Of a stretch of DNA of 64,000 nucleotides, positions 1 to 64,000 are shown in pieces (the first letter of the stretch is position 1; each line of letters opens with the position of its first letter). A program made the translations under genes and the position numbers. The stretch is from Bradyrhizobium japonicum USDA 6 (lineage in GTDB: Bacteria; Pseudomonadota; Alphaproteobacteria; Rhizobiales; Xanthobacteraceae). The DNA is taken from the NCBI RefSeq assembly GCF_000284375.1, contig NC_017249.1:1-64000 (forward strand). Reading direction: 5' to 3'. The notes under the pieces are model-generated. The model saw only the letters and a program-made list of their open reading frames with translations, searched no databases and had not been told where the DNA came from.

Positions 1-4
1 TTAA

Positions 5-124
5 TTAATAGTCTTTGACTGCAATACTGGGCGATATGATCCGGAAGCGCCGATAGCGGCGCCCGCTTGGCTTCTTCCCGTACTCGCGCTCCCACGTCGA
101 AGTGTCAATCCGCACATCCGTCAT
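5..124 (-). CDS. Possible small basic protein, 39 aa
   Basis: A short frame starts at an ATG whose complement is at 122-124 and ends at TAA at 5-7. The product begins MTDVRIDTSTWE and is rich in Arg, Lys and Tyr (YGKKPSGRRYRRF), so it would be strongly basic. There is no clear Shine-Dalgarno sequence and I do not recognise a family. The composition looks more protein-like than the other frames here, which is the only reason to list it. Confidence 0.25.
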   Translation of the reverse strand: MTDVRIDTSTWEREYGKKPSGRRYRRFRIISPSIAVKDY

Positions 125-483
125 GTTCGCTGATCGCCTCAAAGATTACAACCTTGCCCTAGCGACCGTGCTTCAGAGCGTCAATTCCTTCGAGCTGGTC
201 GGGGTTGGGCTCGTCCTTGATGTTCCAACGGATATCGCAAGCCGCCGAATCTTCTCCAATCGAACAAGCGCCTCTTGGAGTAACGAGGCTCGGAATTTGC
301 AAGTCGTCGGCGCGGGGTGGCGCTGCTCAGCCGTCCTTCGGAAATCCCTCCGTTCAATGCAGAAACACCATAGCGGCGGCACGCCTGACAGCTCTTTATT
401 TCCGTCAGCTACAAATTCTTGTAGTTGACCCGCGCGGTGTCCTCCGGGCTGAATCGCGATCAACCCCACAGGAGAGCAAAGCT

Positions 484-1023
484 ATGTCTCCACTAGAAGC
501 AATCACCCGTTGGCTGGACTCACAAGATTTGGGCATGCAACTTGAGATCGCCGGTTTCGCGACATTCTTGGTTTTCGGGGATGATGACACTTTCACGCTC
601 GGCGACTCGGAGCAGCTCGAGTCTCTTTACCGATGGTTGAACGAGCCAAGCTTGGCATCGGGCATCGCCGCCGAACGTGCCCTGACCTTTCGAGTGTACT
701 TCGCTTCCTTGGCCGAGGATAGATCGACGGGCGCCGGATGGAAGCGAACCGAAGTGTTGGTGCGGAGAATTCTGAAAGACGCTACGCGAGACGGGAGGTT
801 TGCCGCTGCCCGCAAGGCGCAAAGGATGCTTGAGCTCTTGCCCGCCCGAAAAGAGAGCTGGAATCAGGTCGTGAGATCCTGGAATGAATTGGCCGCGACG
901 TATCTAACACACGAGGCTCTCAGTAGTTGGAGCGCCGCCGAGAAGCTCCGAGGCCTGAGGGCGATTTCAAGCACCAGCGTTCCTGTTGCTGGGCTTGGGT
1001 CGCCTCATCGAGGCGCTGCTTAA
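484..1023 (+). CDS. Hypothetical protein, 179 aa
   Basis: I chose the ATG at 484 because AGGAGAG lies eight bases upstream; the frame stays open further 5' but that stretch has poor protein character. The product starts MSPLEAITRWLDSQ, is mainly helical and acidic in its first half and basic in its second (LVRRILKDATRDGRFAAARKAQ). No catalytic motif, signal peptide or membrane segment is visible. The last 25 residues (SSTSVPVAGLGSP) look like read-through into non-coding DNA, so the 3' end may be altered. Family unknown. Confidence 0.45.
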   Translation: MSPLEAITRWLDSQDLGMQLEIAGFATFLVFGDDDTFTLGDSEQLESLYRWLNEPSLASGIAAERALTFRVYFASLAEDRSTGAGWKRTEVLVRRILKDATRDGRFAAARKAQRMLELLPARKESWNQVVRSWNELAATYLTHEALSSWSAAEKLRGLRAISSTSVPVAGLGSPHRGAA

Positions 1024-1543
1024 TTCTGGTAAAGCCGCAATTCCCCTGTGCTGCGGGGCGAGCGTCTGCATGCACCTGTCGGATCCATGGCGGCCACGCT
1101 AGCCGCTTAAAAGCATGACAGCGCATTGAAACTGACCGTCAGGGCCACCGGAGGATATCTCCACCCGACCGGCGGCCCACTTGCGATGCTGTAGCACAAG
1201 AGCCGAAACCGGCATCTCAATGGCAGGCACGGCTTCGCGCTTTTCTTCGAACATATGCCAATGCCAGCGGGCCTAACACATCGAGATGAACGAAAGTCTC
1301 CGGATAGGCTATATCGTTTCGGTAGCTTCATTGCTCGAGAGCCGCTCAGGCCGATGTTCAGGGCCGTAAAAGGTGGTACGTCCGCCTGCCTTCGGCGCAG
1401 ACGTGGCTGCTGCTCGACATGATGTCGCGGCGGCGTCAGTGCCGCTGCGAACGAAAACCGACAAATATCGGACAAAATCCGCAATTGGTGACGAAAAGTC
1501 CGGATTGGCTATATAATATGAGATCGTTGGATGGGGGAGCCCG
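1024..1543. other. Gene-poor stretch with two related AT-rich motifs
   Basis: No supported gene. Two similar motifs occur about 200 bases apart: CTCCGGATAGGCTATAT near 1295 and GTCCGGATTGGCTATATAA near 1499. The second contains TATAAT at 1512-1517, about 27 bases before the DUF7662 start, and could serve as its -10 element; no well-placed -35 is seen. Confidence 0.3.
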
Positions 1544-1795
1544 ATGTCGATCTATAACCCTTTGAGAGACAAGCTGGTCGCAAACAGCTCTGCCTCGCTC
1601 AAGATGACCTTTGCCGACATCGAGATGCTTATCGGTCGCTCCCTCCCGAAATCAGCGTATGAATATGATGCGTGGTGGGCCAACGAAGACCCCGTCAAAA
1701 CAAATCACAGTCACAGCCTTGCGTGGACAGTTCCGGGGTATCAAGCCGAACCAAATCGATTGCAGCGGACAGTAACATTTCGGCGCAGGGGGTAG
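1544..1795 (+). CDS. DUF7662 domain small protein, 83 aa
   Basis: The ATG at 1544 is preceded by GGGGGAG. The sequence has the features I associate with the DUF7662 family: an opening MSIYNPLRDKL, a central LTF-like stretch (MTFADIEMLIGRSLP), then AWWANE and a C-terminal VTFRRRG. The family is a short single domain of about 80 residues, so this copy is full length. Function is unknown; the fold probably binds nucleic acid, but that is only inferred from small size and basic tail. It stands alone, with no operon partner. Confidence 0.7.
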   Translation: MSIYNPLRDKLVANSSASLKMTFADIEMLIGRSLPKSAYEYDAWWANEDPVKTNHSHSLAWTVPGYQAEPNRLQRTVTFRRRG

Positions 1796-1909
1796 CATTT
1801 TCCGCAAAAGCGAATGCCTTGAACCTGGTTCGCTAATTCGACAATCGAGGATGCGTCGTGAATGAAAACGATCACGCGACACGACTAAGCCCGTATCGAC
1901 AAGACATGA

Positions 1910-2260
1910 TATTTCTTATCGCAGTAGCCTCTCCCTCCGTTGGCAGCAAGCAAGGGGCGGCCGGGCGCCGATACGCGTGCCGAGCTCGATCTTGGCGTCC
2001 CTCATCTCCGCCAGCAGAGCCACGGGATCGAGCGTGCGATAGCTCTCGAAGGCGCCGTTCGTTTGACGCCTTTGCTCAGCTTCGGATGCGCGAGAGCGCA
2101 CTCAGGGATCATCGCCGCTTCGAGTTTGGGACGGAGCGGATCGGCGACCTTGCCGAACTGCGCCGTTGCAGCTTCTGCATCGAACTCGGTGACGATGAAG
2201 GCGAAGACGACACGGCGCCCGGTCTTCCAGCAACCGGCTCACGTGGCTGTTGGAGATGGG
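1910..2260 (-). pseudogene. Degraded ORF, possibly a transposase remnant
   Basis: On the minus strand protein-like stretches appear in different frames: VVFAFIVTEFDAEAATAQF, then KLEAAMIPECALAHPKLSKG around 2100-2230, then FESYRTLDPVALLAEMRDAK around 1990-2060. They read in the expected order but need frameshifts to join, so the gene is broken. The pattern reminds me of the C-terminal part of a transposase, but no catalytic triad is visible and the family is uncertain. Confidence 0.25.
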
Positions 2261-2450
2261 TGCCGTAGTCGGCCGCTCCGAGCGCAGTCGTTCAATACCG
2301 AACTCGGCTGGGAGTTCTGTGAGAGCTCCTGGAATAGCCAGTTCTCGGGATGTCGCTCGGCCTGTTTCGCGGCTCAAATTTCATGTATCGAAGAGGGTAC
2401 TGGCCGTGATCGAGAAGGCCAGCCGCAGCAAGAAATTCTGGACTCTTAAC

Positions 2451-2936
2451 TAGATGCGGCGCCGAGCCTTATCGCCGGCCCCTACACACGCCTCCGTCTT
2501 ACTGCGGATGCATCGTCCGCCCGGAACGAAATGGATTGAATGCGGCTCGTCCGTCGAAGCTTCGCCGTAAGCGGGAACACTTGCATCCAATGGCCGACGA
2601 ACGGTCGATACGGGCGGAACGAGGACACGCGGAGCAGCTGCAATCAGGAAACTGACTCGCTGTCGATGCGCTGACTCTTGTCATGCTGATGTGCTCGAAG
2701 CCGCGCAGGACGGGTAACCGCGATTAGACATTTTCGGGTCAAGCCACTTAATCAACAGTCGGCGGACAGCATCCGCGACCGACCCGACATGCACTTTGCC
2801 CATCGACCGGCCGCTCAGGCGGCGCTTGCGACCCCGTCAACTACCAACCCTTGCAGTTGATGGAGGTGGCGGAAACGTGGCAATCGTCGTCAATATCCCG
2901 TCGGGGGCGTCGAATTCGAAACTGGGATTCAGAAGA
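2451..2936. other. No gene seen
   Basis: Frames here are short and inconsistent in composition. Nothing recognisable as a gene, RNA or repeat was found up to the broken porin. Confidence 0.4.
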
Positions 2937-3681
2937 ATAAAAAATTGCTAGCGGGCACGGTAGCCCTCAACACGCTGGCTGCTCCTGCCTCTGCCGTTGA
3001 TCCGGCCGCGCGGCCTTACTTCAAAGCGCCTCCGGCGGTCATTCCGATCTATGATTGGAGCGGCTTCTACGTCGGCAGTGCTGGGACGTGGTCAACGCCG
3101 GCGGCGTGGTCGTCGCTCCGCCCGTTGGCATGGGGCGCCATCATGCGACGGGAGGCACGGTGGGCGGTCACATCGGCTACCGCTGGCAAATAGCGAACTC
3201 GGTGTTCGGTCTGGAGACGCAGGGCAATTGGGCCGATTTCAAGGGCTCCAACGCGAACCTTGCTTTCGCAGGCGTCCGGGATGACTCCACGCTTGATGCA
3301 TTCGGCCTGTTCACGGGCCAAGTCGGCTATGCTTGGAATAACGTGCTGCTCTATGTAAGAGGTGGGGCTGCAGTCGTCCGTGACAAATACCGGGTCTCCG
3401 ATTTTGCGACCGGGCTCACTATCGACAACGGCAGCGAAACTCGTTGGGGCGGCACGGTAGGGGCGGGCCTTGAATTTGGCTTTGCTCCGAACTGGTCCAT
3501 CGGCGTTGAATACGACCACCTGTTCATGGGTCGTCGGGATGTGGATTTCTTTTTTTCACCCGGACTCGTGGGTGTTCCGGTGGGCACTTTTGCAGGGACT
3601 GCCCGTATCGGTCAGGACGTCGATATCGGCTTGGTCCGTGTGAACTACCGGTGGGGTGGCGTGATCGCCACGACCTATTGA
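2937..3681 (+). pseudogene. Broken outer-membrane beta-barrel protein (Omp25/Omp31-like porin)
   Basis: This family forms an eight-stranded beta-barrel in the outer membrane of rhizobia and Brucella. The N-terminus reads KKLLAGTVALNTLAAPASA (a signal peptide ending at an AxA site) followed by ARPY, KAPP and YDWSGFYVG, the family signature after the signal peptide. The body then continues in another frame from about 3078 (CWDVVNAGGVVVAPPVG, TGGTVGGHIGYRWQ) to the C-terminal VRVNYRWG at 3681, typical barrel strands. Two lesions are seen. The start codon is damaged: AAT then six A then TTG fits ATG-AAA-AAA-TTG with the G lost. An out-of-frame deletion near 3078 removes the first surface loop. 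The rest of the barrel is intact. Confidence 0.75.
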
Positions 3682-4969
3682 TCGATCTTCGCCAAAATGG
3701 CGCGGGTTCGCACCAATATCCTGAGCCGCATCGCGGCATAGAAACCTTGGCAACAGGGACTCGCATCAATAGCGCTATCGGCTTCTTGTCGGTACATCGG
3801 CTCGAGCTGGTTAGGCGTGGTTCAAAGGAATCTGGCTGATCTGGTTATGACGCAGCGCCACGGCGAGATCGCGGCGAACTCAAGCGTGCTGCCGTGGTCG
3901 AACGCCAGCCGCTTAGTGGCTGGCTGCGCCGATTTCCCGGCCCCGTGCCTCCACCTGCATCACCGTCGGCTTTCCGGCCGTCGGAGAATGATGAGGCAAA
4001 AATAGTTTTGTCGACCGTCGTAGTTAACCCGGCCCTCGCTTAGGGAGACACAGGTCATCGATTACAATCGTTCCGGTCGGCCGCAGCACGCTCATCGCAC
4101 AGGCAGCGCACTGAAATGCGAGCCGAGGTGCGAGCCGGGCGCACCTTCGTGCTACGACTTGGTCGACCAGGTCGAGGCCGCACTGGCCACCTCGGACGAA
4201 AGGCCGACGAGCGGTCGAAGCGGCGCTCGTGCGAGGGTGGGACATAACGTCGACGACGTGATGGCTTGCGTCATCGTCGCTGCCGATCTCTGCGCCCGAT
4301 CAGCCTGCCGAACCCCCGCTGGCGCGGATCAATTGGGAGCGCCTCGGAGAGCGGATGCAAAATCTCGAGAGGTGGATCGGCAGCGCTGAAGCGGAACTCT
4401 TGTGTTAGGACAGAAACGCGGCTGTCATCCGAGCCGCATTGCCAGCGTCTGCTCGTAGTAGATCACCTCCGCGAAGCCACGGCCGAGGAAGACCGCCAGT
4501 GGGTCGGCGACGAAATCAAACGCGAAGGGGGATGAAGAACAAATCGGTTTGCCTGATCCGACCGGGCTGCAATGAAGATGACCCCCTTTGACAGGGTTGC
4601 CCCTCTTTACAACTTCCGATTGCGTGATAGTAATCCCCTCTAGCCCTAAGAGGGGGGCGGCCGTGGCGATCATCGAGAACATTCGTCTGCTCAAGGGCGT
4701 AGCCGTGTTGCGCTGATTGACTTCATGAAGGTGGTTGACGAGACCCACCTCACCGACCTGCGGAAATACTGTAAACCCTAGCCGCCATCAGCAATGGAGC
4801 GCATGTACCGGCTTAACCCAACAAACCATCTGTGTGTCCGGCTTTGTCGCGCTGCAATCAAGACGCCACGATGAGGAGGTCCGGTTCTATGCCTTTGTCA
4901 TGCTGGCGGGTGACGGCGACGACTATCGGCGCCTGCCGCTGTCAATGCCGCTAGCATGAATAAAATGGG
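3682..4969. other. Gene-poor stretch with short degraded frames
   Basis: No complete gene supported. The minus frame about 4425-4550 (FDFVADPLAVFLGRGFAEV) and a plus stub at 4722-4782 (DFMKVVDETHLTDLRKYC) look protein-like but match nothing I recognise and are isolated. CCCCTCT-AGCCCTA-AGAGGGG near 4636 can form a hairpin but has no T-run. Confidence 0.3.
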
Positions 4970-6043
4970 CTAGATACGGCCGAAAGTCGCCCACACCCCG
5001 TCTTCGCCGTCCCAGCTGCCGCGGCTCGCCGCCTTGGAGTACTCCGTGGCGCGCTGCTCGAAGAAATTGGCGTGCTCGACGCCATTGAGAATCTCGACGA
5101 GCCACGGCAGCGGATGCGCCTTGAGCTGGGTGAACCCGCCCTCCTTCGCCTCGAAGAAGCCGAAGACCGGGGCAATCCGGAGTTGGGCCAGTCGCCAGTC
5201 GGCGACGTAGCGGACGTAGGCGTGGATATGCTCAGGCAGCATCCCCTCGATCTTGCCAAGGCCGAAGGCGAGCTCGACGAAGTTCTCCTCCAGCTTCACC
5301 ATGGTCTTGGCTACGTCGACAATGTCGTCGCGGACGGGGCGCGTCACCGCGCCGGTTTCGCGGTGCCATTCGTGAAATAGCTTGATGATGCCCTCGCAGT
5401 GGAGACTCTCGTCGCGCACTGACCAGCTTACGATCTGTCCCATGCCGTTCATTTTGTTGTGGCGTGGGAAGTTGAGCAGCATGGCGAAGCTGGCGAACAA
5501 GGCCATGCCTTCGGTGAAGGCGCCGAACATCGCCAGGGTACGGGCGACATCCGCCACGCTGTCGACGCCGAACTCGTGCATGTAGTCCGCCTTGGCGCGC
5601 ATCTGCGCATAGCCGCGGAATGCCTCGAACTCGGTCTTAGGCATACCGAGCGTCTTGAGTAGCAGGGCATAGGCGTCGATATGAACCGTCTCCATGTTAG
5701 TGAAAGCGGCCATCATCATCTGGACGGTGAGTGGCTGGAAGATCGGAATGTACCGCTTGAAATAGTTGTCGCCGACCTCGATGTCCGACTGAGTGAAGAA
5801 ACGGAAGATCTGGGTGAGCAGCGCGCGCTCGCTGTCGGTGACGCGGCCCGAAGCCCAGTCGTTGAGGTCGGCGCCGAGCGGCACCTCCTCGCCCATCCAG
5901 TGGGTCTGCTGCTGGCGCTTCCAGAACTCGTAAGCCCAGGCATAGCGATCGACGTCGTAGCTGCCGGTCGAGTCAAGGAGGCCGACGCGTCCCTTGCCGA
6001 TCAACGTGCGCGGATCGGCGCGCGATAGATCGATCACTGACAT
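4970..6043 (-). CDS. nrdB: Class I ribonucleotide reductase small (beta) subunit, 357 aa
   Basis: The beta subunit holds the di-metal centre and radical that start ribonucleotide reduction by the alpha subunit. Start ATG 6043 has GAGGAG nine bases upstream. Metal ligands are visible: E and D in TQSDIEVGD (about residues 83-91), ETVH (about 118-121), then GAFTEGMALF and DESLHCEG. A tyrosine four residues after the ETVH histidine (HIDAY) occupies the position of the radical Tyr of E. coli NrdB, so a tyrosyl-radical enzyme is likely. The reading frame overlaps the end of nrdA by ten bases, a translationally coupled operon under the upstream cobalamin riboswitch. Length fits the family. Confidence 0.93.
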   Translation of the reverse strand: MSVIDLSRADPRTLIGKGRVGLLDSTGSYDVDRYAWAYEFWKRQQQTHWMGEEVPLGADLNDWASGRVTDSERALLTQIFRFFTQSDIEVGDNYFKRYIPIFQPLTVQMMMAAFTNMETVHIDAYALLLKTLGMPKTEFEAFRGYAQMRAKADYMHEFGVDSVADVARTLAMFGAFTEGMALFASFAMLLNFPRHNKMNGMGQIVSWSVRDESLHCEGIIKLFHEWHRETGAVTRPVRDDIVDVAKTMVKLEENFVELAFGLGKIEGMLPEHIHAYVRYVADWRLAQLRIAPVFGFFEAKEGGFTQLKAHPLPWLVEILNGVEHANFFEQRATEYSKAASRGSWDGEDGVWATFGRI

Positions 6044-7977
6044 GCGAGGCACTCCTCATAGTCGGTGCGCTGCCGCGCCGGCTGCTGCGTCGGCGTTGCA
6101 TCCCCGGCAATTTTGCCGGCGAACGCCGCGCGCGAGATCGACTTTGATCGACAGTAGTAGAGGCTCTTCACCCCACGCTTCCACGCCGTCCAGTGCAGCA
6201 TGTGGAGGTCCCACTTATCGACGTCGGCCGGCAGATAGAGGTTGATCGACTGGCTCTGGCAAATCAACGCGGCGCGGTCGGCGGCAAGCTCGACGATCCA
6301 GCGCTGGTCGATCTCGAAGGCGGTGCGAAAGATCGCTTTCTCGTGCTCCGACAGGACGTCGAGATGGGCGACCGATCCGTCGTGCGCGATGATCGACTCC
6401 CAGGTCGCCGAGGTGTCGGCGCCTTTCGCGGCCAGCACCTTAGCGAGGTGCGGATTGCGCACCGAGATGGCGCCGGATAGCGTCTTGTGGGTGTAGATGT
6501 TGGCCGGGATCGGCTCAGTGCAGGCGCTGGTGCCCCCGCAGATGATGCTGATCGAGGCGGTCGGCGCGATTGCGATCTTGTGGCTGAAGCGCGCCATCAC
6601 GCCGCGTTCCAGGGCATCCGGGCACGGGCCACGCTCGCGAGCGAGCGCCACGGATGCGGCGTCGGCTTCGCGACGGAGTTTTCGGAACATGTTCAGATTG
6701 AATGACTTGGCCAAGGTACCCTCCATTGGAATGCCCTTGGCCTGGAGAAACGAGTGGAAGCCCATGACGCCGAGGCCAACGGAGCGCTCGCGCAGGGCGG
6801 CGTAGCGGGCACGCTTCATTCCGTCCGGCGCCACCGTGATGAAGTGCGTGAGCACGTTGTCTAGGAAGCGCATGACGTCCTCTATGAAGCCGGGCTCCTC
6901 ATTCCACTGGTCCCAGGTCTCGAGGTTGAGCGACGACAGGCAGCAAACCGCGGTGCGCTCCTCGCCGCGATGATCGATGCCGGTCGACAGGGTAATCTCG
7001 CTGCACAGGTTGGAGGTCGAGACCTCGAGGCCGAGCTCGCGCTGGTGCTTGGGGAGCGCACGGTTCACGGTGTCGATGAACAAGAGATAAGGCTCGCCGG
7101 TCTGCAGCCGGTTCTCAAGGATGCGTTGCCACAGCTGGCGGGCGTCGATCTCGCGGACGACCTCGTTAGTCTTCGGGCTGCGCAGAGCGAATGCGGTGCC
7201 GGCGCCCACGGCACACATGAACTCGTCGGTGACGTTGATGCCGTGATGTAGGTTGAGGCTCTTGCGGTTGAAGTCACCAGACGCCTTGCGGATCTCGAGG
7301 AACTCCTCGATCTCGGGATGGTGGATATCGAGATAGACCGCCGCCGAGCCGCGCCGCAACGAGCCCTGGCTGATCGCCAGCGTGAGGCCGTCCGTGACGT
7401 GGATGAACGGGATGATGCCCGAGGTGACGCCGCCCCTCGCCTTCTCGCCGATTGAGCGAACATTACCCCAGTAGGTGCCGATGCCGCCGCCATTGGAAGC
7501 AAGCCAGACGTTCTCGTTCCAGGTGCCGACGATGCCTTCGAGCGAGTCCGACACTGAGTTAAGGAAGCACGAGATCGGAAGGCCGCGCGTCGTGCCGCCG
7601 TTGGAGAGCACCGGTGTGGCCGGCATGAACCACAGCCGAGACATCGCATCATATAGACGTTGGGCATGCGCAACATTGTCCGCGAAGGCGCAAGACACTC
7701 GGGCGAACATGTCCTGGAGGCCTTCGCCGGCGAGCAGATAGCGGTCGGTCAGCGTCAGCCTACCAAACGAGGTCAGCAGGTCGTCGCGCGACCGATCGAG
7801 CGAAAGGTCAGACGGAGTTGGCGATCGCGCGGGGGGCCTCGGCAGGGGAGCCGGCAATGCTGGGGGCTGCACAAGACACAGTTCAGGTGTGGTAGGCTTT
7901 GCCTGCGCTGAGGGCTGCCGCACACTCGGCAGCTCAATGAGATGACCATACTGATCGAAATCGTAAGACGCCGACAT
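6034..7977 (-). CDS. nrdA: Class I ribonucleotide reductase large (alpha) subunit, 647 aa
   Basis: Reduces ribonucleotides to deoxyribonucleotides for DNA synthesis together with NrdB. Start ATG 7977 (MSASYDFDQYG) was chosen over the longer frame because the upstream part is the riboswitch leader. Conserved parts are visible: MPATPVLSNGGT, LPISCFLNSVSDS (redox Cys), NLCSEITLSTG, TAVCCLSSLNL (second half of the active-site cysteines), PTASISIICGGT, and a C-terminal ECLACQ swinging-arm cysteine pair. No ATP-cone is visible at the N-terminus, so classic dATP inhibition of overall activity may be absent. The leader suggests repression when cobalamin is plentiful, which makes sense if the cell also has a B12-dependent class II enzyme (not seen here). 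Confidence 0.93.
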   Translation of the reverse strand: MSASYDFDQYGHLIELPSVRQPSAQAKPTTPELCLVQPPALPAPLPRPPARSPTPSDLSLDRSRDDLLTSFGRLTLTDRYLLAGEGLQDMFARVSCAFADNVAHAQRLYDAMSRLWFMPATPVLSNGGTTRGLPISCFLNSVSDSLEGIVGTWNENVWLASNGGGIGTYWGNVRSIGEKARGGVTSGIIPFIHVTDGLTLAISQGSLRRGSAAVYLDIHHPEIEEFLEIRKASGDFNRKSLNLHHGINVTDEFMCAVGAGTAFALRSPKTNEVVREIDARQLWQRILENRLQTGEPYLLFIDTVNRALPKHQRELGLEVSTSNLCSEITLSTGIDHRGEERTAVCCLSSLNLETWDQWNEEPGFIEDVMRFLDNVLTHFITVAPDGMKRARYAALRERSVGLGVMGFHSFLQAKGIPMEGTLAKSFNLNMFRKLRREADAASVALARERGPCPDALERGVMARFSHKIAIAPTASISIICGGTSACTEPIPANIYTHKTLSGAISVRNPHLAKVLAAKGADTSATWESIIAHDGSVAHLDVLSEHEKAIFRTAFEIDQRWIVELAADRAALICQSQSINLYLPADVDKWDLHMLHWTAWKRGVKSLYYCRSKSISRAAFAGKIAGDATPTQQPARQRTDYEECLACQ

Positions 7978-8084
7978 CGGCAACCCCGTGATATTTGGGG
8001 GCTGGGACCGTGCGGACGACTTGCGAGGGGACCGGGCAAATGTCCCCGGCTGCAAGCGACCCACCGGGCACCCCGCCCGAGGAC

Positions 8085-8216
8085 ATGGGTTCTGTCGCGG
8101 TAGGTTTCCTGGCTCGCGGGTCGCTGCGGCTGTCGGCCTTCCCAGCGCTGTCGCGCTAATGCCTCGGAATAGCCGCTGCCGACACAATGGGTTCCCCCCT
8201 AACACCGTGCCACCAT
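8085..8216 (-). promoter_or_regulatory. Cobalamin (AdoCbl-type) riboswitch-like leader of nrdAB
   Basis: Reading the minus strand from 8214: GGTGGCAC, then GGGGGGAAC, then GCTGGGAAGGC near 8140, and finally GAGCCAGGAAACCTACC (8115-8099). The last two blocks and their order are the hallmark 3' half of the cobalamin riboswitch; the 5' half is more divergent. The element ends about 110 bases before the nrdA ATG, leaving room for an expression platform rich in GC hairpins. B12 riboswitches in front of class I ribonucleotide reductase genes are known where a class II enzyme is also present. Confidence 0.72.
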
Positions 8217-8377
8217 ATATGCGAATTTAAAACCACTACGACACCACATATAGAAGCCTTTGCCCAGACTCGTCAAGACGGCACAGTCAAGTTAACCAGT
8301 TGGAGCAGCCCCGAGGTCGAGGTTCGAAATTCGCCGAGCGCCTGTCCTGAGAGCCTCACTCAAAAAACATAGATGTC

Positions 8378-8580
8378 TCAAGGCCTGGCCAATCGGCGAG
8401 TTAGGAGCCTCAGATGGGCGACGAGCGGCCAGGCGAGCTCGGTAGCGGCGGAACCTTCGAAGTCTTTGCAGAGATGCCCACATCTGCCGAGCCACGCAAA
8501 GGTGCGCTCGACGACCCAGCGCCTGCGATCGGCCAAGATGTGCTCAAACCTTTGGAAGTGGCGTCGCAAATTCTCCAACA
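8378..8580 (-). mobile_element. IS5-family transposase C-terminal fragment
   Basis: The minus frame reads RHFQRFEHILADRRRWVVER, followed by TFAWLGRCGHLCKDFE and LRLLTRRLARP. The WVVERTFAWL segment carries the last catalytic glutamate of IS5-group DDE transposases. Only about 65 residues of the C-terminus match; the rest of the gene is missing and the upstream frame is unrelated. It is a dead remnant. Confidence 0.75.
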
Positions 8581-8958
8581 GGGGAACAGCAACCCTGGAC
8601 ATCCTGAATGTTGGCATCGATCGGTTCGCGGTCCGCGAATTGAGTTGGGCCGGATCGGGTTTCGGTAGCCATACGCGTCTCGCCATTCATCGCTTTCTGT
8701 GGCCTTAGATCAAAAATTGTCTGGAGCCCGACCGCAAATCGATGCAGCCGCCCGTGGCAATATCCCAGCTTAGTGGATTTGACCCCGCCAGCTCTCACAT
8801 CAGACGTGCCAACTTTGCCGAAGAGACGATTGGTATGCTTTTCGCAGGCCCGGCGTCCGCCTCACGTGCTCAGTTGTCTGGCCGCGAACATAAGCCGTCC
8901 TGACCGAACGCGGTCATGTCAGGTTATTGGCAATCAATCCTAACGGGATGAGGCGGAG

Positions 8959-9600
8959 CTATGCTTGAGTCTGGGTGACGAGCCGATCCGGCGGCGCGGC
9001 CTTGCTGGGTCGGAATGAAGCCGTTCGCAACATTGGCGTGAGCGGCGGCGAAGAACCGTGTTGTATCTCACCAACGACCTTGAAGCCGTGACGTTGGTAA
9101 AAGGGAATGTTTTCAGGGTTCGAACTTTCGAGGTAGGCAACAATGCCGTCCTCATCGCATCGTTGAAGGGCGTAGTTCATCAGCAACGTGCCAAGCCCTT
9201 TTCCGACCCAGTTCGGATCGACGGCAATGAGTGGCAGATACCAATGTGGCTCGTGGGGACGATGTTCGGCCATTCTCCGCCGCAAGTGTGCCATATCCTC
9301 GGTAATCTCCGGGCGCAGGGATAGCGCCATGATTGCATCCAATGCCTCCTCATCTTGCTGCACGTTGGGAGGCAGCCACAGGGCCGCGCCACGAATCTCT
9401 CCCGCGACGTAGGCTGTGCCATGTGCAAATGCTCGGCCCCCACAGGCGTCAATGAACTGAGGCATGCTTCTAAGGTATTGCCTTGGGTCAGGCCAGCTCC
9501 AACGCATCAACGGATCCGCGGCAAAGCCGAGCACAATTGTCCAGACAGTGCTTGCACGAATGTTTGCGTTCGCAGATCTGATATCTGATTCTTCTGTCAT
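8959..9600 (-). CDS. GNAT-family N-acetyltransferase, 213 aa
   Basis: Transfers an acetyl group from acetyl-CoA to an unknown amine. Start ATG 9600 (MTEESDIRSANANIRAS) is the first Met with family-like sequence after it. The acetyl-CoA loop is seen as VDPNWVGKGLGTLLMNYAL (Q/RxxGxG/A type motif, about residues 128-146), preceded by HWYLPLIAV and followed by YLESSNPENIPFYQRHGFKV, the usual C-terminal beta-strand and helix. Many relatives of this YLPLIAV type sit near polyketide or toxin-resistance genes; here it stands alone among remnants. Substrate unknown. Full length. Confidence 0.85.
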   Translation of the reverse strand: MTEESDIRSANANIRASTVWTIVLGFAADPLMRWSWPDPRQYLRSMPQFIDACGGRAFAHGTAYVAGEIRGAALWLPPNVQQDEEALDAIMALSLRPEITEDMAHLRRRMAEHRPHEPHWYLPLIAVDPNWVGKGLGTLLMNYALQRCDEDGIVAYLESSNPENIPFYQRHGFKVVGEIQHGSSPPLTPMLRTASFRPSKAAPPDRLVTQTQA

Positions 9601-10074
9601 GAAGTCGTTTCGGGGCTCTGTTTTGGCATTGGCCTTCCAAGGAGGAGCATGGCATCGACACATCTGACGGTGAGCGGAATGGATGCACCGACGGGGACTC
9701 GCCGGGTGCATTTGGTTTCCCTTCCGAGATCTCCGCCTGTCTCAGACGGCTGACTTTGACGGCCACTTCGGACGAAGGCTCCTTGGTAGGCAATGCTTGG
9801 ATCTACATATTCCTGGCGGGCTTCTGCGCTTCCACGCCCTATCTGGAACCCGCCCCGCCCTTCCCAAGGAAGCTCCGACGTTCTCAAGGTCGACACGGTT
9901 CGGCAGCCTGCAACCGTCCGCGAAGGGAATGACATGAGGACGCCTTTGATATTGCAAGTGCGAAGAAGTCAGGGCATGGCGAACATCGGGCGATGGCTGC
10001 CTGAACCGGGCTCCGGCACGAGCAAACAGCCAGCCAAGTGTCGCGCGTCGAGGTCCAGACTAGGCAAGGAATCA
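9601..10074. other. No gene seen
   Basis: Only short overlapping frames of inconsistent composition. Nothing recognisable. Confidence 0.35.
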
Positions 10075-10323
10075 TCACCTCGTCTCGTATTGAGCGGTTC
10101 TCGTAAGTTTCTTGGTCAAAACACATGCTAAGTGCGAAACCTCCATTGCCAACGTCGTGTCCGCGGTCACCGGCAGAGAGAGCTTTCGTCTGCGAGACTC
10201 ATATGCGTAGTACAGCGGCTTTCCAATTATCGCATGTTGTCCGCGCTCCTTGATGTTCTTGTCTCGGCGCATCATCGCCGCGATTCGCGATTGTCGGATC
10301 AAGGCAACGGGACTGGATACCAC
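10075..10323 (-). CDS. Possible hypothetical protein or remnant, 82 aa
   Basis: The product (AALIRQSR-like start, IAAMMRRDKNIKERGQHA, TLAMEVSHLACVLTKKL) has plausible protein composition, basic with an amphipathic C-terminus. No clear ribosome-binding site and no recognised family. It follows another weak minus-strand frame at 10342-10695 and the two could be pieces of one decayed gene. Confidence 0.25.
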   Translation of the reverse strand: MVSSPVALIRQSRIAAMMRRDKNIKERGQHAIIGKPLYYAYESRRRKLSLPVTADTTLAMEVSHLACVLTKKLTRTAQYETR

Positions 10324-10341
10324 GACGCTGCCGCCGTCGAC

Positions 10342-10695
10342 CTACTGAACAACGCAACTTGGGATCGCGCGAGAGCTTTCGTGCATTGATTGATCGTCAG
10401 GCGTGTCGATCGCTCGCACAACGGCGTTAGCTCTATCGAGCGAAAACGTTGCTGTCGTGCCCTCGTCGTACTTGACGCCCAGGTCAGTTGTATCCGCCGC
10501 GATCCTTGCCATAGTGGGAAAGACAGCAGGCTGACGTAGTTGCGTGAGTAACTCTCGTAAAAGAGGTTTTTGGCCACAAGCGTTGATGGCTTCGTAGGAC
10601 TTGTTCCAACTCACTCCCTGATCGGAACGGTTTGGAAGATTTCTTGGCGCTGGTATGCTTGCCACACCAGGTCCGAGATCCACGTGGTGAGTCAT
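10342..10695 (-). CDS. Possible hypothetical protein, 117 aa
   Basis: Start taken at ATG 10695 (MTHHVDLGPGVASIPAP). The sequence has mixed composition (LLRELLTQLRQPAVFPTMAR, YDEGTTATFSLDRANAVVR) that looks protein-like, without membrane segments or a known motif. No partner gene. It lies just outside the left end of the IS21 element and may be a fragment of the gene that element entered. Confidence 0.3.
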   Translation of the reverse strand: MTHHVDLGPGVASIPAPRNLPNRSDQGVSWNKSYEAINACGQKPLLRELLTQLRQPAVFPTMARIAADTTDLGVKYDEGTTATFSLDRANAVVRAIDTPDDQSMHESSRAIPSCVVQ

Positions 10696-10929
10696 GTTGT
10701 TTCGTTCTGTCTTGGAAAACTGTAGTCGTCGGGGCAGCATATCAGAAGGCAATGTAGCGAAGACCTCCCCAGAATAGGTAGGGATCTATCCGCCCTTGAT
10801 GCTGAGTTGGCCCGGGTTCAACCTTGAGCATAGTCTGTCGAACGCCATCCGGAACTGCCCCTTTTCGTCATGAAGAACTGCCCCCACCATCGGACGTTTG
10901 ATGGTCGCTTCCGCCGGTGACGGGACGGA

Positions 10930-11090
10930 GGGAGGCGGAGCCGACCGGACGGCCGTCACCGGCGGTCGGCGGTTTGATGAAGCCACTCTTGGCGCGGAGT
11001 CGGTAGCTGTCGCCGCGGATCGTCAGCACGTGGCGGTGGTGCAGGAGCCGGTCGAGGATCGCGGCAAGAAGACGCGCCTCCAGTAGACGA
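10930..11090 (-). pseudogene. istB: istB C-terminal fragment
   Basis: The minus frame reads LLEARLLAAILDRLLHHRHV and TIRGDSYRLRAKSGF, the end of the IstB helper ATPase of IS21 elements (winged C-terminus with the GDSYRLR motif). The Walker regions are absent. The matching N-terminal part lies at 13130-13423, two kilobases away, with a recombinase gene between, and roughly 100 residues of IstB are missing. Confidence 0.7.
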
Positions 11091-11109
11091 TCCACCGGAA
11101 GCGGCGGAT

Positions 11110-13111
11110 CTGCTTTGAGGCCGTCGTCTACGTTCGCCAGTCGACGGCAGACCAGGTCATCAACAACCGCGAGAGCGAGCGCCGCTAGTACGGCTTGGCC
11201 GACCTTGCCCGGCAGCTGGGCTGGAGCGAGGTGGCCGCAATCGACGACGAACTCGGTCGCTCTGGTGGCGGCACCGCGCGTCCCGGTTTCGAGAAGCTGC
11301 TCGCCGCCATTTGCGAAGGGCAAGTTGGCGCTGTGGTCTCGAGTGAGGCCTCTCGGCTGGCGCGCAACGGCAGGATTGGCATACGCTCCTGGAGTTCTAC
11401 GGGCTCGTTGGAACACTGATCGTCGATGAGGATGGCGTCGACGATCCTCGCCATCCCAACGATCGCCTTCTGCTGGCATGAAAGGCACGATGAGCGAGAT
11501 GGAGCTGTCTATCGTTCGGCAACGCTCGCTTGAAGCCTTGGAGCAGAAGGCACGCAGGGGTGAGCTCTTCCTCAACGTCGCCATCGGCTATCTCAAGGTC
11601 TCCAACGATCGGATCGACAAGGACCCTGATCGGCGCATTCAGGAGGCGCTCGCACTCGTGTTCACCAAGTTTGCCGAGATGCAGACACCGCGCCAGGTCC
11701 ACCTCTGCTTACGGCAGGAGCGAATCACTTTGCCCGGGGGGCGGCCATGGCCCCGAGGGCCGCCACGTCGAATGGAAGTTACCAGTGTACAATACGATCT
11801 ACCACATCCTGACCAATCCCGCCTATGCTGGCGCCTATGTCTTCGGGCGCTCGGGCAGTCGGGTGACGATCGAGGCCGGCCGCAAGAGGATCGTGCGGGG
11901 CTTCCGGCGCGAGCGCAACGACTGGGAGGTTTTGATCAAGGACCACCATGAGGGCTACATTACGTGGGCGGAGTTCGAGAAGAATCAGGGCCTGATCACC
12001 GACAACGCCAACGGAAAACGCTTCATGAGTCGAGGCTCGGTTCGCAGCGGCGAAGGCCGGCTCGCGGGTTCTTCGTTGCGGCCACTGCGGCCGCAAACTT
12101 CACGTTACCTACAGCGGTACGCACAGTACTGTCGGGCGGTATCATTGCCGCGGTAGCCAGATCAACCATGGTGGAGACCCGTGCATCTCATTAGGCGGTC
12201 TGCGCGCGGATCGCGCGATCAGCGCGGAGGTCATCGCGCGGCTGCAGCCGCTGGGTATACAGGCAGCGCTGGCGGCCATGGAAGCGCGCGGCTGTGAACA
12301 CGCCGACAAGCTGCGTCAGCTCGAGTTGACTCTGGAGCAGGCACGCTACGAGGCAACTCGCGCTCCTCGGCGATACGAGGCTGTCGATTCGGACAATCGC
12401 CTTGTTGCCGGCGAGCTGGAGCGGCGCTGGAACGAACGCCTGGTCGCTGTCCGCGAGCTTGAGGGCAAGCGCGACACGTTGTTGGCTACGCCGGAGATGA
12501 CGTTGAGCGACATCGATCGCGATCGGTTACTTGCGCTTGATTCCGAACTCAAGAGAGCTTGGGAAAGTCCGGGTGCAACAGCTGCGACGCGCAACAGGAT
12601 CATCCGAAGCTTCATCAATGAGATCGTTGTGCGCATGCGCGACGAGGTGCTGGACTTGATTGTCCACTGGCATGGCGGCGATCACACGGCATTGCAGGTG
12701 AGGAGGAACCGCACCGGCGAGCACCGCGGCGGATGTGGTCGATCTCGTTCGTGTCCTCGCGCGTCAGATGCCCGACAGCATCATCGCCGCGGTTCTCAAC
12801 CGCGCCAGTAGGTCGACAGGGCGTGGCAACAGTTGGGCCCGCGTCCGCGTCCGCGTTCGCAGTCTGCGCAACCAACACGCCATCGCGGCCTACCGAGAGG
12901 ACGAGCGCGCCCAGCTGCGTTGAAAGTCAGTCCTTCGACGGCTCGCCGTCTGATCGAAGAACAGAGCTTGCCTGCGCAGCAGCTGTGCAAAGGCGCACCG
13001 TGGATGGTCAAAGCGGTTGATCTGGAACATCCCCAAGTCAAGGGCGCGGCGGTTCCGGCGGCCATCGTCTGGCGATCCGGGTCAAAAAGAAACTCAACTC
13101 CAAGGGGGTAG
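11110..13111 (+). pseudogene. Large serine recombinase family gene, several lesions
   Basis: Recognisable in order: VYVRQSTADQVINNRESERR (resolvase catalytic domain with the active Ser), LGRSGGGTARPGFEKLL, VSSEASRLARNGR, then EMELSIVRQRSLEALEQKAR, the recombinase domain (IYHILTNPAYAGAYVFGR), a coiled-coil-like part (KLRQLELTLEQARYEATR) and a C-terminal HTH (SPSTARRLIEEQSLPAQQL). Lesions: an in-frame TAG at 11186-11188 replaces the expected Gln in RRQYGLA; frames change near 11372, 11477 and 11740, the first two fitting loss of one G; the zinc-ribbon part near 12080 is also out of frame. It lies where the middle of istB should be. Confidence 0.75.
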
Positions 13112-13129
13112 CGAGGTGGGCAGCATGAA

Positions 13130-13423
13130 CCTGACTCGAGCGCGCGAGCAGCAGCACGTTCTCGCCGTTGGCGATCCAACGTGACGGCGGCCAGGTCGCG
13201 GATCTGCTTCGGTCGATCGACGGCTGCGTCTATGATCCTTGCGCACGACCTCGCGCTCGCACAGTAGGATCAGCGTCTCACGCGCCGACAGGTTCACGCG
13301 CGCCGTCTCGTCGGGCAGGTTGTCGAGCTGGTCGCGGATGCCGGAGAGCTGCGAGCGCGCCAGCATGGCCCCCAGCCAATCGATTGGTGCTTCGGTGACC
13401 TTCTTTGTACGCACCATCAGAAG
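13130..13423 (-). pseudogene. istB: istB N-terminal fragment
   Basis: Begins at ATG 13423 (VRTKKVTEAPIDWLGAML) and reads LLCEREVVRKDHRR before the frame slips; WIANGENVLLL is visible in another frame near 13155, just before where the Walker A motif should be. Homology then stops. IstB is the ATPase partner of the IS21 transposase; this piece is not functional. Confidence 0.65.
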
Positions 13424-14600
13424 CTCCCTCCGATCGTAGCTTCGTATTCGGCAAGAGGACGTAACAACGAGGGCAGTGGTGAAGGCGCCGGCACTGTCGG
13501 TGTCGCGGTTGCTGGTTGGCAGACCGCGCCATCGCGACAGGCAACCCCGTCGAGGTGGGCGAACTCGACGATCCGCAGCCGGCGATCCTCCGATTGCCTG
13601 TGACCGCAACCTCGCGCATGCCATGGTGGATGCGCACCTCGCCAGCCGCGACCGTCACCGCCACGCGCTCGCTGATCAGCCGCCAGGGTACCGTAGTTGT
13701 TCGTATCGATCTCGACAGCACAATCGTTGCCGACGACGCGGGCCAGTTCGCGCGGCGATCCGAGCGACGCCGAGCGGCTTCGACCGGTGTACCTCGTCAC
13801 ACGCAAAGCGAGTGATCGGCGCCACGCCCGTCGTGCCGTGGATACGTACGTTCGCCACCCCGCCCTCCCACTCGGCGAGATGCGTCTCGAATGCCTCCCA
13901 GCTCGCGAAGGAATGCCCCGCGATCACGCTCTTCTTCACGTAGCGGACGCCATTCTCCGTCTTGCCCTTTGTGCGCGCCCGATACGGTGCGCAGGCGCGA
14001 GGACGGAAGCCCCAATGCTTCGCGAACGTGATGAGCTTGTCGTCAAACTGAACCGACCGGCTCACCTGTCGTGGCGCACCACGAGCGCGCGTGGATTGTC
14101 CTTCAGCACTTCCTCCGGCAAGGTCGTGAATGCGCTCTCGAGCCCAGCGAACCAGTGCTCTTGCTTTTCGGCGCGGGTCGCCACGAACACAAATGCTTTG
14201 ACCTTCGCCCCGCCGATATCGACCAGACGCTCGCCGAAGTCGATCTGTAGCTGCCGCCCCGGGGGCGTCTCGAACCGGGTCGTCGCCAGAGCTTCGGCCT
14301 TCAGTGCCTGGCGGTAGGGCTGCACGGCGCGTCGCAGCGTTCGCCGGCTGACCGCCAAGCCGTTTTCGGCCAACAGGTCGTGACGGACCGCATCCGCATT
14401 GCCGCGATGTCGAATGAACCTCTCGCGCAGCCAGCCTTCAAGGCCATGACCCGCTTCGCCCGCTCAGGCGACTTGAAGGCTTCACCCACCCGCGCCACGT
14501 AGTCCTTCACCGTCTGCAGCCCAGCTGGCGCGCAATCCGCTTCAGACCTCACCCACACACCCTCAGGTGCAACATCTCCGTCACGTCATCCGGCGTATTC
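13417..14600 (-). pseudogene. istA: IS21 transposase, frameshifted
   Basis: IstA is the DDE transposase of IS21. Visible in order on the minus strand: DYVARVGEAFKSPERAKRVM (near 14500), SRRTLRRAVQPYRQALKAEA (14340), RQLQIDFGERLVDIGGAKVK with the first catalytic Asp (14230), then FAKHWGFRPRACAPYRARTK and GKTENGVRYVKKSVIAGHSF with the catalytic Glu (13950), then the C-terminal NNYG region near 13690. At least three changes of frame are needed to join them. The 3' end overlaps the istB start, as normal for IS21. Confidence 0.7.
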
Positions 14601-14734
14601 ATCACCTGCCCCTGTGAATTACTCCACGACAAGCCTTTGATTCGTTAGAGCTGGCCCCGCAAATTCGGACAGTAGCTTGAGTGGATTTTCTGCCTGACAG
14701 CGGCGAGGATTCTTGCTGCGAATCAGGAGCGAAG

Positions 14735-15040
14735 ATGACGAAGAAGAGCCGCCGGACGCATTCTCCGGCATTCAAGGCGAAGGTTGCTTTGGCTGCGGTC
14801 AAAGGAGACAAGACACTGGCGGAGCTGGCGCAACTGTTTGATGTTCATCCGAACCAGATCACGATCTGGAAAAACCAGCTCCTGGAAGGCGCCGCCGGCG
14901 TGTTTGGGCATGACAAGACATCGGCCGAGACGCCGGTCGATTTGAAGGCGTTGCATGCCAAGATCGGCGAGCTGGCGTTGGAAAACGATTTTTTGTCCGG
15001 CGCGCTCACCAAGGCGGGCCTGCTGAGCGCAAAGCGATGA
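14735..15040 (+). CDS. IS3-family transposase OrfA, 101 aa
   Basis: DNA-binding part of the IS3 transposase. Start ATG 14735 follows AGGAG. The HTH reads SPAFKAKVALAAVKGDKTLA then LAQLFDVHPNQITIWKNQLL, and a leucine-zipper-like C-terminus follows (HAKIGELALENDFLSGAL). The stop overlaps the start of orfB in ATGA. In this family a programmed -1 shift normally fuses OrfA and OrfB; here simple translational coupling is also possible. Intact. Confidence 0.9.
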   Translation: MTKKSRRTHSPAFKAKVALAAVKGDKTLAELAQLFDVHPNQITIWKNQLLEGAAGVFGHDKTSAETPVDLKALHAKIGELALENDFLSGALTKAGLLSAKR

Positions 15041-15864
15041 TCGACCGCGGTCATGATCTTTCTATCGTGCGCCAGGCGAAGGTCCTGAAGCTGGCTCGCA
15101 GCACGGTCTACTATGAACCTCGGCCAGTTTCGGCCGAGGACCTTGCCTTGATGCGTCGGCTCGATGAGCTGCATCTCGATTATCCCTTCGCGGGAGCGCG
15201 TATGCTGCGATCGTTGCTGCGGCGGGAGGGGGTATACGCCGGTCGCCGCCACATCGCGACGCTGATGAAGCGCATGGGGATCGAGGCGGTCTATCGTCGC
15301 CCGAACACGAGCAAGCCGGCTCCGGGTCACAAGATCTACCCGTACCTGTTGCGCGGATTGAAGATCGAGCGGCCCGACCATGCGTGGGCAATGGACATCA
15401 CCTACATTCCGATGCGGCGTGGCTTCGTCTATCTCGCGGCGGTCGTCGATGTGTTCAGCCGACGGGTCCTGGCCCATCGCGTCTCGATCACAATGGAGGC
15501 GGCCTTCTGCGTCCAAGCGGTCCAGGAGGCGTTGGCGAAGCACGGCAGGCCCGAGATTTTCAACACGGATCAGGGCAGCCAGTTCACCAGCCTCGAGTTC
15601 ACCGATGTGCTGCTGGACGCGAAGATCGCCATCAGCATGGACGGCAAGGGCGCCTGGCGCGACAACGTGTTTGTCGAGCGGCTCTGGCGCACGGTCAAAT
15701 ACGAAGAAGTTTATCTCCGCGCCTACGACAGCGTGTCCGAGGCGCGAGCGTCAATTGCCAAGTATCTGGCCTTCTACAATCAGGGACGCCCTCACTCGAG
15801 CCTTGACGGGCGCACGCCCGACGAGGCTTACTTCGGCACGCAAGCTATGGTGATGGCCGCATGA
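15037..15864 (+). CDS. IS3-family transposase OrfB, 275 aa
   Basis: Catalytic DDE integrase part of the IS3 transposase. The triad is intact: D120 in AWAMDITYI, D178 in FNTDQGSQF and E214 in NVFVERLWRTVKYEEVY, with the DD(35)E spacing of the family. The N-terminal HTH_21 part (LDYPFAGARMLRSLLRREG) is also present. No frameshift or stop is seen, so the element could be active. Confidence 0.93.
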   Translation: MIDRGHDLSIVRQAKVLKLARSTVYYEPRPVSAEDLALMRRLDELHLDYPFAGARMLRSLLRREGVYAGRRHIATLMKRMGIEAVYRRPNTSKPAPGHKIYPYLLRGLKIERPDHAWAMDITYIPMRRGFVYLAAVVDVFSRRVLAHRVSITMEAAFCVQAVQEALAKHGRPEIFNTDQGSQFTSLEFTDVLLDAKIAISMDGKGAWRDNVFVERLWRTVKYEEVYLRAYDSVSEARASIAKYLAFYNQGRPHSSLDGRTPDEAYFGTQAMVMAA

Positions 15865-16102
15865 CCGTCGCCGACGATTTTGTCGTCGCTCTGGTCGGGC
15901 TACGCCCTCCCGACGCAACGACAAAATCGTAAAGCCCCGCGTTCAGCATAACCCGGCAGGAATCCACTTAAATCCAGCGGGGCGCTGTCCAAACAACCGG
16001 GGCCAGCTCTGTTCCTCGTTCATTCGCTCTCTCCTCGGCTATCCAAGGAGGGGGCAATTCCTCGTGACGTCGAGGGGGCAGTTTTCGATGGCGCGCGCGA
16101 CA

Positions 16103-17134
16103 GCGAGCCGACTTTGTTGTATCAGTCTGGCTCTGCCCTTTGGCAGAGCCAGAAAGCCAAACAAGCTCGGCCGAAGCTGTCTCGATGGGAGAACTCCAGC
16201 CATCTTGGGACGTCAAACAGCACGCGCCATGTTCGATGCGGAGCGCGTTTTCGTACGATCGCTGTCGCTACTGTCGATCAGGTTGGCAGCAGCCATGTGC
16301 ACTCCACGACAACATACTCCGGAATGCTGTCCAGCGAGGACTTGCCGACGGCCCGAATTTGACGCGTCTGAATGCCAACGGGCGATCGAAGCGATTACCC
16401 CTTCTGGGAGTAAAGAGTCGGAATTCGGTGGAGGAGCTCGCCCGGACCTCAACGACGAAAAATCAATGGGGCCGCGAGACGATGCAGTCCCGCGGCCTCG
16501 CCACCGGAATTTAGTGAAAAGACAGTTTAAGTATAAAATCCCTCAGCCGGTGTTCTTTCAAGTAGAACACCGTGTTCCAACACTTGCCAATCCGGACAGC
16601 TACGGGGAAACGCGTGCAACCGCAGACCAATGCGGCCGCGAGATCGATGAAGAAGCCGGTAAAATTACGGTTCGCCTGTCCTATTCGCCTGTCATAACGG
16701 GTGCCAAGCGTCGAAAGAGTGTATCAGCGAGCAGAAGCAGCGCTCGATGCTATGCGCTGTTTGTAGTCGTCGGCGTCGTGCGTAATGGTGATCCTGCAGG
16801 TGCCGTTTGAGCGTATCATTGCTGTTGCGCTGATTGCGCGATGTTCGTGCATAACTGCCGGTTGCCGAGGCCCGCTTCAGCGTACGGCTTCCGTTCGCTT
16901 AAACCATTTCCTCGGTAAGCCAATGTAGTAGCCGCGCATGCGAAGCTCTGCCTCTCATCTATTGATGTGTTTCGCAAGCGGAACACACCACCGACACGAT
17001 TGATTATTGCCTCACGCATCTCACGCGCATCGCGTGACGGAGACTTCGCGACGACCGACCTAGTGCTGACGCCAGAGGCCGCCACGCCAGCGGCCGGATC
17101 GGTACTCGCGGCTCGTTGCTGGGAAGTCCGGCCT
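16103..17134. other. Gene-poor stretch right of IS21
   Basis: Long plus-strand frames exist here but have biased, repetitive Arg/Ser/Pro composition and no family features, so I do not call a gene. One perfect hairpin lies inside at 16548-16572. Confidence 0.4.
16548..16572. promoter_or_regulatory. Perfect inverted repeat
   Basis: CGGTGTTCT, seven-base loop, AGAACACCG. No T-run follows on either strand, so it is more like an operator or a structured-RNA stem than a terminator. No neighbouring gene start explains it. Confidence 0.35.
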
Positions 17135-18367
17135 TCAGACCGGCGTGTCGTAGGTGATGGGATAACGCTCTGGAAACGGCCCTCCTGCGTAGTCAATCTC
17201 CGCGGCGGGACGGACGCCCCGGATTTGCAGGATGCGGCGAACGATTTCCGGAACTTGGATGCGGCTGATCTGGTCGCCGAGGCAGGTGTGCATCCCGTAG
17301 CCCAGATGCATGTAGACCGACTCCGGCCGGTCGATCGCGAAGCTGGACGGCGCCGGCAGTTGCAAGCCATCGCGCATCGCCGACCGGGTCGAGATCAGCA
17401 CCGTGCTGCCGGCCTTGATTGTCGTCGCGCGCAGCGAGCCCTTGGCTATCCGGTAATCGGTCCGGCAGTGGCGCACCACGAACGGATTGATCGGGTTGAA
17501 GCGCAGCGCTTCCCAGCAATAGCGATACATCAGATGGTCGTTGTTGCTGCTGGCGACGTCGATGGCCTCCTTCAGGATCCTCGGGCGCTTGAACAACTCG
17601 TCGAGCAGCTGCACGATGGCCGCCGATGTGGTCTCAATCCCGCCGACCAGTGTGCCCATCATATTGGTAATAATGCGTTCGTCGGCGAAGCCGATCGAAT
17701 CGTCAAAATGGCTATTCAGCAGGCGGCTGAACACGTCCTCGAGCGGCGCCCCATTTTTCAGCTGCTCGCGCCGCTGCGGGAGCAGTTGTGTCAGATAGGC
17801 GCGCATCTCCTGCCCAGCGTCAATGTTGTCCTGGTGCACCTTCGGATCTTTGTCCAGGTTGTGAAACATGTCATATTGCGTCGCGCGCGACCAGCGGAAC
17901 ATCGAGGCCAGATCGGGGCCGGGAAAGCCGAAATATTCTCGGGTCAGCTGAATGGGCACCAGGCGCGACAACGTGCTGACCACCTCGATCTGGTTCTGGG
18001 TATAGATCTGCTTTTCGACAGACGCATTGGCGAGGCTGCGCACCTTCTGGCGAATTGCCGGCAGATCCTCCATGCGCATGAAGGCGCGCATGATACCCTT
18101 GTCGCGCTGGTTTATTTCGGTGCAGTCGCGGCCGAGCATGAAGGGGCCGACCGAAGGGTCCATCATTGGCGCATAGGTGACGTTGAAGATGTCGGGGCGG
18201 CTCAGCGCTTCCTGCACGTCGGGGAAGCGGGTGATGAACACCGGCCCCGCGGCGCCCAACGCCAGGTTGGGCCTGACGCGCCGGATGAATGCGAACAATG
18301 CATCCGGATGTTTGGCGATCATCCATTTCAGGAACTTCGCCGCCGGCCCCTGTTTCTGTTCCGCCAT
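17135..18367 (-). CDS. Cytochrome P450, 410 aa
   Basis: A haem-thiolate monooxygenase of unknown substrate, soluble (no membrane anchor). I-helix oxygen-binding motif GGIETT at residues 242-247; ExxR (EALR) at 286-289; haem-ligand loop LGYGMHTCLG with the proximal Cys at 362. The usual leading Phe of the haem loop is Leu. It starts 125 bases after the stop of the di-haem cytochrome c gene on the same strand, so the two probably form an operon. The pairing suggests the cytochrome acts in the same oxidative pathway, perhaps on lipids, but no redox partner ferredoxin is seen. Confidence 0.93.
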   Translation of the reverse strand: MAEQKQGPAAKFLKWMIAKHPDALFAFIRRVRPNLALGAAGPVFITRFPDVQEALSRPDIFNVTYAPMMDPSVGPFMLGRDCTEINQRDKGIMRAFMRMEDLPAIRQKVRSLANASVEKQIYTQNQIEVVSTLSRLVPIQLTREYFGFPGPDLASMFRWSRATQYDMFHNLDKDPKVHQDNIDAGQEMRAYLTQLLPQRREQLKNGAPLEDVFSRLLNSHFDDSIGFADERIITNMMGTLVGGIETTSAAIVQLLDELFKRPRILKEAIDVASSNNDHLMYRYCWEALRFNPINPFVVRHCRTDYRIAKGSLRATTIKAGSTVLISTRSAMRDGLQLPAPSSFAIDRPESVYMHLGYGMHTCLGDQISRIQVPEIVRRILQIRGVRPAAEIDYAGGPFPERYPITYDTPV

Positions 18368-18492
18368 TGCTGCCGCACCCTAACTCCGAAAAGCTTCGCC
18401 TGGTCGGTCGATCCGGGCTTCCGTCCACCTTTCCCCCTGCGGGAGCGAGATGGTCTTCGCTATTGCTCCAGTTGGAGCTGACCCAATCAATT

Positions 18493-20493
18493 TCAGATCG
18501 ACTTGAGGAACTCGATGATTGCGTTGCGCTCCTCCGGAGACAGCGCAGGGCCAATGACGCCCTCATGCTTCTCGTTCGAGAATTCGTGGCCGGTATTGCG
18601 ATTGGCGGGCCTCGACGTATCGATGATGAAGTAGCCCTTGCTGTCGTAGGTCCTGCCTTCAGGAGCGACCGTCCGTGTCACGATACCGACGCGGACAGGA
18701 TCGAAGCTGGGCTCACCGAGCAGGAAGACTTGTGGGCGCTCCGCAACCGGGCTGAGCAGATCGTAGATCGTCGGCACCGAGCCGTTGTGCAGGAACGGCG
18801 CAGTCGCCCATACGCCGTTCAGCGGACGCGCCTTATAGCCGAAACCTGCCGCTAGACAGTTCGGCCGATCGCCTTCGATCTCCGCTTGGACCGTCCCGGT
18901 CGACCGAAGCCATTCGTCGATGCCGGATTGGACCACGGCGCCGAGCGCAAGCGCGTAGAGTTGCATCGCATGGTCCGAGAGGTGGATCGTATCCAGCGTG
19001 TTGTCAGCCTTCCGTTGGCAGACATCGATGTCGAGGCCGAGCCCTGGGCTGCTCTGGCCCGCCCTGGCCAGTTCGCTGCCGGCGGTGTCCACGGTGCGAT
19101 TGCGCAGCACGTCGCCCTGGGCCGGATCGGTGCCGATATGGCTTTGCTTGATGATCTTGACGTTGAGTACGGATTCCCTCGTCTGCTTCTCCTGCCCATC
19201 GCGACCGCGCCAGCGGATAGGGCCGAAGTTCTTCCAGAACTCCGCGTCCGGGGCCTTGCCGTGCACGATGTCCGGCGTCAGCGCTGGAAGATGGCAGCCG
19301 CTGCAATGTTTGTCGTAGAGTTGGGCTCCCACGGCGGCCTTGGCTTTGTCGATCGCAGGAAAGCTGTCGGGCCAGGCTGGCGCATTCAGTCCGGTGAAGG
19401 CTTTCGCCACCAGCGGCAGGTCCTTTCCAGCGAGCTGTTGTTCGATCCAGTGCAGATTATCGAAGGGGATGCTGCTGGCAAAACGTCCCCCCTTGGGCGG
19501 GGCGGTGAGGTTGAGCTCCGCCGAAACCCCCATCGCCTCGCCGGCATTGCGCACCAATGGCTGCATAATCGAGCCGTCGTACTGCACCCAATCGAACCAT
19601 GACGATGTCCAGATGTGCGGGTAGCTGACAGGGGCGTTGAGGTTGACGTAGTTGCCGTAGCGCTTGGGGTCGAGTGCGAACACCTGGTTGCCGATGCGAT
19701 TGAGCGCATCGAGGCGGGTAAACCCTTCCGTGACGTCGATCCCAGCGGGCTGATCGATCAGAGCACCAAGTATTCCATCGAGCTCCTTGGACAGTTGGAC
19801 GCGTGTAAGATCGCTGTACTCGGTTCCTAAAACGCGCTTCGCGAACCGCCCGAAGCGACCGTCGAAGAAGGGTAGCTTTGCCGACAAAGCGGTCTGTGCG
19901 AGCGCAGCGCGGAGCGCATTTGTCAATTGACCGAGATCGGTCACGGCGGGGCCGCCTTCAATGACATAGCGCTTCTCTTTGAAGATCAGTTGGCCGGTAT
20001 GGCACGCGGCACAGGTCAATCCAACGGCAGTCTCCTTACGCGAAAGTCCGCGGATCGACTGAAACGGCGAATATGCAAAGCCGATCGGCAAACCGTACTC
20101 ATTGTTCTCGCTTTCGGCAGACTCTATGAATCCAAACCGCAGTAAATAGCGGTTGTCAGAAAACCGTTCTCGTTTGAAAAAGGGGATAGCGAAAGGCGAG
20201 TTCAGCGGCGCTTCCAGGGCGAGAAACCATGACAGCGGGATCGGTAAGGTCTGCGTGCCCTGGGCTTTATGATGGAATCGATCGGCGTCTTCGGCGTTCC
20301 AGCCCTGATCGAGCGAAACCTGCTCGCTCGCGGAAACCGGTTCAGGGAGACCAGGCGGCGTCAGAGCTTCGATTGTCGCGCCAAGCTGGGAGCTGGTCAT
20401 GACTGCGATCAAAGCAATGACCACGATGATCGCCAGAAGAACAAGAAAGCGTCGCCACCAAAGGCGCCGAATTGCGCTGGTAACTGTCGACAT
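18493..20493 (-). CDS. Membrane-anchored di-haem cytochrome c, peroxidase/RoxA-like, 666 aa
   Basis: A periplasmic di-haem c-type cytochrome. The N-terminus (MSTVTSAIRRLWWRR then about residues 16-32 hydrophobic) is an uncleaved signal anchor. Two haem c sites are visible: CAACH at 161-165 and CSGCH at 397-401. Length and layout match the large di-haem peroxidase-like family that includes the rubber oxygenase RoxA and relatives of MauG, rather than the 330-residue bacterial cytochrome c peroxidase. Substrate cannot be told from sequence. It precedes the P450 gene on the same strand with a 125-base gap. Confidence 0.85.
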   Translation of the reverse strand: MSTVTSAIRRLWWRRFLVLLAIIVVIALIAVMTSSQLGATIEALTPPGLPEPVSASEQVSLDQGWNAEDADRFHHKAQGTQTLPIPLSWFLALEAPLNSPFAIPFFKRERFSDNRYLLRFGFIESAESENNEYGLPIGFAYSPFQSIRGLSRKETAVGLTCAACHTGQLIFKEKRYVIEGGPAVTDLGQLTNALRAALAQTALSAKLPFFDGRFGRFAKRVLGTEYSDLTRVQLSKELDGILGALIDQPAGIDVTEGFTRLDALNRIGNQVFALDPKRYGNYVNLNAPVSYPHIWTSSWFDWVQYDGSIMQPLVRNAGEAMGVSAELNLTAPPKGGRFASSIPFDNLHWIEQQLAGKDLPLVAKAFTGLNAPAWPDSFPAIDKAKAAVGAQLYDKHCSGCHLPALTPDIVHGKAPDAEFWKNFGPIRWRGRDGQEKQTRESVLNVKIIKQSHIGTDPAQGDVLRNRTVDTAGSELARAGQSSPGLGLDIDVCQRKADNTLDTIHLSDHAMQLYALALGAVVQSGIDEWLRSTGTVQAEIEGDRPNCLAAGFGYKARPLNGVWATAPFLHNGSVPTIYDLLSPVAERPQVFLLGEPSFDPVRVGIVTRTVAPEGRTYDSKGYFIIDTSRPANRNTGHEFSNEKHEGVIGPALSPEERNAIIEFLKSI

Positions 20494-20849
20494 GGCTCCC
20501 CCGTGTCAGCGAACGGCCTCCAGCAGAGAGCCGTGCAAACAGTAATACTACAACTACATGATCTTGTAGGCTTACCCCTGCTGTTGACGTCCTTGAGACG
20601 CGATCACTATTCTTTCTGACGTCACAATCGGTGGTCTGTGGAATGGGCGAACTTGACCGCATAACAAGAACATCTAGAGCGTTCGGACGAGCTCTTGTTC
20701 GAGCCGCCATCCCATCCTCGCGATCGAATTTGCAGTGACGTTGGGTCCGCTGTGGGAGATCGGGGGGCTGTAATCCGCGGGAACGCGAGCGAACGGAATT
20801 GGCCGGGCGCCTGAGGGCAATAGGCTCGCACTCGGAGATCAGGACTCCG

Positions 20850-20950
20850 TAGGGCGCAATGACCATGAGCATACATCCGGCCACGCCGATCACGATGATG
20901 CAGACGGCGAATTCGAGCCAAGCAACGCGGCTACCATTTAACGGCTTCGT
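20850..20950 (-). pseudogene. Possible cation antiporter N-terminal scrap
   Basis: The minus frame just after the ATPase remnant reads VAWLEFAVCIIVIGVAG, a hydrophobic segment that resembles the first helix of CaCA-type sodium/calcium antiporters, and then loses its frame. Too short to be sure. Confidence 0.25.
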
Positions 20951-21243
20951 TTGGCAAGCACGATGACGGCGCGGCTGACCTGAATTAGCAGCATCGGCGT
21001 CAGGCTGTAGCCCGCGACAATGCTCCACATCGTGAGCGTCGGTGGCAGACGTGGAAGACCTCTGTCATCGGCGGCCAGTAGAGAGGGACTGCGAGCAGAG
21101 GGCCGTACAGGCCGAGCGCAGCCAGACCCATGGATTGCGCGTGAACTCGTTGAAAACGGTACCGGAGCGGCTGCTGCGCATGGCGACGACGCGCCAGAGT
21201 TGTGCGAATGCGACGGCGAGGAATGTGGTGGTGACTATGGCCT
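20945..21243 (-). pseudogene. Cation-transporting P-type ATPase C-terminal fragment
   Basis: Reads IVTTTFLAVAFAQLWRVVAM, RSSRSG, NEFTRNPWVWAALGL, PLLAVPLYWPPMTEVF and then, in another frame, LTMWSIVAGYSLTPMLLIQV. These are the last transmembrane helices of P-type cation ATPases (Cation_ATPase_C domain). The frame shifts near 21045, and all catalytic domains are missing. Confidence 0.65.
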
Positions 21244-21341
21244 CGCCCGTCCAGCCGGGCCGAAACCGCCAGTGTCCCCGCGGTTCTCGCGCTTACGAAG
21301 GAAGGCCTCATATCCCTCCGGGTCAACCTCCTTCAGGCGGT

Positions 21342-21830
21342 TCAGCGCGCGCTTAGCTTCCAGATCGGCGGACTTGCTATGACGCTGTTTGATCTTTTTA
21401 CTTTTGCTTCCATCTCTGCGAGCTGTCCCGTTGCTGTTGGTACACTCTCGGGTATTGTCTCGAGCTTCGCGCTTGGTCGCGTCTCTTCGAGGCCTTCGAC
21501 GCACCGATTGGGATGACGAGATGCTGCGGCTCGAATTGAACGACCTTCTCGAAGGTGGGTTTGAGCCGCTCGACGATCTGCACGAGGCCGTCCAGGCGCT
21601 GCTCGACCATCCGCGGCGGCGGCGGCGGCGGCTCCGGCGGCCTGCTGCCCGCAGGGCTGATCCAAGCGACCAAGTTTGCATCGTCGCTGTTGAAATGGTT
21701 GAAGTCGAGTCGACGTCAGCATCGTCACCTCCGGAGACGTCGGCGTCGCGGCACCGGAAGCTCTGGCAGTATTCCGAGAACGGCACGATCCCCGGCACCG
21801 ACGACACCTAGCAAGGGATCGACTGCATGG
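21342..21830 (-). pseudogene. Degraded hypothetical gene
   Basis: Protein-like stretches on the minus strand in different frames: VEQRLDGLVQIVERLKPTFE (near 21590), a proline run before it, then RALNRLKEVDPEGYEAFLRK (near 21320). They could belong to one small helical protein that has picked up frameshifts. No family recognised. Confidence 0.25.
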
Positions 21831-21903
21831 CCCATCCTTCCGCGCAAACGCTCGGGTACCCACGCTAGTAGCCGTGTGCGAGCAGTAACGCCGTCGTGGT
21901 CTA

Positions 21904-23088
21904 GTCATCTGGAACGGAAGTTCGTGACATTAGTTGATCGCTCGGATCTCTAGAGAGGAGAGCGCTCGTGGCGAATGCAGGTGTGAAAGGCCGGCCGATC
22001 GCGCCGTTGGTGCTGAGTTCGCAGGAGCGGGCGTACTTGGAGAGGCAAGTTCGTCGTCATCGTGTAGCCCGATCGCTATCTGAGCGATGCCGCGCGATCC
22101 TGCGGTGTGCAGATGGTCTGCCAAGCAAGTCTGTGGCTGCCGAACTTGGCATCCATGAACACACCGTCGGCAAGTGGCGCCGCCGATTCTTGAAGGATCG
22201 TTGTGATGGCCTGCTTGACGAAGCCCGCCCGGGCCGCCCTCGAACCATCGACGATGATCAGGTTGCCGAGGTAATCGAGCGGACATTGCGTACGACGCCG
22301 CCCGACGCAACGCACTGGTCGATCCGCTCGATGGCTGCGGATACTGGCTTTTCTCACACCACGATCCGCCGAATGTGGACGGCGTTCGGCTTGCAGCCGC
22401 ACCGCAGCCAGACATTTAAACTATCGAGCGATCCGCTATTCGTCGATAAGGTGCGCGATATTGTCGGGCTTTATCTGTCGCCGCCTAACCGAGCCGTTGT
22501 CCTCAGTGTCGATGAGAAAAGCCAGATCCAGGCACTCGATCGCGAGCAGCCGGTCTTGCCGATGATGCCTGGGGTGCCGGAACGTCGCACGCATAGCTAT
22601 GTGCGGCATGGTACGACCACGCTGTTTGCCGCGCTCGATGTCGCTTCCGGCTTCGTCATTGGCAAATGCTACAAGCGCCATCGGGCGCTCGAGTTCTTGA
22701 AGTTTCTCAAAGAGATCGACGCTCAAATCCCTGAGGGGCTCGCTGTCCATATCGTCATGGACAACTACGCTACCCACAAGACCCCCAAGATTAAAGCGTG
22801 GCTCGCTCGCCGGCCGCACTATCATGTCCACTTCACGCCGACTTCCGCGTCGTGGATCAATCAGATCGAGCGCTGGTTCGCTGAACTCACCAGAAAGCAG
22901 ATCCGGCGAGGTGTTCACACCTCCGTCAGGCAGCTCGAAGCCGACATCCGTACCTTCATCGAATTGCACAACAACAACCCGAAGCCCTTCAAATGGACCA
23001 AGTCCGCAGACCAGATCTTGGCTTCCGTCAAACGCTTTTGCCACAAAGCCCAGCAGACTCTATGTGGCGAACTTTAGATTCATGTGAC
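21904..23088 (+). mobile_element. IS630-family insertion sequence, complete
   Basis: Imperfect inverted repeats: the left end reads CTAGTCATCTGG...AAGTTCG from 21901 and the right end, reversed from 23091, reads CTAGTCACATGA...AAGTTCG. A TA dinucleotide flanks each end (21902-21903 and 23089-23090), the expected TA target duplication of IS630/Tc1-type elements. It contains one intact transposase gene. Confidence 0.85.
21968..23077 (+). CDS. IS630-family transposase, 369 aa
   Basis: Two N-terminal HTH units (SKSVAAELGIHEHTVGKWRR and HWSIRSMAADTGFSHTTIRR) are followed by the DDE domain: D182 in LSVDEKSQ, D265 in IVMDNYATHK and E301 in INQIERWFAELT, close to the DD35E spacing of bacterial IS630 elements. 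Start GTG/ATG region at 21968 follows GAGAGGAGAG. Full length with no lesion, so likely functional. Confidence 0.93.
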   Translation: MANAGVKGRPIAPLVLSSQERAYLERQVRRHRVARSLSERCRAILRCADGLPSKSVAAELGIHEHTVGKWRRRFLKDRCDGLLDEARPGRPRTIDDDQVAEVIERTLRTTPPDATHWSIRSMAADTGFSHTTIRRMWTAFGLQPHRSQTFKLSSDPLFVDKVRDIVGLYLSPPNRAVVLSVDEKSQIQALDREQPVLPMMPGVPERRTHSYVRHGTTTLFAALDVASGFVIGKCYKRHRALEFLKFLKEIDAQIPEGLAVHIVMDNYATHKTPKIKAWLARRPHYHVHFTPTSASWINQIERWFAELTRKQIRRGVHTSVRQLEADIRTFIELHNNNPKPFKWTKSADQILASVKRFCHKAQQTLCGEL

Positions 23089-23380
23089 TAGCTGCTGTTG
23101 TTAGTTGGTAAACTCACCGCCGTTTGTCGTGCTGGTGATTGCAACGCCGTTAACGCATGTTGTCAACAGCCGTTAACGTAAGCGGATCAACTTTCCGGAC
23201 ACGATGCAACCGCAGGCATAAATACACGTTCGTCTGCCTATTTTATAAGGCAGGCCGATCGTCGCAGCCAAAAACCTTTCCGAACATCGAATAGCGGCGA
23301 ACAAGCGTAAACATCGACACGCACTGCTTTTGGCGACAATCAAAACGACCATCGACTCGTGCTCGTGACGATGACGAACG

Positions 23381-23590
23381 ATGGTCAATCAAGCCACATC
23401 GGCATGGGATTCTGAGGAGGTGTCGCTTCTGCAATGCATGTGGAGCGCGGGCCACTCGGTGTCTGCGAGGGGTGGCGATGCGTATCTCGCAACGCCATCA
23501 TCGGCAAGGTCAAGCGCATGAGAGCTCGCCGAGGCCAAGCAACGCAACAGGGACAAACGACGGCAAAGTCAGCAGCAGTCGCTATCGACT
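23381..23590 (+). pseudogene. GcrA-like cell-cycle regulator, frameshifted
   Basis: GcrA proteins bind sigma-70 RNA polymerase at methylated promoters in alphaproteobacteria. From ATG 23381 the frame reads MVNQATSAWDSEEVSLLQCM then WSAGHSVS; in another frame from about 23485 it continues SRNAIIGKVKRMRARRG. Together these give the family N-terminal HTH (WSxGxS...SRNAxIGKVxRM). A deletion between the two parts removes part of the helix and shifts the frame. Only the N-terminal domain is present. Confidence 0.6.
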
Positions 23591-23734
23591 TTGATCCGGC
23601 GCTCGTGCAGGAGATGCTCGCCAAGATCGATGGCTATCACGCCGATCTCGCATCCGAACGCGGTTCGTCGATGGCGCGGTGTCGCAACATCCGCGATGTC
23701 GATCAGCAACGTCTACAAGGAAGTCAAAGCGCGG

Positions 23735-23990
23735 AGCTCATCGGCAACCCAACCATCGGCCGTCGCCCCGCGCGAGGGCAAGCGCCTCGAACAGCCGCGG
23801 CAGCCGCTGACAGAGCACGGAGCGGTTGTCGCGGCAGGCCTTGTGGCCCAAGGCGCAAGCAATCCAGCTCTTGCAGACGCCGGTCGGGCCGATGATGAGC
23901 AGGTTCTGATGCCGGTCGATCCACTCGCCGGCGACGAGCTTTTGGAACAGCGGCTTGTCGAGCCCGCGCGGCGCCTTCATGTCGATAGTC
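23735..23990 (-). pseudogene. istB: istB-type ATPase N-terminal fragment (second IS21 family)
   Basis: The minus frame reads LDKPLFQKLVAGEWIDRHQN, LLIIGPTGVCKSWIACALGH and QRLPRLFEALALARGDGR. GPTGVCKS is a Walker A motif in which the usual GK is preceded by Cys. The piece is fused at its 5' side to an IS5 transposase start and stops before Walker B. It is a remnant distinct from the IS21 at 10.8-16.1 kb. Confidence 0.7.
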
Positions 23991-24112
23991 GATCCAGTCC
24001 CAATTGATCTTGCCGGCGTGCTGAACCAGTTCGTGCTCCATGTTGATGACCTGCTTGAGCCTGGCCCGGAACAGATCACCTTCGTCCGTCGCCTTCGGCT
24101 TCTTCGGTCGCA
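23991..24112 (-). pseudogene. IS5-family transposase N-terminal fragment
   Basis: Reads MRPKKPKATDEGDLFRARLK then INMEHELVQHAGKINWDWID, the conserved start of IS5/IS1182-type transposases. The match ends at WDWID, where sequence switches to the istB fragment. About 42 residues remain. Confidence 0.7.
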
Positions 24113-24295
24113 TCGGCTCCTCCCGATACGAGCGCCGAATCATGCCGTGCGATTCGAGGGAATCTCAAACTGCAAATTGCAGGTTCCGAGCTACCGCACT
24201 GTCAAAGCCTGCAATCACAAAATCGCCGCAGCCGAAAAACAACGACTCCAGATCAGCCCCTTACCTGTTCTTCACGGACGACTAAGGAGGCACGG

Positions 24296-24515
24296 ATGAA
24301 TCGATCCATGAGTCAAAAACCAGGCGCACGCTTTACCGAGAAGCAGGGCCATTATCTGGCGTTCATCTATACCTATTCGCACATGTCCGGACGGCCACCC
24401 GCCGAATCCTGCATCCCCAGAAGCATCGAAGTCCTTGTGCCGCCAGAAAACTTGCCTATCCTAAGCTGGCCGGTATCAAACCATCAAGATCACTGTGACG
24501 AGCCACTAGCTAGTT
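24296..24515 (+). pseudogene. LexA-like HTH small regulator, internally deleted
   Basis: An ATG at 24296 following AAGGAGG opens MNRSMSQKPGARFTEKQGHY then LAFIYTYSHMSGRPPAES, the first half of a winged-HTH small protein common in rhizobia. The recognition-helix part is missing and the C-terminal SIEVLVPPENLPIL follows directly; the expected ending (KITVTSH, stop) is found in a different frame near 24485-24512. So one deletion and one frameshift. Confidence 0.5.
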
Positions 24516-24721
24516 TCGCCCTCACCTCGTGGCAAGAGGTTAATCGGATGCGTGTGGCGAGAATAACATCAAGCCGAAAGAACACCGAATTCCAGAGTAC
24601 GCCTAAAGGTTGCCTGGAAGATCGGCGCGAACGTTTGATCCGCGCCTTGGCGAGTCCGAGCCGTCACGGCGCAGGACAGCGCTTCTCTATCCGAGCGAAG
24701 CCGCAGCGTCCGCTGCCTTAA
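24516..24721. other. No gene seen
   Basis: Short spacer between the HTH remnant and the oleate hydratase gene. Nothing recognised. Confidence 0.3.
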
Positions 24722-26481
24722 TCACCTCAGGTGATATTTATTGAGTAGTTCGCCAAGCTCAGTCGCTTCAATCTTTTTTAGAATGAGCTCGCGCAGGAAC
24801 GCAGGTCCCGGGATCTCAATTTCATTGCCGTCGCGCAGTCTACCCATTGCTGCAAGCAGCTTGCGAATATCATAGGTCGAGTTGAATACCTCGGGCACGC
24901 CACGTTCAATCTTGAGGAGGATATACACGGCTTCCATCGCGGTCCGAACGGAGTATTCCGTCGTGAAGATACAATCCCGTTCACCCGACTCCGCGAACTG
25001 GCCGATGAAGGCGAAATTGACCGCATCTTTCGGCACAACATCTGGCCGGTCGCCCGCCTGCCGCGGCATGAAGAAGGAAGTGACGTAGGGCATCATCACC
25101 GGGACCGTCTTGGCGGCCCCAGCGGCGAGTTCCGGTATACTCGCAACCGGCACACCGAGGTGATAAAGCCATTCTTGCGTGATTTCCTCGCCCGTACAAT
25201 CTTGCATCGGTTTCCTCACGTAGTCGCCGGCTTTATCGACGAATAGCGAATAGACCCAGACGACGACTTGATCGCTGGGCTGGCGCTTGAAATGCGGCTG
25301 GCGATTTGTGGTCCAACTGAGCAACCAGCTCGAATCTTTCACCGTAACGATGCCTCCTGTGACAACCTTGCCGCTGAACGGATCGCGTTTGGCGATCTTG
25401 CGGATGTATGCTGGAATGCGTTTGTCCAGGGTCGTGATCGTCGCCGATTCCCATTTGCTTGCAGGAATATTGCCGCAAAAGACATTTGGGCGTCCAAAGG
25501 CCGCATCTTTGGCCGCAATACGCCGCCACAGATCCCAGGCGGGCGCCGGTCCTTCGTTGAGCCTGGCGGCCGTGTGATGGTCCCCCATGTCCGAGTTTTC
25601 GGTCAGCGACCCGATCGTCATGAAAACAAGATCGTCGGCGCCAATAATGAGACTGCCCTCAATGCCATTCTCCAGCCAGCGGATGGCTGTGGCTTGCTTG
25701 CGGCCACGCTTTATGTCGAAATCGATATCGGTGACTCCGACCCCGTAGCGAAAGTTGACGCCTTGCGCCAACAGCCATTTGGATAACGGCAGAACGAGCG
25801 ATTCATATTGATTGTATTTGGTAAACTTCAGCGTACTGAAATCCGGCAGGCCGCCGATATGGTGGATGAATCGATGCAGATAAAGTTTCATCTCGAGGGC
25901 TGAATGCCATTCTTCAAAGGCGAACATGGTCCGCCAATAGAGCCAGAAATTGCTGTTGAAGAAATCTCTTCCGAACACTTCGTCGATGCGCTTGGTCTCC
26001 ATCTGCTTACGAGTGGCAAGAAAAAGGGCAATCAGCTCTTTCTGGGCCTGTTCGCTCAGTGTGAAGAGGCCATCGGTATGGGCATCCTGCCCCTGCTTCA
26101 CCGTCGCCCGCCGTAGTGTGTAGTTCGGATCATCCTTGTTCAGCCAGTAAAACTCATCGAGCACGCTGGCGCCTTCAAGTTCGAGCGATGGGATCGAACG
26201 AAACAGATCCCAGAGACACTCGAAATGATCCTCCATCTCTCTACCACCTCGAATCACGAATCCCCTTTCCGGATCCTGACAACCGTCCAACGCGCCCCCG
26301 GAACCGTCTGTCGTTCGAGGATGGTGATACGGTCGCCACGCAACTGCCCGTCGCGGATCAAGAAGGCCGCGCCGGAGAGCGCAGCCAACCCCGAACCAAC
26401 GAACCATGCTGTCTTGCTATCCACGCCGGCGGGTTTGCGGGGCCGAGCAAAAGCTTCGTAATTTCCACTGGTGTAATACAT
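24722..26481 (-). pseudogene. ohyA: Oleate hydratase, one frameshift
   Basis: Adds water to the cis-9 double bond of unsaturated fatty acids, giving 10-hydroxystearate; FAD-binding, cytosolic or membrane-associated. The N-terminus from 26481 reads [17 protein letters not shown] and the FAD-binding [17 protein letters not shown]. After ILERQTVPG the frame shifts: the other frame continues [40 protein letters not shown] and runs intact to the C-terminus. Adding one G to the C-run at 26295-26299 restores a single 586-codon frame. So this is either a fresh pseudogene or a sequence error. Neighbours SDR and acetoacetate decarboxylase suggest a lipid-derived metabolic block. Confidence 0.85.
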
Positions 26482-26526
26482 CGCGACATTCGATCTCGTT
26501 TGATGTGACAATCCGTCCGCTGATAG

Positions 26527-27285
26527 TCAGAAGATGTTTTCGACCGCCTGACCCTTCTGCGGGACGCCGATCGTCAGACCGCCATCGACGACGATTTCGG
26601 AGCCGGTAAGATAAGAGGACTCGTCGCTAAGCAGGAACAAGACTGCCTGTGACACTTCCTGCGGCTCGGCTGGCCGCGCGAGCGGAATTGGAAAACTGGA
26701 AAGATCGATGTTCTCTGTCATCCGAGTGTTGATGAAGCCCGGATGGATAGAGTTTATGCGAACGCCGGACGCGGCGGCCTCCAAGGCAGCGGACTTCGTT
26801 ATGCCCCGCACGCCGAACTTGGAAGCAACATAGGCGTGAAGCCCAGGACTACCCCTCATCCCCTCGACCGACGAGATGTTGACGATCGAGCCTCCGCCCG
26901 CGCGGCGCATCGCAGGTAGGGCAGTCTGCATTCCCAAGAATACACCGGTGAGATTGACAGCCAGGGTCTTCTCCCACTGCTCGAGCGGGAACCGCTCGAT
27001 GGGAGCCATACTCGCTATGCCTGCATTGTTGACGAGGCCGTGCACCGCGCCGAACTTGCCCTCCGCAGCCGCAATCGCCTGGCACCATTCCCCTGGCTGA
27101 GCGACGTCTTGACGCACATAGATCGCGGATGGGCCAAGTTCGGCCGCGAAAGTCGCTCCTTCATTGTCAAGAATATCGGTGATCACGACTTTCGCGCCCT
27201 CGGCTACCAGCAGGCGCGCATGAGCGGCCCCCATCCCTTGAGCCCCGCCGGTTACCAAAATGACTTTTTCGCTCACACGTCCCAT
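26527..27285 (-). CDS. Short-chain dehydrogenase/reductase, 252 aa
   Basis: Classical NAD(P)-dependent SDR oxidoreductase. Cofactor motif TGGAQGMG at 12-19, NNAG at about 88-91, catalytic Ser in NISSVEG and the YVASK active-site Tyr/Lys; the Asp after the second strand (VVITDILD) suggests preference for NAD. C-terminal TGSEIVVDGGLT is typical. It lies 45 bases upstream of oleate hydratase on the same strand, so both may be cotranscribed; it could oxidise the hydroxy fatty acid made there, which is inference only. Full length. Confidence 0.9.
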   Translation of the reverse strand: MGRVSEKVILVTGGAQGMGAAHARLLVAEGAKVVITDILDNEGATFAAELGPSAIYVRQDVAQPGEWCQAIAAAEGKFGAVHGLVNNAGIASMAPIERFPLEQWEKTLAVNLTGVFLGMQTALPAMRRAGGGSIVNISSVEGMRGSPGLHAYVASKFGVRGITKSAALEAAASGVRINSIHPGFINTRMTENIDLSSFPIPLARPAEPQEVSQAVLFLLSDESSYLTGSEIVVDGGLTIGVPQKGQAVENIF

Positions 27286-28521
27286 AACTCTTGGTTCCCT
27301 CGATCAGTGGCGGTGCAGGGGTTTTCAGCATCAAAAAGGATGACGGGCGTGTTGATCAAAATGGTTGAGAACGAGCATTGAAAGTCGGGCAAGCCAAGAG
27401 TTGCGGTCTGCACCACGCCCCGGACTCTTGGCGATCTGCCCTCTGCTACGTATCATCTTTGATTCCCAAAGCCTGTGCGCAGTACCCGTGTAAATTGGCG
27501 CTAAAGCACTTCGATAACGATTTCACGTCGCGAACATGCTTCCGCCGCTCAGGCGTTAGCCATCCTTTGGATTATTGCATTGGCTTTGCCGAACTACCCC
27601 GCCTTCTAGACGCCGACAATTTGCGACCGAATTTCCTCCGGTTTCGGAGATAGGATCGGTACCCGCGAGCGGAGCGATACCGGTGCCGAACGGTGCTGAG
27701 CTCCTTGTGGATCGAAAAGTGGGGCGCAGAACGCATGAGGTTCTCCTTAGTCTTGCGAATTGGAGTATCCATTCCGTGCAATCGGCGCGCCGAGACTCTG
27801 ATGGGAAGTCAGCCTCACGTGACTCTTGCACAGGCGCCGGAGGTCTTCCGACTCTCCACCGAGACGGCGATGTCAGGGCCTGCGTTTTCGACCATGCGCA
27901 GCGACAATGTTACGCTGATCTGGTTTAATCGAGGCTGTTGCGAAAACTCGTGAGAGAGCCTCATCGACTTTCTGTCCGGATACTTGATCATGTCGGGCTT
28001 TCGACATCGCGTCGTCAATCGGACAAGCGAGGAAGGCAACAGAACAAGGGTCGAAAGTTGTCGGGTCACTCGTACCCAATTTGACGTCAGCCAGTGAGCC
28101 GTATAAACCGCACGAGGTGCCTGGCATCGACGTTGCATAACGACTGATAGACAAATAGGAATCACCCACTCGCCTTGACGTCATCATCGGTGAGCAGGCT
28201 CCGCCGGAATGGATGCACAATCAGGCGCATCCGGCAGCACAGGACAGCTGCCGGCTTCTAGAATGGAAAAGGTCAAGCGTGTCGGATGTTTTCGGATCGT
28301 TTAATCCGGCGGATTGAGGTGCAAGGCGCAGAAACGGCACTGCGGCCTCGCGTAGCGAAGATCGCTATCACCGGATCGATGTGCCGCACGGACTACCGAA
28401 CCCACATCGCTGCCAGCGCAGTACAGTCGCTTCAGGGGCGCTTCAACAACCGGAGAGGCGCGGTGAGATGAATAGCTCAATCTCCAACCGCGCGAATTGT
28501 TCTGAGATCAAGGAGGATGCG
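27286..28521. other. Gene-poor stretch with one weak frame
   Basis: A minus frame about 27873-28165 (DSYLSISRYATSMPGTSCGL, DPTTFDPCSVAFLACPIDDA, then EALSRVFATASIKP) has protein-like composition, no clear start and no family I know; it may be the C-terminal part of a lost gene. Nothing else is supported. Confidence 0.3.
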
Positions 28522-29310
28522 ATGCCCGACGTCAAAGGCATTCCGCTTGATGCGCCTCTTTACCATGGGGGCAAAAATCGTGGCGGTGCGTTTCTCGGCT
28601 GCCAAGCCATAAACCTTATGTTCAGCGTGGGGCACGAGGCGAATTGTTTATTGCCGAAGGAACTAGCACCTGCAGCAAACCCTGCAATCGCCATTGTGGG
28701 GGTCGCGAGCTATCGCTCAAGCACTGTCGGGCCATACTTGGAGTGCTATTCAGGAATTCAAGTTCGTGATCCCGACGGCGAGACTGGCTACTACATCCCT
28801 TACATTTACGTGACGGTAAATGATGCAGCTCTCGCCTCGGGACGAGAGGTTCTTGGTGCTCCAAAAAAGCTGGCGCACATTAGACTGATCAGAGAAGGCG
28901 GTCTAATTCAGGGTACGCTCGAGCGTCCGAAAGGCAAGCGCCTGCTGACCCTTACCGCTCAACCAGACGAGCGCATGAGCTCGGATTCGCGGCAGATGTA
29001 TTCTGCGCGGACGAATTTCTACTCGGTTCGGCAGCTGCCGCCCATCATTGAGTCCGGGAAGGGAGAGGTCACGCAACTCGTCAAATGGTGTACGGACCGA
29101 ACGTTGCGACGCGACGAGCGTGGCGAAGAAGTTCTATTTACTGGACCAACCTCCCTAACTTACGACTCCCCCTCGATTATCGATCCCGTGCACAACTTGA
29201 CAGTTGGCCAAGCCCTGCTCGGCACATACGAGGAGTATGACGCAAGGCTCGAGGCCATTGATATCCTTTCGGAGGAATCAAACCCGGTAAACGATGATCG
29301 ACGAGCTTGA
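28522..29310 (+). CDS. Acetoacetate decarboxylase family protein, 262 aa
   Basis: Members decarboxylate acetoacetate to acetone and CO2, or act on related beta-keto acids. Start ATG 28522 has AAGGAGG at ideal distance, preferred over the in-frame ATG at 28468. The active-site lysine pair is visible as GAPKKL, K115-K116, the same numbering as the Schiff-base lysine of the clostridial enzyme, preceded by the conserved Glu (GREVLGAPKK). PYIYVTVNDAALASGREVLG matches the family core. No thiolase or CoA-transferase neighbour is seen, so the physiological substrate is open. Intact. Confidence 0.85.
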   Translation: MPDVKGIPLDAPLYHGGKNRGGAFLGCQAINLMFSVGHEANCLLPKELAPAANPAIAIVGVASYRSSTVGPYLECYSGIQVRDPDGETGYYIPYIYVTVNDAALASGREVLGAPKKLAHIRLIREGGLIQGTLERPKGKRLLTLTAQPDERMSSDSRQMYSARTNFYSVRQLPPIIESGKGEVTQLVKWCTDRTLRRDERGEEVLFTGPTSLTYDSPSIIDPVHNLTVGQALLGTYEEYDARLEAIDILSEESNPVNDDRRA

Positions 29311-29384
29311 AGAATTCATCCAATCCTAAATTGCTGCCAGCGCTGTCGGTTTGCCAGCTGACGGGCGGTATGTGGGGTTCACCT

Positions 29385-29580
29385 CCCCGGCGACTCATTC
29401 TGGAAGATGGTCGACAAGGCCGGCTTCAAGACCCACGTCTACAACAAGAATAGCGGCAATAAGGAGAAGAAGGCCGACGTGGCGATCGCCACAGCCATGA
29501 TGGATGGGCGTTCAACATCATCGACAAGGACAACGACGATATCCTGCTGGTTGCCTCGTCAGAAGCAGACGAAAGAGCTG
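29385..29580 (+). pseudogene. NYN-domain (LabA-like) fragment, frameshifted
   Basis: NYN domains are PIN-like nucleases. One frame reads FWKMVDKAGFKTHVYNKNSG then NKEKKADVAIATAMMDG; the next frame continues FNIIDKDNDDILLVAS, the usual sequel with acidic metal ligands. Restoring one G at about 29505 (GATGGG-CG for GATGGGGCG) would join them. Both ends of the gene are missing. Confidence 0.65.
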
Positions 29581-29786
29581 CGCCGGACATGTCGGCTACG
29601 GGCCCAAAAGCGCAAACCCGCATTTCTCTGCAGCTCGCTTCGCCCGCCGCAACGTGCTTTCAAGAAAAACGACATAGCAGTTGACTCTTTCTGAATACAC
29701 TTTCCGATGGCGCGGACTTGATGATGCGCCTAAATGGTTTGCGATGCGCAATACAGCGCGGCGCGATATAGCCGCGGGGAGGCAAC

Positions 29787-31367
29787 ATGGGGAACACCCT
29801 TGTTGTACACGCGAAACGTCTGCCTCAGTCGCAGAAAGCGCGACGGGCGGCGCAGTATGTCCGCATGTCGACGGATTACCAGCAATACTCGATTGAGAAT
29901 CAGGCAGTGGTCATCGCGACCTACGCCGAACTTCACAAGCTAACCATCGTCCACACCTATCGTGACGAGGGAGAAAGCGGCCTCAGAATCGAAAACCGGG
30001 GGGGCCTTACCGAACTGGTTGAAGACGTGCAATCGGGACGCGCTGACTTCGCTCATCTGCTTGTCTTCGACGTGAGCCGATGGGGACGCTTTCAGGACGT
30101 TGACGAGAGCGCGCACTACGAGTTCATCTGCCGCAGGGCGGGCGTCGAGGTTGCTTATTGCGCGGAGCAATTCGACAATGACGGAAGCCTTCTCGCCAGC
30201 ATCATGAAGAATATTAAGAGAGTGATGGCGGCTGAGTTCAGTCGGGAACTCTCCGCCAAAGTTTTCGCAGGGTCAGTCCGGCTGACGCATCGCGGCTTCA
30301 AAATGGGCGGCCCTACGGCTTACGCGTTCCAACGACGTCTCGTCGACGATCAATGCAGACCGAAGGGCATTTTAACGATCGGCCAGCGCAAATCTTTGCT
30401 TACCGACCATGTCAAGCTCATCCCCGGTGCGCCCGATCAAGTCGAGATCGTGAATTGGATTCTCCACGAATATCTCCGTCACAAATCGCAGGCCACCATT
30501 GCCCGAGAGCTCAACCAGCGAGGGATCTTGAATAGCCAGGGAAGACCGTGGCTTGGAAAGGCTGTCGGTGACCTCCTCCGGAACGAAGCTTATATCGGCG
30601 TTCTGACCTACAATCGCAAAAGCAGAAAACTTGGCGCCAAGGTGACGCGCAACCCAAGGGAGCTCTGGATCAGAAAAGAGAATGCCATCGAACCTATCGT
30701 CCATCGCGACGCATTCCGGCGCGCGCAAAAGATTATGGGTGAGGGGCGCGTCAGCATTCCCGAAGAGGAAATGTTGCTTCGGCTCCGTAAGGTCCTGATG
30801 AAGAAAGGCAAGCTTAGTAAGACGATTATCAATTCAAGTCCGGGACTGCCGTCCATGTCATCGTATGTTTTGCACTTCGGCGCGCTGCGGAACATCTACC
30901 GTCTTATTGGGTACAACGGCAATCAAGAATGGTTTGACAAATACGCGTCGCACCAACGGTGGGCCGCCCTTCAGCTTAGCAATGCTGCTCGCCTTCGAGA
31001 CGCCTTCGAGAGACTTGGTCGCAGTGCCACCCTCAATGCTTCGACTGAATGTCTTCGAATCGACAATGTCGTGAATGTCGTCTTTCGGGTCGCGAGATGC
31101 CGCAACTATGAAAACCGGCCCTTGCGCTGGACGCTGCAATACCGCGTGAGGTGGCCGAAGGGATGGGTTGTCGCGGTTCGGCTGGACGAGAAGAACGAAG
31201 CGATCTTCGACTATGTCTTGATGCCCTCGGCGTGGCTCACCTTCAGTCGTCGCATGTTCTGGTTCTCAAAGGAAGTCTATAAGGGCCGCACCATAAACCG
31301 ATTTGACACGTTCGAAGCGCTGTCACGCTTCCTCATCGAATGCGTCGGCAAGGAAAAGCCTTCGTGA
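29787..31367 (+). CDS. Large serine recombinase, 526 aa
   Basis: Site-specific recombinase that could integrate or excise an element. Start ATG 29787 follows GGGGAGG. The resolvase domain shows YVRMSTDYQQYSIENQ with catalytic Ser28 and VFDVSRWGRF with its active-site Arg residues; the recombinase domain follows (INWILHEYL-type helix, NQRGILNSQGRPW, YIGVLTYNRKSRKLG). The C-terminus lacks a clear zinc ribbon and ends in a long region with aromatic residues (FWFSKEVYKGRTINRFD). Intact and therefore a candidate for the integrase of one of the local islands; no attachment site was found. Confidence 0.9.
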   Translation: MGNTLVVHAKRLPQSQKARRAAQYVRMSTDYQQYSIENQAVVIATYAELHKLTIVHTYRDEGESGLRIENRGGLTELVEDVQSGRADFAHLLVFDVSRWGRFQDVDESAHYEFICRRAGVEVAYCAEQFDNDGSLLASIMKNIKRVMAAEFSRELSAKVFAGSVRLTHRGFKMGGPTAYAFQRRLVDDQCRPKGILTIGQRKSLLTDHVKLIPGAPDQVEIVNWILHEYLRHKSQATIARELNQRGILNSQGRPWLGKAVGDLLRNEAYIGVLTYNRKSRKLGAKVTRNPRELWIRKENAIEPIVHRDAFRRAQKIMGEGRVSIPEEEMLLRLRKVLMKKGKLSKTIINSSPGLPSMSSYVLHFGALRNIYRLIGYNGNQEWFDKYASHQRWAALQLSNAARLRDAFERLGRSATLNASTECLRIDNVVNVVFRVARCRNYENRPLRWTLQYRVRWPKGWVVAVRLDEKNEAIFDYVLMPSAWLTFSRRMFWFSKEVYKGRTINRFDTFEALSRFLIECVGKEKPS

Positions 31368-31386
31368 GTCTAACACCGCAGATGAA

Positions 31387-31665
31387 GAAGCCGTTGAAGG
31401 CGGCAACTCGCCACGCGACATCGCAACTGCCTTGAACAAGAAAGGCGTACCCGGGCCACGTGGCGGCGCCTGGAACGCCTCGACCATTGACGGTAGCCGC
31501 AAGCGCTTGAACGGCATCCTTCAGTACGCCGGGCGGATCATCTGGAACCGCCAAAGGTTCATAAAGGTCCCGGAGACCGGCAAGCGCATCAGCCGCGAAA
31601 ACCCGCGCGAGCAGTGGATGACTGCTGAGGCAAACGATCTGCACGCGCATGAAGGAAACTGGTTT
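31387..31665 (+). pseudogene. Second serine recombinase, internal fragment
   Basis: Reads EGGNSPRDIATALNKKGVPG, NASTIDGSRKRLNGIL, YAGRIIWNRQRFIKVPETGK and ENPREQWMTAEA: the recombinase domain of another large serine recombinase, unlike the intact gene just upstream. Both the catalytic domain and the C-terminus are missing. Confidence 0.75.
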
Positions 31666-31753
31666 CTGTGATAACCGGCGCACGGTGCCGCTCGAAGCGA
31701 TTGAAGCCACGGTTCTAGAGGGGCATCGAGCAGATACTCGCGGTCTGCTGAGA

Positions 31754-31939
31754 TCATGCGTCGGTTTCTTCCAGCTCGGCGATACGCTTGCGCAGCGCGG
31801 CGACTTGGCGGCCCAGCTTCCATATCTCGTCGCCGGCCCAGTAGGCGCCGCGCTGGGCGATTTCCTTGCGAACGTCGTCTGCTTCCGCGATCTCGCAGCG
31901 GATGACGCTGTCAAAGGCTTCGATGATCAGGTCTCGCAC
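31754..31939 (-). CDS. Small coiled-coil protein, 61 aa
   Basis: The product MRDLIIEAFDSVIRCEIAEA...RGAYWAGDEIWKLGRQVAALRK is highly helical and ends in a heptad-like stretch (VAALRKRIAELEETDA). I do not recognise the family. The composition is convincing for such a short frame, but no good ribosome-binding site is seen. Confidence 0.4.
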   Translation of the reverse strand: MRDLIIEAFDSVIRCEIAEADDVRKEIAQRGAYWAGDEIWKLGRQVAALRKRIAELEETDA

Positions 31940-31981
31940 GGGTTATTACCACCTTTTCGGAGCGTGCCGGGGCCATCAGAT

Positions 31982-32042
31982 GCCGGCTTTTGCCGGCCGC
32001 GTTGCTCAAATACGTAGAGCGCTCCCTACGGAGCGCTCTACG
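31982..32042. repeat. Two tandem perfect hairpins
   Basis: GCCGGC-TTTT-GCCGGC at 31982-31997 is followed by a 13-bp perfect inverted repeat with a four-base loop: CGTAGAGCGCTCC (32013-32025), CTAC, GGAGCGCTCTACG (32030-32042). No T-run follows. Possible recombination site, operator or short palindromic repeat. Confidence 0.5.
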
Positions 32043-32221
32043 ATCGTCAGTTACGCCTTCGGCAAACTGCCGGCGCGCAAGATGGCTTACGCCTGCCGTA
32101 CGAGGTTTTCTGGATGCGACGATAGGAAATACCATTCGGCCATGTCAACGTTTAAGTTGTATTCTTTTGTATAACACGTATTGAGTCATTAATTATATCG
32201 ACACACAAAGGTGCACCGTGT

Positions 32222-32456
32222 TTGAATCGCGCGATGAAGCGTAGAATCAAACCGAACTCGCAGATGGCGGACTATGAAGTCGTCCTCACCTTCGATGACG
32301 GACCGCGGCCGCCGAACACGGATAAGGTGTTGGCTGCGCTCGCACAGGAATGCGCGCGAGCCACGTTCTTTCTGGTGGGCCGATCCTCGGCGGAATTTCC
32401 CGAGCTCGTGCGGCGTATGGCCGCCCAGGGCCACACCGTAGCGCACCACAGCTGCC
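32222..32456 (+). pseudogene. Polysaccharide deacetylase N-terminal fragment
   Basis: The frame reads YEVVLTFDDGPRPPNTDKVL and ATFFLVGRSS, with QGHTVAHHS: the TFDDGP and H-x-x-x-H metal-binding motifs of the NodB-homology (carbohydrate esterase 4) domain. The sequence breaks off right after the second motif, where a minus-strand ABC permease fragment begins. I would not call it nodB, because NodB sequences differ and no other nod gene is near. Confidence 0.7.
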
Positions 32457-32625
32457 GATCGACGTGATAAGCAGATTGCCCATCCCGGGCCACGAAAACA
32501 CCGTCTCAACAAGGATTGAGCCCGTGACCACTCCCCCAACAAGCAACCCGAGCACCGTCAATATGGCACGGCCGCGTTCGGCAACGCATGATGGATCAAG
32601 ATACGCCAGACCGGGATGTCGCGTA
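32457..32625 (-). pseudogene. Peptide-type ABC transporter permease fragment
   Basis: Reads PVWRILIHHALPNAAVPY then, after a one-base shift near 32560, LTVLGLLVGGVVTGSILVET and VFSWPGMGNLLITSI: the EAA-loop/C-terminal region of DppB/DppC-type permeases. It is fused at its 5' side to the start of a DUF2274 gene and at its 3' side to the deacetylase fragment. Confidence 0.65.
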
Positions 32626-32650
32626 GCGGACCGAGTTTGAGCTTCGTCAT
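32626..32650 (-). pseudogene. DUF2274 gene, first codons only
   Basis: MTKLKLGPL begins at ATG 32650, overlapping the trbI stop in ATGA. This is the usual start of the small DUF2274 gene that follows trbI in rhizobial conjugation operons. The remainder is replaced by the ABC permease fragment. Confidence 0.6.
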
Positions 32651-32835
32651 GGCGTTCCTCCCTTGCCGTAGGGTGCCAATACCAAATCGCGGGTAACGAT
32701 GACCCGCACGGGGAAACCTGGCCGGATGGTCAGCGTCGGCTGGATGTTGAGCTGGCGCTGCAGATCTGCTGGCCAGTCTGGCTGATGCTGCTAGGTCGTC
32801 CAGCGACTCGGCATAGACGACGTATCGCTCCGGGG
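32647..32835 (-). pseudogene. trbI: TrbI (VirB10-like) C-terminal fragment
   Basis: TrbI is the outer-membrane-spanning scaffold of the type IV secretion channel. The frame ends QRQLNIQPTLTIRPGFPVRV, IVTRDLVLAPYG, the conserved C-terminus, with the stop overlapping the next ATG. The preceding RYVVYAESLDDLA is in another frame, so there is also a frameshift near 32765. The rest of the gene is gone, and IS66 genes start 45 bases beyond. Confidence 0.7.
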
Positions 32836-32879
32836 AGGACCGCCTTGTGCGGTTTGATGGAGGATGAAGACATAGGCGT

Positions 32880-33305
32880 ATGACTGACCATATGCCTATG
32901 CCGAAGGTTTCCCGACTTGAAGTCGTCTCGACAGGCGCTCGACGTCGTTGGACATTGGAAGAAAAGCAGCGAATCGTCACCGAGAGCTATGGCGGGCCAC
33001 GTCTGGTGTCGGTCACGGCACGACGTAACGGGCTGTCGACAAGCCAATTGTTCACGTGGCGCCGGTTGGCGCGGGAAGGCAAGTTGAGCGGGGATGCCGC
33101 GCCGGTGCTTGTTCCGGTTGAGATGACGCCTGCGGCGGCTCCGATCTCGAGTGGCGCGCCACAACCGGTGTCTTCACCGCCTGCGCAACGTGCACGGGCC
33201 GGCATTATCGAGATCGAGCTTGGGGGCGGCTGTCGCGTGCGCGTTGACCGGGACGTGGACGCGGAGGCGCTGCAGCGGGTTCTTGAGCTTCTGAGACGGC
33301 GATGA
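32880..33305 (+). CDS. tnpA: IS66 accessory protein TnpA, 141 aa
   Basis: First gene of IS66 elements, an HTH DNA-binding protein. RRRWTLEEKQRIVTESYGG and VTARRNGLSTSQLFTWRRLA form the HTH; the C-terminal VRVDRDVDAEALQRVLELLR is typical. The stop overlaps the start of tnpB in an ATGA. Intact on its own, but tnpC is absent. Confidence 0.9.
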   Translation: MTDHMPMPKVSRLEVVSTGARRRWTLEEKQRIVTESYGGPRLVSVTARRNGLSTSQLFTWRRLAREGKLSGDAAPVLVPVEMTPAAAPISSGAPQPVSSPPAQRARAGIIEIELGGGCRVRVDRDVDAEALQRVLELLRRR

Positions 33306-33590
33306 TCCCGATCCCGAGCGGCGTCAGGGTCTGGATCGCCACCGGCCACACCGACATGCGCCGCGGGATGCAAAGCCTGGCGCTTGCGGTCCAGGAGAGC
33401 CTGAAGCGCGATCCTCATGCTGGCGATCTCTACATCTTCCGGGGTCGCCGCGGCGATCTGGTCAAGATCCTCTGGCATGACGGGCTGGGCATGTCGCTCT
33501 ACGCCAAGCGCCTGGATCGCGGCAAGTTCATATGGCCTTCGGCGTCGGACGGCGCAGTATCGATCTCGGCGGCGCAGATGGGTCCAGAAA
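33302..33590 (+). pseudogene. tnpB: IS66 TnpB, truncated at the 3' end
   Basis: Begins MIPIPSGVRVWIATGHTDMR and carries GMQSLALAVQESL, RGRRGDLVKILWHDGLGM and YAKRLDRGKFIWP, the IS66 Orf2 core. Family sequence stops at SISAAQM near 33580; the remaining codons run into an ABC-transporter gene. So the IS66 copy was cut here and has no transposase. Confidence 0.85.
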
Positions 33591-33947
33591 CTAAAGGTCC
33601 CAAACGTGAAAATCCTAAACATCTCGAATTTTTCAGAAGGACTCTTGGCTGTCGATAGCGATCGCGCCGACGCGTTTTGTTCGGACGACGCGATCCTCTA
33701 CACTTTGCGACAAAAGCCGGCTCGCGACCGTCTGGAGGTCGTCGGCCGCCCGCTCTCCTTCGAGCCGTACGGGTTAATGATGCGCCGTGACGACTCTGCG
33801 TTTCGCTTGGCTGTCAACAAGACGCTGGCCGAGCTCTTTCGCTCGGGAGAGATAACATCTCTCTACCACAAGTGGTTTGACCAATTTGGAATTCCACTGA
33901 GCGAGAAGCTCGAGACCGTTTTGCAAGCGCAAGCAGTCCCTCAATAG
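33588..33947 (+). pseudogene. Amino-acid ABC transporter substrate-binding protein, C-terminal half
   Basis: Reads VPNVKILNISNFSEGLLAVD, ADAFCSDDAILYTL, PLSFEPYGLMMRRDDSAFRL and RSGEITSLYHKWFDQFG: lobe-2 sequence of glutamate/aspartate-type (GltI) periplasmic binding proteins. The N-terminal half and signal peptide are lost at the IS66 junction. The permease gene follows 12 bases later. Confidence 0.8.
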
Positions 33948-33959
33948 CGGCTGGGTCGA

Positions 33960-34255
33960 ATGCTCTCCTACAATTGGAACTGGAGTATTCTCTTCCAGCA
34001 GCCGCAGCTTGGATGGCTGCTGGAAGGTCTGCGTCTCACAATAGTCATGGCGGTGGTGAGCTTCCTCCTAGCGCTTGCGATCGGAACCTTAGTCGGTACA
34101 GCCCGCACTGCTCGATCGAGAGCGGTGCGTGGAATAGGCTTCGTCTACACAGCTCTCTTTCGGAACGTGCCATTGCTGATCCAGATGTTCCTGTGGTTCT
34201 ACGTCTTTCCGGAGCTCCTGCCCTCAAATCTTGGACGCTGGGTGAAGCGGGATTG
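33960..34255 (+). pseudogene. Amino-acid ABC transporter permease, N-terminal half
   Basis: MLSYNWNWSILFQQP and WLLEGLRLTIVMAVVSFLLA then GTLVGTARTARSRAVRG, ALFRNVPLLIQMFLWFYVFP: the first two to three membrane segments of a GltJ-type His/Glu/Asp permease. Homology ends at LGRWVKRDW near 34250, where an unrelated reading frame takes over. Confidence 0.75.
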
Positions 34256-34408
34256 GGCGTGCTTGTCGTCCCTTATGGCGATCGATACGTACGGTTGGTC
34301 ATCTACGCTGGAATAGGACGGGATCAGATCGATGCGGTCTTGAGCGCTTTTTCGGAGATAGGCCAAAGCTTAGAGGCGAAATACCCCGATACACTGTCGA
34401 CATCCTAA
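34241..34408 (+). pseudogene. C-terminal tail of an unidentified, perhaps aminotransferase-like, protein
   Basis: The frame GVLVVPYGDRYVRLVIYAGI then GRDQIDAVLSAFSEIGQSLE ends at TAA 34406-34408. The pattern (VVP, VRLVIYAG, QIDAVLSAF) is like the end of fold-type I aminotransferases, but the match is weak. It is joined directly to the permease fragment. Confidence 0.3.
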
Positions 34409-34573
34409 GCCGCGGGCATCGTGCGAAGCGCGTGGGACGCCGACTGCCCACGTGCATCGATCACGGTCCCGGCCGCGTTTGAGGCTAGATCACGTCGAGG
34501 AACACCGACCAAGAAATAATAGCGGGATTATAGCCAGTGTTTTGAGGCCTAGCACCATGGCATGAGTTGACGT

Positions 34574-34855
34574 ATGAAAACTCGTGCGATTGTAGCCTGG
34601 AATGTGCGTCGGATTCGCGTGAATCGGGGTATCTCGCAGGAGCAATTGGCTTGGAAGGCCGGGATCGACCGCTCCTACATGAGTAGTCTTGAGCGGCAAT
34701 CGAAGAACCCGACGATTGATCTTCTCGACCGCATCGCCGAAACGCTGGACGTGCAGTTGTCCGAGTTCTTTGTTCTGCCGCCCAAAGGTGCTAGGTCTCC
34801 GAAGACCTTGCCTAAAAGCCGCAAGCCAGCGGGTCCACGTCGCAAGAAAAAATAG
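34574..34855 (+). CDS. XRE-family transcriptional regulator, 93 aa
   Basis: Cro/C1-type HTH: NVRRIRVNRGISQEQLAWKA then GIDRSYMSSLERQSKNPTID, with helix 3 at about residues 32-42. The C-terminal tail is Lys/Arg/Pro rich (SRKPAGPRRKKK). Length fits small rhizobial island regulators. It stands alone amid fragments, so the target is unknown. Start ATG 34574; a short GTTGACG box precedes it. Confidence 0.85.
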   Translation: MKTRAIVAWNVRRIRVNRGISQEQLAWKAGIDRSYMSSLERQSKNPTIDLLDRIAETLDVQLSEFFVLPPKGARSPKTLPKSRKPAGPRRKKK

Positions 34856-35245
34856 CGAATTTCAACGGCTTCTACGTAGCCAATTGAGGGACTTAGAACA
34901 CCAATTTCGCCCGACAAGCCTTCTTTGCCGGCCGAACAGGGCTGTGATTAAATTGGAGTGCGTTTCACAGCACGGGAGTGAGTGACGACTGGTTGCCGGA
35001 TGCAGGTTCGCGAAATGCATTGGCGGGCGCGGTCGCATCGGAAGAGGAGACTTCGATAATCGCAATTGCCTCGACTTTTTCAACCATTTGTACGCAGCCG
35101 ATTGACCACGGCAACCGGGTTCATCCCCACTGGGGCGATCTTTCGTAGTCCACGTGTGATGTGTCCGGAGGCGCAAAGGCGCGGAGATTACGCCTCATCA
35201 GGCAAGTCTATTGGAGCGCCAATTGAGCTTGAAGAATATCTGATC
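34856..35245. other. No gene seen
   Basis: Frames on both strands are short and unconvincing. Nothing recognised. Confidence 0.35.
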
Positions 35246-35735
35246 GATTCGCCGTGATCTCGGGATGCCCCGGCTGTGGGAAGTCCACGCTGCTGACCGA
35301 ACTCGGCCGACGCGGCTACGCGACGATAGATGAGCCTGGACGCCCGGTCGTAAGGAAGGAATTGGAGTCGGGCGTTCCCGCGTTGCCCGGGACAGGTATT
35401 GAAGCGCGCCTGCACAGTGCGTTTGATCTTTCCCTTGAAAACCTGACGCGAGCGAGTGCGTTCGACGGCTGGGTTTATTCGATCGCGGCCTGATCGACGC
35501 CGCAGCGGGTCTCGAACGCGTGACAGGCGAGCCGGCGACAAGGAACTCGGACAGGCACGCCACTATCATCGACGCGTGTTCATCGCTTCCGCCTTGGCCG
35601 GCCATCCACGCGACCGATCAAGAGACGCGTCATGATTTCGAGGATGCCTGTCGAAAACGAGCATCTTCTGAAGGTTTTCCCGATGCTCGGCTATGAAGTG
35701 GCACTACTCCCAAACTCAGCGTGGTGGAAAGGGCC
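35246..35735 (+). pseudogene. AAA-type ATPase (predicted nucleotide kinase), frameshifted
   Basis: The first frame gives VISGCPGCGKSTLLTELGRR (Walker A) and IDEPGRPVVRKELESG, then SAFDLSLENL. In another frame from about 35490 it continues DRGLIDAAAGLERVTGEPAT, then LPPWPAIHATDQETRHDFED and, near 35690, GYEVALLP. These are the ordered parts of a 180-residue P-loop protein of the AAA_28 type. At least two frame changes, so non-functional. Confidence 0.65.
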
Positions 35736-35821
35736 GATTTCGTTCTTTGAGTGCCGACGTCCAACGAACATCACCAATTATAAACACGTGCAGTCGAACG
35801 GAAAGTCCATGGCAAGGGCCG

Positions 35822-36217
35822 CTATGGCGAATCAATTGTCAGCCTGCTGCCGTGAATCTGCCGAACGGGCACTGAAAACGGATCGAAGTCCTTCAGGCAA
35901 CGCACGTTCACTGCCCATCCGTCGAACGGCCGAATGCCGGCTTCGCGTTCTGCTGCGGTGGGCTGGCTTGGTTTGCGGAACGGCAAAATACCGCAAACCG
36001 GGCAAAAATAGTCAGCCGCAGTGAATAAACCCCAGCGATAGACCGACAACTCCTGGAGGGGCGTCAGGAGCCGGAAGTCGCCCTCGGCGACGCGATAAAT
36101 CAGCGCGCCACGCTTCGAGCAGATAGAGCAGTCGCAAACCCGCACATGGTCGATATCGGCGTCGATCTCGAAACGGACGGTGCCGCAGTGACACGAGCCG
36201 GTGTACGTCTTCATCAT
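35822..36217 (-). CDS. GFA-family (glutathione-dependent formaldehyde-activating-like) protein, 131 aa
   Basis: A small zinc-binding CENP-V/GFA domain protein. Zinc-ligand cysteines are complete: SCHCG near residue 8-12, CDCSICSKRG at about 28-37 and YFCPVCG near 69-75. The biochemical role of most family members is unproven; glutathione binding is assumed from the founding enzyme. Start at ATG 36217 (MMKTYTGSCHCG). Full length and intact, isolated among remnants. Confidence 0.85.
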   Translation of the reverse strand: MMKTYTGSCHCGTVRFEIDADIDHVRVCDCSICSKRGALIYRVAEGDFRLLTPLQELSVYRWGLFTAADYFCPVCGILPFRKPSQPTAAEREAGIRPFDGWAVNVRCLKDFDPFSVPVRQIHGSRLTIDSP

Positions 36218-36699
36218 CGGCGGTTTGTCTCTAGAAGCCCGACCGAAGATAGATCAACGGATGGGGCCTGACAAAATCTCGTTGATCCTGTTCGCAAACA
36301 CATAATAGCCGCAACTCCGCCAGCAAGTCACGGGCGCGGCGCGCTGATTGGCTCCTGGCTTACTCGCTCGATTGGAGTCGAGAAGAACTCGGGTGGAAGA
36401 AATGCCAGTCGTCGCCTTGAGACACACACCGTCTAAAGATACGCCCGCTTCAATGGCGAGGTCATTGGTTAACCAGTCTGGGAAATCGAGCGTGAATGTG
36501 CGAACACTATCCGTGTCTTCGACTGAGGCAATCTTGGCAACGCTTGTACAATTGTCGCAAACACAGGATCCCCCCTCATCCCGTTGACATCACTCGCTAG
36601 GTCGCAGTCGATCCTGGCAGGCCGTCGAGGGATATAGCTCGCATCAGACGGTCGCATACGGGGCCAGGGGGTCGCCTCTGATCGAGTTGATCCAGGGGA
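36218..36699. other. No gene seen
   Basis: Spacer between the GFA gene and the trbB remnant; no recognisable genes. The rest of the trb operon would be expected here. Confidence 0.4.
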
Positions 36700-36855
36700 G
36701 GGCATGCATTTCGCAGTTGAGCACGCGGGTCGCCTAACACTTTTTGGATGGTCCACGATCCGCTCGCCGTCGGCGGCGGACATCGTTCGTCCGCTATCCT
36801 CCAACCCGCCAGACAGCCAATCGATCCAGAGCCGACCGTCGGGGTTGAGCATCAC
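36700..36855 (-). pseudogene. trbB: TrbB (conjugation ATPase) fragment
   Basis: Reads MLNPDGRLWIDWLSGGLEDS then RTMSAADGERIV, the N-domain of the VirB11-like ATPase TrbB. The true N-terminus is missing (the codons start directly at the copG stop), and homology ends after about 35 residues, well before the Walker A motif. Confidence 0.7.
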
Positions 36856-37238
36856 TCGCCTGGGGACGAGTCAGTCTGCTGGGCATCCTCCGGGATTTCT
36901 TGCCGCAGTTTCGGCCCTTGATTGAGCCGGCGGCCCAATGCGGCAAGGAAATTATCATAACGCGCTCCGGCCTGTGCTCTCGCGGCCTTGGCGGCGGGTT
37001 CGGGGAGTGATGGTGTTGTCGTGAGCCAGAAGCGGATGAAGAGAGCGATAGTCTCGACCGAAATCCCGACATCCCGCTCAAGGCGCGCGATCCGGCGGTC
37101 GATCTGGTCAAGACGCTTGGCAGTAGCAGCCTCTCGCCGTTCATCGGCGTCCGGCGACAGAAAGGAAGCGATCGCGGCTTCCGCGATAAGCGACAGCGAC
37201 TGCTCGCGCCGGGCGGCGTAGGCCGATAGCGCCTTCAT
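36852..37238 (-). CDS. CopG-family ribbon-helix-helix regulator, 128 aa
   Basis: Small protein that sits between traG and trbB in rhizobial conjugation operons. The N-terminus (MKALSAYAARREQSLSLIAE) resembles a ribbon-helix-helix, though the first strand may start upstream of this Met (the adjoining KKKAQLSVYLDPDVM reads in frame from about 37285). A helical coiled-coil follows (RREAATAKRLDQIDRRIARL). The C-terminal part contains FIRFWLTTTPSLP. The stop overlaps the trbB remnant. The real start is probably near 37295, right at the end of traG. Confidence 0.75.
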   Translation of the reverse strand: MKALSAYAARREQSLSLIAEAAIASFLSPDADERREAATAKRLDQIDRRIARLERDVGISVETIALFIRFWLTTTPSLPEPAAKAARAQAGARYDNFLAALGRRLNQGPKLRQEIPEDAQQTDSSPGE

Positions 37239-37298
37239 GACATCAGGATCGAGATAGACCGACAGCTGAGCCTTCTTTTTGTCCCGATCATGGCTACC

Positions 37299-39281
37299 TC
37301 ACAATCCGAGATCGTCGCCGGGATCGAGGGAGGCTTGGCGCGCCACGCCCTGCATCATGTCGTTCATGCGCCTGATCCGCGGGACATCTTCATCGAGCTC
37401 ATCCACGAGGTCCGAAGCGAACTCGTTCTCGAGTGGTTCCTTATTCTCCACCGTGTCTCGATCGAGTTCCGGCTGCTGCCTGCGGTCGGCGGCCTTTGGA
37501 TCTTCGTCATCCGTCTGGTCGTCGTTCAACGTCTCCAATGCCCTTGGGCGCGGCGGCAATGGCCTTGAGCTCCAATCGTCCAACCGGCCGCCATTGGATT
37601 TCGTCAGCATCGGCGGCGCCATGATGCGCTCCTGGAAACGTCTATCTTCGTAATAGCGCGCCTTCTTCGCCCGAATCGGATGGAGGCCCGACATCATGAC
37701 GATCTCGTCGGAGGGCGGGAGCTGCATCATCTCGCCGGGCGTGAGCAGCGGGCGGGCGGTCTCGGACCGCGACACCATGAGGTGGCCCAGCCAAGGCGCC
37801 AGCCGGCTGCCGGCATAGTTCTTCATCGCCTTCATCTCGGTCGCCGTGCCGAGCGCGTCGCTCACGCGCTTTGCGGTGCGCTCGTCGTTGGTCGCAAAGC
37901 TGACCCGGACGTGGCAGTTGTCAAGGATCGAGTTGTTGGGCCCGTAGGCCTTCTCGATCTGGTTCAGCGACTGAGCAATCAGGAAACTCTTGATGCCGTA
38001 TCCGGCCATGAAGGCCAGCGCAGACTCGAAGAAGTCGAGCCGGCCGAGCGCCGGGAATTCGTCGAGCATCAGGAGGAGCCGGCGCCGGCCGGCCTTGGCT
38101 TGCAGATCCTCGGTCAAGCGGCGGCCTATCTGGTTGAGGATCAGACGGATCAGCGGCTTGGTGCGATTGATGTCGGAGGGCGGCACGACAAGGTACAGCG
38201 TGGTCGCTCGCTCTCCGCCAACGATATCGGTAATCCGCCAGTCGCAGCACCGCGTCACCTCCGCCACCACGGGATCTCGGTAAAGGCCCAGGAACGACAT
38301 GGCGGTGCTCAAGACACCGGAGCGTTCGTTGCCGGACTTGTTCAGCAACTCGCGGGCAGCGGACGCGACGACGGGATGAACACCGGCCTCGCCGAGATGC
38401 GCGGTTCGCATCATTGCGGCAAGCGTCGTCTCAATGGGCCGCTTGGGATCGGACAAGAAGGCTGCGACACCGGCGAGCGTCTTGTCTTCCTCGGCATAGA
38501 GGACGTGGAGGATCGCGCCGACCAGCAGGGCGTGACTGGTTTTCTCCCAATGGTTCCGCTTCTCGAGGCTGCCCTCCGGGTCGACCAGAATGTCGGCAAT
38601 GTTCTGGACGTCGCGCACCTCCCACTCGCCGCGGCGCACCTCGAGCAACGGGTTATAGGCCGACGACTTCGCGTTGGTCGGATCGAACAGAAGGACACGG
38701 CCGTGTCGGGCGCGAAAGCCGGCAGTGAGCTGCCAGTTCTCCCCCTTGAGGTCGTGGACGATAGCCGAGCCCGGCCACGTCAAGAGCGAAGGGATGACGA
38801 GGCCGACGCCCTTGCCCGATCGCGTGGGTGCGAAGCACAGGACATGCTCCGGTCCATCATGGCGAAGATAGGTGCGCTCGAACCGGCCGAGCACCACGCC
38901 GTCGGGTCCAAGCAATCCAGTCTGCTCGATCTCCTTTGCCTTCGCCCACCGCGCGGACCCATAAGTCTCGGCATTCTTCGCTTCGCGGGCGCGCCAGACC
39001 GACATACCGATCGCGACCGCCGCAGCGATGATGCCGCCGGATGCCGCGATGAAGGCGCCCTCGGTGAAGATTGAGGGCGCGTAAGCATCGTAGGCATACC
39101 ACCACCAGAAGAAGGCAGGCGGAAGGTAGAACGGAAAATGGAGCAGCTCGAACCAGGGCTGCCCGAGCTGCGGCTGAAAGCCGAGGCGCCAAGCCGTCCA
39201 TTCCGTCGCGGCCCAGATCGTGAGCAGGACGATGCCGAAGACCATGATGACCTGCCCCCAAAGAATCTTGGTCGCCGACAT
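37299..39281 (-). CDS. traG: TraG/VirD4-type coupling protein, 660 aa
   Basis: Inner-membrane ATPase that links the relaxosome to the type IV secretion channel in conjugation. Start ATG 39281 (MSATKILWGQVIMVFG) opens with a membrane segment; more hydrophobic segments lie at about 50-65 and 78-95. Walker A is APTRSGKGVGLV (151-162), Walker B LLLMLDEFPALG, and the T4CP box FLIAQSLNQIEKAYG is present. The acidic C-terminal tail (DDEDPKAADRR, DELDEDVPR) is typical of the relaxase-binding end. Intact. It lies 40 bases downstream of the relaxase gene on the same strand. Confidence 0.95.
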   Translation of the reverse strand: MSATKILWGQVIMVFGIVLLTIWAATEWTAWRLGFQPQLGQPWFELLHFPFYLPPAFFWWWYAYDAYAPSIFTEGAFIAASGGIIAAAVAIGMSVWRAREAKNAETYGSARWAKAKEIEQTGLLGPDGVVLGRFERTYLRHDGPEHVLCFAPTRSGKGVGLVIPSLLTWPGSAIVHDLKGENWQLTAGFRARHGRVLLFDPTNAKSSAYNPLLEVRRGEWEVRDVQNIADILVDPEGSLEKRNHWEKTSHALLVGAILHVLYAEEDKTLAGVAAFLSDPKRPIETTLAAMMRTAHLGEAGVHPVVASAARELLNKSGNERSGVLSTAMSFLGLYRDPVVAEVTRCCDWRITDIVGGERATTLYLVVPPSDINRTKPLIRLILNQIGRRLTEDLQAKAGRRRLLLMLDEFPALGRLDFFESALAFMAGYGIKSFLIAQSLNQIEKAYGPNNSILDNCHVRVSFATNDERTAKRVSDALGTATEMKAMKNYAGSRLAPWLGHLMVSRSETARPLLTPGEMMQLPPSDEIVMMSGLHPIRAKKARYYEDRRFQERIMAPPMLTKSNGGRLDDWSSRPLPPRPRALETLNDDQTDDEDPKAADRRQQPELDRDTVENKEPLENEFASDLVDELDEDVPRIRRMNDMMQGVARQASLDPGDDLGL

Positions 39282-39322
39282 GGCGGCCGCCCTCTCCTGA
39301 CGTCGGTGATTGGAAGGATCAC

Positions 39323-41061
39323 TCACAAGCCGAGCCCCCGGTTGCGCCCAAAACCCCAATCGATGCCGCCATCCGCGCGCGCGACGCCAGAGACATGCCG
39401 GCCGAGCTGTTTATCGAGTGAGGGCGTCCAAGGCACGAGCTGGAAGCCGAGACCGTCGTCGATCATGGCGAAGCGGCCGGAGGCGAGCGCGAAGCGCTGC
39501 CGATAGGTGCCTGCCACATACTCGCCGCTAGCCGACGGGTTGAACGGCTGACCGGTCTCGGCGGCGAGCTGCTTGCCGAGATCCTCTAACTCCCGACGGC
39601 GCAGCGTGCCGATAAGGTTTTTCGCGAACACCAGTCCACGCGCCTGGCGTTCGGCGAGCCCCTGCCCGATGAGCTGCTCGGGCCGCCGTTCCATAGCGTC
39701 GCGGACCTCGGCGCCGAAGCCGCCCTGGCCAAGCGCCACAGGGTCGCGCGCGACGGCCTGCCGATCGAGCCATGTCGCGCCGCTCGCGGTCACCTGCGCT
39801 TCGATCGAGAGATCGGAGCGGACGGCAAGCGCCACGCGACGCTGCCCTCTTGCGTCATCGAATTTGCGAAGCTCGACGATTGAGCCTGGCGCGCTGTCGC
39901 CGGCAGCGTCGAGGTCGGGCAGCCGGATGTGGTGGGTGCGGCCGTCGACCCCGTCGACCACGGCATAGGCGGTCGCCTTGAGCTCGTCGTCGAGACCGCG
40001 ATCAACGAGACGCCCGATGACGGGGACGTCAAGATTTTCGCCTGATAACACGTAACTCGCGCTCCCGCGCTCGATGCCGCGTTCGGTCAAGCTGCGGTGG
40101 ATACGCTTGATGATGTCGCCGCGTTCGCCGAGCTCGCGCAAGGTCGTTTCGGCGGCCTCGTCCATGGACCATTGGCCGGGCCCGAGTTGATGAGCGAGGC
40201 CAAGACTTTCCAAGTGTCGCAGCCGGCCAACCTTCAACGCATGGAATTGATCGGGCTGCTGCTCGGGACGCGGCGCAAGGTCGATAACACCGTGCTGGTT
40301 TGCATCGCGAACAAGCTGGCGATCGAGCTGCGTCCAGCGCTCGGCTCCGATCTGGCTCTCGAGCGAGCGACGAATGTCGAGATCGGAGCGCAGTCCAAGT
40401 TCCTGGGTGACCAGGTCCTGGGCGCGGGCGCGCATCCCTTCCTTGATGTAGTCGCGGGAGATGACGAGGTCTTGGCCGTCCTCTGCGACGCCGCGCACGA
40501 TGATGTGGACGTGGGGGTGCTGGGTGTTCCAGTGATCGACCCCACCCAGTCGAGCTTGGTACCCAGATCCACTTCCATCTGGCCGACCAATTCGCGGGCG
40601 AAACCCTTGAGGTCGGCCATGTCAGGCGCGTCCTCGGGGGAGACGATGAAGCGGAAATGGTGGCGGTCATTCTGACAGCGCTCGGCGAAGGCCTTGGGAT
40701 CGGCATCCTCGGTGCCCGGGCCGAACAGGTGGGCCTTCTCCCCGTCCCGGGTCACGCCTTCGCGCCGGAGATAGCCGAGATGCGTCGCGAGCGGCGCCGA
40801 CCTCGCCCTGTGCCGGACGACCCGGGTCTTGATGGTCACCAGACGCGAGCGGCCGGTGAGCAGACGGTTTGCCCGCACGCTGGCGGCTCGGCCGCGGCCG
40901 AAGCGCGAATGACGGTGGCTGACGAGCTGGCCGGCTCGCGAAATGCCGCCGCCAGCGCGTTGAGCGGCGGCAAGCGCCTGGGCGATGAAGGGCTTGGCCC
41001 GCTGGCTCCTCGAGGAGCGGATGCGGCCGGGCCGTGGTTGAAAATCGCTGTCTTCAGCCAT
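39323..41061 (-). pseudogene. MobP-type relaxase with DUF3363, one frameshift
   Basis: Would nick oriT and lead the strand into the recipient. From ATG 41061 the N-terminal frame reads MAEDSDFQPRPGRIRSS and AHLGYLRREGVTRDGEKAHL, then FIVSPEDAPDMADLKGFARE. After LDWVG the frame slips; the other frame reads RGVAEDGQDLVISRDYIKEG and runs intact to GFGRNRGLGL. Expected sequence here is VDHWNTQHPHVHIIVRG, the histidine triad that binds metal; adding one base in the C-run at 40540-40543 restores it and gives one 579-residue protein. So either a recent disabling mutation or a sequence error. Confidence 0.85.
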
Positions 41062-41529
41062 GGCCAGCCTCGACAATGTGCGGAATGCAGAATCCCTGCA
41101 ACGGGTTGATAGTCGAGCGCACATTGCGCGCCGAAGCCGCACATTGCGGACCCGAGGAAAAATAGCAGCACAAACAACCAACCGACCGAGCCGCACATTG
41201 CGGCCTTTTATCTCGCCATCGTTCGGTCGGTACTCGCGGAAGCCCCCACTGTTTGCGAGTGTTTGCGATAGCGATCGTTACGCGAAGGGCCGAGACACCC
41301 GTAGGGTGGCTCGGTGAGGAGCGAAGCGACGAGTAGAGCGCGGGCCGAAGGCATCGCCCGTATGACTGTGTTGCAGCGTTTCGAATGCAAACCGAATGTT
41401 CGTCAAGGGGCGCCAGCGAACCTGGAAACTGACAGCTGATATCGCGAGCTGCCCGATGTGCAGCCGCCGCAACAAGGGTGCCTGCAGACGTACCGCGATC
41501 CGCGCATTGACGTTGAAGATGCCGTGCAG
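41062..41529. promoter_or_regulatory. Relaxase upstream region, candidate oriT with repeats
   Basis: Directly upstream of the relaxase. The 9-mer CACATTGCG occurs at 41120, 41140 and 41194, each flanked by GC arms (CCGCACATTGCGG form), and CAATGTGCG, its near-inverse, at 41074-41082 next to the start codon. Further out an imperfect hairpin, CCGAGACACCC (41290-41300), GTA, GGGTGGCTCGG (41304-41314), resembles oriT stem structures. No gene is supported in this interval. Confidence 0.5.
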
Positions 41530-42441
41530 TCATTGCGATCGCCCCATGGCCGAGAGCGCGACGAACAGGCCCTCCGACTGCGGCGCAATCGCCGAAATAT
41601 CGTGCACCGTAGTGCCGACTGAGCCGCCGTGCGCGGGTTGATCGAGCGCCGCTCGCGCGCCAGGGGACGGCCCGTCAGCGTGGTCGAAGAACAGCGGCGC
41701 CCGCGTCCAGGATGAACGAGAAGAAGCCGCGAGGAGAAGAGGTCCTGGCGCTCCCTCCGCGTCGACAAAAGGGACGATGGCCGCGACATAGGCTGTCGTC
41801 TCCGCGGGCAGTGGACGGTGTCTATCCCGAAACTCCTCGTAGCGGCCGGGACCTGCATTATAGGCCGCGAGAAAGCCCGGCGAGCCGTAACGGTCGTGCA
41901 GTTCGCGAAGAAAGGCGGCGCCGGCGAGGATGTTGTCACGGGGATCGAAGGGATCGCGCCCGAGACCATAGCGCGCGCGCATGTCCGCCCAAGTCTTGGG
42001 CATGAGTTGCATCAGGCCGAGTGCGCCTTTGGGTGAGACGGCACGCCGATCGCCATTGCTCTCGACCCGCATGACGGCTCGTATCCATGCAGCCGGAATG
42101 CCAAAGCGCTGCGCGGCCTCTGCCACATGAGATGCGTAGTGATCGCTCGCCGGTTGACTTCGTGCCGGTGCTCTCTGCCCGGACACTGCTGCCGTTGGCC
42201 CGCCAATCACCAGCAGGCCGGTAAGGAGGAGAACGGCAAGGCTCGCCCTGTCTCCGCCATCATGGCGAGGCGTCTTGCTGCCTACCGGCGGTGCGCACGG
42301 ACCACCGGTTTGACCGCCGCTGTGCGTGGCGGCCGCCCGACGGTTGCGTGGACCCGAGTTATGAGAGGGCTTTTCCCCGAACAAGGGGTGGACCGTTGAT
42401 GCGCCTGGTTGGCGGCACGCGCGACAGGATCCTGCATGCAA
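41530..42441 (-). CDS. Lytic transglycosylase (VirB1/TrbN-like)
   Basis: Cuts peptidoglycan to let the conjugation channel cross the wall. Hydrophobic signal LAVLLLTGLLVIGGPTAAVS, then the SLT domain: WIRAVMRVESNGDRRAVSPK with the catalytic Glu, GALGLMQLMPKTWADMRARY, NILAGAAFLRELHDRYG and AYNAGPGRYEEF. The 5' end is uncertain: the open frame begins only with a TTG at 42441 beside the DUF736 stop, while ATGATGGCGGAGACAGG near 42260 is one base out of frame, so a one-base loss is possible. The C-terminal tail is longer than usual. Confidence 0.85.
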   Translation of the reverse strand: MHAGSCRACRQPGASTVHPLFGEKPSHNSGPRNRRAAATHSGGQTGGPCAPPVGSKTPRHDGGDRASLAVLLLTGLLVIGGPTAAVSGQRAPARSQPASDHYASHVAEAAQRFGIPAAWIRAVMRVESNGDRRAVSPKGALGLMQLMPKTWADMRARYGLGRDPFDPRDNILAGAAFLRELHDRYGSPGFLAAYNAGPGRYEEFRDRHRPLPAETTAYVAAIVPFVDAEGAPGPLLLAASSRSSWTRAPLFFDHADGPSPGARAALDQPAHGGSVGTTVHDISAIAPQSEGLFVALSAMGRSQ

Positions 42442-42777
42442 TCAGTCCCGCTCGGCGCGTTGGGGCTGACGATTCCAGTTCAGCGTCCAGGCCGCTTTGT
42501 CGTTGCCCGACTGGAAGAGATTTGCGCGGATCGGCCGCGGCAGCGCCGGGTCGTCGATGACGAGCGAAACGTAATCGCCGGCCTTCTCGCCGGTCCGCTT
42601 CCAACCTGCGCCGATCTCCGGGCCATCGGCATCGCCGAGGCGGATACGGTAGTCCGGCGCGTTCTCGGCATCCGAGGATTCGGCCGGGACGAGGGTGAGA
42701 ATCCGCTCGAAGAACAGCGTTTCAACGCGACCGGTGAAGCCGGACTTATCGCGCGTGAACTGGCCGATTTGTGCCAT
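42442..42777 (-). CDS. DUF736 family protein, 111 aa
   Basis: Small protein found in almost all rhizobial conjugation/replication modules; function unknown. Typical features: MAQIGQFTRDKSGFTGRVET, APDYRIRL, EIGAGWKR and DYVSLVIDDPALPRPIRANL. Start ATG 42777 follows GGGAAAGCTC-type spacing with CAGGAG upstream. A second DUF736 gene lies at 48666-48992 and differs at more than half of positions, so the two are old paralogues. It lies between traF and the transglycosylase on the same strand. Confidence 0.9.
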   Translation of the reverse strand: MAQIGQFTRDKSGFTGRVETLFFERILTLVPAESSDAENAPDYRIRLGDADGPEIGAGWKRTGEKAGDYVSLVIDDPALPRPIRANLFQSGNDKAAWTLNWNRQPQRAERD

Positions 42778-42811
42778 GGGAAAGCTCCTGGGTTGCTGGG
42801 TTGGAAACGGG

Positions 42812-43357
42812 TCAATGAGTGGCGGCGCGCCAGACGAAACGGCCGTCGGCGGCTTCGTCCGTCCAAAGCGGGACTGCGCGCGCGACGATCGAGCTGACGG
42901 GGAGCGCGCCGAAATAGCGGCCGTCCAGGCTGTCTGGGACGGTCGGGTTCATGAGAAAGACCTCGCCCGGTTCGAGGGTATGGCAACCGCTCCAACGCGG
43001 CAGCGGACGGCCGCGATGATCGTGCTCGTGTGCGGCGCCGACATCGACAGCATCGACCGTGATGGCATCGCCCGACCGGCACACGGTTTGCCCGGGCAGC
43101 GCCATCACACGCTTCAGCAGCGGCAGACCTTTTGGAAGAAAGCCGCCATCGGCAAGGAAGCTGGCGATCGGTTCCGGCAGCCGTACCGCGACCAGTTCCA
43201 AGTCGCGCAGCTCTCCGAGCGGATGCAGCGCGTAGAGCCCTATTGGCGTGCTCGCGGTAGCGTTCCAAATCAGCCGCGGCGCAGGATGAACGAGGGCCAG
43301 GGCGCCGGCGACCAGCGCCGCAAGGTAGGTCAACATGAGATAGCCGAAGCGGGTCAT
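42812..43357 (-). CDS. traF: TraF-type S26 signal peptidase, 181 aa
   Basis: Conjugation peptidase that matures the pilin (TrbC), often by cyclisation. Membrane segment LMLTYLAALVAGALALV at the N-terminus; catalytic Ser in TASTPIGLYAL and catalytic Lys in PLLKRVMALPGQTV. C-terminal SLDGRYFGALP matches the S26 box E. The start overlaps the DUF2840 stop in ATGA. Its pilin substrate gene trbC is missing from this window. Confidence 0.9.
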   Translation of the reverse strand: MTRFGYLMLTYLAALVAGALALVHPAPRLIWNATASTPIGLYALHPLGELRDLELVAVRLPEPIASFLADGGFLPKGLPLLKRVMALPGQTVCRSGDAITVDAVDVGAAHEHDHRGRPLPRWSGCHTLEPGEVFLMNPTVPDSLDGRYFGALPVSSIVARAVPLWTDEAADGRFVWRAATH

Positions 43358-43872
43358 GGCGTGACGCTCCGGCGCTTGAGCCAGGCGATATGCTGCTCGC
43401 GCGTGTAGGCGCGCGGCACATGGTCGGCGGCGAGACGGTTGTGGAGATGCCGCCAGTATTCGGGTGCGGCGTCAGCCGGATCGATGGAGAGCGCCTCGAT
43501 GGCGTCGATGGCCTGCAACACGCGCTCGACCTTCGGCCAGCTATCAACGCGCAGCAGGATTTCGCCACCGGGGCGGACGAAGGGCAGCGTCTGATAGCGC
43601 TGCCCGGCTTCCACGGCACGCACGATGTCCATGCGCGACACCACGGTGCCATAGTCGTTCGATGCCCAGCGGACGAAGCCGAAGATGCTGCCCGGCTCAA
43701 AGCTCGAGATGCTGCGGCGACGGTCGAGAATCTTCTCCTCCGCGCGGCGGCCGAAGCGCAGCCAGTGCTCGATCCGCTTCTCGATCCAGGTCAGCTCGAC
43801 ATGGGTGAGCGCGACATCCCGTCGATGCGAGGGCGGCACTGCACGCGGCGGCAAGGCTTCATTGTCGTTCAT
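43354..43872 (-). CDS. DUF2840 domain protein, 172 aa
   Basis: Unknown-function protein of rhizobial conjugative modules. Recognised from LTHVELTWIEKRIEHWLRFG, then EKILDRRRSISSFEPGSIFG, VRWASNDYGTVVSRMDIVRA and QRYQTLPFVRPGGEILLRV. Soluble, no membrane segment. Overlaps traF by four bases and the ribbon-helix-helix gene by 14 bases, so all are in one operon. Confidence 0.88.
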   Translation of the reverse strand: MNDNEALPPRAVPPSHRRDVALTHVELTWIEKRIEHWLRFGRRAEEKILDRRRSISSFEPGSIFGFVRWASNDYGTVVSRMDIVRAVEAGQRYQTLPFVRPGGEILLRVDSWPKVERVLQAIDAIEALSIDPADAAPEYWRHLHNRLAADHVPRAYTREQHIAWLKRRSVTP

Positions 43873-44125
43873 GACGGTTCTCCGGGGCGTCAGCGGGGAA
43901 CTCTCGCGCCAGCAATTCGCGCAGCATGTCGGCGACGGTCACGCCGCGCTGGAACGCGGCGACCTTGATGCGGCCGCGCAGCGTGGGCGTGACGTCAATC
44001 GTCAGGCGCGCGGTGAATGCGGCAGCATCATTCACGCTGCGTGGCGGCGTATCACTGGCTTTGATCCAGCTCTCGGCATCGCCCGGACGCGAGGCGAAGC
44101 CGCGTTTGATAGAGCGGTCGCTCAT
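43859..44125 (-). CDS. Ribbon-helix-helix partition/regulatory protein, 88 aa
   Basis: Follows parA and overlaps it by ATGA, the position of a ParG/ParB-type centromere-binding partner. C-terminal half reads FTARLTIDVTPTLRGRIKVA then AFQRGVTVADMLRELLAREF, a clear ribbon-helix-helix. The N-terminal 40 residues look disordered and basic, as in ParG. Probably binds DNA and represses the operon. Confidence 0.8.
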   Translation of the reverse strand: MSDRSIKRGFASRPGDAESWIKASDTPPRSVNDAAAFTARLTIDVTPTLRGRIKVAAFQRGVTVADMLRELLAREFPADAPENRHERQ

Positions 44126-44760
44126 GGCGCGAACCTCGCAACTTCTGCCGCGAGCGCGGCGATCTCGCGGGCGGCGGCGCTCTGCTCGACGAACTCGAAG
44201 ACGAGCCGTCCGGACTGAGCGGCGTCGGCGAAGACAACGCGTTGGCCGATGGTGCTGGCGAGCACCGGCGGATCGTGGTCGGCGAGAGTTTCGGCAGTCT
44301 CGCGGGCGATGATCGTGCGCGCGCCGCAGCGGTTGAGCACAAAGCGAGCAGGAAGCTGCGGACGATAGATGCGAGCCTCTCGCAGCAGAGCGAGCATCTC
44401 GGCCGAGGCCCAGCCGTCGAATGGCGACGGCTGCACGGGGATCAACACGAGATCCGCCGCCAGCAGCGCCGAACGCATCAGTCCCGCGACGCGCGGCGGT
44501 CCGTCAATGACGACATGATCGGCGGTGCGTGCGATTTCCGGCGCCTCGCGGTGGAGCGTATCGCGCGCGAGGCCAACGACGCCGAATAGCCGTGCGACAT
44601 TCTCCCGCGCACGCTGCTGCGACCAGTCCAATGCGGAGCCCTGGGGGTCAGCGTCGATCAGCGTCACGCGCTTTCCGCGCAGCGCCCATACGCCGGCGAG
44701 GTGCAGGGCGAGCGTGGTCTTGCCGACACCGCCTTTCTGGTTGAGCACGGCGACGATCAT
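44122..44760 (-). CDS. parA: ParA-family partition ATPase, 212 aa
   Basis: Walker-type ATPase that moves the replicon apart. Deviant Walker A KGGVGKTT at 9-16 with the signature Lys, LIDADPQGSALDWSQQR, and HVVIDGPPRV as Walker B. Short form without an N-terminal HTH. Overlaps repA (ATGA at 44757-44760) and the ribbon-helix-helix gene, so replication and partition are coupled. Confidence 0.93.
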   Translation of the reverse strand: MIVAVLNQKGGVGKTTLALHLAGVWALRGKRVTLIDADPQGSALDWSQQRARENVARLFGVVGLARDTLHREAPEIARTADHVVIDGPPRVAGLMRSALLAADLVLIPVQPSPFDGWASAEMLALLREARIYRPQLPARFVLNRCGARTIIARETAETLADHDPPVLASTIGQRVVFADAAQSGRLVFEFVEQSAAAREIAALAAEVARFAP

Positions 44761-45872
44761 CGCATGCCTCCCGTCTTGCGACCTGAAAGCGGCAGAGATG
44801 GTTGGCTTGGGTGCTCGGTTGGCGGCTGAGCGCGGATGTCGGTGTTATCCGCAAGACGCGCGGCCCCACTACAACAGTTAGATTCTAAGTTAGACTCTAA
44901 GTTAGGGCAGGCGATCGTGTTTCCTGGCCAAAGCGTTAGCTGTGGTTTGCACTCCCGGAATCCCGATACCGGCACGCCCGGAGTCCCGATAGTGTGAACG
45001 CCCGAAGTCCCGAGCTGATTCACAGCGCCGTCCACAGGAGCTGTGAATGACTTCGATGGCAGGATGCGCAATAGCTCTCGGCGTTCCCTGCGTTCGATGC
45101 TCAGGCAGTAGCCTGGCAGCGGTTGACGTGCCGCGATCCGGCGGAGATCAAAGGCGAAGTCTGCAGGCTTGGCGAGGCTGCCGGATTTCTCATGGAGGTG
45201 TGCGACCTCGAACAGCCAACCTCTCGGCTGGCGGCCAGCATGCTTGCGCGCGACGCGGTAGAGCCAGCGCTCGATCCCACCAGTCAGGCTGAAATAGGCC
45301 GGATCGATCGTGAGAACGAGTGAGCGATCGATGACGCCGCGATAGAGCCAGTCGGGAAGGACGAATTCCATTCCCTGCACCCGACCGTCGCGCGTCGCGC
45401 ATTCCTCCCATTCGTTGATCCATGAGAACTGGTGGCGCCGCCAATGCTCCCCCTGCCGGATGCTGGTGCGGATGACGGTCGCCTGCAGGCGGGCCAATGC
45501 CCCCTTCAAGAGCTTGTAGTCGCGGGCGCCGGTCTGCCGGCCGACTGCGGTCAGAAGCTGGTAGGGTGTGAAGCGCAGGAAGCGCGAGGTCTTCAGACCG
45601 AGGTTCTCGGCCTCGACAATCTGGCTCGCCGCCCAAATCAGCACGTCGGCATCCCAAATGGTCGCCATACCGTGCTCAGGAACTGCATAGACTTCGACAC
45701 ACACGTCGCCGGTCTGGTAGAGGATCGGTCTTGTTCGCTTGGCCTTGGCGAGCGAAAAGAACGGGCGCTCCATCAGGTCGCGTTGATCACGCGGGCTGGC
45801 ATCACCGGTGGCGACAACGAACGGGTCGAGCTTGCTTCGCTCGCTGGGTGTGATGAGGCGACGCGACGACAT
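44757..45872 (-). CDS. repA: Plasmid-type replication initiator RepA, 371 aa
   Basis: Initiates replication of the element. Start ATG 45872 (MSSRRLITPSERSKLDPF) was chosen over the longer open frame, which covers another gene. Family features: ERPFFSLAKAKRTRPILYQT, TIWDADVLIWAASQIVEAEN, TPYQLLTAVGRQTGARDYKL, INEWEECATRDGRVQGMEFV and YFSLTGGIERWLYRVARKHA. The C-terminus contains short repeats (NLESNLESN and GTSGV/GTPGV) encoded by DNA repeats that look like iterons. Overlaps parA by four bases. Confidence 0.9.
   Translation of the reverse strand: MSSRRLITPSERSKLDPFVVATGDASPRDQRDLMERPFFSLAKAKRTRPILYQTGDVCVEVYAVPEHGMATIWDADVLIWAASQIVEAENLGLKTSRFLRFTPYQLLTAVGRQTGARDYKLLKGALARLQATVIRTSIRQGEHWRRHQFSWINEWEECATRDGRVQGMEFVLPDWLYRGVIDRSLVLTIDPAYFSLTGGIERWLYRVARKHAGRQPRGWLFEVAHLHEKSGSLAKPADFAFDLRRIAARQPLPGYCLSIERRERRELLRILPSKSFTAPVDGAVNQLGTSGVHTIGTPGVPVSGFRECKPQLTLWPGNTIACPNLESNLESNCCSGAARLADNTDIRAQPPTEHPSQPSLPLSGRKTGGMR
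44878..45014. repeat. Iteron-like repeats inside repA, candidate origin
   Basis: Two tandem copies of TTAGAYTCTAAG (44878-44889, 44890-44901) plus a third TTAG. Then three copies of CCCGRARTCCCGA at 44954, 44977 and 45001, spaced 23 and 24 bases, about two helical turns. All are inside the 3' coding part of repA. Confidence 0.5.
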
Positions 45873-45885
45873 GACGAGCGTTGCC

Positions 45886-46137
45886 TTAGCGATGCGCGTT
45901 GCCGGCGGCGCGCGCTTCGAGGTAGCGCGGATCCGACGTTGAGCTGCAGGCGGCCTGATCGGCCCAGGCTTCGAGATCGCCGATGGCGTAGACAACGCGG
46001 CCGCCGAGCTTGCGAAAAGTCGGGCCATTGCCATGGCAGCGATATTTTTCAAGCGTGCGCGGCGAGATGCCGAGGAGGCGCGCGGCCTCGGGGGTGCGCA
46101 CGTAACGGGTGGCGAGTTGCGCAGGCCTGTCGAGCAT
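45886..46137 (-). CDS. AlpA/excisionase-type HTH protein, 83 aa
   Basis: MerR-like HTH of the HTH_17 type: TPEAARLLGISPRTLEKYRC followed by GPTFRKLGGRVVYAIGDLEA, the usual wing with the Y/I-x-x-x-DL-E/D motif. Start ATG 46137. Lies 13 bases before repA on the same strand; this gene is normally upstream of repA in such modules and probably regulates it. Confidence 0.88.
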   Translation of the reverse strand: MLDRPAQLATRYVRTPEAARLLGISPRTLEKYRCHGNGPTFRKLGGRVVYAIGDLEAWADQAACSSTSDPRYLEARAAGNAHR

Positions 46138-46340
46138 GGGAGATCTCCGTCTTGCCTCGAAGTGCCGCGGCCAAGTCGCGGCATGTCCGGGCCAGAGTGG
46201 CGGAGAGTTCAGGCGTTGGGGGTGGACGAAAATTGACGTACGTTTGTGTCCCCCCATCGTCGCAACCAGGCGAAGCCAGGCGTACTACCGGGGCGCAACT
46301 AACTCATCAGGTCGATGGCTTGAAGGAATCGGGGAGCCGA

Positions 46341-47127
46341 TCAGAGGCCGCGTAGAAGTTTCAGATAGCCGCGCTCGACCAAAGCGATTGAATCGTGAAT
46401 GAGCCGGTTCGCCTTGCGGCGGGCATGAGAATCCTTCCACTCGACCGAGCGGCGCTGAGCGTGGTCGGAGGCGAGCACCTTCGCTGCCACGTCTCGCGGG
46501 CCGCCACCCAGGTCGTGGACGTCGAAGGCGTGCAGGAGCTGAATCAGTCGCCGTTTCTGAAACGACGTCAGCCGCAGCGCCGCCGGGAGAAGACCGGTGC
46601 GCTGGCCGCTGAGGCGACGCACGAAGTGTAGCGCCACGTCGGCCCGCAGTTCGCCCATGCCGTCGAGCGGCACAAGCACGGCGGGACGGCGCGCGGCCTG
46701 CTCGTCGCGCAAACTGACATGGAGCTCACCCGAGCCGTCGGCGACAACCAGCTCGCGACCGTCAGCATCTGTCCGCCCGACGATCGACAGTCCGAAAGCG
46801 TTGCGATCAATCGAATGAACGGTCTCGAAGTCCGGCGGCGCGGGCGTCAGGATCAATGTTCCCGGTGATGCCTCGGGCAGCCAAATGGCTGGTTCGGGCC
46901 AAACCGGAGAGGCGGGGTCATGGGCGACACCGCAACCTCCATCGACGTGCGAAACTGGTTCGGATGGTGTTGGGATCGGATTCGCCGCGCGCGATCTGTC
47001 GCTCAGTGCGGGCGAAGTCGCGGCGGTAGTCGGCATTGCGACGAAGGAATTCGAGGGCAAAACCCGGGCGCTCAAGACGATTCAGGCGTTCGATGGTCTC
47101 CGGCGAGCGCCAGTACTGGGTCGGCAT
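46341..47127 (-). pseudogene. DUF6499-DUF2285 regulator, one frameshift
   Basis: Putative transcriptional regulator of rhizobial mobile elements. From ATG 47127 the frame reads MPTQYWRSPETIERLNRLER then FALEFLRRNADYRRDFART (DUF6499), ending early at RRWRLRCRP. The second frame picks up at AHDPASPVWPEPAIWLPEAS and ends with the DUF2285 domain (RLTSFQKRRLIQLLHAFDVH, RRKANRLIHDSIALVERGYL). The total of 787 bases fits one base too many (or two missing) near 46930. Otherwise intact. Confidence 0.75.
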
Positions 47128-47246
47128 GGTCTGTCTTCTCGTCTTTTTGTTCTGTGCCCCGCACCACGATCCCTAAAGACGCTACAAGAGACCAGACCCG
47201 GAGGTTGCATCACGCGAGATCGCAATTTGCGTGATTGGGGCGCAAA

Positions 47247-47510
47247 TCACTGCATCCGCGGTTCCAAAAGGCCCTGATATCCGGCTTCCACCATCCATCG
47301 CGCGCGGGCGAGATGGCTATCATGGACATTTTTGGCACGATCTGGTTCGCGCGTGGGGTCGAGGCCGAAGATCACGCTGACCACCTCGCGCCAGTCGGCG
47401 CCCTCCTCTTCGGCCATCAACAACCGAACGTAGATAGCAAGATGTTTCTCGTCATAGGCGTTGACGCGATCCGTTATTGGCGGCCGGTCCTGGAATGGCG
47501 CGCCGTTCAT
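47247..47510 (-). CDS. Small DUF2285-associated protein, 87 aa
   Basis: Reads ITDRVNAYDEKHLAIYVRLL, EGADWREVVSVIFGLDPTRE then AKNVHDSHLARARWMVEAGY. This short protein usually sits just upstream of the DUF6499/DUF2285 gene in rhizobial elements and is annotated as DUF2285 family. Likely DNA-binding but not proven. Start ATG 47510. Confidence 0.75.
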   Translation of the reverse strand: MNGAPFQDRPPITDRVNAYDEKHLAIYVRLLMAEEEGADWREVVSVIFGLDPTREPDRAKNVHDSHLARARWMVEAGYQGLLEPRMQ

Positions 47511-47691
47511 TGCAATTGCCCCTCAGCATTGATGCAGCGATTAGAATTCATCTAAGCTCCAGAACTTTGCAAGCTGGGAAATCGTCACACTCGAATTGTG
47601 CCGTGATGCGCAGATCGCATCGCGGCGCTCCCCGGAAGCGGCACACCAGGGCCTAGCCAGACGATATGAATAGCACAGTGACGCACGAATC

Positions 47692-47720
47692 GGAACGATC
47701 GTTCCTGGAACGATCATTCC
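47692..47720. promoter_or_regulatory. Tandem palindromic operators before XRE gene
   Basis: GGAACGATCGTTCC (47692-47705, perfect palindrome) and GGAACGATCATTCC (47707-47720, one mismatch), one base apart, ending 21 bases before the XRE start. Likely the binding sites of that regulator. Confidence 0.65.
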
Positions 47721-47741
47721 GATGTGAGTTCCCTTGTTGCC

Positions 47742-47975
47742 ATGGATCTCAAGGAGGTCATGGCGGTCAATCTGCGTCGGATACGTCATGTGAAGAAAAT
47801 GACGCAGGAAGAGTTGGCCGATGGCGCTGGACTAAGCGTCCGTTACGTCGGCGCAATTGAACGCGCAGATGTGTCGGCCAGCGTGACCGTGCTTGGCCGA
47901 ATCGCGGAGGCGCTCGGCGTCGAAGCAACCGATCTCGTCAAGCGAACGACGGTTCATTCCCATCGGGCTCGATGA
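47742..47975 (+). CDS. XRE-family transcriptional regulator, 77 aa
   Basis: Cro/C1-type HTH: NLRRIRHVKKMTQEELADGA then GLSVRYVGAIERADVSASVT. Start taken at ATG 47742; the next in-frame ATG at 47760 has AAGGAGG only two bases away, too close to work well. Directly downstream of two palindromes, suggesting autoregulation. It is divergent from the minus-strand transfer operon and may control both sides. Confidence 0.85.
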   Translation: MDLKEVMAVNLRRIRHVKKMTQEELADGAGLSVRYVGAIERADVSASVTVLGRIAEALGVEATDLVKRTTVHSHRAR

Positions 47976-48138
47976 CGCGACAATTTTGTGCCCCACCGCA
48001 ACACCGGCACGTCGTGAATCAACTCCGCATTGCCTCACGCATAAGTTGATAGTCGGCTTTACGTAAATCTGATCTGTCTCCAAAGCGCATGCCTAGTTCA
48101 GAAACGGACGAGCATGCTGGGGAGATGGAGTAGGCCTC

Positions 48139-48549
48139 ATGACTCTGTACGAGCACTTGCCAGCCGACATTCGCGAGACAGTGGATGCTCTGGTCACGGA
48201 ACTCAGGCCGCAACCTTGGCCAACGCGGTTCTTTGCGCTGATTGGCCTGCTCGGAGAGAAGTTGGAGGCGCGGCGCGAGGCGGAGCCGTGGCATCTGATC
48301 CAACAGTGGACCGGCATAGTGACGGCAACGATGGAGCACTTGCTCCCCGACAGTTCGGTTGTCGAATGCCTGGGACTGATGAGCATTAGTTTCAACGACC
48401 AGTGGCGCGCTCAGGCGCTTGGCCAGATCGAACGGGATCCCACAGTGCTGGATCGTCTCGTCGCCATTTGTCCGGACTGGGAAGACATCGTCGAGAGCGT
48501 GATCGAGGCCAACCAAAGACGTCCAATCAAATCGGCACGCGGCCGCTGA
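48139..48549 (+). CDS. Hypothetical protein, 136 aa
   Basis: MTLYEHLPADIRETVDALVT, then PWPTRFFALIGLLGEKLEAR and HLLPDSSVVECLGLMSISFN. Mostly helical, acidic, soluble, no known domain. Start ATG 48139 is preceded by GGAGTAGG. Follows the XRE gene on the same strand with a 163-base gap. Its sequence is well formed, so it is probably a real gene of the element. Confidence 0.6.
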   Translation: MTLYEHLPADIRETVDALVTELRPQPWPTRFFALIGLLGEKLEARREAEPWHLIQQWTGIVTATMEHLLPDSSVVECLGLMSISFNDQWRAQALGQIERDPTVLDRLVAICPDWEDIVESVIEANQRRPIKSARGR

Positions 48550-48665
48550 TCGGCATCGGTTACGCCCTTGCCGCTTGCGCCGTCACGGCAAACGAGGTGC
48601 CTTCGCGCTTCCTCAGCGTGGCGGTGCCCCGCCCGGGCCAGCCGGGCGGGGCATTGCGGATCGGC

Positions 48666-48992
48666 TCAGTCGCCGTTGCGACGGTTGGGGCGAGACCAGA
48701 TCAGGCTGAAGCCCTCGCCCTCTTCATCGGCGAAGAGGTTGGCGAAGATCGGGGCGGTGAAGCTCGGATCGTCGAGCTTGAGGCCGAGATAATCGCGGCC
48801 TTCGTTGGAGCGCTTGGACCAGGCGGCCCCGATCTCGACCCGGCCGACATAGATCCGGTGGCTGGGGGCGTTGTCGCCCGAGCGGCTGGTTTCGGGGACG
48901 ATGCGGACGTTCCTCGCCTGGAGCGAGAGAGTGACGATCTCGCCGTTGAACTCGTTGTTGCCGGTCTTCTTGAAGGTGCCGATGGTCGCCAT
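48666..48992 (-). CDS. DUF736 family protein, second copy, 108 aa
   Basis: MATIGTFKKTGNNEFNGEIV, APSHRIYVGRVEIGAAWSKR and DYLGLKLDDPSFTAPIFANL are family hallmarks. Start ATG 48992 has AAGGAG upstream. A structured inverted repeat (49105-49158) lies in its leader, and a similar one precedes the DUF2493 gene. Function unknown; genes of this type are strongly expressed in related plasmids by reputation only. Confidence 0.9.
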   Translation of the reverse strand: MATIGTFKKTGNNEFNGEIVTLSLQARNVRIVPETSRSGDNAPSHRIYVGRVEIGAAWSKRSNEGRDYLGLKLDDPSFTAPIFANLFADEEGEGFSLIWSRPNRRNGD

Positions 48993-49699
48993 GGTAGTTC
49001 TCCTTGATCTCTGTTTTCGAGCCCGCACCTTGCGGCCTCGATGGTGATCGACAGGCCGGAGGCGATCGACGGCGCACCCCGAAGGGGCTGGACAGCAAAG
49101 GAGGAACTTTCTTGTCTCGCGCGAGGAATGGCGGCGCAGCCGGCAGGGGAAGAAAGTTGTGACGCCGCTGTTGCGCCAAAGGCGGTCGAGGCTTCAGCCG
49201 TCCTTCGGCCAGATCCATCCATCGAAGAGGCCGTTGGTGCGCTCGATCCAAACAGAGCTGACATCAAGGAGAACGTGGCGATTTGGGAGCCCACCGAGAG
49301 AGCTGGCCCAACGAATCCAATGCTGCTTAGCCCTCTGTAATCGAGACGGACGGATCTCCGCTTCCGCGATCGCGCGTCGGCAGCACGCCCCATTCACGAG
49401 AGCGGCTGGCCGTAGTTGTGATCCGTCACCGTTTGGTCGATGCCGCACAACGACTGCCACGAAACTGCCACTCTGCGATGATCGGTCGTGTCTCGATGCT
49501 TGGCCGCTCTGTGTGAAGCTCACAGACTAGAATGCGAGCACGCTGGATGTCTGATCGAGTCAGCCCCTTCCAATGGACGCTGCCGGCTTGCGCCAGGCCT
49601 TCCCGCCCCTACAGGGGTTACGACAATTCGCCGCGCGGACCCAGAGGAGGATCTCGCGCAAATGATGACCGCTAAGAGCTCGAGTGAGAAGAGAACCGG
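48993..49699. other. DUF736 leader and gene-poor stretch
   Basis: Contains the structured element at 49105-49158, within the likely 5' leader of the DUF736 gene. Right of it, to 49699, no gene is supported. Confidence 0.4.
49105..49158 (-). promoter_or_regulatory. Structured leader element, copy 1
   Basis: Perfect arms AACTTTCTT (49105-49113) and AAGAAAGTT (49150-49158) enclose a 36-base loop that starts GTCTCGCG and contains GGCGGC and GCCGGC. The loop is shared with copy 2 at 54052-54114, while the arms differ but still pair. Lies about 110 bases upstream of the DUF736 start on the minus strand. Confidence 0.6.
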
Positions 49700-50041
49700 A
49701 TGAGCGACAAAAGCGATCTTGAAAACAGAGCCATCGAAGCGATATGGAACTATCGTGAGGCCTTCGCCGTGGTCGGCCGCCTGGAGCGAAAAGAACGTTC
49801 CGCGCATCGAGCGGTGACCAGGATACTGCCTGAATTGGGGCGCGCCTTACGCAGCCAAGACACGCGGTGTCTTAAGAATAGCATTAAGATCGGCTCGGCA
49901 GCTGTCTCGCGGCAGAACGAAGCGTGGGCCAACCTAACTGAGGCGACCGCACGTTTGGATTCAGCCCACTCGACTTTGGCCGCCCTCGAGCGCCAACTAG
50001 GATATCTTCCAAAGGTCTCAAAACCACGAGATTCAGGCTAG
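49700..50041 (+). CDS. Hypothetical helical protein, 113 aa
   Basis: MSDKSDLENRAIEAIWNYRE then RLERKERSAHRAVTRILPEL and ARLDSAHSTLAALERQLGYL. Almost entirely helical with heptad spacing, charged, no membrane segment; it could be a coiled coil. Start ATG 49700. No family recognised. Stands alone convergent with the cold-shock gene. Confidence 0.55.
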   Translation: MSDKSDLENRAIEAIWNYREAFAVVGRLERKERSAHRAVTRILPELGRALRSQDTRCLKNSIKIGSAAVSRQNEAWANLTEATARLDSAHSTLAALERQLGYLPKVSKPRDSG

Positions 50042-50072
50042 CTCAAAGTATGCCAGGACGTCGAGCTGCGCC

Positions 50073-50279
50073 TTATCCTAGGCGGAGATTTTCTGCGGCT
50101 TGTTTGCCGCTGCGGTTCATCACCAGCTCGTAGCTGACCTTCGCGCCTTCAACAAGCGAGGTATAGCCGGCCTTCTCTACCGCCGAGATGTGCACGAAAA
50201 CATCGTTGCCACCGTCGTCCGGCGCAATGAACCCATAGCCTTTGGTCGGGTTGAACCACTTAACAGTCCCTAACGCCAC
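50073..50279 (-). CDS. Cold-shock domain protein, 68 aa
   Basis: RNA chaperone of the CspA type. Starts at GTG 50279 (VALGTVKWFNPTKGYGFIAP) with GGAG eight bases upstream, which fits better than the longer frame. RNP1 (KGYGFIAP) and RNP2 (VFVHISA) motifs are intact, and the length is typical. A long leader upstream is expected in this family and may regulate translation with temperature. Confidence 0.92.
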   Translation of the reverse strand: MALGTVKWFNPTKGYGFIAPDDGGNDVFVHISAVEKAGYTSLVEGAKVSYELVMNRSGKQAAENLRLG

Positions 50280-50713
50280 GTCATTTGCTCCAAAAAGAAA
50301 AAACACCTTCCCATCTAAATCATTGAACGAGCCGATCGCAAGTCTCCGCGCGAAAGCGGCTCGATGGGATCCGTTGTCCCGCCCGTTCGTAGGTCTTGGA
50401 CAGAAGAAATAGAGTGCCCCACTCGATGAAATGAACGAGCACGCTGAAATCGGCCGGCATTCAAGAACGACGAGGCGAAGGTCACATTTTCTTCGAAAAC
50501 TCCGTGCTAACTGTCGCCTGCTTGTCGCGGCCGGATGTACGTCGTGGCATCACGGGAGCCCCGGCTTTCATGCCGGGGTTTTTCGTTTCCGGCGCGAGAA
50601 GCAGCTTGACCGGATAGGCTCGTCAAATGGCGCAGCCCACTGCGACAATTCGACTTGGATGCGTAAGAATCATCCGGAGCGGCACAGAGCGAAAAGCCGA
50701 ATAGCAGGCAGAT
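50280..50713. other. Intergenic region with csp leader and a plus-strand terminator
   Basis: No protein gene. The left part is probably the csp leader. A strong terminator for plus-strand transcription lies at 50559-50583, although no plus-strand gene precedes it, so a small RNA ending there is possible. Confidence 0.4.
50559..50583 (+). terminator. Rho-independent terminator
   Basis: CCCCGGC, six-base loop, GCCGGGG, followed by five T. Stem of seven GC-rich pairs. It serves transcription entering from the left on the plus strand. Confidence 0.75.
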
Positions 50714-51487
50714 ATGGCGCAGAATATCTACGACAATCCCGATTTCTTCGCTGGCTACAGCCAATTGCCCCGGCAGGTGCATGGGCTGGACGGCGCTCCT
50801 GAATGGCCGGCGATCCGGGCCATGCTGCCCGATTTGGTCGGGAAACGTGTCGTTGATCTCGGATGTGGCTTCGGCTGGGCCTCGCGCTGGATGCGCGAGC
50901 AGGGCGCGGCCTCGGTTCTGGGTCTCGATCTGTCGCAGAACATGATCGAGCGTGCCAGGGCGGACACAGCGGATACGGCCATTGAGTATCGCATCGCCGA
51001 TCTCGACACACTGGACCTCCCTGAGGCGGCTTTCGACCTCGCCTACAGCGCACTGACCTTTCACTATGTTCAGGACTTTGGCCGTCTCGTACATGTGATC
51101 CGCAAAACGCTCGTTCCTGACGGGCATTTCGTCTTTACGATTGAGCATCCGATCTTCATGGCCGCGGCACATCCGCACTGGATTTCCGATGAGGAGGGCC
51201 GCAAAACCTGGCCGGTCAATCGATATTCCGTCGAGGGCGAACGTCGGACGGACTGGTTTGCCAAGGGCGTTCTGAAATACCACAGGACACTTGGCACTAC
51301 CTTGAATACGCTGATCGGCGCAGGCCTTCAAATTCGGCGGATCGAGGAGTTTGCCCCAACACGCGAGCAGATCCAGCAGATGCCGCAATTGGCCGAAGAA
51401 CTCGAACGCCCCATGATGCTGATTGTATCTGCGTCCACATCGATCGGCGGTAAGCTTCGAAGCCTTCGTGATATCCGGCCGGATTAG
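50714..51487 (+). CDS. Class I SAM-dependent methyltransferase, 257 aa
   Basis: Methyltransferase of unknown substrate. SAM-binding motif I VVDLGCGFGWASRWM (about 46-60), then VLGLDLSQNMIERA, the acidic loop IADLDTLDLPEAAFDLAYSA, and LHFV-like TFHYVQDFGRLVHVIRKTLV. PDGHFVFTIEHP is the typical post-motif. Start ATG 50714 (MAQNIYDNPDFFAGYSQL) is the usual start of this subfamily. Intact, stands alone. Confidence 0.92.
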   Translation: MAQNIYDNPDFFAGYSQLPRQVHGLDGAPEWPAIRAMLPDLVGKRVVDLGCGFGWASRWMREQGAASVLGLDLSQNMIERARADTADTAIEYRIADLDTLDLPEAAFDLAYSALTFHYVQDFGRLVHVIRKTLVPDGHFVFTIEHPIFMAAAHPHWISDEEGRKTWPVNRYSVEGERRTDWFAKGVLKYHRTLGTTLNTLIGAGLQIRRIEEFAPTREQIQQMPQLAEELERPMMLIVSASTSIGGKLRSLRDIRPD

Positions 51488-51535
51488 GTTCCTGCCGGGC
51501 CCGCCCCGGTATTGATATCAGCCCGGCGTCAAGCG

Positions 51536-51958
51536 CTATCTTGCCGGCCCGTCTGCGGCCATGCCGGTGAAGCGAGCCAAGGCCGTGATGCTGACCGCAA
51601 CGGCCCCGGCGATCGCGAAGACCGTTTGCCAGGTGGGCGAAGACATCGCCATCTGGGCGATTCCATGCGTCGCGCTGTAACCGGCGACGGTCGCGGGCGC
51701 GACATAGAGGATGATGATTAAGAGCCGCAGCCAAGCCCATGTCACGAGGGCGAGCGCGAGTTGGCCGATGCCGAAGGTTACGGCGCCAGCCGCGAACGCA
51801 ACCGCGATTCCGCCCAGAGCGCCAGCCCCTGTGTGGAAGGCCCGAAGACCAATCGTCACGCCGGCGAAGACGGGCACCGCGAAGACCGCAAGCGTGAAGA
51901 GTAGCCAGGCGAAGAAGCCTATGGCGAGGAAAATAAGCAGTGGTCCCAAGGCAATCAT
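51536..51958 (-). CDS. Small integral membrane protein, 140 aa
   Basis: Start ATG 51958 (MIALGPLLIFLAIGFFAWLL) after GGAG. Four or so hydrophobic segments: 4-35, 48-70 (GGIAVAFAAGAVTFGIGQLA), 75-92 (WLRLLIIILYVAPATVAGY) and 105-122. Gly/Ala-rich helices but no recognised family. Convergent with the methyltransferase. Similar proteins are common in rhizobial plasmids, judged by general character only. Confidence 0.65.
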   Translation of the reverse strand: MIALGPLLIFLAIGFFAWLLFTLAVFAVPVFAGVTIGLRAFHTGAGALGGIAVAFAAGAVTFGIGQLALALVTWAWLRLLIIILYVAPATVAGYSATHGIAQMAMSSPTWQTVFAIAGAVAVSITALARFTGMAADGPAR

Positions 51959-52253
51959 GGTGGTGGGCTCCGTGAGATAGGGGTCTGACGGTCGCGCCTT
52001 CCACCACCACCACGGCGCAAACGCAGTATAGCAGCAAATGCCAGCGACCGGAATCGTCACAAATCCGGTTGCGGGCGAATGACAAAATGACCATATTGAG
52101 CGTCAGGAGCCGATCGCCCGGGCTGCAAGCGACCCAAAAGGCGGCATCTCGATTTCCCAATCGAACACCCGAACGGCAACCATTCTGCCGGCGCGCGGTG
52201 GTCATGAAGCGCTTGTGACTGCCACTAAGACGCCGGTGTGAAATGGATTTGCC

Positions 52254-52922
52254 ATGTCTACCATCCAAAAGAAGTGCGCAGACTTTCTGCGTATGACCTT
52301 CAACGATCTGGCCGGCGGCAAGCTCGGATCAGGTCACGCCCACGAGATCGTGGCTGCGTATTTCGGCTATGGTACCGCGGCGGCTCTAAGGGCCGAGCCG
52401 AAGTATCAGCTTGCGGCTTTGGATAAAGCCGCGATCCTGATGCCTGATCTGCGCTTGATGGATCAGCGCGTGCAGCACCTCAATGGTCTCCCTGCAGGTC
52501 TACCCAATGTTGACGAGCTGGCTTCGCTGCTCTCGAGCTTTCTTAACGCAAACGGCTACTTTTCAGGTGAGGTTTGGTACACCCGAGATCTCGAGGAGTA
52601 TATCGATGTATCCTTCATTCAAGAAGATCCCATGATGATCGAGGACGCTCTCTCGGGTGAGATGGCTATGACGAATGCTTTTTTTGACGAGCTTTACATA
52701 GACAAAGTAAGCCTAGACGTCGGAGACGATGTGCTCGTGGCAAATGTCTCAGGTTCTCTCAATGGAGAGAACGATCCGGATAAGCCGTTCCACGGGGATT
52801 CGATCGCTTTCACGACGATGATAACATTTGAGCGTGTGGCCGGTCGAACCGGCTATATGCGGCCGGAGCTGGAGACGTCGGGCGCCATTGATGACTCACA
52901 TTACTATGATCAGGACGCCTGA
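52254..52922 (+). CDS. Hypothetical protein, 222 aa
   Basis: MSTIQKKCADFLRMTFNDLA then GSGHAHEIVAAYFGYGTAAA, and later DVGDDVLVANVSGSLNGEND. The N-terminal part resembles the helix-strand start of small plasmid-encoded proteins that carry the (A/G)YFGY(A/G) motif, sometimes near helicase or toxin genes. No catalytic motif is visible. Intact and probably real. Start ATG 52254. Confidence 0.65.
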   Translation: MSTIQKKCADFLRMTFNDLAGGKLGSGHAHEIVAAYFGYGTAAALRAEPKYQLAALDKAAILMPDLRLMDQRVQHLNGLPAGLPNVDELASLLSSFLNANGYFSGEVWYTRDLEEYIDVSFIQEDPMMIEDALSGEMAMTNAFFDELYIDKVSLDVGDDVLVANVSGSLNGENDPDKPFHGDSIAFTTMITFERVAGRTGYMRPELETSGAIDDSHYYDQDA

Positions 52923-52984
52923 GGGCAGCTAGGCATTTCATGGCACGATTGGGCTCTCATTTCGTCTGTCGTTCTGCACGACAA

Positions 52985-53014
52985 GGTACGGCGGCGCTCA
53001 CGAGCCGCCGTACC
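52985..53014 (-). terminator. Hairpin at the DUF2493 stop codon
   Basis: GGTACGGCGGC (52985-52995), eight-base loop, GCCGCCGTACC (53004-53014), a perfect 11-bp stem that spans the stop codon of the minus-strand gene. There is only a short T-rich tail (TTGTCG), so termination is likely but not certain. Confidence 0.5.
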
Positions 53015-53927
53015 TCCAGACCGGGATGCCTAGCTTCTTCGCTTTGTCAGCGAGATTGTCTTGGATGCCGGTGCCAGGAAAGTGCATCACGCCGATGGGT
53101 AGCGTCTCCAGCATCGCATCGTTGCGTTTGAACGGCGCGGCCTTGGCGTGCTTTGTCCAGTCGGGCTTGAAGGCGATCTGCGGGACCTTGCGATTGTCGG
53201 CCCACTTGGCGGCAATCAGCTCGGCGCCCTTGGGCGATCCGCCGTGCAGCAGCACCATGTCCGGGTGCTTGGCGTGCACCTGGTCGAGCTTAGCCCAAAT
53301 TAGCCGGTAGTCGTTGAAGTCGAGTCCACCGGTGAGCGCGACTTTCGGTCCGCGTGGCATGAGCACCTGATTTTCGGCGCGCTTCTTCGCGGCCAGGAAA
53401 TCGCGGCTGTCGATCATCGCTGACGTCAGATTGCGGTGGTTGACCTTCGATCCGTTGCGCGGCCGCCATGCGGAATGGGCGTGGCGTTCGAACTCGTCGG
53501 CGGCCTGGTCGCGCATCAGCTCGAAGGCGTTGCGTCGCTCGATCAGCGTTTGCCCTTCTGCCGTCAGACGCTCCAGCTCGACGGATTTGATTTCGCTGCC
53601 GTCCTGCTCCCGCTGCGAGCGCTGCTGGGCCAGCTCGTTATCGTCGAGCTCGCGCTCGATCCTGTCGATCGCACGATGGAAGACGTTTACCATCGACCAG
53701 AGCAGGTCGTCGAGGTCGGGCTCAAGACGGGTATCGGACAGCGCCACCACCAGGGCATCGAAGATGTCGGCGACGCTGCCGGCGAGGATTCGCGCTTCAG
53801 GAAGCCCCCGGGGATCGGGATCATCGTGGAAGGGACGGTAGCCATGGAGCTGGAGTTCCTGGAGGACCTGGTCGGTCGGGGATGAGCTGTGGTGCGGCTC
53901 GAAATCGTTGTCGTGGTCGGCGGTCAT
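52998..53927 (-). CDS. DUF2493 (YspA/SLOG-like) protein, 309 aa
   Basis: Contains a C-terminal SLOG-type nucleotide-binding fold: VALTGGLDFNDYRLIWAKLD, then MVLLHGGSPKGAELIAAKWA and VPQIAFKPDW. The N-terminal 170 residues are helical, with a coiled-coil (RNAFELMRDQAADEFERHAH). SLOG domains bind nucleotides or their derivatives; the role of this family is unknown. It is common beside the ParB-like, DUF932 and Toprim genes in rhizobial plasmids, as here. Start ATG 53927. Confidence 0.88.
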   Translation of the reverse strand: MTADHDNDFEPHHSSSPTDQVLQELQLHGYRPFHDDPDPRGLPEARILAGSVADIFDALVVALSDTRLEPDLDDLLWSMVNVFHRAIDRIERELDDNELAQQRSQREQDGSEIKSVELERLTAEGQTLIERRNAFELMRDQAADEFERHAHSAWRPRNGSKVNHRNLTSAMIDSRDFLAAKKRAENQVLMPRGPKVALTGGLDFNDYRLIWAKLDQVHAKHPDMVLLHGGSPKGAELIAAKWADNRKVPQIAFKPDWTKHAKAAPFKRNDAMLETLPIGVMHFPGTGIQDNLADKAKKLGIPVWRYGGS

Positions 53928-54253
53928 TGCGGTTTTCCCTCGTCGGATCGACCGCGCCCATCGCGGCCTTCATGGCGACGAAAGCGGCAGGCGGAACGGA
54001 CTTGCACCCGCAGCGCAGCGGAGGGCCGGAGCCTTGGCGGAGGACCGAAGGGGGCCGACTATTTTGTCTCGCGATGTAAAGGCGGCTCTGCCGCCGACGG
54101 AAAATAGTCGGCCCACGAGGTTGCCGGTCCGGGCCGCCTGCCGCCCGATCGCCCTCTCAGAAGGCCGTGGGGCAGTCCTCTGGCGCCGAGGGGAAACACG
54201 TTCACCGACCGTGCGGTAACGAAGCGGCCGCGTCGCCCCTCATCCCGTTTCGG
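53928..54253. other. DUF2493 leader region with structured element
   Basis: No gene. Carries the structured element at 54052-54114 upstream of DUF2493. Confidence 0.4.
54052..54114 (-). promoter_or_regulatory. Structured leader element, copy 2
   Basis: Perfect 14-bp arms GGGCCGACTATTTT and AAAATAGTCGGCCC enclose a 35-base loop that starts GTCTCGCG and contains a small hairpin GGCGGC-TCT-GCCGCC. The loop matches copy 1 (49105-49158) but the arms are different sequences that still pair. Lies about 125 bases upstream of the DUF2493 start. Confidence 0.65.
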
Positions 54254-55306
54254 CTATGCCGCCAGCTCCATAAAGCGCGCGACGTCCTGCGCCGCGATCT
54301 GTACGCGGCTTGCGGCCCGAAGGGCGTCAAATCCGAGCAGGCGAAGATCCTCGTTGAAGTCGCCAAGCTGTGGCGAGATCACGATTGCCTCGATGCCGGC
54401 CTCCTGCGCCCGATCCATCAAGGTCGCCATGGCGCCGTCACCGGCAGGATCGTCGTCCCGGGCGATGTAGAGCCGGCGGAGCGTATCCGGAAGAAGGACG
54501 GCGGAGAGATGCGCTGCCGAGAGAGCTGCGACCATCGGCATGGTCGGCAGGGCGCAGCGGAGCGACAGCATCGTCTCGATGCCCTCACCGGCCGCCATGA
54601 CTTCACCAGCGACGCCAAATCGAACAGCGTGACCAAGCAGGTCGCCCATCGCCCGCTTTGGCGTGTCGATTGGCGCCTTGCCCAGCGTCGCCTCGCTGAA
54701 ACCATGCGGGTCGAGCCAGGTGCGGTGTACGCCAGCCAGCTCGCCGGACAGATCGGTGACGGCGGCGATCATCGCCGGCCAGGTCTCGGTCGGGCTGTGG
54801 TCGTCGGGCCGGTAGTAGCAACGTGGGTGAAAGCGCAGGCTTCCGGTTTCGTGCAAAGACGTAATGCCGCGATTGCGGAGATACGCTTCTATGAGTGTGC
54901 GTTCGATCGGCTGCGACATGGCAAAGAGCCGACGAGCGGCCTCCGGCGATCCTCGTGCCGCGCTGGAATTGCGGAGCCGCGGCTGATTGGGCTCGGGCTC
55001 TGGATGCGGCAAGCTGAGAAACAAGCGCGCCTCGTCGAGGACGTTCTTGAAGTCGACCAGGCGGCAACTCTCGCGAATGACATCGAGCAAATCGCCATGT
55101 TCCCCGGTGGCGGCATCGGTCCATTTGCCGGCGGCTCCCTTCGCCGACTGCTTGAGCCGCACGAACATTGAGCGGCCAGGCGTATTGCGGACGTCGCCGA
55201 CGAGCCAATAGCTACCTTCCCGTCGTCCGGCAGAGAGGTAGTGACGGCACACGGACTCAGCCTGCCGGCCGAGACGCCGTGCGAGATCGTGTGCGTTATC
55301 GGCCAT
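54254..55306 (-). CDS. Toprim/DUF7146 primase-like protein, 350 aa
   Basis: Plasmid-type primase-related protein. N-terminal zinc-less DUF7146 part (VCRHYLSAGRREGSYWLVGD, GKWTDAATGEHGDLLDVIRE) and C-terminal Toprim fold: VMAAGEGIETMLSLR with the catalytic Glu, then LYIARDDDPAGDGAMATLMD with the DxD pair. Start ATG 55306. Follows the ParB-like gene on the same strand but is separated from it by a terminator. Might make primers for the element or help ssDNA-to-dsDNA conversion after transfer; inference. Confidence 0.88.
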   Translation of the reverse strand: MADNAHDLARRLGRQAESVCRHYLSAGRREGSYWLVGDVRNTPGRSMFVRLKQSAKGAAGKWTDAATGEHGDLLDVIRESCRLVDFKNVLDEARLFLSLPHPEPEPNQPRLRNSSAARGSPEAARRLFAMSQPIERTLIEAYLRNRGITSLHETGSLRFHPRCYYRPDDHSPTETWPAMIAAVTDLSGELAGVHRTWLDPHGFSEATLGKAPIDTPKRAMGDLLGHAVRFGVAGEVMAAGEGIETMLSLRCALPTMPMVAALSAAHLSAVLLPDTLRRLYIARDDDPAGDGAMATLMDRAQEAGIEAIVISPQLGDFNEDLRLLGFDALRAASRVQIAAQDVARFMELAA

Positions 55307-55316
55307 CGTCATCCCC

Positions 55317-55348
55317 AAAAAGAAAAGGTCCGCCGTCGCCAGCGGACC
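55317..55348 (-). terminator. Rho-independent terminator after the ParB-like gene
   Basis: On the minus strand GGTCCGC, eight-base loop, GCGGACC, then TTTTCTTTTT. It lies between the ParB-like stop (55369) and the Toprim start (55306), so the Toprim gene must have its own promoter or depend on read-through. Confidence 0.8.
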
Positions 55349-55368
55349 TTGTTGTTGCTCTCGACGGC

Positions 55369-57462
55369 TTATTCGGCTGCCATAATCTGCTCACCGGCTC
55401 GCTGATTGTGGGCGGTCCGCTCTTCTTCGTCTTCCAGTTTGTTTTCGCTAGGCTGCTCTGGAGTTTCCTCGACTATAGATTCGACCGCCGGTTCGTCGCC
55501 AATGGCTCGGCCCAGCGTGCGAAGCGGTTCGGGCAGCCAGGCCGTGTCGGTGAGCAAGGTCTGCGCCTCGGCAGCCATGTCACCCTTCTTCAGATGCTCG
55601 ATCCGATCGGCGGCGCGCTGCCCTTTTGCCTCCACCACGGCCTGGAGGATTCGCGTCTTCGTCACCCGACCGAAGAAGTTGTCTACGGTCGGTTTCCACC
55701 CCGCCGCAGCCATGTCGAGATCGACAGCCCGGGCGAGACGGTCGGCGTGAGCGAGCGCACGCGGCCGCCGATTCCAGGGTTCATGCACGGCGTTGACCGA
55801 CAGGCTGACGACATGGGCAAAGAGCATCGCCTGGCTGTCGCCGTCCCACGCCTGAAGTGCGTCCCAGAGGTCGGCCGATTCCTTCGGCAAAGCCTTCGCC
55901 CAGCGCTCGTGCCGAGCGCGGATCGCCTCGGCTAAGGCGCTGTCGTTCAGGCCGAGCGCCTGGGCGCCGAAACTCACGCTCTTCAGATCCAGCTCCAGGC
56001 AGCTATCCGAGCCGTAGTGGTAGAAGGTCTTCAATGTCAGAGCATGCAGGGCCGCATGAAAGGCGACCTGCGGCTGCTCACCGAGGGCATGACGCAGGCC
56101 GAGTGTCCGATGGGTGGTGAGCTCGGTCATCAGCCGGTCGGAGATGGGCGAAAGGCCCTCGTCCTCCTCCTGCTCGGCGCCGGGCTCGACCGACACGTTG
56201 CGCTCGCCGCCTTCGTAGCTCGCGGCCTTGGCCCGTTCGGCCTCACCATCTTCTTCAGCAAGACCGGGCTCCGGCTCCGCCGACGGTTCGTCTTCGGGCC
56301 GGACGTAGCCGCGCTCAACACGAAGCTCGCCTTCAGCGCCAATGCTGACGAAGACGCCTGCGCGCACGATCTCGGCCGGGTCGAAAACAACCGGCCGGCT
56401 CTCGAGCCCCTCCAAAGCTGTTTCCAGCTCGGACAACCGTTCGTCGACCTCGTCGGGCAGTTCATCGGCGTCCGCGTGTTTCTCAGACAGCTGATCGAAC
56501 TCTGCTTGCAAGGCGTTGCGGGCCGCTTCCTCCTCGGCAGTGAGGGTGACGATCTCGCCGCGAAGTTGTCGCAGACCGAAAGCGTGGCCGTAAGCGAAAT
56601 CGGGGGCGACCTCGGTCCACTTCCAACCCTCGGCGGCAATCGTCTCGGATTCCGCCTTCAGCTTGTCGGCCACCATCTGGTCGACGAGCGCGACATCCTG
56701 CATCCAGCCGCCATCGTCGCCCTGAAACAGATCTCGCAGCACCGTGCCACCGGCGGCAGTATAGGCGTCAACCCCGATGAACAGCGCCCGCTTGTCGGAA
56801 GCGCGGACCGCGCCTTCTGTCAGCATGCGGCGGATGACGTAGGGCTGCTTGTCGTGGGACGCCTTCAGCCGCTCGAACACAACTTCCTGACGCTCGTGGT
56901 CGCCAGATACAGCGAAGGCCATGAGCTGGTCGAGCGTCATGCCGTCCTCCGCATAGACGTCGAGCAGCGTCGGCGAAACCGACGCGAGCTTGAGGCGTTG
57001 CTTGACGACGTTGACGGAGACGAAGAAGGCGGCAGCGATCTCCTCCTCCGACTGGCCCTTTTCGCGCAGCGCCAGGAATGCCCGGAACTGGTCGAGCGGA
57101 TGAAGCGGAGCGCGCTGGACGTTCTCGGCGAGCGAGTCTTCCTCAGCGATGCCGCTATCGCGGACGACGCAGGGCACCGGGGCGGTCTTGGCGAGGCGCT
57201 TCTGCTTGACGAGCAGCTCCAGCGCGCGGTAGCGCCGGCCGCCAGCCGGGATCTCGAACACGCCGGTCTCGGCGCCGACCTGGTCGACGACGGGCCGGAC
57301 ACTGAGGCCCTGCAGAAGGCCCCGGCGGGCGATGTCCTCTGCTAGCTCCTCGATCGAGACGCCGGCCTTCACGCGCCGGACGTTCGACTGACTCAGCACG
57401 AGCCTGTTGAAGGGGATATCGCGCGAGGGCGAAAGGGTGATCTTGCGAACGGTAGTCGCCAT
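55369..57462 (-). CDS. ParB/RepB/Spo0J-domain protein, large plasmid type, 697 aa
   Basis: N-terminal ParB-like nuclease/CTPase domain: SQSNVRRVKAGVSIEELAED, EIPAGGRRYRALELLVKQKR (GGRRYRAL motif), CVVRDSGIAEEDSLAENVQR; then KorB/HTH part SEEEIAAAFFVSVNVVKQRL. The rest is a long helical region with acidic low-complexity tract (about 395-440) and a C-terminal domain. Too long and not near parA to be the partition ParB; such proteins are abundant on rhizobial plasmids, with unknown role. Start ATG 57462. It has a structured leader shared with the DUF932 gene. Confidence 0.9.
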   Translation of the reverse strand: MATTVRKITLSPSRDIPFNRLVLSQSNVRRVKAGVSIEELAEDIARRGLLQGLSVRPVVDQVGAETGVFEIPAGGRRYRALELLVKQKRLAKTAPVPCVVRDSGIAEEDSLAENVQRAPLHPLDQFRAFLALREKGQSEEEIAAAFFVSVNVVKQRLKLASVSPTLLDVYAEDGMTLDQLMAFAVSGDHERQEVVFERLKASHDKQPYVIRRMLTEGAVRASDKRALFIGVDAYTAAGGTVLRDLFQGDDGGWMQDVALVDQMVADKLKAESETIAAEGWKWTEVAPDFAYGHAFGLRQLRGEIVTLTAEEEAARNALQAEFDQLSEKHADADELPDEVDERLSELETALEGLESRPVVFDPAEIVRAGVFVSIGAEGELRVERGYVRPEDEPSAEPEPGLAEEDGEAERAKAASYEGGERNVSVEPGAEQEEDEGLSPISDRLMTELTTHRTLGLRHALGEQPQVAFHAALHALTLKTFYHYGSDSCLELDLKSVSFGAQALGLNDSALAEAIRARHERWAKALPKESADLWDALQAWDGDSQAMLFAHVVSLSVNAVHEPWNRRPRALAHADRLARAVDLDMAAAGWKPTVDNFFGRVTKTRILQAVVEAKGQRAADRIEHLKKGDMAAEAQTLLTDTAWLPEPLRTLGRAIGDEPAVESIVEETPEQPSENKLEDEEERTAHNQRAGEQIMAAE

Positions 57463-57556
57463 GGGATGATACTCCGCGACGGGCGCCGAGAGCCTCTCTC
57501 TCGACATCAACTCGTCACGAAGCGCAGCGCCGCCCTCTCACTTTGGAGGGCGGCGT
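57463..57556 (-). promoter_or_regulatory. Two-hairpin leader, copy A (before ParB-like gene)
   Basis: Plus-strand coordinates: GACGGG (57478) pairs with CTCGTC (57511-57516); inside it CGAGAG-CCTCT-CTCTCG (57487-57503). A second stem GCCGCCCTC / GAGGGCGGC is at 57529-57554. The start codon follows the first hairpin by 15 bases, so it can cover the ribosome site. The layout repeats before DUF932 with compensatory changes. Confidence 0.65.
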
Positions 57557-57634
57557 CGCAAAGCCAACGAACAGGAAAGACGGAAAGCCTCGGAACCGGA
57601 AAAGCACCGTTCCGTATCTCCGGTTGTCCGGGAA
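57557..57634. other. Short spacer
   Basis: Spacer between the leader of the ParB-like gene and the DUF932 stop; no gene. Confidence 0.3.
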
Positions 57635-58831
57635 TCAGGCCGCGCGGTCGAGCAGCTTCTTCGCCCGTGCCTCCATGTCGAGTCGTGCGTCCTGATGAGT
57701 CTTGTCGCGCGCGACGGCTGTGATGCCCTGGACGAAATCAAACACGCTCTCGGGCTTCCGGCCTTCCTCGGACAGAACTGTGTCGATGATCTTCGCCGTC
57801 TCGGTCTTGGAGAAGCCGCCCTTGCGCAGAAACTCGCTGCGGTCCTCGTCGGTCCGGGCGACGATCCGCTCCCGCGCCGATTTGATGCCGTTGACGAAGG
57901 GCATCGGCGAAGAGTTCGCGAAGCGTGTCAGCGCCGGCGCCGCCTCATGGGCGAAGCGCGTCGCGGCGTATTTCGAATGGCGGATGGTGATCTCCTCGAA
58001 ATCCTGAACACCCCACAAATTCCGATTCTGACAGACGGCGCGAAGATAGAAGCTCGCTATGCCGAGCGTCTTCGCGCCCACCTCGGAATTCCAGCAGTAG
58101 AAGCCGCGGAAGTAGAGGTCCGGCAAGCCGTCGGGCAGCCGGCCGGCCTCGATCGGATTGAGGTCGTCGACCAGAAACAGGAAGACATCGCGATCGGAGG
58201 CGTAGAGCGTCGTCGTATCCTGGGTGATGTCGACGCGCGGGTTGTAAACGCCAGTCGACCAATCAAGCACGCCTGGGACCTTCCAGCGCGTGTCACCCGT
58301 GCCATTGCCGGCGATGCGCTGAACAGCTGCCACGAGTTCGTGGTCAAATATACGCCCATATTCCGGACCCGTCGCGGCGCGAAGCTCGAGGCGACTGCCC
58401 TGCACCTCAAGCGTTTTTATCTGCTCGGCTCGATGAAAGCTGAGGCCGAACTGCAGGTTGATGCCAGCGAGCGGTGCCGGAAGCTGACGGAGGTAAGCCG
58501 CCGGCGCTCCGACCAAGCTGGCAAGTTGACCGAAGCTCCAATGAGTCGGCGCGATCGGCGCGTCGCAACCGGGTAGCATCAGCGTCAGGCGCTCGGCATC
58601 GTCGCGGTTGGCCTCCACTCGGATCGCGGTGCTCTCGACCGTTCGGGTCCGGCTGCGCTCGCTCCGGCTGCGCACGGCGGAGTAGAGATCCGACAAGGAC
58701 AGATAGCGTTCGTCCGCCGGCCGCGAGAACCATTCGGATGAAACGCGGCCGATGCGCTCGCCGCGACTCACATCCACCTTGTAGCCGCCGGCGCAGTCGT
58801 GGGCAGCGATCAAAACTTCTGCTTGGGTCAT
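57635..58831 (-). CDS. DUF932 domain protein, 398 aa
   Basis: Plasmid/phage-type protein of unknown function. Features: SSEWFSRPADERYLSLSDLY, APIAPTHWSFGQLASLVGAP, YGRIFDHELVAAVQRIAGNG, then TTLYASDRDVFLFLVDD and RGFYCWNSEVGAKTLGIASF with AVCQNRNLWGVQDFEEI, the core DUF932 motifs. Start ATG 58831. Preceded by the second copy of the two-hairpin leader. Typically adjacent to the ParB-like gene, as here. Confidence 0.9.
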   Translation of the reverse strand: MTQAEVLIAAHDCAGGYKVDVSRGERIGRVSSEWFSRPADERYLSLSDLYSAVRSRSERSRTRTVESTAIRVEANRDDAERLTLMLPGCDAPIAPTHWSFGQLASLVGAPAAYLRQLPAPLAGINLQFGLSFHRAEQIKTLEVQGSRLELRAATGPEYGRIFDHELVAAVQRIAGNGTGDTRWKVPGVLDWSTGVYNPRVDITQDTTTLYASDRDVFLFLVDDLNPIEAGRLPDGLPDLYFRGFYCWNSEVGAKTLGIASFYLRAVCQNRNLWGVQDFEEITIRHSKYAATRFAHEAAPALTRFANSSPMPFVNGIKSARERIVARTDEDRSEFLRKGGFSKTETAKIIDTVLSEEGRKPESVFDFVQGITAVARDKTHQDARLDMEARAKKLLDRAA

Positions 58832-58925
58832 GGGACAATCTCCATGACGGGCGCCGGAGGCCTCTCCTCCGATCATCAACCCGTCACGGCGAAGCCGATC
58901 CGTCCTCTCACTCTAATGGGGGCGT
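58832..58925 (-). promoter_or_regulatory. Two-hairpin leader, copy B (before DUF932)
   Basis: GACGGG (58846-58851) pairs with CCCGTC (58880-58885); inner stem CGGAGG-CCTCT-CCTCCG (58855-58871) has the same loop as copy A but three changed pairs, all compensated. A weaker second stem CGTCC / GGGCG lies at 58901-58924 with the shared CTCTCACT motif. Confidence 0.65.
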
Positions 58926-59213
58926 TGCGGGGTCTCCCCGCAGAAGGGGGTGCGTCGGCGACCGCGGCGCCGACCAGGGGGAAGGCTTTCCCCTCAAAGG
59001 CGCACCGCCGGAATTCGCCATATCATCGGAGCAACAGGCTGCGTAACCCGATGGACCAGCTCGGAAAGTTAGTGCGCGCGCAAACAAGGGGAACTGAACA
59101 TCGGAGCCAACTGGCGGGTGCTTTCGCCATTTTCATACGACAGCTTGACTTGACGTCCCACACACCGGCAGAACGATCCTCCACAGACCACAACGTCAGC
59201 GATTGAAACGAAA
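58926..59213. other. No gene seen
   Basis: Spacer between the DUF932 leader and the HATPase remnant; nothing recognised. Confidence 0.3.
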
Positions 59214-59530
59214 ATGACGTTCGATATCAGGGGCAGCATCAAGAATACGAAGATCAGCTCGAACCTGTATGTCGTTTTTGAGGAACCGATCTCAAATGCG
59301 ACCGACTCATTCCTTATCCGCAAGCACGAAGACGCCTCTGAAACGGACATGCTGGTTGAAATCGACGTCTAATTTATTCGAGCTGACATGCTCGACGACC
59401 GAGAGTCCATGATCGTTTCCTGCAAAGACAACGGATACGGGTTGGGAGACGATCAGCTCAAGGCATTTCTAACCAAAGACACTTCCTACAAGGACGACCT
59501 TCCGATCTTCGCGATTGGTCAGTGTACCTG
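59214..59530 (+). pseudogene. GHKL (HATPase) domain fragment with in-frame stop
   Basis: From ATG 59214 the frame reads MTFDIRGSIKNTKISSNLYV, VFEEPISNATDSFLIRKHED (N-box with E, N and D kept) and TDMLVEIDV, then TAA, then FIRADMLDDRESMIVSCKDN with GYGLGDDQLKAFLTKDTSYK (G1 box). So the N-terminal ATP-binding part of a GHKL protein is interrupted by a stop near 59370 and loses its sequence near 59525. Standalone GHKL proteins of this type occur in defence loci. Confidence 0.65.
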
Positions 59531-59733
59531 CGGCCGAGAGCCGCAAGTATTTTTGCTACGCTCCGTTACGCTATCTTGCGGCTATCAACGCAGGCTGACG
59601 CGTTAACTCGCTCGCGTTTGACGCGAGCTATGCGGGGTCATCGAGAATATCGTTTTCTTCCGTCATTCTGGGTGCCAACATCTCAGTCATCTCGACCGTG
59701 ACGTTTCGTGCGGCGGAGTGATGGAGAAGACGA

Positions 59734-59949
59734 ATGACGGAGTCCAAATTCCTGACACCGGAGGAAGTGTCTGCACGATACCGTGGCGAGGTCTCCGTGG
59801 GTACGCTGCGGAATTGGCGCGCAATGCGAACTGGGCCTGCATACATCAAGATCGGCAAAGCCGTCTTATACCCGGTGGACGAGCTTGACGCATGGGATCG
59901 GGGAAATCTGGTGATTTGTAGTGCGTCGAAAGAACTGAACGTGAGCTAG
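59734..59949 (+). CDS. Excisionase/AlpA-like HTH protein, 71 aa
   Basis: MerR-type small HTH: FLTPEEVSARYRGEVSVGTL then RNWRAMRTGPAYIKIGKAVL and YPVDELDAW, the HTH_17 pattern. Start ATG 59734 after GGAGAAG. Could be a recombination directionality factor or a regulator; nothing in the window identifies the partner integrase. Intact. Confidence 0.82.
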   Translation: MTESKFLTPEEVSARYRGEVSVGTLRNWRAMRTGPAYIKIGKAVLYPVDELDAWDRGNLVICSASKELNVS

Positions 59950-60215
59950 CTTGAGAAAACAAAATCGCGCTCTAATATGATGACTCAATCCGCTGGCACG
60001 CTCGAGACAACGACTCGGTTGCTGTGCTCGGAATGATAGGGAGCTAAAATCGCGAACCGCGCTGCGTTTCCCCTGTTCAGCGGTGCACCGTCAGACCACC
60101 GCTTTCATCATAAGTCGGCTCAACACTGACGCCATGTCCTCGCGGCACTCCGTCCGTGACCAAATACTCAGCGCAGAGAAGGCGACGTTGAGTTGAGCGC
60201 TCCGAACCGGTCGGT

Positions 60216-61622
60216 TCAGGCAATCAGCCGTGTCCGATAGGCCTCAAGCCGCGCCAGTCGATCCTGCAGATACGTGCGATATTGGATCAGAAGATCATCT
60301 GGACTGGCGAACTCGCCAAGCACCCTTTCCGTCTCTGCCATCGCCTGATCGATGGTGAGGCAGCCCGAACCGTCGCCTGTCATCTGATCGGTCAAGTAGC
60401 GCTCGACCTCCAATCGAGTAGGTTCGGGGAGAACCGAGCGCGCTTCGAAATAGATCAACCGGAGCCCGAACCAGCGCAGTCGCTCGTCCTCCATGCCCTG
60501 GACGATCGCGAGGCGGTCCTCCCATCGCGCATCGTGGAACGCGGCAATGCGTGCCTCATCAGCAGGACCGGGAAAGCCGCTATAGATGCGCTCTTCGAGG
60601 TGCGGAGATAATGCGTAGGGCTCGCGCGCAGCCATGTAAGCAGCCACAAGCCGCGCGCACAGACCAGTGTCCGCCTTCATGAGACAGGCCCGGTCTCCGG
60701 TGGCGCCCATCGAACCGCCATCCAGCATATGCTCGGGAGCGTCGTAGAACGCCGTCAGCGTGGGCGCGGCATTGATCCTGAAGCGACGAATCGGACTTGG
60801 CTTCTGCGTCCGATGAACTTGCAGTTCGAGATCGCTCATCGCGGCAAGCCGGCCCATGTCTTCGTTGAGACTCAAGCAAAGCCGGCCATTGGCCTGATCG
60901 GGATCCCTGCCGATGCAGACGACCGACGTATGATAAGCTTGGCCGCCGAAAAACTCGGTCAACACGAAGCCGTCTTCGACCTCAATGAAATCCGCGACGG
61001 TCGCTTTGTTCGAGAAGCGCACGAAGCGCTGCCACAACTCCGGAGACCTTCGATAGACCAATCGGCTCAGTTCGAGCGTCGCAAGCACATCGGACATCGC
61101 GTCGTGTGCCCGAGCATGTGCGACGCCATTTGCCGCCGCCAACTGTTGCAAGCGAAATGTCCGCCGCCCTTCTTCGCTGACCGGCACAACTAGTTGCGCA
61201 GGCGACACGGCATCGGCGGCCATCACCAGACTGAGCGCATCGGCGCGGCAGTTTCGATGATTACTTGTCAGATATGCCGGATATAGGCACTGGAAGAGGG
61301 CGTGGCGCAGCATCTCCTCGTCGAAGCGGATGGAGTTGAAGCCGACGAAAACCGCAGGGCTCCAGGAAATCAAGGTCCGGCGAATATCTCCTACCATGGT
61401 GTAGTGCGACGGCAGGCTGGAATCAGTCAACGACTCGATCGGCAATCCGTTCGTCCGAAGCGCCGAAGGATGGGGAAGCACATGTGGCTGAAGGCGCGAG
61501 CGCGTCTCGAACCGAGCCACCTCGTTCAGGTTTTCATCGGTGCGAACAGCGGCGAAGTGGAGAATCTGATCGAAGCCACGCTTAAGCCCCGTCGTCTCGG
61601 TGTCGAAAAAGACGAAGCTCAT
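60216..61622 (-). CDS. DEDDh 3'-5' exonuclease, SbcB (ExoI)-like, 468 aa
   Basis: Degrades single-stranded DNA from the 3' end in the founding E. coli enzyme. ExoI motif FDTETTG with D7 and E9, Exo II FNSIRFDEEML with D101, Exo III ARAHDAMSD with H173 and D178. The C-terminal part carries the SH3-like and helical region of ExoI (GRLAAMSDLELQVHRTQKPS, YEARSVL-type end). 468 residues is close to ExoI. It is the last gene of a minus-strand operon with the ImmA/IrrE protease (7-base gap) and XRE regulator. The combination suggests a DNA-damage or phage-response role. Confidence 0.88.
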   Translation of the reverse strand: MSFVFFDTETTGLKRGFDQILHFAAVRTDENLNEVARFETRSRLQPHVLPHPSALRTNGLPIESLTDSSLPSHYTMVGDIRRTLISWSPAVFVGFNSIRFDEEMLRHALFQCLYPAYLTSNHRNCRADALSLVMAADAVSPAQLVVPVSEEGRRTFRLQQLAAANGVAHARAHDAMSDVLATLELSRLVYRRSPELWQRFVRFSNKATVADFIEVEDGFVLTEFFGGQAYHTSVVCIGRDPDQANGRLCLSLNEDMGRLAAMSDLELQVHRTQKPSPIRRFRINAAPTLTAFYDAPEHMLDGGSMGATGDRACLMKADTGLCARLVAAYMAAREPYALSPHLEERIYSGFPGPADEARIAAFHDARWEDRLAIVQGMEDERLRWFGLRLIYFEARSVLPEPTRLEVERYLTDQMTGDGSGCLTIDQAMAETERVLGEFASPDDLLIQYRTYLQDRLARLEAYRTRLIA

Positions 61623-61629
61623 GGGTGTG

Positions 61630-62151
61630 CTACCAACGAGTCAACCGGAAACGCATCGCCGCCGGGCTTACCCTAAACCGGCGCGCGAGACCCTCAATCG
61701 CTGCCTCGTCCTCGAGATCCACACCACCGCCTTCCAAGACGGCGGCTAAGAGGTCGCCGGGGATCAACAGCTCTGAGGCGAAGGCGTTGGCTTCGATCTC
61801 TATCGGTTCGGTTCCGAGCGCTGAGATATCATCTCGGAAGAGAACGCGTATCCCCTTGTCGACGTGAACGGCTTGTCTGATGTCTTCGTCGTGCAGCACA
61901 TGATGGGCGAGTTCATGGGCGGCGGAAAAACGCTGGCGGTTGGGATGATGTAGCGCATTGACGCCGATGATGCCGATGCCGTCCTTGATATAGGCCATGC
62001 CCGAAAGATCCTCCTCCAGCGGTGCGTACTGAAGGACGATCTTGCGCGATTTAATGATGCGTTCGACAGGGACGGGCGGCGCTGAAACGCCGAACTCCCG
62101 AAGGATCGAGCGCGCAGCTTCGCGCGCTCGACCTGGATCAGCGTCCCTCAC
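61630..62151 (-). CDS. ImmA/IrrE-family metallopeptidase, 173 aa
   Basis: Zinc protease that cleaves a partner HTH repressor. HELAHH at residues 79-84, with third ligand Glu in EIEANAFASELLIP (E120). Preceded by YIKDGIGIIGVNALHHPNRQ, the usual beta-hairpin. The start overlaps the XRE stop in ATGA, so the two proteins are made together, as in ImmA/ImmR and CapP/CapH pairs. The C-terminus has a winged-helix-like tail (LARRFRVSPAAMRFRL). Small form, with no sensing domain visible. Confidence 0.92.
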   Translation of the reverse strand: MRDADPGRAREAARSILREFGVSAPPVPVERIIKSRKIVLQYAPLEEDLSGMAYIKDGIGIIGVNALHHPNRQRFSAAHELAHHVLHDEDIRQAVHVDKGIRVLFRDDISALGTEPIEIEANAFASELLIPGDLLAAVLEGGGVDLEDEAAIEGLARRFRVSPAAMRFRLTRW

Positions 62152-62543
62152 GATCCGACCTTAGAGCCGCGGCGTGGCGCGAGCGCGCTGCTGATCAAAT
62201 CAGCGACCTGGGCGCCCGCGTTCTCGGACAGCGACTCCTTCGAAAGCTTCTCATTGACCAGCGTCATCTTCAATTCCTCCCCGATGGACTTATGCGGCAT
62301 TGGCGGCAGCAGGTCGGCGACCTTCGCGAAATCAAGCGCGGTGGCGAGGGCATAGACATGGTGCAGCAATATGTTCTGCCGGCCGCTCTCGATGTTGGCG
62401 ATCGACGCGCGAGACATCTTAACTTTGCTCGCCAACTGGGCCTGGGTCAGCGAAAGAGCCTTGCGCCGCGTCGAGACCGCGTTGCCGAACGCTATATAGA
62501 CCGGATTGCCCGCCATCGCCGATGTTTGCGCTGCTTCGGGCAT
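62148..62543 (-). CDS. XRE-family regulator paired with the protease, 131 aa
   Basis: Cro/C1-type HTH in the N-terminal half (GNAVSTRRKALSLTQAQLAS, KVKMSRASIANIESGRQNIL). The C-terminal region is helical and then disordered, where ImmA/IrrE-type proteases usually cut. Start ATG 62543 or the in-frame ATG nine codons later. It lies back-to-back with the DUF2188/nucleotidyltransferase genes, the position of a CapH-type repressor controlling a divergent defence operon. Candidate operator repeats lie in the intergenic space. Confidence 0.9.
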   Translation of the reverse strand: MPEAAQTSAMAGNPVYIAFGNAVSTRRKALSLTQAQLASKVKMSRASIANIESGRQNILLHHVYALATALDFAKVADLLPPMPHKSIGEELKMTLVNEKLSKESLSENAGAQVADLISSALAPRRGSKVGS

Positions 62544-62567
62544 AATGTCAATCCCGCAAACATTATG
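62541..62567. promoter_or_regulatory. Candidate operator in the divergent region
   Basis: CATAATG (62541-62547) and its inverse CATTATG (62561-62567), 13 bases apart, overlap the XRE start. A TTGACA box at 62601-62606 could be the -35 of a plus-strand promoter; the -10 is not obvious. Confidence 0.4.
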
Positions 62568-62677
62568 TGCTTATTACAAACTTACTAGTGTGATCATTAC
62601 TTGACATATTGGCCAATCTCAGGAATCCATATCCCGCCGGAGAGCGCGACGCTCACCGACGAGGCGAAGGAACCGAG

Positions 62678-62899
62678 ATGTCGAAGCGCATTCATGTCGT
62701 GCCGCACGAATCAGGTTGGGCAACCCGACGTGAGGGGGCGTTGCGGGTGGGGTCCACCCATCACACCCAAGCCGAGGCGACGGAGGCGGCGCGTAGCACT
62801 GCGCTTCGCGAGCACGGCGAAGTCGTCATCCACCGTCCCGATGGCCGCATTCGCGACGCCAACTCCTACGGAAACGATCCCTTCCCGCCGAAAGGATAA
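62678..62899 (+). CDS. DUF2188 small protein, 73 aa
   Basis: MSKRIHVVPHESGWATRREG then STHHTQAEATEAARSTALRE and GEVVIHRPDGRIRDANSYGN match the DUF2188 family, small beta-rich proteins. Start ATG 62678 (the open frame continues upstream but that part is the promoter). It is the first gene of the plus-strand operon and lies 75 bases before the nucleotidyltransferase. Role unknown; a link to the nucleotidyltransferase is inferred only from position. Confidence 0.85.
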   Translation: MSKRIHVVPHESGWATRREGALRVGSTHHTQAEATEAARSTALREHGEVVIHRPDGRIRDANSYGNDPFPPKG

Positions 62900-62974
62900 C
62901 CCAACGGATCGCTCACCAGGGCGATCCGGTCGGATCGGCGCGCGGAGGTCATTCAAAGAAGAGGACCAATATCG

Positions 62975-64000
62975 ATGTCGAATTTTCCGTCCCTGCGCCG
63001 CGATGATCGGCCTGATGATCCCTTTGCCGACCCGCTGGACGCGGTACTCGCCGAGCTTGCCATCAATATTCAGCTTCCGCCCGGCCTGCATGCCAAGGCG
63101 GTCGAGCGATATGAGGCGGTCCGACGCTACATCGAACGACCCGGTAGTCCGCTCGAAGGCAGGGTCGCCTGCTTCTATCCCCAGGGCTCCATGGCAATCG
63201 ACGCAACCACGTCGACCCGCGGCACGGACGACGAGTACGATCTCGATATCGTCGCCGAGATCGAAGGCCCCGACCTCGGTCCCGAGGCGCTGCTGGATGA
63301 CCTGGAAGCCGCACTCGAGAGCTACCCGGTAAGCAAGGTCGTGCGCCAAACTCGGTGCATCACGCTCTACTACGCCGACGGCATGCATCTTGACATTACG
63401 CCGTCGCGGCGGCGGGCGCCGAAGGAGAAGGAAGGCGAGATCCCGCATGCGAAGAAGGGGACTCGCAGCGACCCGGCGCGCTATGTGCCGATGAACTCAT
63501 ATGCCTTCGGGAAGTGGTATTGCGCCCGAACGCCTACCGAGGAGCGGTTCGCGCTGGCGCTGAATCGTCAGCTGTACGAACAGGCCGGAATCGCCTTCGC
63601 CGCAGCGGACGTCGAGGACGTTCCGCCGCAAACGCCGCTCATCATCAAGAGCGTGACGACGGTCGCGCTGCAGCTAATCAAGCGGCACCGCAACATCGCC
63701 TACGCGACCGAGACGGGCCGGATCCCGCCATCGGTGATGTTGTCGTGCCATGCCGGCCATGCCGCCCGTCCGGGCATGAGGCTTGCGGAAATGCTGATCC
63801 GGCAGGCGCGCTGGACGGCCCGCGCGATCGACGACGCCGCGAAGCGCGGCCAGCTCCTGGTCGTGCCCAACCCCGAATTTCCGGTCGAGCGTTTCACCGA
63901 CCGTTGGCCAGAATCTCAGCTGCAACAGACAACCTATTCTCGCCACCTGCACACCCTCGCTAACGGGCTCGAAGCCGCCCGCACCGGCGACGTGCAGCTG
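62975..64000 (+). CDS. CD-NTase (cGAS/DncV-like nucleotidyltransferase), partial
   Basis: Synthesises a cyclic nucleotide second messenger in CBASS anti-phage defence. Start ATG 62975 (MSNFPSLRRDDRPDDPFADP). Nucleotidyltransferase core: FYPQGSMAIDATTS with the GS motif (71-72), DEYDLDIVAEI with D89 and D91, and HLDITPSRR with D140, the three metal-binding acids. Then PLIIKSVTTVALQLIKRHRN and RIPPSVMLSCHAG, the OAS1-C-like helical part. The 342 codons in the window are most of the gene; its end and the effector lie beyond 64000. SD-like GAAGAGGACC upstream. Confidence 0.92.
   Translation, partial: MSNFPSLRRDDRPDDPFADPLDAVLAELAINIQLPPGLHAKAVERYEAVRRYIERPGSPLEGRVACFYPQGSMAIDATTSTRGTDDEYDLDIVAEIEGPDLGPEALLDDLEAALESYPVSKVVRQTRCITLYYADGMHLDITPSRRRAPKEKEGEIPHAKKGTRSDPARYVPMNSYAFGKWYCARTPTEERFALALNRQLYEQAGIAFAAADVEDVPPQTPLIIKSVTTVALQLIKRHRNIAYATETGRIPPSVMLSCHAGHAARPGMRLAEMLIRQARWTARAIDDAAKRGQLLVVPNPEFPVERFTDRWPESQLQQTTYSRHLHTLANGLEAARTGDVQL

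Follow-up and report, generated by a model that had tools for sequence, protein, structure and literature searches.

An ExoI-type exonuclease encoded with a CapH/CapP-like pair facing a type II-short CBASS operon in Bradyrhizobium japonicum USDA 6

The locus and its CBASS operon

The window, the whole stretch of DNA that was analysed, is the first 64,000 nucleotides of its contig (C1:1-64000), so genome and window positions coincide. At its far end two gene runs point away from each other (Table 1). A first-pass annotation made from the letters alone had placed five genes here, and the frame listing confirms an open frame for every one of them. For the DUF2188 gene the listing gives a mechanical start at TTG 62609 and an end at 62899, with the ATG at 62678 of that annotation lying inside. 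The window also encodes a T4SS coupling protein, a DUF3363 protein, ParA and a recombinase.

Table 1. Features of the locus, numbered by window position.
Position	Strand	Feature	Evidence
60216..61622	-	ExoI/SbcB-type 3'-5' exonuclease, 468 aa; closes the regulator cassette	Pfam, PADLOC, 1FXX match
61630..62151	-	Short CapP-like M78 metalloprotease, 173 aa, GTG start, HELAH motif	Pfam, PADLOC, alignment
62148..62543	-	CapH-like XRE repressor (predicted), 131 aa; 4 nt overlap with the protease gene	Pfam, PADLOC
62541..62567	.	Candidate operator: inverted repeat CATAATGT-N11-ACATTATG spanning the CapH start codon	0/60 shuffles equal
62546..62606	.	Shared intergenic words: TGTCAA 62546, CAAACA 62557, AAACAT 62558, GTGCTT 62567, ACAAAC 62576, TTGACA 62601	
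62678..62899	+	DUF2188 protein, 73 aa; opens the divergent operon	Pfam, PADLOC PDC-S16
62975..64000	+	CdnG-type CD-NTase; reaches 64225, past the window end	SMODS, PADLOC, 7LJN
64226-64681 (beyond window)	same operon as cyclase	E2	PADLOC E2
64665-65801 (beyond window)		Cap5 HNH-SAVED; frame overlaps the E2 frame	PADLOC, 7RWK

The cyclase matches SMODS twice (35.8 and 33.3 bits against a cut-off of 26.5) and the PADLOC Cyclase model PDLC00800 (572 bits), and is identical to the crystallised protein 7LJN across residues 2-416. This identity ruled out a non-CBASS nucleotidyltransferase, one of two outcomes that would have undone the CBASS assignment of the first-pass annotation. The other was an operon with no plausible effector. 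That annotation expected the effector outside the window, and the fetched contig has it there: past position 64000 come an E2 (PADLOC E2 profile, 178 bits) and then an HNH-SAVED protein of the Cap5 type (PADLOC, 524 bits; 353 bits to 7RWK), by its sequence a cyclic-nucleotide-responsive type of effector. The operon has an E2 and neither E1 nor JAB. Because the contig carries both E2 and Cap5, the locus is, as judged from its genes, a complete CBASS of type II-short (CdnG, E2, Cap5), an already known system type. It has the same cyclase as the CdnG-E2-Cap5 systems behind 7LJN, 8HSB (SmCdnG-E2) and 7RWK (Cap5), with homologous E2 and Cap5, and we found no essential difference from them.

The DUF2188 protein scores 77.5 bits with Pfam and 107 bits with PADLOC PDC-S16; by sequence it matches no solved structure at E<=1, and CBASS and DUF2188 do not occur together in any paper of the open PMC library. 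Downstream of Cap5, on the opposite strand, lie an Mrr-type fragment and then PDC-S71.

A CapH-like protein, a short CapP and an ExoI-type exonuclease

The HTH-protease pair, divergent from the immune operon, had been read as a CapH/CapP layout, and the frames and profile searches uphold this. The HTH protein matches Pfam HTH_3 (41.0 bits) and PADLOC capH (49 bits); the protease matches Pfam Peptidase_M78 (94.6 bits) and PADLOC capP (105 bits). Profile and fold matches tie both to the CapH+CapP regulator (7T5T), which is known upstream of CBASS and Bub operons and in which ssDNA activates CapP to cleave CapH, as described in PMC13373217. From layout and precedent, we infer that this pair controls the CBASS operon. 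CapW and CapK+CapS are likewise described as portable damage- or ssDNA-responsive switches common to CBASS, Bub and other operons (PMC13373217), but belong to other protein families (WYL; kinase plus STAS-HTH).

The protease is CapP-like by profile, but it is not a full-length CapP. It covers only positions 4-151 of the 242 in the capP profile, it matches only residues 6-180 of the 278-residue CapP chain (roughly the N-terminal two thirds), and it aligns with D. geothermalis PprI only up to residue 175. Profile, structure match and alignment thus agree that the C-terminal region is missing from this 173-aa protein, whereas three aligned CapPs of 301-329 aa have it; we call it short CapP. In the Deinococcus PprI-DdrO system, PprI depends on a GAF-like domain to bind ssDNA: PprI without it is described as keeping basal cleavage while losing ssDNA binding and stimulation, and PprI 1-176 as neither binding ssDNA nor being stimulated (PMC10904395). 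Short CapP ends at approximately the same cut as PprI 1-176 and lacks the region matching the GAF-like domain, and therefore may not sense ssDNA itself.

The window cassette also differs from the CapH+CapP regulator in its added exonuclease. The protein had been annotated as DEDDh-type, which stands and can be refined: RNase_T (48.7 bits) and Exonuc_X-T_C (31.6 bits) occur in one protein, which makes it ExoI/SbcB, a more specific assignment. Alongside the ExoI C-terminal domain, the catalytic residues D7, E9, D101, H173 and D178 are all present. The best PADLOC model is RTasSbcB (336 bits), and E. coli ExoI (1FXX) matches at 120 bits. The score against the NCBIfam equivalog is 182 bits, under the cut-off of 260, so we take it as a divergent member of ExoI/SbcB. 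Its predicted model has a mean pLDDT of 63, with most of the catalytic N-terminal half below 60. Viral contigs held no close relatives, and phage records gave two weak matches of 29% and 26% identity.

Cap18 is also a 3'-5' exonuclease of CBASS loci, with a structure in PDB 7T2S (PMC11981726). That the window exonuclease is Cap18 itself was considered and dropped, since 7T2S is not among its nine matches at E<=10 (the two were compared by sequence only). The listing for E. coli upec-117 places Cap18 after CdnC, Cap7 and Cap6 (PMC9122588); the window exonuclease shares its gene run with the regulator and is a full ExoI/SbcB. Cap18 may, by an earlier proposal, clear away ssDNA or ssRNA that would act on CapW or on CapH+CapP (PMC10419184), and the idea of an ssDNA-removing exonuclease in CBASS is thus already proposed. 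For Cap18, the nearest functional analogue, PMC9122588 describes a catalytic-dead form that left phage protection unchanged. The open PMC literature on ExoI together with CapH/CapP or Bub returned only Cap18; the original CapH+CapP paper (Lau 2022) and the Bub papers cited in PMC13373217 lie outside its coverage.

Recurrence of the cassette across immune operons

We collected 40 ExoI loci, 37 from ExoI searches and three (L002, L006, L007) from the cyclase search. They are the stronger matches, under thresholds that differ by search: 13 were fetched of 29 places besides the window at E 1e-10, 4 of 17 new places at E 1e-40, and 14 of 14 at E 1e-70, and 6 of 43 plasmid records were opened. Matches at 29 other places in genomes and in 37 other plasmid records fall outside the sample, scores from the genome searches cover part of the first-look candidates, and two loci with the window's cyclase (L004, L005) are kept out of the counts.

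An XRE-type HTH gene and a short CapP (ImmA) gene lie directly upstream of ExoI in 22/40 loci, or 19/37 when the cyclase-search loci are set aside; the other 18 lack the XRE-ImmA pair. The gap between ImmA and ExoI is 11-43 nt, and an immune operon runs divergently from each of the 22 cassettes, CBASS in 14 cases and ubiquitin-like in 8. A chance neighbour was dropped as an explanation of the exonuclease on the 22/40 count. By sequence and position, the exonuclease recurs as the third component of this regulator cassette, a role absent from the first-pass annotation. The immune operons coupled to the cassette include CBASS of type I-like, II, II-short and III layout as well as ubiquitin-like operons. 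Where typed, these operons keep their own effectors; at L133 typing recognised no effector. At L078, L080 and L065 ThiF is present and Multi_ubiq was not matched among the subset of operon proteins given to Pfam; the ThiF match at L078 falls just under the Pfam cut-off (27.9 against 28.1 bits).

Among 30 CdnG loci, ExoI accompanies short CapP in 4/4 and full-length-type CapP in 0/19, of which 18 are informative (the contig of L019 ends beside CapP) and three were checked with PADLOC. At all five lower-identity plasmid loci opened (L106-L110), XRE and short ImmA occur without ExoI, which is therefore not obligatory.

Three pairs of near copies reduce the 22 cassettes to 19 distinct ones, and the residue, palindrome, word and Mantel analyses use 19 or 18 loci with near copies left out. 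HExxH is intact in 19/19 proteases and the DEDDh residues in 19/19 exonucleases; when the comparison is widened to 36 ExoI relatives, D7 and H173 come close to invariance but do not reach it. The word ACAAAC occurs in 14/18 cassette intergenic regions, 0/18 canonical CapHP regions and 9/360 random pieces, and AAGCAC in 13/18, 0/18 and 28/360. The cassette words are missing from the 18 canonical regions, except TTGACA, which is found in 12 of them. Clear palindromes (p<=0.05, 60 shuffles) appear in only 9/19 cassette intergenic regions. No sigma-70 promoter passed a consensus scan, and a terminator consensus scan found nothing.

The three cassette proteins co-vary (Mantel r 0.91, 0.87 and 0.91 over 18 loci; a value that high arose in 0/2000 permutations). 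They do not follow operon type: there r is 0.09, 0.04 and 0.08, values reached in 282, 541 and 377 of 2000 permutations. Linkage alone would make neighbouring genes co-vary. On an ExoI tree of 36 rows, which leaves out near copies (L076, L124, L131) and a truncated sequence (L104), 3 changes account for the cassette label (shuffles average 12.2; 0/500 as low), and 7 for operon type within the 19 cassette rows. These cassette ExoIs do not form a single clean clade: just one change suffices in 0% of 200 bootstrap trees, and a 21-row group that includes all 19 has support 91/91, below the tool's starred level. We read the cassette as a unit that travels as a whole and is portable between immune operons.

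A possible damage switch and its alternatives

The cassette genes probably switch CBASS on. We somewhat favour an arrangement in which the operon is silenced by a divergent three-gene switch of a CapH-like repressor, short CapP and ExoI as an ssDNA scavenger. CapH would occupy the shared intergenic region and repress both directions. Infection or DNA damage would yield single-stranded DNA, and CapP would then cut CapH, allowing the immune operon to be expressed. E2 would prime or conjugate the cyclase, and the cyclic nucleotide would activate Cap5, so that DNA is degraded and the infected cell killed. By eating ssDNA from its 3' ends, ExoI would set a threshold and reset the system, and only ssDNA exceeding its capacity would lead to CapH cleavage.

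The missing C-terminal region of short CapP counts against this arrangement and fits a different role for ExoI, that of sensor and not scavenger. Here ExoI bound to a 3' end would dock on short CapP and activate it. Such a split sensor, with a protease that lost its ssDNA-sensing region and an ExoI that reads ssDNA in its place, would be a plug-in module recombined before CBASS (type I-like, II, II-short, III) and ubiquitin-like operons. We regard this as rather unlikely, a tentative second account. The resemblance of the cut to PprI 1-176, a truncated form that no longer binds ssDNA or is stimulated by it (PMC10904395), points towards it, as do the pairing of ExoI with short and not full-length-type CapP among CdnG loci and the co-variation of the three proteins; the plasmid loci with XRE and short ImmA but no ExoI argue the other way.

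ExoI might instead be an effector, antiviral or for repair, that is induced together with CBASS: the cassette would autoregulate, and the derepressed nuclease would attack phage ssDNA or repair host DNA while CBASS is armed. Sharing a gene run with the repressor, ExoI would rise on derepression, and its best PADLOC model, RTasSbcB, is filed under reverse-transcriptase defence. ExoI, however, accompanies several kinds of immune operon that keep their own effectors, where typed, and we consider the effector role improbable. ImmR/ImmA-type pairs control integrative elements, and the T4SS coupling protein, DUF3363, ParA and recombinase genes of the window would suit a cassette that is independent cargo, such as a mobile-element maintenance unit, merely beside immune operons. 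With every one of the 22 cassettes divergent from an immune operon, and with words common to their intergenic regions, cargo seems very improbable.

Our reading of the cassette, from its genes and their order, is of a damage switch that is portable and whose ssDNA signal ExoI may set or read. This points to immune switches being modular and moving among bacterial immune operons of very different kinds, and it would add an ssDNA exonuclease to one such switch. It also makes damage sensing by an M78 protease without an ssDNA-binding region directly testable.

The locus and its operon past the window

The first-pass annotation had described a CBASS locus under HTH-protease control. Every gene it listed is an open frame at the coordinates it gave, and Pfam and PADLOC matches identify the products as an ExoI-type exonuclease, M78 protease, XRE repressor, DUF2188 protein and CD-NTase. 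The window covers C1:1-64000 of a genome assembled as one contig of 9.2 Mb. This contig runs on past 64000, where the cyclase is followed by an E2 and an HNH-SAVED protein (Cap5), in frames which abut or overlap. The locus is CBASS, as had been claimed, and the proposed HTH-protease control is probably right.

Over residues 2-416 the cyclase has the same sequence as PDB 7LJN (molecule name 'CD-NTase'), the CdnG of Bradyrhizobium diazoefficiens; among named relatives, the closest by cyclase identity (100%) are two records from Bradyrhizobium. The E2 has a strong match to the PADLOC E2 family (178 bits) and a weak one to 8HSB, the SmCdnG partner (28 bits). Cap5 matches 7RWK with 353 bits; a review (PMC10419184) names 3'2'-cGAMP as the activator of Cap5. 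The immune operon is already known, and has no new component.

Coordinates of the operon genes and of other genes around these and related loci
Feature	Position (strand)	Setting
E2 protein	64226-64681	downstream of cyclase; contig beyond window
HNH-SAVED protein	64665-65801	after E2; contig beyond window
DUF2188	window 62678-62899	between cassette and CBASS operon (type II-short or III); also in L006, L007, L064, L124, L128
Recombinase, T4SS coupling protein, DUF3363, ParA, Toprim, ParB-type genes	window 29787-58879	
474 aa protein: HNH_2, PNP_UDP_1, Effector-associated domain 7	genome 68932-70353; L002:12933-14354 (+)	beyond window
PADLOC candidate PDC-S71, 380 bits	L002:10835-12688 (-)	3' of Cap5
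N-terminus resembling L002's PDC-S71; no Pfam match	L006:9091-10899 (+)	3' of Cap5, other strand
184 aa frame, Mrr_cat match limited to residues 137-178	L002:10165-10719 (-)	
Single-chain RmrA-like HTH-M78	L008:4773-5828 (-)	faces related CdnG-E2 operon
M78 protein, weak HTH match, small partner gene	L009:4333-5816 (-)	faces related CdnG-E2 operon
One XRE-short ImmA pair	L106:3357-10465 (whole region)	Pukyongiella plasmid; amid two patatin + nucleotidyltransferase pairs and an AbiEii-type gene

Around the window's own locus (L002), the 474 aa HNH-nucleosidase-EAD fusion is possibly a separate defence protein, and the 184 aa frame is perhaps a truncated restriction-type nuclease. The genes at 29787-58879 are of mobile-element type, and the CBASS locus may be part of an integrative element; a ParB-family gene also lies near the cassette of a Methylocystis plasmid. 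Five related CdnG-E2 operons with other regulators (L010-L014) gave no M78 match.

A three-gene cassette and the operons it faces

Forty ExoI loci were compared: 37 picked by rank from exonuclease-only searches, the window locus, and L006 and L007 from the cyclase search. The exonuclease associates with the regulator: XRE and short ImmA genes lie immediately upstream of ExoI on the same strand at 22/40 loci (19/37 from the exonuclease searches), and an immune operon faces this cassette from the opposite strand in 22/22. At the remaining 18/40 ExoI loci, no XRE or ImmA homologous to the window's was found. The partner operons are CBASS in 14 cases and ubiquitin-like in 8.

Partner operons of the cassettes
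Operon	Loci
CBASS II-short with Cap5	L002, L006, L007, L076
CBASS, cyclase + 2TM effector	L077
CBASS II: phospholipase, E1-E2, JAB	L101
CBASS, cyclase + E2	L133
CBASS III: TRIP13, two HORMA, cyclase, NucC	L064, L124, L126, L127, L128, L130, L131
Ubiquitin-like, ThiF + Multi_ubiq	L079, L081, L129, L132, L134
Ubiquitin-like, ThiF, no Multi_ubiq match	L065, L078, L080

Judged from their sequences, ExoI, CapP and CapH travel as one unit. Across 18 loci their pairwise distances correlate at 0.91, 0.87 and 0.91 (permutations as high, 0/2000), a co-variation which linkage alone would suffice to produce. Against operon type, the same 18 loci give r of 0.09, 0.04 and 0.08 for the three proteins (282, 541 and 377 of 2000 permutations as high), and these near-zero values show that immune operons have been exchanged. 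ExoIs which are 75% identical face type II-short CBASS in L007 and type III in L126. In the ExoI tree, 19 cassette rows and two others form one group (support 91/91, below the starred level); one of those two is L135, which nearly duplicates a cassette ExoI but has a changed N-terminus, with T in place of E9.

Regions of 140 nt covering the CapH start and the sequence before it were also compared. TTGACA occurs in 18/18 cassette regions, and also in 12/18 regions from canonical CapHP loci, which are mutually related. ACAAAC was found in 14/18 cassette regions, 0/18 canonical and 9/360 random pieces, and AAGCAC in 13/18, 0/18 and 28/360, the random set being richer in GC (0.60) than the cassette and canonical regions (both 0.46). 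In 100 shuffled sets the most frequent word reached a count of 10. Among five loci with a short ImmA but no ExoI, ACAAAC is present in 2/5 and AAGCAC in 0/5. Of the cassette regions, only 9/19 have a palindrome at p<=0.05.

Possible roles of the exonuclease

E. coli ExoI degrades ssDNA from 3' ends. The cassette ExoI is encoded in one run with CapP, a placement which points to an action on the ssDNA signal. According to PMC13373217, ssDNA activates CapP, which cleaves CapH, and the pair serves both CBASS and Bub operons. The simplest role would be that of a scavenger which sets the threshold. That idea is already in print for Cap18 (PMC10419184), and PMC9122588 reports that phage protection is unaltered with a catalytically dead Cap18. 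A bolder proposal is that ExoI is itself the ssDNA sensor, because the short CapP is without the region which binds ssDNA in PprI; XRE-short ImmA pairs without ExoI exist, however, which argues against an obligatory sensor. The enzyme may also act in general repair, since the only ExoI found in the source genome, among the 8 scored of 19 first-look candidates, was the cassette's own. What is added to the first-pass picture is the short CapP, ExoI as a third member, and the mobility of the cassette across immune operon types.
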